Origin: Amylostereum areolatum
Taxonomy: Eukaryota; Basidiomycota; Agaricomycetes; Russulales; Stereaceae
NCBI GenBank assembly: GCA_012932865.1
Contig: SAXG01000013.1
Coordinates: forward strand, 682,001-746,000
DNA: 64,000 nucleotides
Direction: 5' to 3'
The translations under genes and the position numbers were made by a program. Each line of letters opens with the position of its first letter. Position 1 is the stretch's first letter. The notes beneath the pieces were generated by a model. That model worked only from the letters and a program-made list of their open reading frames with translations. It did no database searches and was not told the DNA's origin. Below are positions 1 through 64,000 of the stretch, one piece after another.

Positions 1-357
1 ATGATCCTGAAAATACAGGCTATGGGCAAGAAAGCGCAACGTGGGACGCGATGGAGGGGCCTAAAAGGACTCGTGAGTGGATTCAGGAAGGCTACAGAGG
101 ATCGGAGGTGAAGAACAAGAGCAAGAGAGTGTGAATGTTTGCCTCTATTTGCCGGTGCCTTCAGCGACCCGTGTCACAGTGGCGTCACGAGCCATTGTCG
201 AGTAACGGTCACTCATGCAGCGAAGTTCGGACAACGATTCCGCAAGGTTGAATTATAACATAGACCGTGCGCACAACCATGCACACAAGCATAACAGATG
301 TATGTGAACATGTATGTGAACCGTACATAGATATATCCTGGAAGCATCCTACGATGC

Positions 358-3300
358 CTAGCGCGGCGACTGAGGATGTCCGCTCATCAGCTTGTTGAGC
401 AAACTCTGCCTTTGAGGTGTCTCCGAGAAAAGCGCGCGAACGAGCCTCACGAGCTCGTCCCTCTCAAAATCCACTAACGCTCCTTCATCGAACAAGTATC
501 CGACATCGGCCAATGACGCCTCCTTTTGAATACCGACATATAGCGTCAGTATACGCTACAAGTACCAAGAGCACATACGCACCAAAAGCTCGGAAAGATA
601 TGAGAATTTGAGCCATGAGGGGACATACGCCACCACGAGCGACGGCTAAGATCATATAAGCATCTATCCACTGATGAATGTAGATGCAAACAAATGCATA
701 CCTGTTCTGGATCATCCAGGAAGAGCCCCTCCAACGCGTTCAAAATGCGACACAGCTCGCTCAGCCGATGCGACTCAACCTCCGTGATGTCCGAGATTGC
801 CAATACATCGTCCAGCATCTGTACCAGCGCCGCATCGACAACCGCACCTACTGCGGTGAAGTATTTGGTTTTGCTCAGCACGGCCTGCATTCAAGCATCA
901 GTTCCCGATGGTGAAGATGTCTTCCAAAGAGACAGACCTTCCACCGTCGCGCGATATCTCGAACCTGGGTCACCACACGCATCACCGCTGCCTCGCACTC
1001 GTCAAATCGCTCCTGGTCCCCTGTGCCTACAAACCCCTCCGCTTCCGCCATAACATCAGCAACAGCCTCGTTTTGTGCATCCTGCCGTATTCCGATGAGC
1101 ATAACATACAGCGTAACATAAACCAAAAAACTCACGATAGTATGTTCGAACCAACTCTCTCCTACTACCCTGAGTCTCTCCGCGGCCTCCTCCAATCGCT
1201 CCTTTTCCTTCGTCTCCCTCGCCATATGCGCTGCCCACCCGGCTCAAATACGCGCAATCGTTCGCGAAGAGCATCGGCCTTTCCGCTGATGACGCCAGCG
1301 TGTCCGCGAACTTGACTGAGTACAGAGCGCGGAACAGGTCGAGAGTTGAGACGGCCGTTTGGAACAGCAGCGCGCCTCGAGCATGTACCATACGTCCGAA
1401 GACGTCGACGGCACCCTCCAGCTCCTCGCCCTCATGCAGCGCTGCCTCTGCTGCCTCCTTGACATCGCGCGCCCGAGCTGAGACGGCATACGTCTCTTTC
1501 GCCACCACAGGCTCCTGAACGATCCTCACGTCGGGCACCGCAGGCTTTATCGGCACGGTGATTTTCTTCGGGCGGGAGGAGGAACCCTTAACAGGGGTAG
1601 GGCGGTGGCGGTGGGTGCGCGACCGACTGACTCGATACTTGGCTGGGGTGTATGTATTGCCTTACCCTTGTTGGCGATCCTCTCGAGACGGGTCAGGCGT
1701 TTGGGCGCGGATGGAGATTGAGGTGACGGAATGAAGGTGCGGGTGCGGGTTGTGGTACTGCTTCTCCCCAAGGATCATCGTCCCATGCTGAGCTGCCATC
1801 CGTAGACTCTGATGCGCTTGTCGGCAGCGATGCGTCACCCAGAGACTCGTCCGTACCGTCGTCGTCGTCATTCCACCCCCATGCATCTCCAGGGTCTTCA
1901 TCCTCTTGCGCCGACGAGGTACTCTCTTCAGCCGTAGGTATTGGTGGTGGCGTTGGTGGAGAAGCGGGTGACTCCTCTGCTGGCTCATCGTCGAAGCCCC
2001 ATCCGTCCTCCTCTCCCTTTTCCTCCTCAAATCCCCAGCCATCATCCTCTCCAGAAACCGACGCTGTAGTTGCCGGTGGATTTGGATGTGTTTTTGAGGG
2101 AGCAATCGAAGAAGGAACTTTGGTCACCCCATTGGTGGTATCTTGACTAGGCGCCTCCAGCTCTACCATGATACGCCCTCCGTCCTTCCTCGCGTCCGAC
2201 GATGACCCTTGCCATCTCCAGCAATTGTGCTCGCCTCTTCCGCTCAAAGTGTGTCGCAATGCCCTGTACCCAGGCCTTCACCTCTCTGTCTCTTCCATCC
2301 TGTCCCAGTACACCCACGATGTACTGCTCTTCCACATTCTCCGCCAGTCGGGCAAGCTCCAGGAAGGATGGAAGCCCCTGAAAGCGAGGAAGGTATGAGA
2401 GGGACCAAGAACTGTTGGAGGAGCGCCTTCGTCAATGGTTTGCAAAGGGAGCGTTTGAAGGCACTGGACTCGGAGGGTGGGAGCGCAGGGAAAAGATTCG
2501 TGTGCAAAAAATCAAATATGGACGTGAGGATTGGCTAGACGCAATGACACGTCCTCGTCGTTGGGTGGCGCGGGGAAGATGGAAAGTGACTGCTGTGGTG
2601 CCCCCGATGCGTCTTTGGCGAAGTTGTGGGATACAAAGCTCGGTTGTGTGGCGATAAATTCGATGTAGTGTGTGGATATATCGCGCCGCAGGGTGGTAAG
2701 GTGGTTCGAGAGGGAAGCCGGTGTGAATGAGGAGAATATGGAGTTAAGCGCGAGGATAGCTGAGGAGTGACGGACTACAAGAAGGATTAGCTGATAGTCC
2801 TTCGAGGTACGGAGGTGGCACACCTTGCACAGAAGGCTGAATAGTCATATTCCGCGGGCTTATGACAACCGCTCGCGAGTATGCGTCACCGAGCTGTTCA
2901 TCGACGCGGTCCTTGACCGCGCGGAAGGCGTTCTATGACAAAATGTAGCGCTATCGCGAGAGTAAAAAAAGGGGAGCTTACCTTCAGCTGAAGGAGAGGC
3001 TCTGAAGCGAGCTAAAGCCGTAGGTGCTGCTGCAATTGTTTTCTCCAGATGACTCGAAGCCTCCACCGCCTCTGGCAGTCGGCCCTCGTTGGCCAACCCG
3101 TCCAAATGGTCAAACTCCTTCCTACATAAAAGCAGGTATTCCAACGCTTCATGTACGACAGCCGCGTCTCGCGTGCGTTGTGCAAGGGCCGCATGTTCAG
3201 AAAGCGCTTTCAGAAGTGTCGGTACAAGGCCTGTCTTGACAGCAGTTCAGCCTGGCGCTTTGAAGGACAAGGACCAACGTACCTTCTGGATTAGACACTG

Positions 3301-3635
3301 CATCGTTCAAGGCATCCACATTGGTAGTCAGTACGCCCAGACGCTCCTGCACGGACTTGGACGAAGCAAGCTGGTGCTCGAATGCGGGGAGGTCGGTATG
3401 TATACGGTCATGGATCTGCGTCTGTACAAGGGGTTCTGCACTCCGGCCGAGCATAGAAAGCTTATCACCGCACCTTGGTTTGAAGGATGGTTTCATCAAG
3501 TTCTACGATCCATGATGAAGCAAGTTCCGCTGTGAGAGTCTTTGTCGTTGCGGAAGCGACCTTGGACAGTATTTGGGTGGATATATCTTGAGGTACACGC
3601 TTGCGTGGGAGGTGGGATGGTACAGGAAAGGCCAT
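358..3635 (-). CDS. ZW10: ZW10/Dsl1-type ER tethering and kinetochore protein
   Basis: Multi-exon gene read from ATG at 3635 (MAFPVPSHLPRKR) to TAG at 358. Several exons join at GT-AG introns, for example after QTK near 3497 and after SAEG near 2982. The C-terminal exons (LDDVLAISDITEVESHRLSE, then DFERDELVRLVRALFSE) match the conserved end of ZW10. The family is a subunit of the Dsl1/NRZ complex that tethers COPI vesicles at the ER and, in animals, also acts at kinetochores. The middle (about 1700-2110) is an acidic, disordered loop with DGWGF, DAWGWNDD and WDDDPWG motifs, like the COPI-binding loop of yeast Dsl1. The frame changes at the four-C run 2375-2378 and near 2531, each fixed by removing one base. 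RFC3 lies 258 bp upstream on the same strand. The ZW10 call is strong; exact exon borders in the middle are less certain. Confidence 0.82.
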
Positions 3636-3893
3636 AGTTATATGTGTAAGCTCATGAAGTGAAGGTTCTGACAGTGAGAGACTCAGAAAGGGTCTCGACA
3701 GGAGTTTGCGAGGTGAGCCTCGCGGCGCGGTCAATCCAAATTCCAGAACGCGAAACGCGACCGCCACGTCGCGCTCCTCGGAGAGTCACGTGCAGGTCAG
3801 AACAGGGTTTACACAAAGTTCATATATTCGGGAGAACGCAATGTGATAGATACAGGGAGGAAGAGAACAGGGAGGTTGCATAGTAAGGGCTGG

Positions 3894-5286
3894 TTATGAA
3901 TTGGCTTTCGCCGTCAGCTCGACCGCGTTCTTGAAGACTCCCAGCAGCGCTGTTAACTGAAGCTTCTCGCTCGCCCCACTTGCCAGCCGATGCCTGAAGG
4001 TTGTCAGTTCTTGCACCGTCGGCCAAAACAATGAAAGAGCTCACTCTGTTGTCGCAATATGGTCAAGGAGGTATACCCTCGCCGCCGGCGGGAATTCAAT
4101 TGTCTCGACGTATTCGTATGTCCCAATGAGGAGGTCTTGCAGCGCCAAACCGCGTTCAGTCTTCAGTGAGTTGATAACTGACAAGAGATTAGTAGGTGTT
4201 CTTCAAAAGAAGGATGTGAGCGTACGCTTGTATGACGTGAGGAACTCGTCAGCGAGCATCGAATTCACTACTGTCTCAATATCGGAAGGGTGCGGGTTCC
4301 CTGTGCACGCGTAGACTTCCGACTCGTCAGTCTGGTCGTACGCGGCATGACATGCCTGAAGTACATTGAGCGCTCTTCGCATATCGCCCTTGGACAGCTT
4401 CAAGAGAGCAGCCTTGCCGCCATCCGTCAGCTTCACTCTGTGCTACAACTCAGCCAACGAAAGGACCAAGGGAAAACAATCAAAGCGCACCCTTCCGCCT
4501 CCACGACATGCTTCAGTCTCCGTTCGACTTCCGGTATGGGCAGTGGCGAAAACCTGAAGCGCGTGCACCGACTTTGAATGGCGGGAATGATCTTGTTGAC
4601 GTAATTGCAGATGATACAAAAGCGGACGTTCTTGGTGTACTGTTCTATGACGCGTCGGAGTGCGGCTTGAGCGGCGGTAGTCATCATGTCGGCTTCGTCG
4701 AGGATGATGAGCTTGTACCCTTTTGAGAAGAGTGTACGCGTCTCTGCAAACTGCTTGATTCGTTCACGAACCACGTCAATGCCGCGGTCGTCTGAAGCAT
4801 TCAGCTGATAAGGGGTCAGCGCGCTGTTACATTTCAGGCTGAACGCCACACACCTCCAGGATTTGCTTCCGGAAGTCAGGGCCGTAGATGCGACGCGCCA
4901 CGGCAAGGATAGTTGAGGTCTTTCCTGTACCAGGAGGTCCATAGAAAAGGAGGTGAGGAAGTCGATTCTTCTCTATGAATTTCTCGACTGTAGTGATCGT
5001 CAGGAGAAGAACACCACGCATAGGTAGAGGGATACGCACTGGTGCTGGTGATGTCTTTGTGTGATACAACGTCGTCTAATGACACCGGACGATATTTCTC
5101 GACCCTTTGAGGCTTTATGATGAGATTGACAGGGGGACGAGATAGTACTTGTTGGATAGCTTACCATGGCAATGTCTCGTCGTGCTCCCTCTCATACCCG
5201 TCGCCTCGGTCGACTCCTTTTCCTTTGGCTTTGGCCGAAAGGGAAGGAAGCTCGTGGTCCGATTGCATTTCTTGGTCACTATCCAT
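3894..5286 (-). CDS. RFC3: Replication factor C subunit 3 (clamp-loader AAA+ ATPase)
   Basis: Small subunit of the RFC clamp loader, which opens the PCNA ring and loads it on primer-template DNA. It corresponds to yeast Rfc3 and human RFC5. The start at 5286 gives [17 protein letters not shown], then [16 protein letters not shown]. Visible motifs in order are Walker [10 protein letters not shown], the RFC box LNASDDRGI, Walker [11 protein letters not shown], the SRC arginine-finger motif [10 protein letters not shown], and the [12 protein letters not shown] sensor-2 region. It ends in [13 protein letters not shown]. All exons join in frame through short introns (for example 5050-5003 and 4851-4806), so this gene is intact, unlike several neighbours. 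The start lies 395 bp from the divergent ubiquitin gene, so the two probably share a promoter region. Confidence 0.93.
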
Positions 5287-5681
5287 GATCTACGATTCGG
5301 AGCCGGGCTTGGTTTTGGTTGAGCGGAGTAGGGAAGACTGAAAGACGCGTTCTGACTCTCCGAGTTCAAAATCAAGACGCGAAGCGTGACACGCGTCGAC
5401 GCGTCAAACCTCACGTAAGCGTCTCGCACGATCACGAGCAGGACACGGTAGGTCGGGCCGAGTGACTGACCAGCAGCAATCAGAGTTGAAGCTCCGCCGG
5501 ACATCTCCGAGAGCAGAGTGGACGGGACGAGTGGAATATTCTCTGTTTTTCTTTACAAGCCGGCACTTGCCTTCGTTAACGACTCCATCGTTGAATCCGT
5601 TGGATAGACAGAGGCGTCCGGTGAGCACAGTTAACACGTTCACGATGCGCAGATTCGACTGACACGCGTCTTACCAGTAAA
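5287..5681. promoter_or_regulatory. Divergent intergenic region between RFC3 and UBI3
   Basis: A 395-bp interval separates the start codons of RFC3 (minus) and the ubiquitin-S27a gene (plus). It must contain the core promoters and 5' leaders of both. I see no clear TATA box and no further gene. Short ORFs here on either strand do not resemble proteins. Confidence 0.5.
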
Positions 5682-6386
5682 ATGCAGATTTTCGTCAAAA
5701 CGTACGCCTTGTGGTATCGGTGCACCTGGGACTTTACTGACCCTGTGACTGTGCAGCCTCACGGGTAAGACCATCACCCTCGAGGTGGAGTCTTCGGACA
5801 CCATCGACAATGTGAAGGCCAAGATTCCAGGACAAGGAGGGGTGCGTCTTTTGCTTTCTTGCCTATAGTTGTTATGCTCATCTCCCATACCTTTGTAGCA
5901 TTCCCCCTGACCAACAACGCCTGATCTTCGCCGGAAAACAGCTTGAGGACGGTCGCACCCTCAGCGACTACAACATCCAGAAGGAGTCCACCCTTCATCT
6001 CGTCCTCCGCCTCCGCGGTGGTGCTAAGAAGCGCAAGAAAAAGACCTACAACGTTCGTTTCCGGTTACCCTTACCCTGCGGATCACCCTCTAACCACGGG
6101 ATTTTCTTTCAGACTCCCAAGAAGATCAAGCACAAGCGCAAGAAGGTCAAGATGTCCATCTTGAAGTACTACAAGGTTGAGTCGGACGGCAAGATCAAGC
6201 GTCTTCGCCGTGAATGCCCGACCCCTACCTGCGGCGCTGGTGTCTTCGTACGTTCCCCACCTCCCTGCATCTCCTGGAGCCACTAACACTATCCTTTAGA
6301 TGGCCTTCCACCACGATCGCCAGTACTGCGGCAAGTGCGGGCTGACCTACACCTTCCAACCTGGCACCAAGCCTCCTGTTGTCTAA
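5682..6386 (+). CDS. UBI3: Ubiquitin-40S ribosomal protein S27a fusion
   Basis: The precursor is cleaved after LRLRGG to give ubiquitin and ribosomal protein eS31 (S27a). Exon 1 reads MQIFVKT, and introns follow at about 5702-5757, 5841-5898, 6055-6114 and 6247-6299. The ribosomal part is lysine-rich ([29 protein letters not shown]). It ends in a four-cysteine zinc ribbon (CPTPTCGAG, then YCGKCG) and stops after KPPVV. One base is out of place: 5827-5828 reads CC where AAG ATT CAG needs a single C, shifting the frame inside ubiquitin after KAKI. Every other codon matches the near-invariant family, so an extra base in the consensus is the likeliest cause. A truly frameshifted copy is possible but would be lethal if it were the only source of S27a. 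Confidence 0.93.
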
Positions 6387-6714
6387 TGGCAGTGTCACCC
6401 TTGTTGTATGATCATGTGCTTTTATGTACCACCATGCGTATCCATGCCATGACTCTTACCTTGTCAGTGTGTAAGAATGATTGTTGCGCCACAAGTACGT
6501 TTCGTGCAGTAAGAAGTAACGATCACAGATATCTTCGAGCAATACCTGCGGCTCTGACTCGCAGCGCGAGGGTGATGTGATCTTGAGAAACCAACAAGAG
6601 AGGGACGTGTTTATGTTGTCCGCACAAAATGAATTACCAGGTCCAATGAGATTATCGCACGCACGCCCAGTCCGTACAACTACATTCCAGCGTCAGCCGT
6701 CCACCGGTCCCAAT
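6387..6714. other. Convergent 3' interval between UBI3 and RED
   Basis: About 330 bp between the stop codons of two convergent genes. It should hold both 3' UTRs and polyadenylation sites. No coding sequence, repeat or RNA gene is recognisable. Confidence 0.4.
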
Positions 6715-8113
6715 CTACTCGCTCTCATCTCCTCCCGCTGCCTTTCCCTTCTTCTTCGCCTTGCGCGCGCGGCGTTTGGTCTCCTTCTCCGCTGCCTCGT
6801 CCATAGCGAGGAAATCTTTGATAGAGGGCAGGGCAGAAGAAGCGAGGGGCGCAAGACGCGTGGGCTGTTCGTCCTCCTCCTCGTCCATAGGCACGTCGTC
6901 GTGATCGGGGGGTGGTGATCGTGAAGAAGCCGGTCGTTTGGAGGACGAGGTTTCTGGAGCTGACGGGGGCGGGGTAGGTTCCCGTTCGTCGTCGAACCAG
7001 CCTTTGCGGGAAGTGGGGATGGAGGCGGGTGGAGGGGATGGTTCTCGGTGAGGTGCGGAGTCGGAGTCGTCTGCATCGTCGTCTGAGTCCAGCTGTAGAC
7101 CGTCGTAGTCTCCCGCGCCGGCGAAGATGTCAAAGTCCTCGTCCGCAGGTGGCTCTGGCTCCGGATCTGTCTTTGGGGGTGCAGCGGCCTGTGCTGAGGG
7201 TCCATCATTGGAAGGTGGAGCATCCGACGCAACTGGAGGAGGAGGAGGAGGCATGCTCTCCCGTTTCTCGTCGTCCTTCTTCGTCACCTCCACCTTGCGT
7301 TTCTTCTTCTTCCGCTCAATGCCGTCCAGCCTCGCCCTTGGCCTTCTTCTTCTTGCCCTTCTCCTCTCCTATCGGTTTGAAACCTATGGGTTTGAAGCGA
7401 CCCGCAGAAAGAGGCTTTCTCCTCCGCAAGGTATTGTCGACGTCGCGTCGCCGTTTGACGACCCATCGCCAGCGCGTTTCGCCTTGAGGTCTTTGATGAT
7501 GTCTGCGCGGGAACGTTTCTTCGACATGGGGGCAGAGGGAGCGGCAGGTGTCGAAGAAGTTTCGGCGAAGACGGCCTCGAGTAGCTCGTCATCTTGTTTG
7601 GATGTGACAGAGGCGAGGCGCGCCTTGTTCTGCTCGAGCAGGGAGTAATCAAGTCCCTTGACGAGGATGGAGTGGTCCGAGTCGCCGCCTAGGTAGCGTC
7701 GTTTATCCTCCACCTATCTCACACCATCAACAAAATAGCACACGAGGAAGAAGGACGCGCGCACCTCAGCCTTGTCCTCGCTCTCCGCATTCTGGCGTTC
7801 GAAGTCCTCGAGGACGGCTTCGACTTGGGCATAGTCGCCCTCCTTCCCGATCCTCCGCTCTTCGGCGCGGTCGCGGTAGTTGGATGGTTTCTTGACTTTG
7901 CGTGGTTTGAATGCAGGTTCGGAGGTGGGCTTGGCCTTAGTCTTGGACGCGGCAGGCTTCTTTGGGTTGGTAAAGAGCGAGGGGCGGGATTTGGCGGCGC
8001 TGGCGGAAGGAGACGCGTTGGATTGTAGGAGTTGGCGGAAGGACGTCTGGGGGTGTCGTCTGTTTGGTAAATGTCCGTGGTTGGAAGAACGAAAGCTCAC
8101 CTACCTGGTCCAT
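6715..8113 (-). CDS. IK: RED/IK family spliceosome protein
   Basis: RED/IK is a component of the pre-catalytic (B) spliceosome and acts with SMU1. Exon 1 is only MDQ (ATG at 8113); after an intron it continues TSFRQLLQSNAS. The RED_N hallmark follows: YRDRAEERRIGKEGDYAQ, then KRRYLGGDSDHSILVKGLD and YSLLEQNKARLA. The middle has RFKPIGFKPIGEE and basic KKKK tracts. The C-terminal half is acidic, proline-rich and low in complexity, ending TKRRARKAKKKGKAAGGDES. The frame changes twice within this otherwise clear gene: between about 7466 and 7490, and at the GGG of minus strand 7337-7335, where removing one base restores DGIERKKKKRK. The function is taken from the family; the frame problems look like consensus errors. 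Confidence 0.8.
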
Positions 8114-8853
8114 GGTGGAGGGAAGTGACGGAAGCTGACGGAAGTCCGAGTACGACAATGGGTGGATGATAAGTGTGTTATCTCCGCAGAGCGTAATTTA
8201 CCCCAGAATCGATCGAAATGTGGTCTTCCCGATCCCCCATGGCCATCGCCCTTGCGTAGGATGAACCTCTCCTCGCACCTCCTAAACACCATCGACCATG
8301 ATACTTCTCACCCTTTCACATAACGCCAGTCCTCCCGCGCCACTGATATCCGAATGACGGCCACGCGTTTTCCGGCGGACCATACACTCGTTCGCAGGGC
8401 TAACACCGTCCCCCAAGCACTCCGAGTCAGGCGCATAGGAGACATTTTACCTGCCCTTTGCTATCTGCCACCCAGGCGAAAGATGTTTTTTCGTGCGTAT
8501 GGTTCCTGTGACCAGAAGGCGGACCGCGACTGTGACTAGCTGTCGAACCAGCGGCCAGCCCTTGTGCTCACGCTCAACGATGTTGAACAACATTCACCTC
8601 TCTCGTTCCGTCGTGCTGGCTCGACGTTGGATGTGGAGGCGTATACGCTACGATTGATCCCATTGACCGTCGAGGTTTCGCAGATAGATCAAACATTTCG
8701 TGAACGTCTCTCCATCTCTGCCCTGTGTTCCCTACGAACTCCGTTGTGAAGTACATGATGAATTGCATGGATGCGTTGATTTTGAGAAAGCAATGAGTAA
8801 TGCGTGCGTGAGTGGAGGCGAAATAAGGTAACAAGTACAGGTGGACGAAAGCT
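8114..8853. other. Intergenic interval between RED and WD40 copy A
   Basis: About 740 bp containing the RED promoter side and the 3' side of WD40 gene A. Both genes lie on the minus strand. No convincing ORF, repeat or RNA gene is seen. Confidence 0.35.
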
Positions 8854-10396
8854 CTACTCAGCCTGAGAGACGAGTCGCGTTTTTTCTGTGTAAATCGACA
8901 GTTAGAACGACTGCTCTTCCGGTCAGGTTGGTTGCACTCACCCATCGTTGCCACCGTATCCGCATGGGACTCCACATCCCATAGGCGCACCGTGCCGTCC
9001 TGCGAGCCCGACACAACGCCTTGTCCAGTCTGGAGAAAACGCGACCGACAGAACCCAGTCTCTATGCCCCCACAGCGGCCTCCCCACCGTCCGACCCTCC
9101 TCCACATCCCATATCCGAATCGACCTATCGCTCGAGCCCGCGACGACGCGTGCCCCGTCGGACGAGAACGCGGCAGACCAGACCACGCCGGTGTCTCCTC
9201 GCAGCGGAGCCCCCATCGCCCGTCCCGAATTCGCGTCCCAGAGGCGGATCGACCCGTCGGACGAGCTCGAAACGATGCGTGTGCCGTCGCGCGAAAACTC
9301 GACGGACCAGACTGAGCCGGTGTGTCCTTTCAGCGGTTCTCCGACCGCCCTCCCCGTCTTTGTATCCCATATGCGAAGGGTCTTGTCTCTTGAGCTCGAC
9401 ACAATGCGTGCGCCATCGGGCGAGAAGGCCACAGACTGGACTGGACCTGCGTGACCCTGCAGTGGACCCCCCACCATCGCCCTTGTGTCCAAGTCCCAGA
9501 TGCGAACCGTTCCATCTCTCGAGCCCGAGACAATCTGTTTTCCGTCCAGTGAGAACGCGACGGCGTTAACACCATCGGTATGCCCTCGCAATGGCTCTCC
9601 CACCGCCTTGCCCGTCCTCACATCCCATATGCGGATCGTGTTGTCGTATGAGCCAGACGCGATGCGAGCGTCGTCAGGTGAGAGTGCGATGGATAGGACC
9701 CAGCCTGTGTGCCCTCGAAGCGGCTCCACCACAGCCTGCCTCGTTCTCGTATCCCATATACGGATCGTTTCGTCCCTTGAGCCTGAGACGACATAGGTGC
9801 CGTCAGACGAGAAGGCGACGGAAGGCACTGGTCGACTGTGGCCGGAAAGAACCAAGCATCCTAAGCAATATTAATCAGCTAATGTCGCCAACCTATGAAA
9901 ACAAGTTCACTTACGGTCAATAAGTCCCTCTACATAGTGTCCTTCAGTCCGTCGTCCTGCATCGTCCCCTTCCAGGAGCTTCGACAGTTGACGGCGTCGT
10001 GCGGCATGGGAACCACTCATCTTGGAAGGGCCTTGGCCGGCCAATATTTCCAGGATGCCCGTGACCAGAGCAAGGTCTTCAGACCGAAGGTCCCTGATCG
10101 TGCGGAGAATGGCGTCCGGCGTATTGGCTTGGTGAATTGCCAGGTGTTCCTTCTCTGAAAATGGGGAACGCTCAATATCTCGGCGCCCATGAAATGCCCA
10201 TAAACTCACCTGATGGTGCGAAGTCGTTTGGGTCGTGTTGACTTTGAGCTTCGAACCTCGGTTTGTAGTCGTCCTCCACAAGAACGTGCACGAAGTCACT
10301 CGGATCGGATTTTTCTGGAGGTATGTCCGCTCCTTCGTTGTGATTCGCGCCCCAAGACCATGTCCGCCACGACCAACTTGGTTGGACTTGTTGCAT
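8854..10396 (-). CDS. WD40 protein, truncated member of the DUF2235-WD40 family (copy A)
   Basis: Seven WD40 repeats, each about 42 residues with GH...SVAFSPDG...SGSxDxTIRIWD. They follow two exons that match the linker of the fused paralogues: LVEDDYK, and [11 protein letters not shown], which copy D has as [11 protein letters not shown]. The first usable ATG is at 10396, and no DUF2235 hydrolase lies upstream, so this is a 5'-truncated relative of copies B-D. Introns are seen at 10207-10155 and 9916-9863. A last one after ATMG leads to EKTRLVSQAE and TAG at 8854. Repeat 7 is broken by one surplus base at 9027; removing it restores SPDGQGVVSGSQDG. Repeats are less alike here than in B-D, so A is the oldest or fastest-diverging member. 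It may be a pseudogene or a stand-alone beta-propeller. Confidence 0.75.
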
Positions 10397-12899
10397 GGCT
10401 ACACGTCGTGACAGTCAGTACGCGCCTTTGAGAAACGGAAGAGTTCGCGCACGAAGTGAGTGGGGATGAAGAAGGATCAAAAGCAGAGTGCGTGGGCAAA
10501 GGGAGAGCGCCTACTTATGGCGACGATGGGGAGGGAAGAGGAGGGATATGGCAGAACACACATGGCAGAAAACGCCATCGACATTTAAGGACCAAGAGTC
10601 CAAGGCCACGAGGAAGGGAAACCTTCAAAGACATTTACGGAGCCCGAGCTACGTGTCGAGAGGGATGAGACGCCCGGATCTTCTGCACATGTAGCGAGTG
10701 GTGACTGGGGAAATTTGCAAAGTTAGAGGAAATATTGCTCATAACTGAGCACGAGCACCCCACACGCCTTCGAGGATCACAGAAGCGGCGCTCACGAGAC
10801 GTACATCCCCACACCCGGCAAAGAAAGATCCATCCGGCGGACGACGGTTGCTGGAGATGGTGTCGGTAAGTATTCCTGGAGTCCGAGGACGCTGCGCGTG
10901 GGTGAAGTGGATCCTACTTTGCTAGCCTTGACGAACGGGTCACTGCGATGGTTGTACTTGTGTTTAGTCTCGGCTATATAGAAGAGAAAGGTTTGTACGA
11001 ACGCTTTGGGTCCATGTTGGAGTTGGAAGTGCATCTGTCGAAGGGGGAGAACATAACGTGAATGGCTTGGCCAACATCTAGCCGGTCTCTCCGCCAAGAT
11101 TTCCTAAGGGTGCTCAAGCCTCAAGTCATCCAGATGACCCAACACATTCTTTTGATTTTGTCCGCGGCCGCCCCTCCACGGCCCCTCCAGTACCCCAATA
11201 TACATGACATGCGATGGAACGAAGTTACGAAAGCTCTGGCATGAACGCCTCGCTCCTTGTACACGGCCTCGCTTCGTTTCGCAGCTGCCAGACCACGGCA
11301 CGAGATCGGGCACGCGGTCGAGGTAGGTGAATTGCCGGGCAATGTACGCGTGTAGATCGACGCGCTTGCCGATACCCCGGGGGTTGCGCATATGTGCGAT
11401 CGGATGACGCGTTTAGGGCATGGTCGGGGCATGGTTGCGCGGTTGCGCGAGTCTGAAAAGGACGAAGTAAAATCGGATGGTAAAGTGCGCACGGGCACCC
11501 TGCCTCCCCTACCGCCCCTTCAAGTGTGGGCCATCCTTACGGCCATTACAGCTGACCCCGTTCCATTTGCGCCTCATCCAACAACTCGCGGTTCTTGAAG
11601 TCAAGAATGCCGATGAGATAGGCTAGAAGTGACAGATAGGATGAGGGAAAGGCCGCAAAACCGAAAGGGAAACTCACGGAAAGCGAACGATCGTAGCACC
11701 TCCTCGACCTTGTGATGCTCCGCCCATTGTCGGTCCCAGACGTGACTCCTGCCATCTATACGGCTTCTGTTAGCAACAGAAACGACAGACTATTCAAAGA
11801 CAGGACGCACCGTCTCAAATCCAATCACATTCACTACAGAGAACGTTGGCAACCGCTGCAAGACTCGTCGCGCCTGGACCATTCGCTCAAACGACGTCGG
11901 TCAAGTTTCATACGTCTGACGAAAGTCCAAGTCCTTGGCTTTATGAGTGCCTCATTGAATCCCCTCGCCGTGTGCCTTTATCTCTCGCATTCGTTTCGAA
12001 GCGGTGTTCGAGGGAGGGGGGGCTGGAGATGGCTTGCCGCTTGCGCGGCGCAGAACTTGGAGCTGGCCGCAGATAGGAAAGATGTCCGAGGAAAACCCCG
12101 GCCACTCTCATCGTGGTAGTACCTTTACTTTTGAATAATGTGTGAGACGTTGAAGGCCCGAGGATACAGCATGTATGGATGTATACCAGAGAGAACAACA
12201 GGATGCTGAGAGATGCTGAGGTCGCTTCAGCGATACATGGCCCAGTGTAGGTCTCCATGCGTTTTGCCCACAAGTGTAAGTTGAGTTCATTGAATGTGCC
12301 CACCGAAGCAGAGTACGGGGAGGGTTGAAGGAATCGAGGGGGATTGAACGTATTGAACAAGTGTTTCCAACATGAACTTCGCGGCCGAGATGGCCGAGGG
12401 CGATGCTCCCAGTTCAATCTACTTACATCTCCCTAAGAACGATTGTCTTCTGTTTTAAGTCTGGCTACGAGAGACTACATCTCCCGAGCGTTTGGTTCAT
12501 TGTCATGCGTCGGACATGCTGGAGCTCCCAGACGCCAGTTTGTCCGTTCTCTCTCAATTAACGGTTGATCCTTATCAGTAGCTCGCCCCATACAAATAAC
12601 CCCCCTTCAATTCTCCTTCGATCTGTTCGCGACGACTCAACGCACAATCGCATACATCGACCATCGGTAAGGTAAGCGAACAATCATCATTTGCGAGAAC
12701 ACCATCCGGAATTACGAGTACATGGGCAGAGGGCCATTGTAGGGTGATACAAATGTAGGTACGCGTGGGCCGTGGTCGAATAACATGTACTGAACGTATG
12801 GATAGACGATGAAGGTAAGAAGCAATAAAGGATGGAGATCTGGCCCGACTGTCCAAGCAGGCGAACAAGACCATCGTCACGTAAGATACTCTGGGAAAG
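10397..12899. other. Region without a confident gene
   Basis: About 2.5 kb. On the minus strand near 11390-11270 an open stretch reads GIGKRVDLHAYIARQFTYLD, faintly like the end of a class-3 lipase. No catalytic GxSxG segment or consistent exon chain supports it. Near 12610-12670 a short piece resembles the 3' flank shared by copies B, C and D. Nothing else is recognised. Confidence 0.3.
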
Positions 12900-13783
12900 C
12901 TTTCCTTCATGATCTCTACTTATTGCTCGCCCGTCTTCCCCTCTCTTTCACCCTCCTCGAACGCGCCTAGAGTTCTTTCATCACCCGCTTCGACCCAACT
13001 CTCAACCACGCTCAACCGCGCATACACCCGCTATCGTAAGGTGGGAGCTATTCGTCGATCAAGAGATCAATGTCCCGAGATGACAAACGAAGTCGATGGG
13101 CGATGGGTTTGAGGCGTGCCGCGTCAAGGACCGCAGGAACGTGACGGTGGTGCTTTGGGGGAGATGTTGGTCAGTCCGTCGCCGTCTTGCCTCTTCCGTA
13201 TGGCCTCACTCTCATGCACTCTCCCCCGCTTTCGCTACTCGTCGAGGCCTTCTCCGCCGCCGCCCCCGCGCATTTACGGAGGCGGTATTGATGAATCGAT
13301 CGCACGTTTCTCGCCTCGCCACCCTTTCTCAACGTCGGTTCTCGTTCCCCTCGCAAAACCTTTGCGCGCGCTGCTATGTGCATCCGGGTCGATTTCGGGT
13401 GGCCAAGTCGAGTCGTGAAGCCTGTTCTTCCCCTGGGTTTGACGACCGTCAGGCAACGTGGCGTGCGTGGGGTCCCGTCGTCGCGGAATATGTAGTAGAT
13501 TGTACGTGATGTAGTACAAAATGTAGATGTGGACGTGATATGGAGATGTATGGGTCGTGAACGAACAGCGTGCAGGAGGCGGGTGGACAGAATGTGAGAG
13601 TAAGGTAATATTACTAGTATACGAGAACGAACTTGAAAACGTGTGGGGACCTGGCTTCATTGTCCATGAAAACAATCATATGGGTGCAGAATCACAGTTC
13701 AAAATCGAAGACGATGGACGCAATCGCCGGGCAGACGGAAGACAAGAGTTCGTCGATGAGGTTCTGTGCATGATAAGTCCTGT
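12900..13783. repeat. Shared 3' flank of the DUF2235-WD40 unit (copy B)
   Basis: This flank resembles 20570-21728 (copy C side) and 36430-37296 (copy D side). The shared pieces are the TTTCACCCTCCTCGAACG block, the block with CACTCTCCCCCGCTTTCGC (about 13210-13270), and a segment encoding FATRRGLLRRRPRAFTE in one frame. All three copies sit immediately downstream of a minus-strand DUF2235-WD40 gene. The duplicated unit is therefore larger than the gene. No real ORF is claimed; the conserved frames probably reflect recent duplication. Confidence 0.65.
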
Positions 13784-16700
13784 TTAGAAGACTGCGCCAC
13801 AGATAGGAAGACCATGCTTACAACTGGTCTCTATTGCATTCACGTAGGAATCCACATCCCACAGACGAACCGTCCGGTCTCTCGATCCCGACGCGATGAC
13901 TTTGCCATCGGGAGAAAATGCGACGGAGTAGACCGGCCATTCATGCCCTCGCAACGGCTCCCCCACCGGCTCCCCCGTCATCGCATCCCATATGCGAATC
14001 GTCTCGTCTGTCGAACCCGAAACGATGCGTGTGCCGTCAGGTGAGAATGCGACAGAGTAGACTGAAGTTGTGTGCCCTCGCAACAGCTCCCCCACCGGCT
14101 CCCCCGTCCTCGCGTCCGAAATGCGAATCGTCTTGTCGGTCGAGCCCGAGACGATGCGTGTGCCGTCTCGTGAGAATGCCACGGATGGGACCCAGTATGT
14201 GTGCCCTCGCAACAGCTCCCCCACCGGCTCCCCCGTCCTCGCGTCCGAAATGCGAATCGTCGAGTCGCACGAGCCCGAGACGATGCGTGTGCCGTCAGGC
14301 GAGAACGCGACGGACCGGACCGAGGCTGTGTGCCCTTGCAATGGTTTCCCCACCTTTTTCCCGGTCTGCGCGTCCCATAGGCGAATCGTCCTGTCGTCCG
14401 AGCCCGAGACGATGCGTGTGCCGTCAGGTGAGAATGCGACGGACCAGACCCAGTCTGTGTGACCTCGCACTGGTTCCCCCACCATCATCCCGGTATGCGC
14501 GTCCCAGATGCGAATCGTCTTGTCCCACGAGCCCGAGACGATGTGTTGGCCGTCTGGCGAGAATGCGACGGAAGATACTGCCCAATCGTGTCCGGGGAGA
14601 ACCAAGTATTCTGCGCAGGTAATGCTTGTCAGCCGACATCGCGAGAGAAAGGAGAGGGATCTACTCACCATTTGTGAAATCCCTGAGAAACCGGTCTGCG
14701 ATCTGTCGGTTCCTCTTTCCTTCGACCTTCGGCATATTACGCCGTTGCCTAGCGCGGAACCCGAAGGTCTTGAGAGATTCCCCTTCGGCGATTCTTTCCA
14801 TGACGTTCATGACCAAGTCTAGGTCTACGAACCATTGGGCGCCCTCCGCCTTCGGCAGCTGAATTACATCGGCAACCTTGGCCTCGCGAAGAGCCAGCTG
14901 CCCTTCCCCTGGAACATGCAGGCTCAGCAGGGTCGCTTGCTTGTGAACACACAATCGCCTACCTGACTGTGCCATATCGTACATCTCGCGCAAGTGTTTC
15001 CTTACTGCATCGGCGTCGCCGTTCGGGTTCTTGTAGTCCTCGATGATGCCGTGCACCGAGTCGTACCAATCGTACTCCACCATGCTTTGGTCCGGCCCAG
15101 TGTCCGGCGTGGGTTTCCGGAGCGACTCCCAGAACATCTTGCGGTCTTCACCAGGCGGGCATGCTTTTGGCACGTACGTAGTGTTGACATTGTCTCCTTG
15201 TTCGCTATTTTGGTCGGGAATAAGGCTGCAGTGGATTTTTTGACCCTTCTGGATGATACGTCCAGCGCCGCAATGAGGCCTAGGGATTTACACATCAGAC
15301 ACCTTTCCAGACAGAGGTAGCGCATATACGCACCTGCGAGTCGACTCGGTTCCCGTCCGCTGGTACAATAGTCGCCTAAGGGGTAAGAGCTCCAGGAGCC
15401 ACCAGATCCACGTTAGCGATTCACGGACTTCGGTCTTCTCTCCGGGTTTGAGTTCTCGTTGGATGGGATGCAGGCGGAGCCCCGCAGCGGCGGCCTCGAA
15501 ACACATCCACCTCAGTGGCGGCCGAGCCCGATCCATGTCGGGGTTCTCCACGTTTCCTCCCCCGCTATTGAAAAAAAAATTAGTGATACAGCGATGGCCC
15601 CATCGGTAGCACTCACATGTCGGAATGGGTCCCTGCAAACCAAACTTCTTTTGTGTGAATATACCTGTTCGTTGCGCTTTCTGTCTCGTCCGTCGTCTTC
15701 CGGGGCATCTGCACAATCGGCATCATCTCACAAGCCATTCCGCCGCCAGCTGCTTCGGTCGCCTCGTTCATTACGTTGGACCCATCAGCATGTTGCTGGG
15801 CTACATCTGCAGCGAGACGTTCGTTTAAGTGGGCAGCTGACAAGGAAGTGCCCCCATAGGCATATTCGGGCAGGAACTTGACGCGACGTTCGTCCAGCGC
15901 CATCGCATGTCGGAAGTAGCAGGCTTGATGCATTCCGTCCGTCGTCCCGGGGAGAGACTTGTCGCGCACCGTCCCGACTGACGACACCGTGTCCCTGTAT
16001 GCACTTTCATCGATACAAGAGCTCCAGTCAACAGAAAGACGGGCCACGTACCATGTACCAAAGAAATGTATGTTGACCAAGCGCGAGAATACCTCCCGGA
16101 AGTGCTTAGCCATCTGCTCGGCAGAGGGTGTGGATTTCGAGGACTTGAATACTGAGGGTACGAGTTTGCTAACTTTCCCCAGATGCTCCAGGTCTGCTTC
16201 TTCTTCTTCTCGCCACATGCTGCGTACAGCTGGTACGCACTGGCCAAGAGAGTGAGCCTCGACAACGTCCAGCAAACCATGCGAGCTTACAATGGGATCT
16301 GCTCTTGGTTCCCCTTCTTGATCAACCCGACCTGCGGACAGTTCACTTAATGGTCAGCGCCGCACGACGGCTGGGGAGCTATGTAATCCACCTTGTCCAT
16401 CATGGCCGCCAGAGCGCGTACTTGATTATGATACGCACCGCGAGAGAAGCCTAGACTTTCGCGGTCAAAAACAATCTCCCCGCAAGGGGAATGAACGCGC
16501 ACCGAATAGGTAAATACGGTCGCCAGGCTGATATTGCTCCGATAGCCACAGGTAGGCGGCGATGATGATCCTTTCGAAGTTCCTGTGGCCAAGGTAAGAA
16601 AAGAGCGAGTCTCGCAGAGAAACATAACGCACCATGCAATCGCCATGTCGATCTTGTGGCATATCACCTGCATTATATAGCTCAGGGATTTCCATGACGG

Positions 16701-17127
16701 CTCCGCGTACGTCCCGATTCCGCTGTTGTAGAACGTGAGTTGCTCGCGGCCTTCGTCATCCTGGGATTTGATCAGACTATAGAGCTCGACGACGTTCGTA
16801 TTCTGGTCGTCGCGGCACTAGGTGAGTATTGATCGTGAACATACAAAGACGTTACACACGTTTATTCCAAACTGGTTCGAGGTCCCGTCGATACAGACGA
16901 TCAAGTTGCGTCCGGTTTTGGATTCGAAACAGCTGCACAACTTGATGGTGGCCGTGGGAGCTTTTAAGACGTTAGGACGCAAACGGCCAGTGTAGCGGCC
17001 GCCATCTTCCGGTCCTGCAGTCCCTTGGGCTAGCGTAGCTGTGTATTGCAGTTGTCAGAAGAAGCGCCAAAGGAAATGAGATGAACGCACGGATGGGTTG
17101 ATATGAAGGGCCTGCTCGGTCCGCCAT
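13784..17127 (-). CDS. DUF2235 (Tle1-like) hydrolase fused to six WD40 repeats (copy B)
   Basis: The start at 17127 gives [12 protein letters not shown], then an intron, then [15 protein letters not shown], the DUF2235 opening. Further exons give [32 protein letters not shown] and [20 protein letters not shown]. The nucleophile motif is GFSRGAY. DTVSSVG supplies the likely Asp, [17 protein letters not shown] follows, and [11 protein letters not shown] supplies the likely His. The family includes bacterial Tle1 phospholipases; lipid hydrolysis here is inferred. After a linker ([21 protein letters not shown]) come six WD40 repeats, one fewer than in C and D. Two adjacent repeats have IRISDARTG, with Ser for the WD tryptophan. 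The nucleophile loop carries two extra residues ([10 protein letters not shown], bases 16424-16430) absent from C and D. No NACHT domain, signal peptide or membrane segment is seen. A last short intron after the final repeat is possible. Confidence 0.85.
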
Positions 17128-17739
17128 GGGGAAGAAGGAGGAGGGTTCAAAGTAGGAGGGAGGAAGAGTTCCTAGGGCGGTGATAGGGAGAGGAAAAGAG
17201 GTGACATCAGAAATGACTCCCCGCGGTGAGCTTCATGTATGCACGTCCTCCCAGCGCTCCTGAAACGTATCGAGCACGGTGATAGCCACTCGGAGGAAGG
17301 CGCACGTGTGCGGGGAAAGCAAAAGGTGATCGTGTTCCCACTACATCCAAGAATGATAAGTAGCGACACGGGAGAGAATCCGCTGAGTAATGAAGGTGGC
17401 CAAACGACGAGTGACCTGGAAAAACGGGGCGGTCCTGCATCTGGAGAGCGACGGGTACAGTCTAGAGAGCTATGAACGGCAGATCAGACGGGAAACGCTG
17501 AAGCACGCACCATTCACACAACGCAGCCGAGGCGCACATTCCAGTGAAGGCGTTCCTTGGAACGAGCACAGCAATTGGTCGCGCTCGAGTCCGTATTCCT
17601 GGTCCTTCGCAGTTCGATAAAAGGCACCGGCAACGAGTATCAGAGAAGATGGGCTCTTGTCTTGAACGCAGTGGCCGAACTGGGCATCTGAAGAGGAAGT
17701 CGCGGAGCCATACGGCTTCGCGTTGACCTGATTCCCTCT
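17128..17739. promoter_or_regulatory. Upstream region of copy B, homologous to copy C
   Basis: The region upstream of copy B aligns with 25218-25573 plus 31898-32090 upstream of copy C. Markers are GAGCTTCATGTATGCACG and GCTGAAGCACGC, followed by a GGAACGAGCAC block. Site 17490-17497 (GGGAAACG) is the empty counterpart of the 8-bp duplication around the DUF6589 element. No TATA box is obvious. It presumably holds the promoter. Confidence 0.5.
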
Positions 17740-18720
17740 AGGCGCGGTGGTAAGGTCGAGCGAAACCTAGCGAGACCTAAGCGCTTGAGCCAGCATTTTT
17801 CATGTTGCGTGTCGGCGCGTCGATTTGGTGGGACGTGCGGTGAGCATTGGAGGGAATGGGGGAACGTCGAGGGAGGAGAACAAGTTGAACGCGGCCGAAA
17901 AGACCGAGGTTGAGCAATCGGACGAGCGGGCCGAGGCCCCCGGCGTATCCCCCAACAACTCCGATCCTAATGCGTACGGAAACGGGCGAAATTTGGAGGG
18001 TATGTCCGATCGCTATGCGTACGCAATTGGGCCAAATCGGCAACCTAGTCCGATCATATGTCCGTCCGGAAAGGGCTCGTCGGTGCTGAGGTTCGATCCA
18101 TAATGCGTACGGATGAGGGGGTACGAGAACGAAAATCGGTCCCAAAAGACGGCCAGATGATGAGTACCTGTTCCTGACAGCGACATACCCGGGCGGGGTC
18201 GGCATCTCACGCCGGCCCGCGGCGAACATGACCTTAGTCGCCAGCGATGTCCGATCCGTAATGCGCACGGAAATGGTCTCGAAAGGGTAACCCCAATCCT
18301 AATGCGCACGGAAGAGGGGCAAAATCGTGCGTACATATTGGCCCAAAATCGCCTATTTAGGATCGGAGTTGCTGGGGGATACGCCGGGGGCCTGCGGGCC
18401 GTGGCTCTCCGCGACTCTGCTCGCCGCTCGGGACGTTCTCTTCGACCACCCCTGCACCTCCATTTTGCCTCCATCTATCCCACAGCCCCTCGATGTCGAC
18501 GTAACACCGCCTTCTTCGGATAATATGCACGTGGACCCCCTTCTCCGTGCGCCCACAGAACCTCTGGTTCCACTCATACTCCCATCCATCCCTCTTCCAC
18601 TCCGGTCTCCCCCCCTCATACCCTTGAACTCCTCGAACAGAGACCACCTTCCCCCGAATCGCGTGCGCCGACCTCTGGAGACGACGTGAGCAGTAAGATG
18701 GAGCTTGTAGAGACCTTCGT
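17740..18720. repeat. Dispersed repeat matching 35310-35700, interrupted by a TIR element
   Basis: The left part (17740-17933) matches 35310-35489, for example CAGCATTTTTCATGTTG against CAGCATTTTCCATGTTG, and GTTGAACGCGGCCGA in both. The right part (18394-18720) matches 35482 onward (GCGGGCCGTGG, then CCTCCATCTATCCC against CTCCATCCATCCC). Together with the 3' flank, this makes the C and D units homologous for several kilobases. Confidence 0.65.
17934..18393. mobile_element. 460-bp TIR element (MITE) with 8-bp target duplication
   Basis: Terminal inverted repeats of 37 bp lie at 17934-17970 and 18357-18393 and differ at one base. Each begins AGGCCCCCGGCGTATCCCCC when read inward. The direct repeat GCGGGCCG flanks the element at 17926-17933 and 18394-18401. 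The paralogous site at 35482-35489 has a single GCGGGCCG and no element, so this is an observed insertion. An 8-bp duplication is typical of hAT and P-type elements. Inside, a motif like CCTAATGCGTACGGA recurs about five times. There is no ORF of transposase type, so the element is non-autonomous. Confidence 0.9.
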
Positions 18721-20440
18721 GCAAAGTGAGTCCTCCGTTCGTGTGCTAATCGCCAGGGTACTTACCGGCGTAAGTCGCCGTGGGGCAGCATCGGGCAGAG
18801 AAACTCCCTGAAAATCGACCGCATCGAAAATGAAGGCGAATCTCGCGATCGCGTGGTCGGAACGGCTCTCTTCGTGCACGACGTGCGCGCGGCCGCCATC
18901 TGTCTTCCTCCGCGAACAAGATGTCTCCGACGCTCTTCTCGGCAAAGGGGACCACGAAGTCATCAACACGCACAGAGCTTTGAAATCCTTCTCCAGGTAA
19001 TGCAGTGGGGGTGAGGATATATTTCAGCCATCTCCGCATGACGAGCTGAGTACCCCTCCTAGACCCTAGTACCTGTGTCGCCACTTTGCGGATCCAACCG
19101 TCTCAGGATTCGTCGTGTGCAACACCCACGTCGGCTCGGAGGCCTACAGGACAAATCGTGCGCGACCCGCGACCTTGCGCGCTCTCCTGCCAGAGAGAAT
19201 GCGTTTCGTCGTGTTCGAGGCTCGAAGACGACGGCCCCGCGGAAGACGACGAGGGCAAGGGCTGTGGGACCATGGTGAGCTCCCTCTCCTCTCCACAGTA
19301 CAGTGTCTTATGACCGCGTCTGCTCGTACCGCTCGCAAACGAATTACCCACCTTCACCTCGCTAGACTGCCGTCCACGCGCACGTCGGAAACACCACGCT
19401 CGTCCCGGCGATTCGAAGAGAGGACAAGTTGCTCTGCACATCTGGATAGGCTTGTTGCGTGCGGCGGCGGCGGATGCAGTAGCTGTGAGTGCTGAGAGTT
19501 GGGCAAGGTGCGTTTGGCGTTTCTCGAGGCAATGTCGCGACGTACTCATCTCTCCCCCGCCTCTGGTTATCTGGTCGTTCATTCAGCATTCACCCCCACA
19601 CTCAACGACGCCTGAACGGTGTTCGTCCCCACCGCGTTCGACGGGGATATAAGGTGGGTAGATAGCGCATTACGCGGTGGATTGCGATGAACATCGCAGG
19701 GTACTTACGTGTCAACAGCTACCATGTACATAATTGCAAAGAGAACGAATGAAAACACCGAGTGTATGCGCCGATTCGCGGGTTGCCGTCAGCCCTCAGA
19801 CAAATACAATGAACGTGCTTTCCTTCCTTCTACTCCGACCCTCAACATGTATAAACACTCTCGACGGCGGTTTTCCTGGGTCAGTGATGCTCTCGGTGCG
19901 CTCAGTCCTCGACTTGAATCGCTACATATTGTGATCGAGCAGGTTCGAGCCGGGAGATCAAAGTCCTCGAGGCTCGAGCGACGCTCCCCGCGCCCGTCCG
20001 TCACTTCCTCGCCTTTCCTACATTCCCCTCGCATGCCCAGCACGTCTGCCCTCCTCTCCTCGGTATCCCCACCACGTTTCTGCACCTGGTTTCGAACGCC
20101 GCCGGACGTGTCCTCTACCCTTCCGGAGCCCTCTCAACGGCGATCCCGCCCGCTTCTCCCGTCCAGCGCTCTCCGCCGCCCGTCTTCCCAGTGCCCTCTC
20201 CAGGACCATCTCCCTCTAGCTCCCTCTTCGGCGGACATCGTCGTCCCTCGCGTCCTCAGGCTCTCACGTCCGCTGCCCGCTCTATACGAGTCCGTCCCTT
20301 CCGTCGATCCTCGGCCTTCCCGCGCCGCCGACACCTCTTCGGCCTACCAAATGCACATCTACAGACCTCTACCGTCCCCTCTCCCCTCCCTCTCTTACCT
20401 CCACCATCTTTCGCCCGTACAGCTCTGCATATACTCCGAC
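18721..20440. other. Region without a confident gene, 3' of copy C
   Basis: About 1.7 kb. A 324-codon open frame (19709-20683) and several shorter ones exist. They are proline, serine and arginine-rich, match no family, and continue into sequence shared with copy D's flank (36310-36540), so I read them as chance frames in GC-rich duplicated DNA. Nothing else is recognised. Confidence 0.35.
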
Positions 20441-21728
20441 TCCCCTCCCGACTCCCCTCCCTCGAACCGCTGCACGGAAGCTCAATTTGACATGTGGACG
20501 AACGCGAAGCGGGTTTCGACTGGTCGTCTGTTCCTCAACCAACTGCTAGCTTTTCCGTTAAGATCGCCTTTCCTTATTGCTCGCCTATCTCCCCTTCCCT
20601 TCCACTCTCCTCGAACGTGCTTCCTTCCATCACCCGCTTCAACTGAATCAACTCAGTTCGCGACTACGCGGGACCGCGCATAAATACACCCACCGTCGGT
20701 AAGGTGGGAAATATCCGCCAATCGAGAGGTCAATGCCCGGGATGACAAAAGAAAATGGGCGATGAGTTTGGGGCGTCGAGGACCGCGGGGACGGTGGGTG
20801 CTTTCGGGGAGATGTTGGTGATGTTAATATACTAACTAGAATACGAGCAAGGACCACCTACGCTACTTTACGAACCATTTAAATCACGTGTTCTTGTTGA
20901 TTACGTTAGCAGGCAGTTACAGCGCATCGCGCTTTCTCTTCCTCTTCTCCAGTCACTCTTTTATATCGGACTGGAGAAGTACGTCTCGTTCGTTCTCTCT
21001 CTCTCTACGATAGCTAACATATATGCTACCTCTAGCTTACTCCGTGTTTAGGTAGCTAATATAGTCACTCTTTTATATCGGACTGGAGAACTTACTCCGT
21101 GTTTAGTTTGCCAACTCATCAGCTCCGTCGTCTCCTACTGCGCACAGCTTGTCAGGTGAGTCCTGCCACCACCTTGCCTCTTCCGCATGGCCTGACTCTC
21201 ATGCACTCTCCCCCGCTTTCGCTACTCGTCGAGGCCTTCTCCGCCGTCGCCCCCGCGCATTTACGGAGGCTGCATTGATGAATCGACCGCACGTTCCTCG
21301 CCTCGCCACCCTTTCTCAGCTTCGGTCGTCGTTCCCCTCGCAAACCTTTGCGCGCGCCGCCACTTCTATCCCGGTCGATTTCGCATGCACGAGCGAAGTC
21401 TGTGTTTGCCTGGTTCGAAGACCGGCTGGCAGCGCCGCAGTGTGCGTTGGCCCCGCCGCCGCCCTCTCCCCGACATGTGCAAGGGACACTTTATGGGGCA
21501 GCGTGTAGATTACCTGTCATGTAATGTAGATGCGTAGACGTAATACAGAAATGAGTGGACCATGAACTACTAGTATGCAGGAGACGCGTGAACAGAACAT
21601 GAGTGGAAGGATTGTACGAAAACGAAAGCATGCGGGGGCAGTAGAAAAGCAAGGATGTCGGACGCATGTCATCGGGTAGTCTACAGGGAGACGAGGCTTC
21701 GTCCACGAGGCTCTGTGCACAACACTGG
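20441..21728. repeat. Shared 3' flank of the DUF2235-WD40 unit (copy C)
   Basis: Homologous to 36310-37296 and, in its second half, to 12900-13783. A common block reads CACTCTCCCCCGCTTTCGC (near 21206-21224). A 333-bp solo LTR interrupts this copy only. Confidence 0.65.
20822..21154. mobile_element. Solo LTR of a retrotransposon, 5-bp target duplication
   Basis: The segment starts TGTTAATATACTAAC and ends GCTTGTCA, the TG...CA form of LTR ends. The direct repeat GGTGA flanks it at 20817-20821 and 21155-21159. The homologous flanks of copies B and D have a single GGTCA at this place and no insert. It is AT-rich against its surroundings and contains two copies of CTCTTTTATATCGGACTGG (near 20956 and 21065), a likely promoter block. 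No internal coding region remains, as expected after LTR-LTR recombination. Confidence 0.85.
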
Positions 21729-24700
21729 TTAAAGTACTGCTCCACAGATAGGAAGACCATGCTTACCACTGGTCTTCGCCTCATCTACATAGGAATCCAC
21801 ATCCCACAGACAAACCGTCTCATCTGTCGAGCCCGACGCGATGGCTTTGCCATCGGGAGAGAATGCAACGGACGTGACCCAATGTGTGTACCCTTCCAAC
21901 GGCTCCCCCACCGGCTGCCCCTTTGTCGCATCCCAAATGCGAATCGTCACGTCCCACGAGCCCGAGACGATGCGTGTGCCGTCAGGCGAGAATGCGACGG
22001 ACTGGACCAGATCTGTGTGCCCTCGCAGTGGCTCCCCCACCGGCTCCCCCGTCCTCACATCCCATATGCGAATCGTCTCGTCTTTCGAACCCGAAACGCT
22101 GTGTTTGCCGTCAGGCGAGAATGCGACGGACCAGACTGGACCTGTGTGCCCTCGCAACGGCTCCCCTACCGGCTCCCCCATCCTCGCATCCCATATGCGA
22201 ATCGTCGAGTCGATCGAGCCCGAGAAAATGCGTGTGCCGTCAGGCGAGAATGCGACGGACAGGACCGAATGTGTGTGCCCTCGCAACGGCTTCCCCACCG
22301 GCTCCCCTGTCATTGCATCCCAGATACGAATCGTCTCGTCGCGCGACCCCGAGACGATGCGTGTGCCGTCAGGCGAGAATGCGACGGACAGGACCGAACG
22401 TGTGTGCCCTTGCAATGGTTCCCCCACCGTGTTCCCGGTCTGCGCGTCCCATATGCGAATCGTCCTGTCTTCCGAGCCCGAGACAATGCGAGTGTCGTCA
22501 GGCGAAAATGCGACGGACATGACCCGGTCTGTGTGACCTTGCAATGGTTCCCCCACCATCTTCCCGGTATGCGCGTCCCAGATGTGAATCGTCTTGTCCC
22601 ACGAGCCCGAGACGATGTGTTTGCCATCTGACGAGAATGCGACGGAAGATACTGCCCAATCGTGTCCGGGGAGAACCAAGTATTCTGCGCAGGTAATGCT
22701 CGTTGGCTGACATCGCCAGAGAAAGGAGAGGGATGTACTCACCATTTGTGAATTCCCTGAGAAACCGTTTTGCGATCTGTTGGTTCTTCTCTCCCTCGGC
22801 CTTTGGCATGGTACGCCGTTGCGTAGTGCGGAACCCGAAGGTTTTGAGAGACTCCCCTTCGGCAATCTTTTCCACGATGTTCATGACCAAGTCCAAGTCT
22901 TCGAACCATTGGGCGCCCTCCGCCTTCGGCAGCTGAATTACATCGGCAACCTTGGCCTCGCGAAGAGCCAGCTGCCCTTCCCCTGGAACATGCAGGTCAG
23001 CAGGGTCGCTTGCTTGTGAACACACAATCGCCTACCTGACTGTGCCATATCGTACATCTCGCGCAAGTGTTTCCTTACTGCATCGGCGTCGCCGTTCGGG
23101 TTCTTGTAGTCCTCGATGATGCCGTGCACCGAGTCGTACCAATCGTACTCCACCATGCTTTGGTCCGGCCCAGTGTCCGGCGTGGGTTTCCGGAGCGACT
23201 CCCAGAACATCTTGCGGTCTTCACCAGGCGGGCATGCTTTTGGCACGTACGTAGTGTTGACATTGTCTCCTTGTTCGCTATTTTGGTCGGGAATAAGGCT
23301 GCAGTGGATTTTTTGACCCTTCTGGATGATACGTCCAGCGCCGCAATGAGGCCTAGGGATTTACACATCAGACACCTTTCCAGACAGAGGTAGCGCATAT
23401 ACGCACCTGCGAGTCGACTCGGTTCCCGTCCGCTGGTACAATAGTCGCCTAAGGGGTAAGAGCTCCAGGAGCCACCAGATCCACGTTAGCGATTCACGGA
23501 CTTCGGTCTTCTCTCCGGGCTTGAGTTCTCGTTGGATGGGATGCAGGCGGAGCCCCGCAGCGGCGGCCTCGAAGCACATCCACCTCAGTGGCGGCCGAGC
23601 GCGATCCATGTCGGGGTTCTCCACGTTTCCTCCCCCACTATTGAAAATAAAATTAGTGATACAGCGATGGCCCCATCGGTAGCACTCACATGTCGGAATG
23701 GGTCCCTGCGAACCACACTTCTTTTGTGTGAATATACCTGTTCGTTGCGCTTGCTGTCTCGTCCGTCGTCTTCCCTGTCGTCTTACCGGCGGGTATCACC
23801 TCTCCAGTCGCCTCGACATCCACTGCGCTGGTCACAGCCTCGGCCGTCTCGTCGATCGTATTGGGCGCGTCGGCGGGCCGCTGGGCCACATCCGCAGAGG
23901 GTTGTTCGCCTTGCTCGGCAGCTGACAAAGAAGTGCCCCCATAGGCATATTCGGGCAGGAATTTGACACGGCGTTCATCCAGAGCCATCGCATGTCGGAA
24001 GTAGCAGGCTTGGTGCATCCCGTCCGTCGTCCCGGGGAGAGACTTGTCGCGCACCGTCCCGACTGACGACACCGTGTCCCTGGATGTATTTTCGTCGATA
24101 CACGAGCTCCAGTGGACGCAAAGACGAGTCACTTACCATGCGCCGATGAAATGTATGTTGACCACGCGCGAGAACACCTCCCGGAAGTGCTTAGCCATCT
24201 GCTCGGCAGAGGGTCTGGGTTTCGAGGACTTGAATACAGAGGGTACGAGTTTTGATAATGTTCCCCAGATGCTCCACTGGCTCGGCTTCTTCTCCTCGCC
24301 ACATGCAGCATACAGCTGGTACGCGCTGGTCATGATAGTGAGCACCGCAACGTACAGCAGGCCACGCGAGCTTACAATGGGATCTGCTCTTGGTTCCCCT
24401 TCTTGATCAACCCGACCTGCGGACAGTTCATTTGGTGGTCAGCGCCGCACGATGGATGATGAACTATGCGAATCACCTTGTCTATCATGGCCGCCAGAGC
24501 GCGTACTTGGTACGCTCCGCGAGAGAAGCCTGCACGTTCGCGGTCAGAGACAGTCTCCTTGCGAGATTCCCAAAGAGAAACGCGTACCGAATAGATAGAT
24601 GCGATCGCCAGGTTGATATTGCTCCGCTAACCACAGGTAGGCGGCGATGATGATCCTTTCGAAGTTCCTGAGTGCTGAAGGTAAGAGCAGAGCGAATCTC

Positions 24701-25217
24701 GCAGAGAAACATAACGAGCCATGCAATCGCCATGTCGATCTTGTGGTATATCACCTGCATTATATAGCTCAGGGATTTCCATGACGGCTCCGCGTACGTC
24801 CCGATTCCGCTGTTGTAGAACGTGAGTTGCTCGCGGCCTTCGTCGTCCTGGGCTTTGATAAGGCTGTAGAGCTCGACGACGTTCGTATTCTAGTCATCGC
24901 GGCATCAGGTGAGCATTGATCGTGAACATACAAAGACGCTACCCACGTTTATTCCAAACTGGTTTGAGGTCCCGTCGATGCAGACAATCAAGTTGCGTCC
25001 AGTTTTGGATTCGAAACATTTGCACAACTTGATGGTGGCCGTAGGAGCTTTGGGGGCGTTGGGACGCAGACGGCCAGTGTCACGCCCGCCATCTTCCGGT
25101 CGTGCAGTCCTCTGCGCTTGCGTAGCTGTGTGTTGCACTTATCAGCGAAAGCGCCGAAGGACACCAAACAAACAGCGTACGCTTGCGCTGGTTCGAAGGG
25201 CCTGCTTGGTTGGTCAT
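21729..25217 (-). CDS. DUF2235 (Tle1-like) hydrolase fused to seven WD40 repeats (copy C)
   Basis: The start at 25217 gives MTNQAGPSNQRKR. After an intron it reads [15 protein letters not shown], with [10 protein letters not shown] following. The nucleophile motif is [18 protein letters not shown], followed by [24 protein letters not shown] and [11 protein letters not shown]. The linker is nearly identical to copy B, then seven 42-residue WD40 repeats run from [16 protein letters not shown] to a last repeat with [18 protein letters not shown]. Relative to B, two splice sites changed. The donor after KIDMAIA is GC instead of GT (24719-24718), and the acceptor before CRDDQ is lost (24906-24905), so the next AG would drop five residues. 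Expression may therefore be reduced. Its upstream region is split by the DUF6589 element about 360 bp from the start codon. Confidence 0.85.
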
Positions 25218-25573
25218 GGCGAAGAGAGTGGGGGTCAAAGGAAGGGGGACAGAAGAGCTCCTAGATTGGTGATGGTAGGGAGAGGAGAGGGGGAAGGGGA
25301 AAAGGGGAAAAGGTGGTATCACAAAAGAATCCCCGCGGTGAGCTTAAGTATGTACACTCCCAGCGCTCGTGAGATTCGTCGAGCATTCTGATGGTCATGA
25401 GGAAGGCGCGCGTGTACGGGAGCAGTGATCGTGATCCGACTACATCCAAGAGTAAGTTGCAACACGGGGAAAGGGACACCGAGGTCTGACGGTGGCCACA
25501 CGGTGCCTTCCTGCGTCTGGAGAGGGAGGAATACAACTTGAAGAGCCATGAACGGCTGGTCGGACGGGAAATG
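25218..25573. promoter_or_regulatory. Proximal upstream region of copy C, cut off by an insertion
   Basis: Homologous to 17128-17497 upstream of copy B. It ends in the target duplication GGGAAATG (25566-25573). The homology resumes at 31898, on the far side of the 6.3-kb element. Confidence 0.6.
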
Positions 25574-25794
25574 TAGTCTACTTTTATTAGTGACGCGCTT
25601 GTCGAGTGAGCGAGGGAGTTCGCTAAGGGGTCTTGTCAAGGCCTCGGAATGACATAATCACGAGGTGCCGAGCTGTTGTCGAAGGAAAAAAATCATTTAA
25701 TTGATCGCAATCTGAACCGCCGCAAGTCGACTCGGCTTCATTTTCCCCATCGCTCCCCACTGTTTTTCCTCCGCTCTCCTCTCTTCACATCAAC

Positions 25795-28700
25795 ATGGTC
25801 AGAAAACCACTCGACCCGGACGGCTTGCGCGCGCGAAGGGGCCGACAAAAACGTATCGACGCATGCTTGAAAGAGATCAAGAGCCGAGGCTTCAATCTCT
25901 ACGAGTTCCTCGAGGAGCTACTCACTCCGTGTGACCAAGGTGATCCACGGCGATCCCGCATACGAGTCCAAATGCTCCGTAATCTCCTCGCTGGTCATAA
26001 CGCAAACTCTTCGCAAGTCGAGCATCTCGCGGAACTCTTATACAATCATCCCTACAGCAGGCCCCGACTGGCTCGTGCATCGGCTAATCGCCCAGCAAAC
26101 GAGGCCGTCCGTCGCGATCGACGTCTCATGGCCCGCTGGCGCCTTCTCGAATGGGCCATCTGCAAGGTGGAGGAAGCTGTCAGCAAAGAGTCCGCACACG
26201 CATCGTCAAAGGAAGGTGGCCTACACATGCCGGAGTCGAAGAACAATTGGGAAACCCTCCTCGACTTTTCAATGCACGATCTCCTTCGTCATGTACAGGT
26301 CAAGCTTCCCATTCTCCTCCGTATTCTAATTGCCGCCGCATTCAAGCGGAAACATCGCCCTTCCCCGGACCCATCCAACGGTGCAGACCTGCCGCCGTCA
26401 TACGACGGATTCTTTTCTCGGCCCATCCCCACCGGCTCAGGCTCAAATCCTCGTGATCCTTTCATGGTGGGTCTTCCAGGAAAACATTATGCAAGTATCA
26501 CACTGATCACCTTTGCAGATGGTCCTCGCCGCATGCGTCGTGCTGTTGACAGCGCGCAACCGGCGCTTCAACCTTTTCCAGAGGATAGTCGGCGTCTGGA
26601 TGTTCTCCCACACGGCGCCCCATGGCATGTACGCTGTACTAGGACGTCTCGGTGTTTCGATCTCGTATACATCGGTTCTGTCATTCCTCCATGTTCTTTC
26701 CCGTTCGGCCCAAGATGTTATGCGTAAGAAGGCCCTTCGTCGCGCGTTCCTTTTAATCTACGACAACATCAATCGCATGTCGCGCGTATGGAACCCGGAA
26801 TTCGGCCAGAAGGATACTATTCACAATGGCACGGCAGCGACATTCGTCGAGCTTGAAGACTGCGACATCGAGAAAGCATTTGACATCGAAGCACTCAACG
26901 TGGCGAGGCGCGAACAGCGGCGAAGGCAGCTCACAGTTGAGAAGCTGCACGCACAAATACAATGGGACAAGTTACACTCCGTCATGGCCCTCCACTGTCT
27001 CAACATGCTCATCAATGCTGTCCCCACCCTCGCAGAACATCGCGACACGGTCCTCAAGGAGCTTCGTACGACACATGCCATGCACCGTATGCCTGAAGGC
27101 CGGAAAACAAAGGTGTCGCCGATGCAAACATCCGACTATAACGAAGGCAACACGGGCGAAAACGCTAGCGTGCTAGACGACCTCCTCTTGCGGCAGCTCG
27201 GTCTTCCGAAGGAGGAGGTGGCGCGTCTGTTGGTGATCATCGGCGGGGACCAATCAACTGTCGAAAAGCTTCGCACACTCCAAAAGTTCCTCGCGGACTG
27301 TCCGCATGGCTACCACCGTTACGGCTGGGTTTTGCCACTTATCCAGCTATGGCATATGGGCTGGGCAGATCTGGAGAGAATCCTGAACACGTTCTGGGGT
27401 TCCTCTCCAGATGATCTCTCATCGTTTCTCGCGATGAACATCATCCTCGGCCGTAAAGTCACAAACTCGAAGCGTCCAGATTATTATCCAGCACAACACC
27501 TGGTTTTCGACACGTTGACCGCAACTGTGTTGGATCTCTGGAGGTACGTGTCCCATTGTTGCCAGCTCATCTGTGCGCAGTACTGATGGACGAGGTGGTT
27601 TCTAGAATACACCTCGGCACAACAGACTTTGAGGCGCATTTCCAGAACAATGCCACCCCCTTCGGCGACCTGCTCAAGATGGCCACGGAGATCACGCAAA
27701 CATACATGACAAGCCGGGGTGTCGTAAGTGCTTGATATGGGAAGGAGGCCATGGCAAACCAGCTGTTCAAGACAGGCAACTGGTCGCCGGGACACGGAAC
27801 CGGCGAAACGACAGGCGAGACATCGCGCACGCCGACAACCGCAGATGAAGACATCCCCTCCCCCGGTGATCAGGTGCTAGTGAACTCGCTACTTCGTGTC
27901 CGCGACAGCATGTGGCATTATGTGTTCCAATGGGCGATTAGCGATGGGGACATAGGACAGGCAATGAATGTCATGGCTGTATGTTTGCCCTCATAATTCC
28001 CTTGTGCCGCCACTCACCGACAATATTTTTCAGGTATGGACATTCACGTTCATGGGCTGCGGGAAGACGAAGTACACGAACGAGCTCTTAGAGCTTGCCT
28101 GCAACTTCCTCACGGAGTACTCCCCTGAGCTCTGCCTCGCAATCATGAATAACTGGCTTTGCAACCTGTCTGGTCATCTGGGCTGCTTCTTTCCGATGGA
28201 CCTCCTCCAAGAAAAGAACATCAAGCGTCTAAAGCAGATGGCACAACGTCGAGATGCATCCTTTGGTGGTGACTTCTTCAAAAACATTGTTGCCCTTAAC
28301 ATCCGTGCTTGCATCCAATCCGTCAAGTCCATGAAGACGGCAGTCAGGCTCAATGACAAGAGTGAATCCCATACGACAAAGAAGCGCGTCGTAGCCTTGC
28401 GCGAGGCAACAAGGAAAATGGCACAACGACAACTCCATTTGTTCTGTGAAGGCCGGAGTACAGGGTGGCGCGCACAGGACGACTACTCCAAGGGCTTTAA
28501 TGGCTTTGAAGATGGAAAGCGCCTTCAAGATTTCATCGAGCGCACCATCCGGGATTCGGGTGACCTCCACGGTGCCGACACAGCAGATGTTGAGGCCGAG
28601 ATGGCGGCCGAGATGGAGGCGGAGGAATGGACACCTGTCGCGCTACCCAACATGATTGTAGATGGGATGCTCGTGTCAGCAGACGACCTCGACGAGGACG

Positions 28701-28840
28701 ACAATCTCGAGGACGGAGGGAACGAAGGTGTATTAGGGCATCAGGATGGGCAAGAGAGTTCGTCGTCAAGTGATGAGGGAGAGGAAGTCAGGGAAGACGA
28801 GTGGGACTCGGGATCTGAGGCGGATGATGAATCAGGGTAA
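25795..28840 (+). CDS. DUF6589 protein, candidate transposase of the 6.3-kb element
   Basis: Start MVRKPLDPDGLRARRGRQ. Exons are 25795-26466, 26519-27543, 27606-27977 and 28035-28840. The sequence matches the large basidiomycete DUF6589 family as I recall it. Landmarks are FLLIYDNINRMSRVWNPEFG, LHCLNMLINAVPTLAEH, LLVIIGGDQSTVEKLRTLQK, PLIQLWHMGWADLERIL, PGDQVLVNSLLRVRDSMW and TFMGCGKTKYTNELLELACN. The tail is very acidic (DDLDEDDN, SSSSSDEGEEVRE). The spaced YDN and GDQ acidic motifs recall DDE-type nucleases, which is only a suggestion. An in-frame TGA at 27733-27735 follows RGVVSA. CGA (Arg) would continue the frame, so this looks like a C-to-T change at a CpG. The alternative is an implausibly short intron (GTAAGT..., 21-24 nt). 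Confidence 0.75.
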
Positions 28841-28936
28841 GTAAGTTGTAGTCAATAGCGGTGAGAAGGGAAGGAATGCCTAGTACTGAATATGCATATA
28901 CATGAAGGTAGTAGATTAATATAAAATATAGAATGA

Positions 28937-31619
28937 TTATGTAGTAGTACCACCCTTCACGCGAACGACAGGTCGCGGTTTCGGTCTGGGCTTCTTCGGA
29001 GGTGACAGGAATGCCGGAGCAGGGATTCTGGGAGAATCTGCGGAGGGAGTTGTGCACGTATGGGTTCTTGAGGGACCAGCGCCGGTTGAACTGTTGATTT
29101 TTCGAGATGGGGAGAGAATCTGACGATGCCACATCGAAGAATTTGAGTACGACACCGATACTGATTAAAAGACACACTCACAAGGGTCTCCGGGGGAGCG
29201 AGCCGTGGGATCTTGACTCGTATGGGCTCGCGCTCCGTGGGGTTTTCGACCGCCTCCGATGTGCGTTTAGTGCCTATCGGGGACCTCAGCCGAGAGGTAA
29301 CCTGCAACAGAAACTAAACATACCAGATGGCAGTGCGCTTGAGGACTCCGCCGCAGGCTCGCGCACTTTCAATTTGACACTCTTGAACCTCGTAAGGTTG
29401 TGCTTCACCGCGTAGTCGTGTACCTTCTTCGCCTCCACTGCCGCACGCTTTGCTGCATTCTCCTCCCGACGTTTGCGGTTGTCGGTCTCGTGTCTCTCCT
29501 CCACTCGTTTCCGCATCGTTCCTATGAGATGTTCAACATCTTTCCAAAGCCTCTCACCATGTGTCGGCCACCAGCGCCATTTTTGCATACGCTGCGCGAG
29601 ATCGTCCCGCGTTTGAAGCAGGTGGAAGTTGCGGGAGATGGCACCGATGAGGCTGTCAGAGAGGAACGACTTCTCGTCAAGCGATAGAAGCTGTTGGTAG
29701 GAGGACGGGGTGATTTCCGGTGCCAAGCCATTGAGGAGTAGAGGGGAAGGGTTGGGAGGGAGGGTCGCGGATACGAGGATGCGCGCTGAGGCGCGACGGA
29801 GGGAAGACTTGAGTAGTTGGGTATCAGCAGTATTGAGCCGTTCCCATCGACAGCTTTCATCTTTGGGAGCCGATTCTTCCTGGCTAGAGTGCGTCGATGA
29901 TTCTGGGTTCACAACTGCTCGAGGATCGGGGGGGATGTCACCTGCACATGAGCTGCATGTCCCGCAGTTCTCCAGTGTCCCGGGATCGCCAAAGATAACG
30001 TTTATTTGACGGGCGATGCAGGTGCGACGAATATGGGCTGCGACGAGAAGGAGAAAGGACTTGTCGATCCCTCGAAATGTCGATGCAGAGGAGGGGGGAG
30101 AGGAGGAGGAACTGGCCTCAGGGGACACACAGGTCTTTGACTTCGTGTTCCCACGTGCGCGCCCATCACCGAGTTTGTTCTTTCTTTCTTTGTCCGCCGT
30201 CTTGTCTTCCACCTCCTCATCTACCACCATCAACTCCGTGTCTTCTACACGGTGCTCGGACGGAGGACACGTGCTTGATATATCCACCATCTCGACGTCA
30301 CCTTCGTCATCTTGCTGCCTCGGTGTCTCTTCGGACCGCAATGGTACCATGCGCGGGTCTGGTGGAACTTGTTGTATATATTCCTGTGCTATGTCACGAA
30401 CTGCTGACTTGACGTAAACGTAGGCTTTCCCTCGCCCTGGTACGTTGCGTACATTGCGCCCTATGCGCTGTTTGGTTGCTGATGCACTGTGTCCAGTGGG
30501 AAACTCGATAGTTTCTCGCACGTCTGGAGGATCGACGCCTACGTCAAGGATTGCTGTTGTGACAAAGATGCATGTATCGCGGTCAGGCTCCATGCGAAAA
30601 AGTGAGTCAAGCCCTTCTTTCTTGCATTCCGGGCAACATATGGAATGAAGATGGCGGATAATGATGCGGCCTTTAGGTTGGAGGGAGAGGGGGAGTAAGG
30701 AGCGCAGGTAGAGGGTTACACGGTGGCCGACTTCAATGGTAGGGCAGTATATCAAACGTTTTGGCGCGTCCATGACACTTTTCATGTCCGCAGGAACCGT
30801 CCAATCTAGGTCATGGAAGACATCACCCGAGTATGTGTACTCAACGTCGCGGAAGCTGATGTCAACATTTGTACGCCGAGTGTCCCGCTTGTCCAGGTAA
30901 AAGTGACCTTGTTCGAGGCCTAGGTGCTCCAAGATTCGGTTCGTTTGTGCGCCGGGCTCCACACTTGCTGATAGTGCGACAATGGTTACATGTGCTGGCG
31001 CCAGGGCACGGATTCTCTTGATCTCTTTGTAGAGAGGGCGGAACTCGGAACCCCATTCATCAACGAGATGAGCTTCGTCGACGGTGAGTACGCGCCATCG
31101 TGAGCAGAACATGTCGTTGTTCATCATTTCTGCAAACTTCTCATGTTGCAAGGATTCGGGTGCCAGGGTTATGACCTGGAACAATCCTGCTTTCGCTTCC
31201 TGCCAGAGGTCCCGTCCCTCGAGCGATGCCTGTTTGAGTGTGTCGCTGTTGATAACGAGTGAGGTAACACCCTTTCGATCGGTGTTCATGACCTGTAGCT
31301 CACGTCAGTTCTGCCTATAGACGGTCTGAAGGTACACTTCTACCAGACTCCGCTCGAGGAAGTTTGTCGGCTCGACCACCAAGGTAATCATATCCTTCTT
31401 GACTATGGCTGGCACATATATCAAGGCTGACTTTCCATCCCCTGTCGCGGTAATGCAGAAGACATGCTGCCCATTCAGGATCCGCGCGGAGTTGTGAAGC
31501 TGGAAGTCACGAAGCGGAAAGTCAAGGTGAGGAGAAACAGCGCTCTTGATTTTGTCGAGGCCTTCGGGAGATGTCCAGTCGGTATTCGGCTCCTCGGGCG
31601 AGCCAGATCTAGTATCCAT
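28937..31619 (-). CDS. RecQ-like superfamily 2 DNA helicase of the 6.3-kb element
   Basis: Start MDTRSGSPEEPNTDWTSPE at 31619. One clear intron (about 31338-31290) follows ERSLV. Motifs in order are FQLHNSARIL, Walker A TATGDGKSALIY, motif II VDEAHLVDEW, motif III ALSASVEPG, motif IV LIYCPTIEVG, a Cys pair CCPECKKEG, motif V ILDVGVDPPDV and motif VI KQRIGRNVRN. A second Cys cluster, ENCGTCSSCAG, resembles the RecQ zinc-binding segment. The C-terminal part is lysine-rich and probably splits over two or three short exons ending PKPRPVVRVKGGTTT near 28937. The gene is convergent with DUF6589, and the pairing suggests a role in replication or resolution during transposition. The helicase call is firm; the C-terminal exon structure is tentative. 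Confidence 0.8.
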
Positions 31620-31897
31620 TAGTTCATCCTATAGCAATAAATAAAAAGAGTGTCGAGAGCAGGATTGCTAGCGTTGTAAGGTGTTCAATGAAGCTTTGCA
31701 CGCTACTGGATTTGCGGTATAATTTCTCTCCCTATTATCTAATTACATGCACATGATATGCCGACGTCGGCAACGCGCGCTAATCAAGCTCCCTCACTCG
31801 CCCGGCAACGGCCCCCTGAAAAAAAGCAGACGCCAAATACGTAGGATCCTGAGCTTGCGAAGGTTGACGGAGGATTTCGTCTGCCTCGGGGAGACTA

Positions 31898-32100
31898 GGG
31901 AAATGCTGAAGCACGCCCCCTTCACACCACGCAGCCGCCGAAGGTTGATTGTTGTGTGCACGAGGCGCACATTCCGCGAAGAAGATGTTCTTCGGAACGA
32001 GCACGGCAGTTGGTCGTGGCGTCGCGCTCGAGTCCGGATTCCTGGTTCTTCGCCATTTGAGAACGAGACGCCGGTCGTGAGCCTCCGAGAGAATGAGCAC
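31898..32100. promoter_or_regulatory. Distal upstream region of copy C, displaced by the insertion
   Basis: It begins with the right target duplication GGGAAATG and continues GCTGAAGCACGCCCCCTTC. It is homologous to 17498-17640 upstream of copy B, with shared GGAACGAGCAC and GCGCTCGAGTCCG blocks. Confidence 0.6.
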
Positions 32101-32373
32101 TTATGGGTAGGTGTGTCCCAATCGGCGTGTGGTGTATCCGCACGCGAACGATAGAGGTTGGTAGGACGTGTACATGATATGTATATGTGTCGGGACTCGG
32201 GAGGAGTGGTGGGAAGAAAAGGGAGAGCTTGCGAACTTCGGACGCAGTACCAGTGGCCGGACCTCGCCGGACCGGGCATCCCGGCCAATAGAAATCGTCA
32301 GACCCCGGCCCACCAGCTCATCCAGTTCCACTGGCACCGTAGCCACGTCCACACCCGTTCGTACAATCCACAC

Positions 32374-33561
32374 TCATGGTGATCTTAGGCTCATTTCTCT
32401 ATCAAACCACCGCTTGTGACCCTGCACAATCTCCTTCCAATTCGCCGCATCCCTTCCCAACGTTCTCGTCCACACAGCGGCTCCCCTTTCGCATTCAATC
32501 TGCGTCAAATGTAGGCCTTTAAATGTGTCCGAGGCCTCCCAAAAAGGTATATATCCTGCAAAGCATACGGGAGGACCGTGTATAAAGGTGCGTTTCCCGT
32601 TCTTTGTCTACTGGCAGGGTACTTACCGCGGTTACTGTGTCGTCTCTGCCGAGTCTGGTGCAAAAATATCTTCATTCACCCTCGAGGGTCACGCCGCCGC
32701 TGAACGACGAATCATCAAGAGCTAGTGTTTGTGGACCCGAGAAGTACGGCTCAGTGTGAGTCTAGTATACCCATCGTTCCTGCACGACCACTAAAATCAT
32801 GCTATAAACTATCAGCCCCAGAACATTTGCACTGCTTGCACTCCTACCGCTACTACGCCGATGATCGCAGGGGGGAAAGAGCGTGAACAACGGCTTCCTC
32901 TGGGGAGAAGGAATGTCGCCTGATGTCGCCTACTTACCACCAGCGGATTGAATCGCGGGCACAGGACTGAGGAGATCACAGACCACTGCGGCGAGTGCAT
33001 GCCCTGTCTTTTCAAAGAACGCGCCACCGCTTCTGCTCTCTCTGTTCGTGAATATGCCTGACGCATTCGCGCCGCCAGACACAGCCAGCAGCGGCATCGC
33101 AGGACACGCAATAGTTCCTCCGGCTTGCTACTACCGTCAACGCTCGCGCCCTTTTTCGCGAACCAGAGTCCACATCTTCGCCATAATCTGCCAGTGCCGA
33201 ATTTCCTCCCCGAACGCGACTGACCGGCCTACAGCTCGCCCCTCCTCACACGTCTTCTCGACAGGTCCGGTCCCGGCCACGCTTCCTTGTCGCTAGTACT
33301 TTTCAGAAGCTACCTCGTCCCGCCACGAGGTCGGGATCCTTTCCCTGGAGCAGGATTCGCTCGGCTCATCCTCCTGGCTCGCCATCTTCCTCAGTAGTTT
33401 CCTTCGCTCGCACCTTCCGGAGTCCTTCGTTCGCGTGCAAGCCTCAACTACTTTTTCAAGCACGCCTCCTCTGACCTCCTCCCCCTCGCTGAGGCCCGAA
33501 CTAGCTGGACGCACTCTTCCCCCAAACGTAGCCCTCCGTTTAAACTGTCCAACGATGCCAT
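32374..33561 (-). CDS. Possible multi-exon gene of unknown function
   Basis: Open segments on the minus strand look like exons of one gene. They are MASLDSLNGGLRLGEECVQ (ATG at 33561), EGEEVRGGVLEKVVEACTR, VGRSVAFGEEIRHWQIMAK, TGHALAAVVCDLLSPVPAIQ (followed by GTAAGT), and GPPVCFAGYIPFWEASDTF with IECERGAAVWTRTL and WFDREMSLRSP before TGA at 32374. At least one frame change is needed near 33500. I do not recognise the family, and nothing allows a function to be proposed. It could be a decayed gene. Confidence 0.3.
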
Positions 33562-35309
33562 AACAGGCGCGTGCGCAATGCAGCCGCCTTTCCGTGGCAC
33601 TTTTCTCATAGTACCAGCCATTCCGTACTCACATCCACCACCAAACCTCCTCCTTCGATCCTCCCGCCCTTCCCATCTCCCTCCTCGTCTCCAGTCCCGC
33701 CTCCACACGTGCACCACGCCCTTGCTCTCTCCCCTCTCCCCCTCATTTGAACTCCTCCCTCGCAAGCAATCCTCAAAACTTCCTTCCCCTAGCGCTCTAC
33801 GCCTGCACCTCCTACCCCTGGCCCACCCCCTTCTGCTGCGTCTTCACGGCCGCCGATCCATTTCATAGGCGCGGAAATGCGCGGCGGGTTGAAAACGGAT
33901 AACGAACGAGACATGCGCGTCAGCGCTGAAGGTTATACGTTTAGAGTGACCCTGGTAAGAATACCAAGTCTCGGGCTGGAGGAGGATGCGGCCGTGCTTG
34001 CTAACCGGGCGGGGGCCCGTGTTGCTGGATGCAAGGGGAACCTGTGATGCATATCGTTGTCGTAAGGATCAGGTGGGATTTTCATTCTTCTTTGACTCAC
34101 CAGCAAGGACGAAGGCCGCAACACGCTCTTGCCATCCACACCATCACCAAGCCTCGGCTTCCCCGCCTGTAGCCCTCTCGCCTCTTCGTCGTTGATAAAG
34201 GAGCATCCTCATCCTCCGCGCAGACTGCCGCCTAATCCTAGTAGCAACAACATGAACGTCTGCATTGTATGGCTTTGCGGGAGGGTAAGTATAGTGATGC
34301 TTCCGGGGGTTCCGATCCGCAGACCTCGTTCGTTGCTGCCCGCTCTGATATCGTTACGAACGACATGTATATGTGCATGCGACTCAACAGGAATACACCT
34401 AATTTGCGCCGAATGACATACGTACATGGTACATCAGGTTCCCCTCGCAGGTCACGTGCCTTCTCCGCTGCAACCGCCGAGCACAACTGTGATATAGACA
34501 TGAGGAAAAGGTAAGAATGAAATGATGATAGGCCATCGCAGCGAGCGTAAGGTGCCCGCATAGCGCCGTCACCAAGCCTTATATCCCGTTCGCGGCTACT
34601 TAGTCCTAGTTCCTCCCGTCCACAAACCCTACGCGCATCGTCATAAATAAACCATACGCGTTGGAGCTAACAACCACTAAAAACACCGTGGTCGCTCGTC
34701 GATCGACGCCGTCCAGATGCACCACGATCCTTGTTCGTCTAGCCCCGAGTCTCGCACTCGCCGAGGTCCTCCCCATGGCGCTTGAGTTTGCGTTCGTCTC
34801 GCGCGCGAACTTGGGGAGAGGCTCGAGTGGATGCCGATATGTGTGAGCGCGGAGGGGAGGGTAAGGAGAGATGGTCGAGGGGTATTTCGACTTCTAAATG
34901 GTATGGGGGAGTGTGTGAGCATGTAAGGTAGATGCAGAACCACAACCAGACGCACCTTTTGCTCGACAAACGAAGAGATCGCGAGCTGTACCGGACTACC
35001 CGTCCAGTATCCATGCACCTCTCCTGCTGGTCGCCGCCTTCACCTCGAGCGATCGAATCTTCGGATCCCTCCCCCAAAGCGCGCCAGGATCGCCGGTGTC
35101 GTCATTGGACGCGCGCAGACTCAGGAGTGTTTCGAGAGCGAGGAGCAGAAGTCAGAGAAAGACGTCGGTGAGGGGGGTGAGTCGACGAGAGCGCGGTGAG
35201 TAGTTCCATGAGAGCAACTGGAATGAGTATGCCTGCGGGGAAAGCTGAGGATCTCGGATGACCGTGAAAAGGAGGAAAAGGCGCACTGGGGTGGTAAGAA
35301 AGCCGGGGA
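33562..35309. other. Region without a confident gene
   Basis: About 1.75 kb between the hypothetical gene and the duplicated flank. Short ORFs on both strands lack family resemblance and consistent exon structure. Nothing repeated or RNA-like was noticed. Confidence 0.3.
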
Positions 35310-35700
35310 GCTGTAGGGCTTCGCGGTGACCTAAGCGTGTGGGTGTGCTTTTCACAGTGTCAAGTTCAAGCGAGACCTGATCCAGCATTTTCCATGTTGT
35401 GTATTGGCGCGTAGAGTGTGTGCATCGAAGAGGGTGCGGGTCGAGACTCGAGACCAAGTTGAACGCGGCCGAGAAGGCCGAGCGGGCCGTGGATCTCCGT
35501 GTGCTCGACGTCGGCCGCTCTATCTCAGCCTCCCACCACCTCCATCCATCCCTCAGCCCATCAACGTCGATACAACGCTACCTCTCTCGGCCATTCTGCA
35601 CACGAAACTTCACATAACAGGCCCACACTCCCCCACCCAATGCGCGCGTAAAATCAAGGCTTTGAATTGATTGTTGGCAGTACTTACGATGCGAACACTA
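35310..35700. repeat. Dispersed repeat, empty-site copy of 17740-18720
   Basis: Matches both sides of the 460-bp TIR element near copy C. The single GCGGGCCG at 35482-35489 marks the unoccupied insertion site. Confidence 0.65.
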
Positions 35701-36309
35701 CACGAGGATCTCCGGCAATCCGCCGGTCGCCCTTCGTCTTCGTCCAAGAGCTTGAAAACGCGTCCAACGAGCCGGTGACGCCGGGCGAACGCTCGAAGAA
35801 TGGACGTGGAGCACTTGGCGGGGAATGTCCAGACTGCAAGTGGATCGGCGCGAGCGCGGAACCCGGGGGCGAGAAGGAGAGCTGCGCGAGAGCGACCCGT
35901 GCAGGGCTGGCGCGGTCACAATCAAAAACTGGATGGTAAAAGTGAGTCTGAAGGTGTACTTACACACACACTCCCGCCACGCCGCCCTTCCCCTCGCATC
36001 TTCCGCACCTTCAACGCCATTCGCCCTCCTCGACCCGATTTCCCCATCGAACCCCACCAGTGGGCTCTATCCGGGATCGTCCCACTCTTCCCCAGACAGC
36101 GTCGTCACTCGTATTCTCTCACGTCCGACGACCGTTCTTTACGATTTCGAACACGTTCCCTTCGATCTCCAGCCACCCCTTACGGCCGACCACGCGCTTT
36201 CTCTCCTACCTCCACCCGCCCGCCTGCACACGTACACCCCTTCACAAGCACGACGCCCCCTCCCCCAATACCCGCACATCCTCCGACTCACTCCCCGATC
36301 ACTGCCTTC
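35701..36309. other. Region without a confident gene, 3' of copy D
   Basis: About 600 bp. A 331-codon open frame (35800-36795) runs through here into the shared flank. It is arginine, proline and serine-rich and matches nothing. I do not call a gene. Confidence 0.3.
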
Positions 36310-37296
36310 CGTTTTCCCTCCCTCGAACCGCTGCACGAAATTTGGATTGAACATGCGGACGAACGGGAAGCAGGTTTCGACTGTTCGTCTGTTCCTCAAC
36401 CGACAGCTGGCTTTTCCTTTGAGATCCCCTGTTCTTATCGCTCGCCCGTCTCCCCTTCTTTTCACCCTCCTCGAACGCCGCGCCCCCTTCCATCACCCAC
36501 TTCAACTCAACTCTCGACCACGCACAACCGCGCATACATCCACCATCAGCAAGGTGGGAACCATTCGTCGATCAAGAGTTCCATGCCCGAGATGACAAAC
36601 GAAGATGGGCGATGGGTCTGGGGCGTCGAGGACCGCAGGAACGTGACGGTGGGTACTGTGGGGGAGATATTGGTCAGTCCCGCCACCTTCTTGCCCCTTC
36701 CTCATGGCCCGACTCCCGTGCACTCTCCCCCGCTTTCGCTACTCATCGAGGCCTTCTCCGCCGTCGCCCCCGCACATTTATGGGGGCTGCATTGATCAAC
36801 CGACTTAAACGCGTTCGTCGACACTATACCACCCATTGCCGGTTTTGGTCCTCTTTCGTTTCGCAAGCCTTTGCGCCCCCCGCCACTTCTATCCCGGTCG
36901 GTTTCGCGTGCGCGAGCGAAGTTTGTGTTTGCCGGGTTTTTGACGACCGGCAGGCAGCGCCGCAACGTGTGCGTTGGCCCCGTCGCCGCCTTCTCCCCGC
37001 CATGTTCAAGGGGCATTTTGTGAGGTACTTAGCGTGTAGATTACATGTCGTGTAACTAGATGCGTAGACGAGATACATGAGTGGACCGTGAGCGAACGGT
37101 ATGCAGGAGATGCGTGAACAGAACATGAGAGGAAGGATTGCATGAAAACGAAAGCATGCGGCGGCAGTAGAAAAACAAAGATTTCGGGCGCGCATGATGT
37201 CGTCGGGTAGTCTACAGCTGGGAGACTAGGCATCGTCAACGAGGTTCTGTGCACAACACTGGTCAGAAAGCTGCTCTACAGATAGGGAGACTATGC
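36310..37296. repeat. Shared 3' flank of the DUF2235-WD40 unit (copy D)
   Basis: Homologous to 20441-21728 (without the solo LTR) and to 12900-13783. The site matching the LTR insertion reads GATATTGGTCAGTCC, with no insert. Confidence 0.65.
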
Positions 37297-40200
37297 TTAC
37301 CACTGGGTCGCCGCATCCACATACGACTCCACATCCCAGAGACGGACCGTGCCGTCGTCCGAGCCCGACACGATGACTTTGCCATCGGGAGAGAATGCGA
37401 CAGACAAGACCCCATTTGTGTGCCCTTGCAATGGCTGCCCCACCGGCTCCCCCGTCCTCGCATCCCAGATGCGAATCGTCTCGTCTCTCGAGCCCGAGAC
37501 GATGCGTGTGCCGTCAGGTGAGAATGCGACGGACAAGACCCAGTGTGTGTGCCCTTGCAATGGCTCCCCCACCGGCTCCCCCGTCCTCGCATCCCAGATG
37601 CGAATCGTCTCGTCACCCGAGCCCAAGACGATGCGTGTGCCGTCAGGCGAGAATGCGACGGAGTAGACCGGATTTGTGTGCCCTCGCAATGGTTCCCCCA
37701 CCGACTCCCCCGTCCTCGCATCCCATATGCGAATCGTCTTGTTGTCCGAGCCCGAGACGATGCGTGTGCCGTCAGGCGAGAACGCGACGGACCAGACCCA
37801 GTGTGTGTGCCCTTGCAATGGTTTCCCCACCGGCTCCCCCGTCCTCGAATCCCATATGCGAATCGTCTCGTCGTCCGAGCCCGAGACGATGCGTGTGCCG
37901 TCAGGCGAGAACGCGACGGACCGGACCGAGGCTGTGTGCCCTTGCAACGGTTCCCCCACCATCTTCCCGGTCTGCGCGTCCCAGATGCGAATCGTCTCGT
38001 CGCCCGAGCCCGAGACGATGCGTGTGCCGTCAGGCGAGAACGCGACGGACCAGACCGAGTCTGTGTGCCCTTGCAATGGTTTCCTCACCATCTTCCCGGT
38101 ATGCGCGTCCCAGATGCGAATCGTCTGGTCCCACGATCCCGAGACGATGTTTTTGCCGTCTGGAGAGAATGCGACGGAAGTCACTACCGAATCGTGTCCG
38201 GAGAGAACCAGGCATTCTGTGCAGGTGATGCTCGTCAGCTAACATTGCCATAGGAAGAAGAGGGATGGACTCACCCTTCGTAAATTCATCGAGAAAGCGT
38301 TGTGCAACCTTTTGGTCCTCGATTCTATCGCTCGAGAGGAGCTTGGAAAGTTGTCGTCGTCGTGTGGCCCGAGATCCGAACGTGGTAGAAGAGCCCTGAT
38401 CGGTCATTTTTTCCATGATATTCATGACCAGATCCAGCGCTCTGGAGCTGAGGTTTTCGGCGGTGTGTAGAATCCTGTCGAGGGCATTGGCCTGGCGAAC
38501 AGCTAACCGACCTTGCGCTGGAAGACACGATTTAGCATTCCGTATGTATCAAATCCCAGGAGACTCACCTGAAGACGCGAAATCATATATTTCGGACAGA
38601 ATGGCCTCTTTCCTCTGGGCGCTTGCACCGGAACTGTTGTAGTCCTCTACAAGATCTCGCGCGCGGTCGTACGGATCGTATTCCACAAGTTCCGCATCCT
38701 TTTCGTTAGATTTCAGGTTTTGCAATGTCAACCACCACGACGGTTTGCCTGGCCAGCATGCCTTCGGCACATAGTCACCTTGCTCTCCAGTATCCAGTTG
38801 ATCGACACTGTTTCGAATTGGGAGAATTGGCAGAAGGCTGCTGTGTATCTTCTGTCCCTCCTGGATCAGACGGCTGGAGCCGTAGTGAGGCCTGAGTATA
38901 TTTCGATTAGAAGTCCCTCCCATAAGCCGCCTATACACATACCTGGATGTCACGCCATGCGCCGTGAATGTATCCATCCAGATGGCAAGAATGTCCACGA
39001 TCCACAGGTACCAGTCCAGAGCTTCCGATTCGTGAGGATTGAACATCGCCTCGGCCATCCCCTTTTTTTTCAATGTGTTAAACAGCCACCAGATGGCCAC
39101 GATGTTCAGGATCCACCAAGCCCAGGTCAAGGATCCGCCGAGATTAAATATCCCCGTAGGCGTGCTGTTCGCGCTCGGCTCACACCACAACCACACGATG
39201 TTCAGGATCCACCAACACCGCGTCAAGGATTGGTAAACGTCAATATTCTCCCAGGCAGTCGTGCCCATACCCTCCGATCCATACGACAATCGCTTGATGG
39301 GCAAATATTCCAGGACCCACCAATGCCCGATCAAGGATTCGTGGACCTCGATCCTTTCGTCAGGTGTGAGGTCTCGATCAATTGTGCGGAGGTGAAGTCC
39401 TGCGGCGGCAGCTTCGAAGGCCATCCACCTTAGTGAAGGACGTGTGCGATTCATGGCGGCATTCTCCACGTTTCCGCCCCCGCTACGAAGGGATCTTAGC
39501 GACGGCAACGATTATTCTAAGTTAGCGCCACTTACATGTCAGAATGTGTCCCTGCGAACCAAACCTCTTTGATGTCCGAAGACTGGCTTGATTGGCTGAT
39601 CTCCGTCTTCCCTCGTGGTGCTCCCGTATCGCGGTCTTTCGTGCGTGGAGGTTGGTGAGAAGGGTCCAGCTCGTCCACAGATGCTCCTGTCTCCGCCTGC
39701 GACGATGATTTGACCGGCCCATCGTCGGGCCTCAGCGTGGTTCTTCCATGCGCGTATTCAGGGAGGAACTTGACGCGGCGCTCGTCCAGCGCGAGCCCGT
39801 GGCGAAAATGGCAGACTTTGTTCATCCCATCGATCGTCCCGGGGAGACTCCTGCCACGGAACAACCCGATTGACGATACGGTATCCCTGCCACAGATTAC
39901 CTCAATATGTCGACATCAAAAGCAGTGCGAGTCGGCTGACTTACCAGCAACCCACAAAGTGTATTGGGACGTTGCGGGAGAACGTGTCCTTGAAGAACTG
40001 GGCCATCGTCTTCTGTGCGTGTGCGTCCGATGATCCGGTAGGAGCGTCTCCAGTGCGAGGATCCGCGTAGAGTTCGAATGCACTGCGAGTGCGGACAGTC
40101 GACAATCAGTTCAGCCTTGACATGAAGAGATGAGCGCGCAAACTTACAAAGGAATTTGCCCTTCATTTCCCTCGTTGATCAATCCCACCTGCCAGGATAT

Positions 40201-42112
40201 CGTTTAATGAGGTTCTACCCTATGTAGTCGCGAGTGCGAAACATATTACCTTGTCAATCATAGCAGCGAGCGCGCGGACTTGATATGCTCCTCGAGAAAA
40301 TCCTGCGACAGTTGATCAAAAACAACACAACACACAGAAAGCAGGGATGAGAGTCCACATACCGAATAAAAAGATCCGGTCCCCAGGCTTATATTTCTCC
40401 GAAAGCCAGTGGTAAGCCAGTAAGAAAATCTTCTCGAAGTGCCTGTGAGGGAAGATTAGCGAAAGAAAGCCGTTGTGAGATGCAAACCGACGCACCATGC
40501 GATGGCCAAGTCGATTTCATCAGGATAACCCCACTCTGCAAATCTCGTGCAAACGCCTGCTATATAGCAGGGGGTTCTCTAATGCATGCAAACCGTCGCT
40601 AGAAGTGTTTCACGACGTTCACACGGTCTCCTCAACAGCTTTCAGGACGTTCTCACGGTCTGCGAGCCCTCTTCCGAGGCTCTTCGAAAGCCTTCAGTAC
40701 GTTCTCACGGTCTGCAGAGGCTCTTCGACAGCCTTCAGCACATTCTCACGGTCGTGTCGGACGTTGAGTCTATTAAGAACACCACGTGCCTTAGAAGCCC
40801 TTGCCAGCGCGCACAGGGAACTTTCGACTTAGCATTTCTTTTGTTTCTCACCACCATCATCGCTGCCGCCGCGTCGCGTCACTCGACACCCCCTCCGTCT
40901 TTTCTTCAACGCCAGTAACCCTCATCATATACACACCATTTCATCATTGCGCCCTTCCGGAGAAAATCCTATGGGCATTGTGAAGGAGAGTAGTGGTCGG
41001 GTGGTTGGTCGAGGCTCAAATAGCCGCCGCTCTTGACATCAACATGCCGCGGAGTCCTACTGAGGTACGTGTTGCTTCATTCTTTCCCCAATCCCTTGTC
41101 CATACGCTTAGTATGTCTGGTGCTGTGCTAATGACGTAGCATTCAGTTTACAGAAGACTGCTGCGCCTGCCACTGTCAACTCAAGTGCAGTGATGACCTT
41201 GTTGTCACCTTCAAGTTCAGCGGTTTCCGTTATCACCGTTCGCCATCTCTACACACGCGGAATGCCCTCACAAGACCATTCCTCCCCACGGACGACATCC
41301 GGCATCCGTGTGTTTCATGTCACGATGTGGAGATCTCGCGCGTGGCTAGCATTGGGGATAGAAGAACCTACACTTTCTCACTTTCGCACCAGCACCCACT
41401 GCATGTTGTAGTCATAGTTTGCAATGCATATCGTGATTCATATATATAACATTCCGGCGTAGCAAAGCTGAATAGTACCGAGGAGCGGGGCTAGTGCCTG
41501 GCTGTAGTGAACGGTTCTGAGCTGCAGTGAGCAGACTGTGAGCAACATTTTGCCCAGCTGTTGTGCAAATTTGGTGCTAACTGAGTGCTAATTAGCGGGG
41601 GGTTCTCTAAAGCCACCAAACTGCTAATCTGCTAAGTTTGCACTGATTAGGTGTGATTTGCAAGGGGGGTTTTCCCAGAGTTTGTTGTCGATAACCTGCA
41701 ACTGGAAGCGAAGCGACGCCCACGACGGGCGAGCATACGTCCCAATACCGCTGTTGTAGAACTTGAGTTGTTCGTATTCAGGGTCTTCGCTTTTGATCAG
41801 ACTGTATAACTCGATGACGTTTGTATTCTTCGTATGACCTTTGGTGAGTAATCCACGCCCTCAAAGTTGCGGGAGTGAAGTTCACCTTCTTGCCGAATTG
41901 GTTCGAGGTCCCGTCGATACAGACAACCAGATTCCGTTTTTTCGGACAGTTGCAGGCCTTGGTAGTAGCGTGGTGTGGTTTCGAAGTCCCGGGACGAGGT
42001 TGGCCCTCGTCATGTCCGCCATCTTTGTTGCGATTATCAATCCGAGTACCGGAGGAATCGAAACAGTCTACGCACGAATGGGCTTGTTAGAGGAACCAGC
42101 TTCGTCGGCCAT
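37297..42112 (-). CDS. DUF2235 (Tle1-like) hydrolase fused to seven WD40 repeats (copy D), interrupted
   Basis: The start at 42112 gives [12 protein letters not shown], matching copy B. Then come [37 protein letters not shown] and [20 protein letters not shown]. The exon reaches VIDNK and is then split by a 1163-bp element (40518-41680). On the other side it resumes DLAIAW and [61 protein letters not shown] and [11 protein letters not shown] carry the catalytic residues. A tandemly expanded Trp-rich segment (38960-39370) is unique to D. Seven WD40 repeats close the protein, ending [15 protein letters not shown]. Unless the element is spliced out, D cannot make an intact hydrolase. A downstream start could still yield the WD40 part. 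Confidence 0.8.
38960..39370 (-). repeat. Fourfold Trp-rich coding repeat inside copy D
   Basis: Four successive peptide units share ESLxxxWWxLexLx[52 protein letters not shown] and [17 protein letters not shown]. The DNA repeats a GTTCAGGATCCACCAA-type block near 39104, 39199, 39308 and 38997. Copies B and C have one unit only ([17 protein letters not shown]). The extra units are hydrophobic and Trp-rich, so they could form membrane-binding or transmembrane helices. Confidence 0.7.
40518..41680. mobile_element. 1.16-kb non-autonomous element inside copy D
   Basis: It splits the DUF2235 exon between VIDNK and DLAIAW. Removing it, with one copy of a 2-bp TT duplication, rejoins the frame as VIDNKIDLAIAW, matching copies B and C. 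The ends are imperfect inverted repeats: AGGATAACCCC...TGCAAATC (left) and, inverted, TGGGAAAACCCCCCTTGCAAATC (right). The block GGGGGTTCTCTAA occurs near both ends (40568 and 41598). There is no transposase ORF. The duplication length (2-3 T) is uncertain because the site is a T run. Confidence 0.65.
40606..40765. repeat. Minisatellite inside the copy D insertion
   Basis: Four imperfect units each contain CACGGTCT or a close variant, with CAGCTTTCAG or CAGCCTTCAG spacers. They start near 40617, 40648, 40700 and 40741, so spacing varies from about 30 to 52 bp. Confidence 0.55.
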
Positions 42113-42955
42113 GATCGTGTGGACGATTTCAGAATACGCAGGGCGGGAAGACCGTCTACGGCGGTGACAGATGAACGGTGGTGGTGGGGAGAAGATGGCG
42201 TCGCGGAGGCGTCTCCAGTTTAAATACGTGCCCTTTCAGCGCTCATGATATTAAGTTCCCAGGGCCATGAGGAGGAGGCGTGTACGCGGCGGCAGTAGAA
42301 GGGGAATTCATATAAAATTGTGCGTCCAAGAATACACTGCGCGAAACGCCGGAATGGCTACGGAAAGGCGGCTGGCCTGGTCATCACAAGCAAAAAAAAA
42401 GTAAAGGGGAGATGAGGAGCACCTTTGAGACTGTTCAGCGGCCTCCCTGCGTACAAAATATGCGTCGAGAGAGTTGTAGGATCTCCTGCGCACGCCAGCG
42501 AGGGGAGAAACCCGAGAAAAGACAGGTCGGATGCTCCACCAGCGCGCAGGCTTCCAATGTCCATAGACATAAGCTTTGATTGGGGTATTCGCGAGGCGCT
42601 GATAAAAGTTCCGCTCGGAATGAGCACGGTAGTTGAGGACGTTGAGGCCTCGAGGCTTGAGGAGGGGAAGGTAAGTTGGGGCGGTGCGTACCCTCGTTCG
42701 ACACGCTCATTACGCACATCGCCCCGTCCAGCGTTTCTGGATAGTGGTATGGCAAGTAGAATCGCGTTGAGAAGGAAGGATGTACTGCAGTTGGAGTCTT
42801 GTTGCAGTGGACTGCTGCCACACATCGCCGACGCGAGCTGACGCGCGTCGGTCTCTCCACGTTCACGTGATGAGAAAACAGCCACGCGTCCCGGTCCAGA
42901 ACCATGGCATCCGACCATCGCCAGATTCAAGGCAGCCGTTTTCTTTCATAAGTCC
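42113..42955. promoter_or_regulatory. Upstream region of copy D
   Basis: About 840 bp between the D start codon and the stop of the secreted protein gene. It is weakly similar to the upstream regions of B and C (CAGCGCTC...TGA, then ATGAGGAGGAGGCGTGTACG near 42269, and GGAATGAGCACGGTAGTTG near 42617). That fits a diverged promoter of the same family. No gene is seen. Confidence 0.4.
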
Positions 42956-43682
42956 CTACTGTACAATTAAAATATCCACCTTGTCACACGTATCAAACAC
43001 GAAGGTCGTAGCCGACGCCTGCTCCGGGTTAAACACCACGAGCCGCTCGGAGTTAGAGCCGCTGTCGCAGAGGAAGAACGAGCCGCTGTCGCCGTTGACC
43101 GCGAGGACGGGGTACGCGTAGGGGCTACCGTTCGGGTCCGTGTTGACCTGCGACGAGAATCAGCTGGGGCGTAAAGAGCGATAGTTGAAGCAAGCGGACG
43201 TACCAGCTCGCAATAATCCTCGGCGGGCGGGGCGCTGGTGAGCGAGACGAACTGCAGGAAGGCGTTGCTGCTCCCGACGTCGACGGACACCGCGCTGCCG
43301 TTGTTCGCCGTGTGCGCGGTGATGCCGGAGGAGGCCATGCTGAAGGTGCTGCCGAGCGGGGAGGCGGTCGAAATCGAGTCGGCCGTCTGTGAATGCGTAT
43401 CGCGTTCAACATCGAGGGGGACGGAGATATGTGACTCGAGAACAGAGGGGGACATACGGCGAGGTAGCTCAGCGTGAGCGAGGGCGTGTGCGCGACGAGC
43501 ACGAGCGGCTCTTGCACGGACGCGTCGGCGGTGGACTGCGCGAGCAGCGTGAAGTTCGGGACGTCCGGCACGCCGTTCACGGGGAAGGCGGAGCACCCGC
43601 TGGACGTGCGCCGATGGGGTGTCGTGAGCGCGATCGTCGAGGACGCGAGCAGGAGGGAGGAGAGGGCGGAAAGCGCGAGCAT
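42956..43682 (-). CDS. Small secreted protein with four cysteines
   Basis: Three exons. The first starts MLALSALSSLLLASSTIAL, a typical cleavable signal peptide. Introns after SYLA (about 43458-43388) and after YCEL (about 43203-43149) join cleanly. The mature part is about 170 residues, Ser/Thr/Ala-rich, with four cysteines (SGCSAF, YCELV, FLCDSG, DTCDKV), enough for two disulfides. It ends KVDILIVQ and TAG at 42956. I do not recognise a named family; similar uncharacterised secreted proteins are common in basidiomycetes. A TATA-like box lies about 80 bp upstream. Confidence 0.75.
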
Positions 43683-43761
43683 CTTGGAGGTGGTTGGTCG
43701 ACGTTAGTGCGGACGAGCAAGAGTTCGCGAGCAGACCGCAGATGGATGGCGAACGGTGGGG

Positions 43762-43769
43762 TTTAAATA
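43762..43769 (-). promoter_or_regulatory. TATA-like box of the secreted protein gene
   Basis: The minus strand reads TATTTAAA about 80 bp upstream of the ATG at 43682, a usual distance for a fungal TATA element. Confidence 0.5.
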
Positions 43770-45435
43770 CGCGGGCTGAGTTGCTCGTGTGTTGCGGTGA
43801 AACGCAGGGACGCGGGCGGACGCGCTACAGGCTGGGAAATGGAGAGGTTGGCGCTTTGGTTGCATTGAGGGGGTTGGTCGCCGGTGCGCGCAGCTTGCTG
43901 ACCGCCAACCGGAGCTGTCGTGCGTGACAGAACGTGGAAACCAAGTCCTGAGGCCTGAGGCATGAAGTCCAAGGCAGTAGAGTCATAATCGTGCGCGGCG
44001 GAAGCATAGCACCAGCGTAGACACGAGGCTCGCACAGATGAGACCGAGATGCAGATGGAGGCGTCGGGGTGTGCACTGGATGCCGACTCGTCGCGTCTTC
44101 GCAAGAACAGTTAGGTTTCGTATGGCCCGCACTCGCCGCCACCGTTTGATCCTGCGGGCCGATGCTGGTATGTAATGTGACGCGCACTTGCGCATTCGGC
44201 GAGCGCCAGTATGTGATTTGATGTGCGATGCGAAAAGTATTAGTCACTCGGGAGGGATGCAATATCCAGGCGGCAAGCAGGCGAGCGGACGTCCGAATAA
44301 GATCTCAGAAAAAGGAGATGGACAGGTATTAGCGAAGGACACTGTACGCGTGAGATGTGGGGGCGTGAATGTGATAGGGCTGGCCATTGTCAGTGTACTT
44401 ACTACACTTGCATGCGGTTCTACGAGTAGTGACATACCTAGACAGACGAGCGTTAGTAAACAAGCATCATGTGGCGATCTGACATCGGGACATACGAAGC
44501 TTGAAACGAATGGGACTCAGATGCCAAGAGTTTCGTGAGGAACAAGCGCGCATATGATCTCAGTCAGGACTCAGGATCGTTGACCGCATTCGGAATGAAG
44601 CCTGGTCTGAAGCTGGTCAGGTGGGTATACGCGCGCGAAGAAGAGTCACTACTTACCTTGTCGAGTATCAGTAAGTATGATTGGAGTGGATGTATGGGCT
44701 CGAATCGGCGTGCCTATGGGGCCGTACGGCGACGAGGGCGTCCGGTGTGAGTACGCCGTCATTATCATGATCATTCATCAAGCGACTAGAGGGTTGAGCG
44801 TTGAACGTTGAACGTTGACGTTGAAGCGGGGGTGCGGGGGTGCGGTGCGCCGGAGAGCCGATGAATGCATGTGTAACGAACAAAAACCGGTATTCCAGGT
44901 TTCGTCGGTGCGATGACAGGCGATGACCTGCGATAACGCTAGGCAAAGGATGTACAATGTACGTACTCCCGTCCCTCCACGAGGCGGATCGACGTCCTCG
45001 CGCACGCTGCGTCGGTCGCGACGGCGACATAGTTGTCCTGAGCGGCTCGGAGATGTGTCGACGGCAAGGCTGATACTACATATGTGGAGACGGAATTCCG
45101 TCAGAAATCCGACAACGTGCCCGAGATCGGCATGCCAGAATGGCTTGCAGGATGATGGGAAGGGACGCCTCGATGCACGGATGCCTCGATGCGTGAAGGC
45201 CGATGGATGGATAAAAAGGACGGGCTGCTGGACTCACCTGGACCAACTCCAGCATCCACCCAGCACCCCCGCCTCGCGCCTCGCCCTGCCCCGTCCCCCT
45301 CCACATATGGACGCCACCGGACAATATCGGGTCGTGTCGGCCCCCGCAGGTACGCCGCCCTCGCCATAAAATCCCCTCCTCGACTGACCCAGACACCCAG
45401 TGTTACGACTCACCCACCATCGCTCGCAAGAAAGC
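43770..45435. other. Region without a confident gene
   Basis: About 1.7 kb between divergent genes. Short ORFs such as 44188-44538 and 44668-45030 have no family resemblance. No RNA gene or repeat was recognised. Confidence 0.35.
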
Positions 45436-47890
45436 ATGTCGTCCACCGCGAGCCCGCGCCAGGCGATCAAGAAGGCCGCGAAGAAAGTCACCTCCGGCTT
45501 CCGTCGCGTCAAGGCACGGCTCTCCCACCACATACACCACAACCAAACCGATTCAGTTCGGTCCGATTCCGACAGTCATCTGTCCGATCAGGGAAGCGAG
45601 CGCTCGAACCGTCGAAGCAGTCACGGTCCGCTCGGGCCCTTCCTCGATCAGCTCGCCCACTCTCTTTCCTCCACTACCTTCCCCACCGTCTCCTCCATCC
45701 CCGTCCCCATCTTCCCCTTCGTCCCCCTCCCCTGCTCTCCGACCATGGAACCCACAAAGTTTGTACGCGAACGCTCGGTATCGACAATCTCGACACTAGG
45801 TCGAGACACGTCCTTCTCCGACGTCGGCAGCACCATCGAGGACGACGGCAATATGCTTGCAGGCCCACCAGGGGTCACAGAGCACTTGGACGCAGTCCCG
45901 GAGGCGCCGATGGCGGACGATCCCGCTGTCGCGTCGAGTGACGAGGAGTCAGCGCCTGAAGATGACGAACGGGCGGTTGAAGACGAGCAGGCAGTCGAGG
46001 ATAAGGAGCAGGAGGTCGAAGACGAAGGTCGCGGATGAGGCCTCCTCTCCTGCAACCAGTGGACCGGAGTCTCCTGCGGCCGACATCGATCCCTTCCTCA
46101 TCGACGACGAACCCGACGAGCCTGAACCCGCCACGCCCGTTCCTCCTCCGAGGCCGTCGTCTTCGGACACGTCCCTCCCCGCCGCGGAGAGCGAGGTCAC
46201 GCTCGCGACCGCCCCCTCCGTCCCGCTCGTCGAGGTGAACGTCACCAAGCCCGTCCCCGCCCTGCCCTCGTCCTCCTCCGACACCGAGTCGGAGCCGGAC
46301 GTCCCCGCCGTCTATCTCCCCCAGCTCGTCCTCCCGACCATGTTCCTCCCCATCCCGAACGTACGCCTCTCCTTCCATCTCACGTGGTGGTACACCCGCT
46401 CAACCCTGTATTATTAACTCGGACATTCGCACTCACTGTATCCCTTCCTTGTTGTGTGTACTATATCTTTATCCCTGTTGTACGATAGACCGACCCGTTG
46501 ACTACGCTCCTGACGAAATACATCCCGAATCCTGAACGCCGCCCCCCGCGCGATCTCTCCGGCGAGTGGACCCGCACCGACTTCCACACCCTCGTCGTAA
46601 GTTCCTCCGCCCGAGACGTTCTTCGGTGGCAGTTTCGTGATGCTTTGGCCCGCAGATGACCCACAGCTGGCGCGCGCTCGCGCGGATGGCCCGCGACAGA
46701 CTGGTGCAAGCCGATCCCGAAGATCTTCCCCTCGTCTTCAGCGTGCGTCCATCCTTTAGGTCTGCCGGGCGACGATCCACGGTCCTGACGCGTCCCAGCT
46801 CTGGTACCTCCGCCTGTCCTCCCTCGCCCGTCTCCGGCTCTTCAACCAAACCTCCGCCGAATCCACCAACCTCTTCACCGCGCTCGCCGCCGTCCAGCCC
46901 GCCGCCGCCCGCGCCCACGTCCTCGACGCCCTCCTGCCCTTCGAGCTCGAGGTGCTGCACGCGCGCGTGAGCTACTGGGCGGGCGACCCCGACGCGTACG
47001 CGGATGCGCTCGCGGGGCTGCTCAGGAAGTGTCGGGCGCGCGCGAGGAAGGCGAGGACGGAGAGCGAGAGGGGCATGTGGAGGGAGAGGGCGGCGCGCGT
47101 GGGGCTGATCACCGGCGTCGCAGTTCGTCGAGAGGAAGGTGCGTGTATGCGTGTATGCGTGCATCTCACCTCCCTTTCGCTCAGTCGCCGTGCTCGCAGG
47201 ACTTCGCCGCCGCGACGGCCCTTCTCGAGCCTCTCCTCGCGCAGCCCGCCTTCCCGCCCGCGCCCTCCCTCCGCTCGGCCCTCGCGCGCATCTATCTCCA
47301 AGCGGGCAACGTCGCCGCGGCCGAGCGCCACTTCGCGATCAACGCGCGCGACCCGGGCGTGGAGAGCGCGACGAAGGAGCTCGACCAGGCGTTCGTGGAG
47401 GCGGCGCGGGGCGAGTGGGAGAGCGTGGTGGGAAGGCTGAGGGGAGTCGTCAAGGAGGACGCGGGGAATTACGCGGTGAGTTTTACTGATAGTCTGGAAG
47501 GCGGTAGGGACTGATGGTGTGGTTAGGCCGTGAATAATCTGGCGGTGGCGCTGCTGAGCGAGGGGAAGATCAAGGAGGTGCGTTACTGAGTGAGCTCGGG
47601 GGTCGCGCTGGGGACTGACCGTGTCTGTGTACAGGGCATCGAAGTCCTCGAGGCGGCGTTGCGCGCTGCGCCCGCCGCGCTCGCGATGGCGGAACCGTTC
47701 CTATTCAACCTCTGTACGCCTCCCTCTGTTTCATTCCTTTCATGCGAGTGATGCTGACCGTCGTCCAGCCACTCTTTATGAGCTTCGCTCCGCCGTCGCG
47801 GCCGATAAGAAGCGCGAGCTGCTGGTCGAGGTGGCGAAGTGGAGCGGGGACGGGCTGAGGACGACGTGCTTGAAGATGCCGGCGAACTGA
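45436..47890 (+). CDS. TRAPPC12: TRAPPC12-like TPR protein (TRAPP vesicle-tethering complex)
   Basis: The C-terminal half matches TRAPPC12/TTC15, a TPR subunit of metazoan TRAPPIII acting in ER-Golgi traffic. Markers are LPIPNTDPLTTLLTKYIPNP, FHTLVMTHSWRALARMARDR, LWYLRLSSLARLRLF, DFAAATALLEPLL, LARIYLQAGNVAAAERHFA, NNLAVALLSEGKIKEGIEVL and the ending TLYELRSAVAADKK, CLKMPAN. The N-terminal third is acidic, Ser/Pro-rich and disordered. Introns are short (for example 47143-47200). The frame shifts at 46025-46026 (AA for A) and 47114-47115 (GG for G). Removing one base at each gives DEVADEASSP and ITASQFVERKDF. The start is uncertain: ATG 45436 (MSSTASPRQ) or ATG 45745 (MEPTKFVRER). Confidence 0.78.
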
Positions 47891-48463
47891 GGGGGGGGAA
47901 TGAATTGAGGAAGGAGCGATAGGTTTTCTTTTTCTATCCAACTTGTTGCGGGTGGGTCGTGCGCGGGTAGGCATTGGTAACTCAGGATAGTTGCATGCGG
48001 ACTGCGTGTGTCTCCCATTTTATCCCCGTCTTCGACTGGCAGCCATGGCACATTCCATGCTCTGCGCCGATCTCTGCAGAGATTTCTTCTCCTGTAGGCT
48101 GTGATGAAAGCAAACGGTATAAGTTGGTTATCTCCGCGGAAGGCAAGTAGTCTAAATAATCCGTGAGCAGATTCTTCCCACTGCCGGTTGCATTCCTTCT
48201 ACCGTCGCTCTCGCACCATCCCTCTCGAATCCTTATCCTGCTCCTCCTCCATCGTTCAACTGCTCTCGACATGCTGTTCCTTCTGCATGACCGACTGTTG
48301 CTGAGTGCTGCGAACTGTCTCGGCATGTGCCGGATCAGCGGAGCGGTATGACGCCCTGGCCCCTCGAGCTCTCGAGAGGAACGTCACCGCACCTCATCCC
48401 TGTCCTCCACCCAACCCCCCGTCGTCCTTTGCTGCTGGGTCACAACTTTTGACGACATTCGAT
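47891..48463. other. Intergenic interval, TRAPPC12 to ARE2
   Basis: About 570 bp between two plus-strand genes, containing the TRAPPC12 3' end and the ARE2 promoter. Pyrimidine-rich stretches near 48170-48260 are typical of fungal promoters. No gene is seen. Confidence 0.35.
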
Positions 48464-50634
48464 ATGTCCAGGTTCGCATTCCCCGCCTGCGTTCTGAATG
48501 CCCTGCTGACAGTTTGTCCAGTGAACCGACCATCACCGTCACGAAAGCCGAGCTGCACATGAAGCATCCTCCGAATGGGAAGGACCTCGGCGCAGACGCC
48601 AACTTGGCGGCCAAGGTAAACGGGGAGGCCATCACGACCAACGAGGGGACCCTCTACATGTCCAAGCCCTACCGATCCCGCAACAGCAAAAAGCTCAAGA
48701 CCGCGCTCGCCTTCGTCCCCCGGCGCTCCGCCTTCGACATCTCCAACGAGGAGTCGAGCAAGAACCACTTCAGGGTGCGCTCTCCCCTCTTCGCAGCGGG
48801 ATACGGGCTGACGCGCGGACAGGGCTTCTTCTCGCTGTTCTGGATATCCATCTTCATCTTCACCATGCGCACGTACATTCGGAGCTTCCAAGACCACGGA
48901 CGGCCGCTCAACCTCGAACTGGCCACCCTGTTCTCCCGCGACGCCCGCGTGCTCGCTCTCAGCGACGCCGTCCTCGTCCTCAGCACCTCCATCTGCGTCC
49001 CTTTCGCCAAGGCCGTGCGCAATGGCTGGATCAAGTACTACTGGACCGGCGTCGCGCTCCAACACCTGCTCCAAACCTTCATCCTTTTCGCGGCCGTCAA
49101 ATGGACGTTCAACCGGTATGTCGCTTCACAACTCCTCGTCGTCGTCCAGTCCCGACTGTTCTCAGCCAGTGGCCGTGGGTGCAGTCCGGCTTCCTCACGC
49201 TGCACACCCTCGTGATGATCATGAAGATGCACTCGTACATGTCCGTCAACGGCTCCCTCAAAAACACCTCCAAGCTCCGCGACAAGGTGTTCGCCCAACT
49301 GCTCGAGGCGACGTCCCGCGTCGGCGGCTTCGACGCTGCCCTCGCCGCCGCCAAAGCGAGGCGCGCCGAATTGGACGCCGGTCCCTCCTCCTCCGCGAGC
49401 ACGCCCGCAGTCGGCACGCCCGACCTGCCCGCCGGCGCCACGACGTCGTACATGGACGCTTCCGCCGCCGCGATGCTGCGCAACAGGCTCTTGAAGGCGC
49501 AGAACGGCGTCCAGCCCCAGGCAGTCGATGCCGAGGACGTGAAGAAGGCCGAACGCGCGCCCACGCCCCACCCGCTCGTCGACCATCCGGACTCGCAGAT
49601 CGCGGATCTGGCGTTGGAGTACAGCGAGCTGGATGCGGATCTGGTGTCGTCAGGCCCGGAATACGTGCGGTGGCCAGAGAACATCACTTACAAGAACTTC
49701 GCGATGTACATGCTCATTCCTTCGCTGGTGTACGATCTCGAGTATCCCGCGGACGAACCGGTATGTTGACCTCTTTATTGCACTTAAGCTGTAGCTTATT
49801 TTTCCCCCCCTAGCATTCGACCTTTGTATGTTTTCGAGAAGACGGTCGCGACCTTTGGCACGTTTGCCCTTTTGTACACGATGACGGAGACTTTCATCAT
49901 TCCGGTGACCAAGATCGAGCAATCGTTCTTCATGTCGCTTTTGGACCTGGCGCTGCCGTTCATGGTCGCGTATCTCCTCCTGTTCTACATCATGTTTGGT
50001 GCGTATGCCTCTTTTCCCGTCGCCTTCCGTCTTCTGACCCAACTTTCAGAATGCATCTGCAACGGATTCGCAGAAGCTGTCTTAGTACGCCGTCATCTAT
50101 ACCCTCTCTACCCTGTCCTGACTCCGTCATTCATGTCCAGCTTTGCGGATCGGGAATTCTACGAGGACTGGGTAAGTCGTTTGTTCCGTTACGGTGACGG
50201 AATGCTGATGGCCTGCAGTGGAACTCGACCTCCACGGAAGAGTACTCGCGCAAGTGGAACAAGCCCGTGCACACCTTCCTGCTTCGTCACGTCTACGCGT
50301 CGACGATCAGCTCGCTGCACTTTTCGCGCTCGCAAGCGATGTTCGCGACGTTCCTCCTCAGCGCGTGTGCCCATGAGCTCGTCATGACGATCGTCTCGCA
50401 GAAGATTCGGTATGTGGACCTGTCATTCCACGTGTCTCCGACCACGGTGTTGACGTGGTGTGTTCGTCGTGTGGTAGGATGTACCTGTTTACGATGCAGC
50501 TCATCCAAATCCCGATGATCATGGTCCAACGCCTGCCAGCGATCAAGAACAACAAGATGTTGGGCAACGTGGTGTTCTGGCTTGGTCTGTTCGCAGGGTT
50601 CCCCATGCTCTGCGTGGCGTATGTGACGTATTGA
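48464..50634 (+). CDS. ARE2: Sterol O-acyltransferase (ACAT/DGAT1 type MBOAT enzyme)
   Basis: An ER membrane enzyme that esterifies sterols with fatty acyl-CoA for storage in lipid droplets. ATG 48464 gives MS, then an intron, then SEPTITVTKAEL. Diagnostic parts are SFQDHGRPLNLEL, TLHTLVMIMKMHSYM, PEYVRWPENITYKNFAMYML, SLVYDLEYPADEP, the FYEDWWNS signature, KWNKPVHTFLLRHVY, and the MBOAT histidine in SACAHELVM. Hydrophobic stretches throughout fit 8-9 membrane helices. Introns lie near 49118-49167, 49761-49812, 50000-50048 and others. Two single-base frame problems sit at 49760-49761, right at a donor site, and at 50074-50075. Dropping one base at each restores PIRPLYVFEK and GFAELSYFADREFY. 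The gene is otherwise complete. Confidence 0.9.
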
Positions 50635-51137
50635 GGCGCGTGGTTGGGTTGGAACTTGCATATGAGATTACCATCGATTTTCTTCTTTTTCTTCCGTTTA
50701 CTCTCGCTCGCTACACATTCGACGATGGGCCTATGTTTCGTAGTTCTTCGTTATAATACAACTAGACAGTAATCGGGTTTCCAATAGACATTGTGGATCG
50801 CACGCGGACGACGTCACAAGCCTGGCGGGCCGGGAGCAGCGTCGGAGGCCAACAACATCCAACAAAGCGCCCAAAGGCGGGACGCGCGCTGTTCTCTCCA
50901 GCGACGACCACCCGTCCCGCCATCATCGTCCTCGACCCCGCCGCGTAGAGGATCCGTCGTGCTTTGTCTGGGTGCCGTTTCGTATACCCCCTCCGCCGTT
51001 CACGACCCCCGTCGCTCGACGGATCCTCGCACCTCCCCCGACCTCCAACCGAAACCCGAACCCGAACCCGTCTCCGTCCTTTCGTCACATTACTTTCTTT
51101 TCCCGCCCCCTTTACCACGTCCCCCCGCCACTCCCCC
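50635..51137. other. Intergenic interval, ARE2 to KAR9
   Basis: About 500 bp containing the ARE2 3' end and the promoter and leader of the next plus-strand gene. A long open frame starting at 50791 runs through it, but its first part looks like chance coding in GC-rich DNA. The real start is probably ATG 51138. Confidence 0.35.
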
Positions 51138-54100
51138 ATGTCCGACGCCGCGCACTCAAGTGGCTCTAGCTCTCATTCGGGATCACGCCGTAGCTTCCAT
51201 AGTAATGGCAACGACGACGGCGCCCCGCCCTCCCCCGCGCCCTCGTTCTCCGGCGGTTCCTCCAGCTCGTCCGACGCGATGTCGTTGGATCAGGCGGACG
51301 AAGGTATGTCGCTCTCTGCCCGACCCCGCCCGCATGCTCATGAGAGGGGGTGTTGCAGAGAACGCGACCATCACTGCCCATCGCTTGCCGCAGAAGAAGC
51401 AGAGCATCGAGTACGTCGCCGTGTTGATGTGCCCCGCCCCGCTGTCCGCCGCCGCTCACGCCCCTCCCGCAGCGACCTCCAGCTGCTCGCCATCTCCACC
51501 CACATCACCGAGCTCTCCTACAGCATCTCCGACATCCAAACGCGCATATTCGGTGCGTGGCCGTCGGGGCGGCCCCCCCCCCCCCCCCCCCCCCCTTCGC
51601 ATCTTTTTTTCTCGGATCGCTGATTCTCCCGCGCACGACCGCAGAAATCCAAGAGCTCCGCCACAAATCACAGTCGCTGGGCGATGCGGCGGGCGCGACG
51701 AGCGTGATCGACCAGTCGCTCATGGCTCTCGACGAGCGCCTCGAGAACGTGTCTCAGGGCGTGAAGACCGTCGCGGAGTCCCTCGCCCCCCTCCTGGAGA
51801 CCGCGCGCACGCCCAGGCCCGAGGCCCCCGCGGACGCCACGAGCGAACGTGCGGTCCTCCTGCGCAAGCACGCGACGTTCGTGGCGGACTGGGAGACCGT
51901 GCAGGAGGAGAGCGACGTCCTCCGCGAGGAGCTCAAGGAGGACAAGTGGCTCACCGTGTTCCGGACCGTGACGGAGCAGGCGGACGGGATGATGTCCAGC
52001 CTGGAGAAGGCCGTCAACCGCTGCCAGGTGCGTCGCGCGCGTTTCCGCGGTGCTGTCCGGCGGGGGTCAGGCTGACGCGCGTCGTTCATCTAGGACTTCA
52101 TATGGCAGGTGCATCGATACGGGCCGGACGAGTCTTTGTCGCCGTCCTCCTCGCACGCGTCCATGGGCTCGACGCGCTCGGAAAAGTCCCCGCTTGGTTT
52201 AGACGTGTGGCAATCGCTCTTGGACTCGTTCGAGGCGAAGAAGAAGTGCGTGCTCGTATTTCCATGCACGTCACCTGCACGAGGCTGATGGGGCGCGGCA
52301 GACATTACATGCCCGCCACGACGAAGGTGCTCTCCATCATCGACAAGGGCGTCCAGGATCGCGTCACGAAGAACGGCGAGTGTCTGCGCCGGCACGCCGA
52401 GTCGACCCAGCGTTGGAAGCTGCTCCGAGAGCGCATCGCCCGCACAGAAGGCGAGATGGAGAGCGTGCGCAAGGTCATCTCCGGAGGCGATATCACACCG
52501 AGCGAGAGCGGCGGGTCGACCACGTCCGGGCCCACGTCCAAATCCAAGAGTCGCAACGGATACCTGACGCCGCCCAGCGGTTCCGGGTCGGTGTCAGGCA
52601 AGAAGTCCCGTGGGATCAGCTCGAATAGCACCCTCTCGCGCTCGATCTCGCCCTTCCGCAAGTTTGCGCGCAAGCTTACGGGGTCGAGTTCGAAGTCGCC
52701 TCCCGTCCTTACACCGACCGCCCAGGGGAAGCAAACACACGCCCCACGCACGCCGTCTTCAGAGCCCGTGAGGACCGTCCGCCATCGTGCGTCGATCCTC
52801 GGGTTCGGCGCCCACCATCCTGTCACTCCGGTCACCCCGGAACGACCTGGTCACAAATACTCCCAGTCGATGACGCCCGACTCGTCGCCCAGCACGCGGC
52901 GGTTCGAGGCGGACCAAGACATCACAATCAAAGCCCGCGGGCTGGGGAAGCAGCCGTGGAACTCGTCGACCAAGGTCGAGCCAGGACCCAGGCTAACGCG
53001 CCGACCATCCACCTCCGGTGGATTCCACTCCGACCTTCCGCCAGTCCCAGGCATACCGTCCAACGGCGGTTCGCCCTACAAGCGCAGTCTATCCCGGAGC
53101 TCCATGTCCTCGTCGCGTCCTTGGTCGCCCATGTCGTCCACCGTATCGATCGGTCTTTCTCTGTCCTCCAATACCCCCATGCATCAACGATCTCCGTCCC
53201 GTTCTCAAGGCGTCCGTCCGCCTTCTCGCACACAGTACCAACCTGCACGTCCCCCCTCTCGCTCTCAGCATCCGCCTCGCGCCCCTTCTCGCTCGCAAAC
53301 GCCTCTCGTATCGGCACTGTCGCCCCGGTCGCGGCCAAAGACGCCCTCCTGCATACCCTCGCCAGTCACGAATCGCTTCAACACGATATCCGGCATGTCA
53401 AGAGCGCCCTCGGCCGCGGGCTGGGACGACGACGACTACGACGCGCCCACCTCCCTCATGCAGCGCGCGTTCTCGCCCTCGGGCCTCCCCCCCCGCGCCA
53501 TCACCCCAGGCGGCACTCTCGCGCCCCTGCCCCGCCCGCCCAGCCGCTCGATGATCCCCGCGCCCGTCTTCCAGTTCTCCTCGCCCTCCCGCCCGGGCTC
53601 GGCGCTGTCCGACAACCGCTCCGCGAGCCCGACGCAGTCCACCACGTCCTCCTTCCGCCTCTCCGCCCTGCGCTCCCAAACGCCCGAGTCCGCGCTCCGC
53701 GCCCGCGCGCAGCAGGGGCCGCTCTCCCCGGGCCACGGCCACGGCCACAGCCAGAGCCTGAGCCCGGGCACGGCCGGGTACAGCGTCAAGACGATCCGGC
53801 CGTCGCTCGCGAACAAGATGCCGCCCTCCGCCTTCCGCGAGGCGTCCTCCCCGCGCACGCCCTCGCGCTCCGGGTCGCGCGCGGGCGCGTACACGCCCAA
53901 CCAGGACGCGAGCCCGACGCACCTGTACACGCCCGCGCACACGCGCGACCCGCTCGACACCGAGGTGGCCGCGATCGTGAACTCGGTCGCGCACGGGCTG
54001 CTGGTGGAGCGCGTCGACCCGCCGCTGAAGAAGGCGCCGAAGGAGGGCGAGGAGATCCGGGCGCAGTACGCGTTCACGAACGCGATCGCGCGCAAGCTGG

Positions 54101-54312
54101 TGACGTGCCGGCTGACGACGCTGTCGCGGGCGAACGCGAAGGGGGAGACGTCGACGGCGACGAAGAAGGTGATGGTGCGCGTCGGAGGCGGTGCGTTCCT
54201 TTCTTGTTCTTGTTCGTGACAACATATACGGGAAACGAAGCTGATCGGGAAACCGTGCACAGGATGGCAAGATCTACAGCTGTACATGCTGAACCGCCAG
54301 GCGGGCATGTAG
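51138..54312 (+). CDS. KAR9: Kar9-like microtubule protein with C-terminal GAR domain
   Basis: ATG 51138 gives MSDAAHSSGSSSHSGSRRSF. Short exons follow to DLQLLAISTHITELSYSISD and EIQELRHKSQSLGD, then a coiled-coil-rich region (SLMALDERLENVSQGVKTVA, FRTVTEQADGMMSSLEKAVN). A long Ser/Pro/Arg-rich linker leads to DPLDTEVAAIVNSVAHGLLV and the GAR (Gas2-related) microtubule-binding domain, ending GWQDLQLYMLNRQAGM after an intron (54193-54261). Kar9 proteins guide spindles and nuclei by linking microtubule tips to actin-based transport through EB1. Two SxIP motifs, SCIP (53347-53358) and SMIP (53548-53559), lie in the linker and fit EB1/Bim1 binding. An intron at 51555-51644 contains a run of 23 C. 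Confidence 0.78.
51573..51595 (+). repeat. Poly-C run of 23 inside an intron
   Basis: Twenty-three consecutive C within the intron before EIQELRH. Its length is likely to be unstable and may be misread. Confidence 0.8.
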
Positions 54313-54941
54313 CAAAGTCCCGTCCGCCCGCTTGGTGAAGTGAAGGCCTCGTTTCGAATGTGAATTTGTAAGCACGTCGGTGTAATCTCCCCTCCCCCCC
54401 GCTGTCCAGTGTCCAGTCCCACATACGCGTACAGTATGCGAAGTCTCTCTTTCCCCCCTCGACTCCCTCTGCTACATACCGCATCGTGACGCCCTTCATG
54501 CCCTTTATGCCTCCTCCTTCTCGTCCCTCTTCTCTCCGTTGTTTTTCATCGCATGTCGTACTTGTTAGTGTCCATTTCGTACTTTACCCCCGGATGTGTG
54601 GACATGGCCCGATCGTCGTTAATGGTTCCTTCTCGCGGTGAAAGCAGTCCCCACTGCAGTGACTTGAACATCGTATCGTGCAGTGCGAGTGCGTTGAGGT
54701 CGGGGGCGCGGCAAGAAGAACGATGGACGGTACTATAAGCATATCGTACAAAGGCGCTCGCGCACGGAGCGATTACACACACGCGACAAAAGAGACACTG
54801 GCACAGACCCGAGCCTAACAAGAACTGGAAGGCAAAAAAAAGAGAACACGAAGATAATAAGAAAGCAGGTAAGTACTGTAAGTAAAGCAGATCGATTCGA
54901 TTCCGCACGATCCAACGAGCGTCCACCCGACTTCGCGCGCC
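54313..54941. other. Convergent 3' interval between KAR9 and CLR2
   Basis: About 630 bp between convergent stop codons. It contains the pyrimidine-rich 3' region of KAR9 and the AT-richer tail of CLR2. Nothing else is recognised. Confidence 0.35.
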
Positions 54942-57900
54942 TCAGCCCGCCTGGACGGGCACCGGCGCCCCGTCGACGTTCATCTGGGACGGCGCCGGCC
55001 CCGCGTCGACGCTCATCTGCGACGGTGCGGGCCCCGCCTCGGCCATCTCCACGTCGACGTCCATCGTCACGTCCCCGACCGCGACCCCGCCCCCACTCGC
55101 CTCGCCCACAGCCACAGCCGCTCCCGCCTCGTCCACAGCGTCTACGCCCGCACCTGCGCCTGCGCCTGCGCCTGCACCCTCCCCACCTGCGCCCGCACCC
55201 GCACTGACCCCCGCACCCGCACTGGCCCCCGCACCCGCACTCGCGCCGCCCTGATCCTCCCACCCGAGCGCGTCCTCCAGCCCGCCCTCCCGCCTCCCGC
55301 GCTCGGCCCACGACGCCCGCAGCACCCGCTCGCTCTCCTTGTCCGCCTCCTTCGCCGCCGCCGTCCGACTCGGGCTCCACGCGTACGGCTCGACCGAGTT
55401 CCCGAACCCGGGGCTGAGGCCCGCGAGCGAGAGCAGGAACTGGTTCTCGAGCGGCTTCGCCTTCGCCTTCGCCGCCTCCGCCCCGTGCTCCTTCGCCGCC
55501 GTCGCCGCCTCGGTTCCTCCCGCAGCAGCCTCCGCCTCCGCCTCCGCGTTGTCCTCGAACATCCTCTGCAGGATCGGGCGGAGCAGCGGGTGGCTGAGCA
55601 GCGCGGGGTAGTACCGCCCGCTGATGAGCGTGAGCGAGATCACGACCTCGTGTCCGGGCGCGAGGATCGGCCGGAACTTGTAGTTCTCCGGGGGCGCCGG
55701 GAGCGGGACGCTGGTCGCGCGTTGGACTTTGGACGCGGACGCGGAGGTGGAGGGCGCGGCGGCGGTGGTGGTGGTGGTGGTGGTGGTGGTGGTGGTGAGG
55801 ATCGGAGGCGCGGAGATGTCCGGTGGGGGAGGCGGTGGTGGGGTGGAGGAGGGCGCGGCGGACGTGGGCTGCGCCCCCTCGACGGCGACGACGGTAGACT
55901 CGACGGCGGCGATCGTACCCGCGGGCGCGGCCTCGACCGACGTCTTCCTCGGCGTGCTCGGGCCCTGCGCCTGCGCCGCGCGCGCGCGCGCCTCCGTCTC
56001 CTCCCAGTCCTCGTCCGCGAGCTCGTACAGCGTCCCGCTCGCGCGCGCCTCCGCGACGGACCCGCCCTCGCCGTCGGGGACGTCGACGACGAAGAGCGCG
56101 TCGAGCCGGAGGAACAGCCCGCGGTCGATCGCGCCGAGCTCCGCCTCGCCCGGCGCGGGCGCGGCCCCGCCCACGACCGCGAGCGTCGCCGCGGACGGGC
56201 CCGAGGGCGCGAAGATGTGCGGCGCGCCCTGCGGCGCGAGCTGCCGGCGCGAGGCCTTCAGGCGCACGAGCTCGTCCACCCAGATCCGCTCCGAGCCCCA
56301 CCACAGGCCCTGGTACCGCGTCTGCGTGGCCACGCCGGACGCGGGCAGCGTGCCGACGATGCGCCGGGTGAGCCGGCGGAGCTCGTCCGCGGACGCGCCC
56401 GGCGCGACGCTCGAGTGGCCGCGGGCGTCGACGCCGGTCTCGGGCGCGGCGGCGGACGCGGGCGAGGGCGGGGGCACGGCGAACCGGCACTCCCACTCGT
56501 CCGTCGGCGTCCAGTAGTGCGTGAGCGTGTTCGCGGTCTGGAGCGCGATGGAGTAGGGCGCGACGGCGGCGCGGAAGCGCGCGCCGCGGCGGGCGGGGTC
56601 GAGGTTGACGGCGTCGACGTCGGGCGGGCAGGGCACGAAGCTCGCGATGTCCGCGGCGTCGAGGGTGAGGTGCGCGGGCGGGACGGCGCCCATGGCGTTG
56701 AGGAGCTGCTGGGTGGGCGTGTAGCCGACGTAGGGCAGCGCGTTGGCGTCGAGGACGGTGGCGTCGTAGTTGATCCCGAGGAGCTTGACGGTGTACTCGG
56801 TGTGCTGCTCGACCGTCCACGGCGTCGGGCTCGCGTCCTCGTACTGCGCGCCCTCGGCGTCCTCGGGCCCTGGCGGGGGCGGCGGGACGTCCCGCGGGAT
56901 GGCCTCGGAGCGGACTTGGTGCTCCTTGACGAGCGCGGGCCAGAAGGCGATGTTGATGTCCTCGGCGTCGCCGAAGATCGGGGGCTGGAGCGCGACCCAG
57001 ATGAGCTCGCCCTCGCGGAACCAGCGGCGGAGGGGCAGGCCGAGGTCGGCGTACATGGCCTGGACGTCGTCGTAGCGGTTGTGGACCTTGTGCTGGCGCG
57101 GGGGCGAGTGCGCGCGGCTGGTGGGCGGGGGCGGGGGAGGCTTGACCTTGCGCTTTTGGACGACGGCGTAGGGGGGCGCGTTCTGGCGGACGCGACGGGC
57201 GCGGGGGCCGGCGTTGCGGGAGGGGTGGCTGGGGCCCGGGGTGGCGGCGGGTTGGGTGTAGCCGAGGCGGGCGCTGATCTGGCGCTGGGGGGTTTTGGTG
57301 CAGTACTTGCATTCGCAGTTGGCGCGGTCGAGGGTGGGATCGGTCATGAGCCAGTGGGCGTGCGCGACGAACTCGGGGATCGACCGGAAGCGCGGGACGT
57401 GGACGCAGCCTGCGGAGGTCGGGGCGTTAGGAAACAGCAGCCGGGGGAACGGGAAGAGGGGGGCACAAGCAGCGATGCGCAGACACACGCACCCGCCCTC
57501 GAGAACGGGATACATCGAGTGTCGAGAGGGGTTCGGCGTTCACCTGGAACGCGCCCACGGGGATGTGGATAGGCGCCGTGCCGGCGAGCGTCTCCCCCGG
57601 CGAGAAACGGCTGCGCCGTTCGCAGTGCCCAATGTACCAGCGATCGTCGTGGAAAGAACGCGTGCCGCGCTCACCGCGATCGAAGAAGGACTGACCGATG
57701 AGGTATGCGTCGTGCCGGGGGGCGGCGACGGCGCCTTTGTGGTGGTCGAAGAAGCCGTAGCCGTCGGGCCATTTCCTGAACACGTAGTTCTTCCCGCCTG
57801 CAAAAGCCCGCGCGAGAAAGCACGGTTCAGTCCCCCTTGAACAAAAAAAGCGAGGAAAACGGAGGAAGCGGGGGGACGCACTCTCCAGGCCCATCTTCTC

Positions 57901-58110
57901 GGCGACCTTCATCGCGATTTGGTGCTTCCACTTGAGGGAGGCGCCGACGTCCTCAGGGATGGGCTTGTAGAAGTTGACGGTGCCGTCGCGGTCGACGATC
58001 TGGGTGGTGTTCGGGGGCCAGCTCTTGCGGTCGCCGTCGGAGCGGGGGAAGTCGAGGAAGACGGCGGCGGGGGGCATGGCGTAGGCGGCGCTGAGGTTGC
58101 GGGTCGACAT
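54942..58110 (-). CDS. CLR2: Clr2-type heterochromatin silencing protein (SHREC subunit)
   Basis: The start at 58110 gives MSTRNLSAAYAMPPAAVFLD. The Clr2 N-terminal domain follows: FPRSDGDRKSWPPNTTQIVD, LKWKHQIAMKVAEKMGLES, YVFRKWPDGYGFFDHHKG, HDAYLIG, then FRSIPEFVAHAHWLMTD and the ANCECKYC cysteine pair. A second conserved block follows: LPLRRWFREGELIWVALQPP, INIAFWPALVKEH, VKLLGINYDATVLDANALPY. In fission yeast Clr2 belongs to SHREC, which deacetylates histones and compacts heterochromatin. The rest is long, Ala/Pro-rich and low in complexity, with a run of 11 Thr (about 55767-55800) and repeated SAGAGA-type segments at the end. Introns are clear in the N-terminal part (for example 57880-57799). 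Very high GC opens long shadow frames on the other strand. Confidence 0.82.
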
Positions 58111-59875
58111 GGTGGTGGAATAGTCCGGGGGCGGCGTTCCCGGGGGTTGTTCCCCCGCTGGACGTGACGGGGCGGGATGGAAAGACGGAGAGGTCGGCAC
58201 TCGCAACTAATGCAGGAGCTGAGCGCACGCACGCACTCGCCGCCTCGACGTACCACGTCCCCCCTCGGCCAAACACGGCCAAACAACCAGTCCGCCTCCT
58301 CGCCTTTTTTTCTCTTCGAGTTTGCCTTTTCCCAAATCCCATCTCTTTCTCCTTCGTTCTCGTTCGTTCGAATTGAATCCCATTGTTTCTCTGCAGTGCT
58401 TTGCTCTCCCGCCGCTGGCATCGCAGCTCGGTCCCGTCTCCCCCCGCTCGTCGACTCACTCTCACCCGCCGTGATATATCTACGCCCCGCGCAGACAACT
58501 CCCACTGCCCAGGCGTTAAACTACGCGGCCAGATCGACCCCCACACCGCGCCCCAGCAGATCGTCTGCCTGTTTCTATCTTCCGTCGGGATGACGTTTTG
58601 AATGGGTCGGACATCTCGTGTACTCTCTTATATGTACTTAGCCCCGTACATGCCAACCAATCCATTTCGTGCTGCGTACTATGACGCCCCGACGGTGTGC
58701 TTGGTTTGACCTCTCCCTGTCGAGCATTTTAGTCCAAAATCGACCCTCTCCGACCCGTTCACGTTTTCGTCCACCCAGCGCTACTCATGACCTGAGCCTG
58801 TCCATGCACTTGACGGCGACTCAGACCAAGCGCATTCTTTCGCCGCCTTCCAGCCCAGCAGCCGCCGATCCCCCCCACAGCACCGACTTCGACCCCGCCT
58901 CGCAGTTCTCCCCCCCCCACCAAACCTCCCGCCCCGCCTCGCATGGCGTCGAATCAAAAAAAATAAATTATGACTTCTTCTATTCTTTCCTTCTTCGTGG
59001 ACGGGGCGGGGGGAGGGGATGGCGTGCGTAAGGAGAGCAGTACAGGTACGTGGTGGGGGGGCGTGTTCGAGGATGGAGGGCGGGGCGGGGCGGGGCGAAC
59101 GAGGGGGCGGACGGGCGAACGAGGGGGCGGACGGGCGAACGAGGGGAGGGTAGCGACGGGGGGGGGGGGACGGGCGCGGGGCGGCGGGGCGCGGTGGACC
59201 GTGGAACGGAGGAAGGGAGGAAGAAGGGCGGGGGCGGGGGCACATGAAAGAACGAGGGTGGGAGGGTGAATCCTTTAATACAAAGAGAGACGCGGTGGAG
59301 CGCTGCGTCACGTCACGACACAAACCGCGAGACAAGTGAGCTTTCTGATTGGTTGTGGGACAACAGCCACGTCATCGTAACGCGACACGTGACAGGTCGC
59401 GTTGACAAATGCACGTGGCTGCTTGCGTCATCCTAGGCTTGCGCGTCGGCCGGGTCGCCGCGTCGCTCTTCGTCTTGACCTCCACCACGTACTTGGCCAC
59501 CGTCATACCTTCCCACTCTCTATGGCACCTCTACGCACCGCCGTTAGCGTCAAAGTAGCCTCCATGGCACAGCCCTACTTATACCTTTTACTTTGTATAT
59601 CAGAAAACAAATTCAAATCAATTTTCCTCCAAAGCAATGTTTGTGCAGCAACACGGACGTGTTTTGTCGCTTCGGTCACGATGACCGCGTCGCTCCCACC
59701 CCCCCTGATTGGATTTATTTATATATCTAGAGATTTTTCGGGAAATTTCCTCGGTGCTCGGATGAGGCGTGGTGGTCCCGAGCTCGAGTGATGTACGACA
59801 CGACACGACCCGACACGACACAGTACAGCACACCCTGTCATCTGCATCCAGTGCATCTCGGTGCATTCATCTGGA
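58111..59875. other. Promoter side of CLR2 and region without a confident gene
   Basis: About 1.75 kb. Pyrimidine-rich leader sequence lies near 58260-58380. A G-rich block follows (59040-59250) with a 20-bp tandem repeat, then AT-rich unremarkable DNA. No protein family is recognised. Confidence 0.35.
59096..59147. repeat. 20-bp tandem repeat, about 2.6 units
   Basis: The unit CGAACGAGGGGGCGGACGGG starts at 59096, 59116 and 59136. It lies in a G-rich segment of about 200 bp that could form G-quadruplexes on the plus strand. Confidence 0.75.
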
Positions 59876-60346
59876 TCATGTGCGCATTTTCTTTCTCTCT
59901 TGCGAGACGAACTGACATGTACTATTTGTGCAGAAGAATCTATGCGAGTTGGGGGGTGACATTGGCTGGCCATTGGGATGGTGCACCGAGCAGGAACGCA
60001 GGTCCACTGATTCCGTCCAAGATGCAGCCCCCAGAAACAGTGCCCATTCAACCTCCTCGCAAGCGAACGAGAACACGGCCGTCCAGGTATGACTGACCTT
60101 AACAAACTGATCAATGTCCTTGCTTACTATATTGTTGTCTACAGCTTTCCTCGGCTGACGCCATTGGCCACCGCCGGTCTTGAGTGCGAGCACAACGACA
60201 TCCTCAGGATCCTGAAGGTCCGCAACAGCATTGTATTGTGTCGTCCACGTCCGAATCAACGACAGGCGACACGATAATGCAAGAACCCAACCAACCAGCA
60301 AGCCTCGAACGGAGCTTTCATAGATGGTACGTGCATACAGTATCAA
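59876..60346 (-). pseudogene. Possible helicase P-loop fragment
   Basis: The minus strand reads RTWTTQYNAVADLQDPEDVV, then VLALKTGGGQ. This resembles the start of the helicase core (motif I, TGGGKS) of RecQ-like proteins repeated in basidiomycete genomes, but the Lys-Ser of the P-loop is replaced by Gln-Trp. No further helicase motifs follow. I read it as a weakly supported remnant. Confidence 0.25.
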
Positions 60347-61144
60347 TCAATGTGATAGTAAAGGCTTTACTGATCCTTTTGTTATCCATATCACAGGTGA
60401 TATGTCCTCATCGACATTGCATATTCGCAGGCCTACTCGGCCCTCAGCGACTTGCTTCCTACGCCCCCAAGGACTCCAGCTCTGAACCCTCAAGGAACAG
60501 AACAACCCACTCTGCTATCGAAATGGCAGATTGCCAAGAGAGCCCGACACGAGCGAGAGCATTTGGGACCGTCACAAACCCCTCTAGGCATCCCGGCTAC
60601 AGTTTTCCTACTATCGGACTGCGAGTTGAATCTTCTACACTTCATGCTTAGTACTTAGTTATGCTTATTTGTTGCTTATTTGAATACAATCACCACAGCC
60701 TTGCTACTTGAATGAGTGCAATGCATGGGTCTATGCTAGTGGATAAACAAATAAACGCACAGCGAAACGACACAACGACAACCACAGCACCAGCAAGAGA
60801 GAAAAAAAAGCGCGTCCGTCCGTCCGTCCGTCATCCAATCCAGTCCCGTCTCCCCTCACCGAGCTCGCGCTCCCGGCGGTCGAGCCAAGGAGAAAAAGAA
60901 GAGGTGGGGTGGGTTGGGGTGTAGGCGAGTCGAAATGAGATGAAGTTGTACTGTACATTACTCGATACTGTCTGTGGGGTGAGGATAAGGGGGGGGGGGG
61001 GGGGGAGTGCAGGATGATGGGTAGTGGGTGAATGGGGATGCAAGGGGATGGCGAGGGCGAAGAGAAGGGGCGTGCAAAGGGGGGCGAATGGCCAAACGAA
61101 CATAAGCATGCCAGCGCGCGCGCACACACACACGCTCGCGCGCA
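60347..61144. other. Region without a confident gene, 3' of CDC55
   Basis: About 800 bp including the CDC55 3' UTR. A run of 17 G lies at 60989-61005. No gene or RNA is recognised. Confidence 0.35.
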
Positions 61145-63055
61145 TCATGCCGCGCTGTACAAGAACAGGTTGTTCGTCGCCGCGATCTGGATCCGGACCC
61201 CGTCCAAAATTCAGCAACGAGCAAAAAACAAAAAAAAGAAGAGGGAAAAGGGAGGGCAGCAAGGACGCGGAAACACGCACCGCGATCGTGTTCTCGCGCG
61301 GATGCCAGCTCGCGTGCAGGATCTTCTTGTTGAAGTCGAGCGTCTCGAGCTGCATCGCGTCCTTGAGCCCGGGACGCATCCCGTTCTTCGCGAGCGCCTT
61401 GTTCCCCGGCAGCGGCCCGCCGACCTTCTTCGCCTTGAACGCCGACTTGTCCGCCTGGAGCACCACGTCGTTCAGCGTGTCCACGTCGAATATCCGCAGG
61501 TAATTGTGGTACGAGCCCGTCAGCACGTTCCTGCGCAGACCCAATGTCAGCACCATATCGGAGAAGGGGAAGGGGGGAAGGACGTGTACCGGTCGTCCCC
61601 GCTCCATGTGCACTCGAACTTGTCGAAGATGCAGTCGTTCTCGTACAGATCGCACAGCTTCCCGCGCAGGTGGTCGTGGAATCTGGATCGTCTTCACCGG
61701 CTTGGACTCCATGTTCACGTCCCAGATCTTGAGCGACAGGTAGTCGCGCGATAGGATGTACCGCCCGTCGTGGCTGAACTTGACGTCCGAGATGGAGGAG
61801 ATGATCTCCGAGAAGAACGAGCGGTTCGTCGGGTCTTCCTCCTCCTCGAACACTACGGACGAAAGGGGGAAAAAAAAGGTAAGATACGACGATGAACGCT
61901 CAACGGGGGCACCTACGCTTCGCGTGCCGATCGCAGAGCGCCGAGTCGCGCATGTCCGCGAGTTTGATGTTGGACTTTGAGCTCGAGTACATGAAAACGT
62001 TGCACTGCGTTGGATGAAACTCGGCCGCGGTGATGACCTCGGTCAGCTCTTCCATGTTCGCAGGCTTGATGTCCACGATGTCTGTCCAGATGACGTCAGC
62101 CTCCACCGCCGCGGACTAAGCGCCGCGGGACGTACTGAAGCTCTGGTCGCTGATGTTGAGGTTCCATAGGTTGACGCGGAGGTCGTCGGCGGAGATGTAC
62201 GTTTCTTGGTCCGAGTTGACGGCGATGGAGTGGATGTGGTAGGCGTGGGCGTTCGAGTACACTTTGCGGGGGACGGCGGCGATGATGTTGTCCTGGTGGG
62301 TCATCCGAGGCAAGCGCAGGTGCTGACGCAGCTGAGGCGGAGGGAGGCTGCGCTGACCGTCCATCAAGTTGGATTCTGAGACCACCCGGAGGGATTTCTC
62401 GAAGACCTTCCATAGCTTGATCGTCTTGTCTGAGAAAAGGGGGGATGGTGCGTGAGCAGTGAGCAGGGCGCAGGGCGAGGGGGGGGGGGGGGGGGAACAC
62501 GCACCGTTGGTGGAGAGCAGGAAATGGGCGGCGTTTTGGCGCTTGCACCATCTAATCTTGTTGATCTTCTCCTCGATTTCGAGCGACTTGAGGTAATCGA
62601 ACTCTGGTTCGTGGGATTGGAACTCGGTGTAAAATTTGTACTCGCAGCCTTTTTTCTGCGGGAGAAGGGAACGGGAAGGAGGCGGAAGGGGGAGGTGCGG
62701 AGACGCGATCAGGACCGAGATCGGGGATCGTGGGGAGGGGTGAGGTGAGAAAGACGGACCTGGTCGTTCCGCTCGAACAAGACGACGCGGCCGCCCTTGT
62801 CGCCGGTGGCGAGGTAGTTTCCTGTTGAATCGAACTCGACGGTGGAGATGATGTCCGCTGATGAAGGGCGGGTGAGCTGCTTGATAAGCGGAGGAACGCG
62901 CGGAGGGCGGAGGGAGGTGCGGCTCGGGCGTGGCACGACGTCGCCGCGAGAGCGAGGGTTCCGGGGTGAGATCACGCACCTTCTGTGATGTCCTCGACCT
63001 CTCCCTTGTCTCCGAAACACTGAGCGAATCGCCAGCCGGTCGCGTCGGTCTCCAT
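61145..63055 (-). CDS. CDC55: PP2A regulatory subunit B (Cdc55/PR55)
   Basis: A WD40 beta-propeller that selects substrates for protein phosphatase 2A, for example in mitotic exit. The start at 63055 gives [20 protein letters not shown]. Conserved parts are [150 protein letters not shown] and the end [11 protein letters not shown]. Introns are short; one (about 62509-62432) contains 17 G at 62479-62495. The frame breaks at 61678-61679. Minus ATTCCACG should read ATTCACG to give [18 protein letters not shown]. Otherwise the gene is complete. Confidence 0.93.
62479..62495 (-). repeat. Poly-G run of 17 in a CDC55 intron
   Basis: Seventeen consecutive G on the plus strand (C on the coding strand), just inside an intron. 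Confidence 0.75.
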
Positions 63056-63358
63056 GAGTCGTTCGCGGGGGGGAGTAAAAGCGGGGGGGAAGGGTGTGTC
63101 AGAGGTGGGTTCTAAGAGCGATTACGATGGAGAGAAGAGAGAAAAGTCGTCCGGGCTGTCGTGAGCGTCGTGTAGGGCGAGAGGGAGGGGGAAGGGGAAG
63201 GTGGCAGGAATGAGGACAAGGCGAGGAGGAGGCGCGGAGGCGGGAGGGTCTGACGAGCGCGTGTTTGCGTCTGTTTGGCCCCATTGTCTCTCTCGCGGCC
63301 TCGCCGTTTTCCGGTTTCTTCCTGTTCCCACCCACCACTCACCCACCCACCCTCAACG
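63056..63358. promoter_or_regulatory. Divergent promoter region of CDC55 and COX9
   Basis: A 303-bp interval between two divergent start codons, CDC55 (minus) and COX9 (plus). It is purine-rich on the left and pyrimidine-rich on the right, as expected for two leaders back to back. No TATA box is clear. Confidence 0.5.
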
Positions 63359-63657
63359 ATGTCCATCGCCCCCATCACCAGAAAACTCAGGAAGCGTCTT
63401 TGGCTCGACGTCTCTTCCGCCCTCGGTCTCGGCGTCTCCGCCGCCTACGCGTACTGGTATGTCTGACCGGACTTTCAGCAGCGTCCTCCACCGCTGACTC
63501 CTTTCCCCGCAGGTATGGCGTCCACTTGCCGTCTCGTGCGTCGGCCACCCGTCTCCTTCGTCTCCTGTACGATCATGTATGCTGACATATTCACCCCTCT
63601 CCAGTCCGCCGCCAGGAGGAGTTCTACCTCAAGTTGGAGCGCCAGAGGGCTGCGTAG
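63359..63657 (+). CDS. COX9: Cytochrome c oxidase subunit 7a/Cox9-like protein
   Basis: A tiny inner-mitochondrial-membrane subunit of complex IV, about 60 residues in three exons. ATG 63359 gives MSIAPITRKLRKRLWLDVSS, followed by one hydrophobic helix (ALGLGVSAAYAYW). An intron of about 57 nt then leads to YGVHLPS, and a second intron to RRQEEFYLKLERQRAA and TAG at 63657. The order (basic N-terminus, single helix, charged YLKLERE-like end) matches fungal Cox9. It is too small to be found without splicing. Confidence 0.85.
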
Positions 63658-64000
63658 GAGGTTGGAACCGGATGCATAGAAACGCGTTGTTGTTGTTGTT
63701 GTGTTGACCCACCCGACCGATGCATTGATTGCCTTTCTCTCTTCGTGGTGGATCCGTCGTCGACGCCGCCGCCGAATTTGAGCCTGTCCACGTCCAACTC
63801 GGCCCACCCGCCGCCTTCGACCCTTCCAGACCTCGCCCAGGCCACGATGGTCCCATCACCTCGCGCTACCCACTCCACCTCCGAACCCTGCACCACGTTG
63901 TGCAGCCTTCGCATCGGTGCCCGTTGACTCGAGAAGGACATCAACCGTGACGAGCGTGAATCGACCTGCTACTGCCATGGATTTTGATCTTGATCCTCAT
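63658..64000. other. Window end, 3' of COX9
   Basis: About 340 bp after COX9. Short ORFs on both strands have no family resemblance. A neighbouring gene may begin beyond the window. Confidence 0.3.

Follow-up and report, generated by a model that had tools for sequence, protein, structure and literature searches.

A 6324-bp insert in a 64,000-nucleotide stretch of Amylostereum areolatum DNA (the window) is a real, recently mobile cut-and-paste element and probably a variant related to AcademH, a group of the Academ superfamily reportedly due to Kojima in 2020. We consider it likely that the insert is an autonomous transposon in which a protein with the DUF6589 domain is the predicted transposase and a RecQ-family helicase a putative helper, and that its closest kin is AcademH. 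The element probably represents a new branch of a described helicase-carrying group and not a wholly new kind of transposon.

The insert has exact boundaries and an empty site

The features that define the insertion, none of which is assigned a strand, are as follows (window positions).

25574..31897, whole transposable element, 6324 bp, with exact ends common to five full-length genome copies
25566..25573, left target-site duplication, GGGAAATG
31898..31905, right target-site duplication, GGGAAATG
25574..25625, DUF6589-side terminus, retained in short non-autonomous copies (48–54-bp matches at one end of ten short elements compared)
31734..31897, RecQ-side terminus, about 164 bp, retained in short non-autonomous copies
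16289..17610, empty site, the uninterrupted paralogous promoter of copy B

An earlier note on this DNA had described a 6324-bp insert with an 8-bp duplication, TAGTCT termini and an empty site in copy B, and all three readings hold. The insert begins with TAGTCTAC at 25574 and finishes with GGAGACTA at 31897, its boundaries are exact, and the duplication is perfect on both sides; the perfect terminal inverted repeat is limited to TAGTCT (6 bp). Further in, positions ~3–45 of the DUF6589-side end seem to resemble positions ~67–109 from the RecQ-side end. When the two flanks were joined minus one duplication, positions 1–1348 of this 2400-position query aligned to window positions 16289–17610 with 78.6% identity, and the alignment runs through the junction at query position 1200, at which copy B shows a single GGGAAACG. 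The copy B region is therefore the empty site, as it matches the joined flanks across the junction and contains the target only once.

The insertion target is upstream of a gene (copy C) whose relative, the copy B gene next to it, encodes a Tle1-like PF09994 domain. A Pfam search of the copy C gene fragment gave no match, and the target is therefore only presumptively called a promoter. The insertion is surrounded by apparent related gene copies, which hold part of a Tle1-like PF09994 gene and two extended arrays of highly alike WD40 repeats (15613–16275, 21729–22865 and 37297–38184); a 295-aa frame at 13784–14671 also looks WD40-like by eye.

Near-identical copies demonstrate recent mobility

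Copies with TAGTCT ends and 8-bp duplications, for which the earlier note had proposed a genome search, were found in the 182 contigs (57.1 Mb) of the host assembly, as were further DUF6589–RecQ pairs within such boundaries. Five full-length matches cover query positions 1–6324, differ from each other at 5–12 positions and are each flanked by a different perfect 8-bp duplication (GGGAAATG, CCGGCGAG, CATACCTT, CTCACAAC and ACCTCATC), while a sixth copy (C113) is broken, being truncated and rearranged. The window element has moved recently, and both genes lie inside one set of ends and have moved jointly in the five copies. Terminal inverted repeats (TAGTCT, 6 bp) together with a fixed duplication length (8 bp, five of five copies) are found here as in DDE cut-and-paste transposons in general. 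The helicase frame is open in all five copies and the DUF6589 frame in four, the exception (L003) having two 1-base insertions, which leaves four copies with both genes open. Such near-identical copies with open frames make the role of a helicase in cut-and-paste transposons directly testable. Seven changes are private to the window copy; four of them (27733, 28243, 28513 and 29223) convert CpG to TpG or CpA, the pattern expected if this copy were cytosine-methylated.

Short derivatives are also present. The genome search gave 21 short matches to the window element, of which 14 were examined; ten of these have both ends and an 8-bp duplication (nine perfect, one with a mismatch) and retain ~50 bp of one end and ~150–170 bp of the other.

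The 8-bp duplication extends to more distant elements with TAGTCT ends. Two relatives, L010 (6271 bp) and L014 (7564 bp, including a nested element), end in TAGTCT and lie between perfect 8-bp duplications. In L014 (1681–9244) the termini are swapped with respect to the genes: the DUF6589 gene faces TAGTCTCC and the RecQ gene TAGTCTAC, opposite to the arrangement in the window element. The element nested in L014 (1782–3166, 1385 bp) is bounded by TAGTGTTGCC inverted ends within a separate 8-bp duplication, GCTCGGTC. TAGTCT ends with an 8-bp duplication were not found for L013, a 90% relative of L014; an element of 1878 bp at L013 1143–3020, beside a DUF6589–RecQ relative, ends in TAGACT and has a duplication of 9 bp (AGTTACACC).

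Two further copies form an inverted pair on one contig (L011 and L012, C1:2627026–2641659), are 6249 and 6248 bp long and 99.9% alike, and neither is flanked by a matching duplication. Their left flanks are reverse complements of each other over exactly 8 bp (AGCACAGG), however, and their right flanks likewise over 8 bp (CCCGCATC). We infer that recombination between two separate insertions produced an inversion by which the 8-bp duplications were exchanged, and with flanks left in this way the pair also fits an 8-bp duplication. A segmental duplication was considered and rejected, since the exchanged duplications are better explained by inversion.

The DUF6589 protein is a probable DDE transposase

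The two genes of the element are convergent. Pfam, sequence comparison and gene models agree on a DUF6589 protein and a RecQ-like helicase, the gene content that had been claimed for the insert.

25795..28840, + strand, DUF6589 gene, 945 aa, proposed DDE transposase (gene model; Pfam PF20231; homologue structure model and fold search)
25795–26466, 26519–27543, 27606–27723, 27763–27978 and 28034–28840, + strand, its five exons, splice sites by eye
26762..26764, + strand, candidate catalytic D306 (YDNINR), in 44 of 45 aligned proteins, within predicted strand 301–316
27248..27250, + strand, candidate catalytic D468 (GGDQST), in 44 of 45 aligned proteins, just past predicted strand 463–466
28211..28213, + strand, candidate catalytic E737 (DLLQE; E750 in P0001), in 42 of 42 ungapped rows (three gapped), retained in the divergent 9-bp family
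28937..31619, − strand, RecQ-family helicase gene, 839 aa (gene model, Pfam, sequence comparison)
31619–31344, 31292–29324, 29273–29182 and 29119–28937, − strand, its four exons, splice sites by eye

The helicase was assigned to the RecQ family by sequence and matches DEAD (E 1.6e-14) and Helicase_C (E 5.8e-4, under its Pfam cut-off). The DUF6589 protein matches PF20231 with an E-value of 3.1e-116, the sole Pfam family that the search returned for it under filters that remove most matches with E above 0.1. Pfam lists no function for DUF6589, a domain of unknown function. A protein 98% identical to it has been recorded in Amylostereum chailletii, in keeping with a host of this genus. Structural evidence comes from a model of a 98% identical homologue and from a fold search in which Hermes was closest (6–9% identity to the Hermes chains listed) and the P element and RAG1 matched too, with lower Z. 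The modelled structure makes the DUF6589 protein a probable DDE transposase whose RNase H fold is interrupted by a long helical insertion.

The candidate residues were taken from an alignment of 45 of 51 protein matches (P0004, P0031, P0041, P0043, P0045 and P0047 omitted). The DLLQE glutamate appears to pair with E572 of Hermes, as judged from the end-residue ranges of the fold search. Another glutamate, E707 in P0001 numbering, is conserved in 42 of 44 ungapped proteins and was rejected as the third catalytic residue, as it is absent from the 9-bp family, in which the DLLQE glutamate is retained.

In the proposed mechanism, the DUF6589 transposase would pair the element ends, cut at TAGTCT and join the ends across an 8-bp stagger by means of the putative triad D306/D468/E737; the duplication is observed, and the enzyme is predicted from structure. 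The RecQ-family helicase would be required as a helper and would probably unwind or remodel a strand-transfer or donor-gap intermediate for repair.

The fold also raises the question of a hAT element that acquired a helicase. Its 8-bp duplications are of the usual length for hAT (PMC12730594), and Hermes, with an RNase H fold and helical insertion like those predicted here, is the closest structure. No hAT domain was reported in the DUF6589 protein under the filters given above, however, the identity to the Hermes chains listed is 6–9%, and P element and RAG1 were matched as well, which together make a hAT origin highly improbable. The helicase is a further difference between the window element and hAT. 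The structure search also places P element and RAG1/Transib in this fold class, with lower Z than Hermes, and their accessory genes differ from those of the window element. Helitrons make no target duplication and have Rep and helicase in one protein, whereas the window element has 8-bp duplications and no Helitron_like_N match was reported for either of its proteins.

A profile of the 45 proteins retrieved 41 proteins, all of them fungal where the source was named, and reached no animal relatives; scans of viral contigs and of prokaryote genomes likewise gave no relatives. DUF6589 proteins occur in cnidarians and molluscs, as does Academ. The literature search gave no mention of DUF6589, and among papers naming PF20231 none concerned transposons by title or abstract. 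What is new here is that DUF6589 is, on the modelled structure, a probable DDE transposase, by which a Pfam domain of unknown function present at 58 loci in one genome gains a testable role.

DUF6589 and RecQ genes are systematically paired

In the host genome, 112 matches to PF20231 represent at least 58 loci and 52 matches to the window helicase at least 48. Of the latter, 39 have a DUF6589 locus no more than 8 kb away, where ~0.8 would be expected if loci were independent, although several are copies of one family. The pairing is thus systematic in the host genome. Among 75 Helicase_C matches away from the helicase loci, five are equally close to a DUF6589 locus, and in each case this is a DUF6589 locus with no RecQ partner. 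Four of the nine unpartnered helicase loci are within 1.5 kb of a 9-bp-type terminus and may therefore be broken elements. A locus-tag adjacency test in other species gave no adjacent DUF6589–RecQ pair, with only two RecQ relatives tagged, in two species.

Selection appears to have maintained both genes. Synonymous sites are unsaturated in two family pairs (the others being saturated or nearly so), and for these dN/dS is 0.054 and 0.042 for DUF6589 exon 2 and 0.193 and 0.166 for helicase exon 2. Protein distances of DUF6589 and helicase correlate at 0.99 over the ten pairs of five families, and the two genes accordingly seem to have travelled together.

These data bear on the idea that RecQ, captured perhaps from a host or subtelomeric helicase gene, travels as a passenger and has no role in transposition. 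Fungi do have subtelomeric RecQ genes (PMC7473861), and 19 of the 58 DUF6589 loci are without a RecQ neighbour. Yet the pairing spans divergent families and different arrangements (31 convergent, seven divergent and one same-strand among the 39 pairs), and the low dN/dS in two pairs and the parallel divergence of both genes likewise speak against a passenger, which we regard as improbable. The divergently oriented pairs are located at C111:357126, C128:834530, C145:119929, C170:57471, C66:426878, C70:22972 and C94:20258; in the two pairs of loci compared among the divergent families, one shared edge ends with GAGGCTAG and not with TAGWCT.

A sister family with 9-bp duplications points to AcademH

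A second DUF6589–RecQ family has TAGACTCGAACC ends (TAGACT), is 6764 bp long and is present in seven near-identical copies (at L059 1335–8098 and at six further sites of the host assembly); it, too, has therefore been active recently. Six of the seven copies have a perfect 9-bp duplication and the seventh has none. The family carries PF20231 and a helicase whose DEAD and Helicase_C matches are under the Pfam cut-offs and which is 27% identical to the window helicase over 152 residues. Related helicase-paired lineages with 8- and 9-bp duplications are thereby shown inside one genome, which is new here. A miniature of 83 bp (L072, C105:287672–287791), similar to the two ends of the 9-bp family, is flanked by a 9-bp repeat, GATTCCGTT.

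The earlier note had suggested that the DUF6589–RecQ pair may define a transposon superfamily. Its mobile element is real; a new superfamily is unlikely, since helicase-encoding fungal transposons, AcademH and KolobokH, have already been described, and the 9-bp sister family fits AcademH. Kolobok targets TTAA, whereas the duplications of the window family are varied 8-bp sequences and none of the five is TTAA. KolobokH nevertheless resembles the window element as a fungal DNA transposon carrying RecQ (PMC9587614). AcademH, here compared by description only, is likewise a fungal DNA transposon with a helicase beside the transposase; it makes 9- or 10-bp duplications, is distinguished from AcademX by the helicase (PMC10045372) and is present in Basidiomycota, Ascomycota and Mucoromycota in low copy number (PMC10799480). 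The 9 bp of the TAGACT family (six of seven copies) agree with this duplication length and the 8 bp of the window lineage (five of five copies) do not. Being fungal and helicase-encoding, with a duplication length shared by the sister family, AcademH is on this description the likeliest parent group, and the window element is most likely an 8-bp-duplication lineage kin to it.

Two alternatives concern how far this kinship goes. The window element may simply be an ordinary AcademH element, with DUF6589 as a second name for the known Academ transposase and 8 bp as a minor variation in duplication length within AcademH. This is somewhat favoured and overlaps with our preferred explanation, as it concerns classification and not mechanism. 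It agrees with the AcademH description, with the 9-bp duplications of a sister family that has the same gene pair and with an average length of 5565 bp for bivalve Academ elements (PMC10294476). It has to accommodate 8-bp duplications in all five window-family copies and in the TAGTCT families of L010, L014 and the C1 pair. Conversely, DUF6589–RecQ elements might be a superfamily separate from Academ with 8- and 9-bp lineages, as the unlisted function of DUF6589, the lack of other reported Pfam families, its absence from the literature searched and the 8-bp duplications of the TAGTCT lineage could indicate. We find this separation doubtful, as both the helicase and the duplication length of the 9-bp sister family agree with the published account of AcademH. 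It is equally doubtful that, within a RecQ-partnered DUF6589 superfamily, sister lineages have shifted their cut spacing between 8 and 9 bp together with one terminus base (TAGTCT versus TAGACT).
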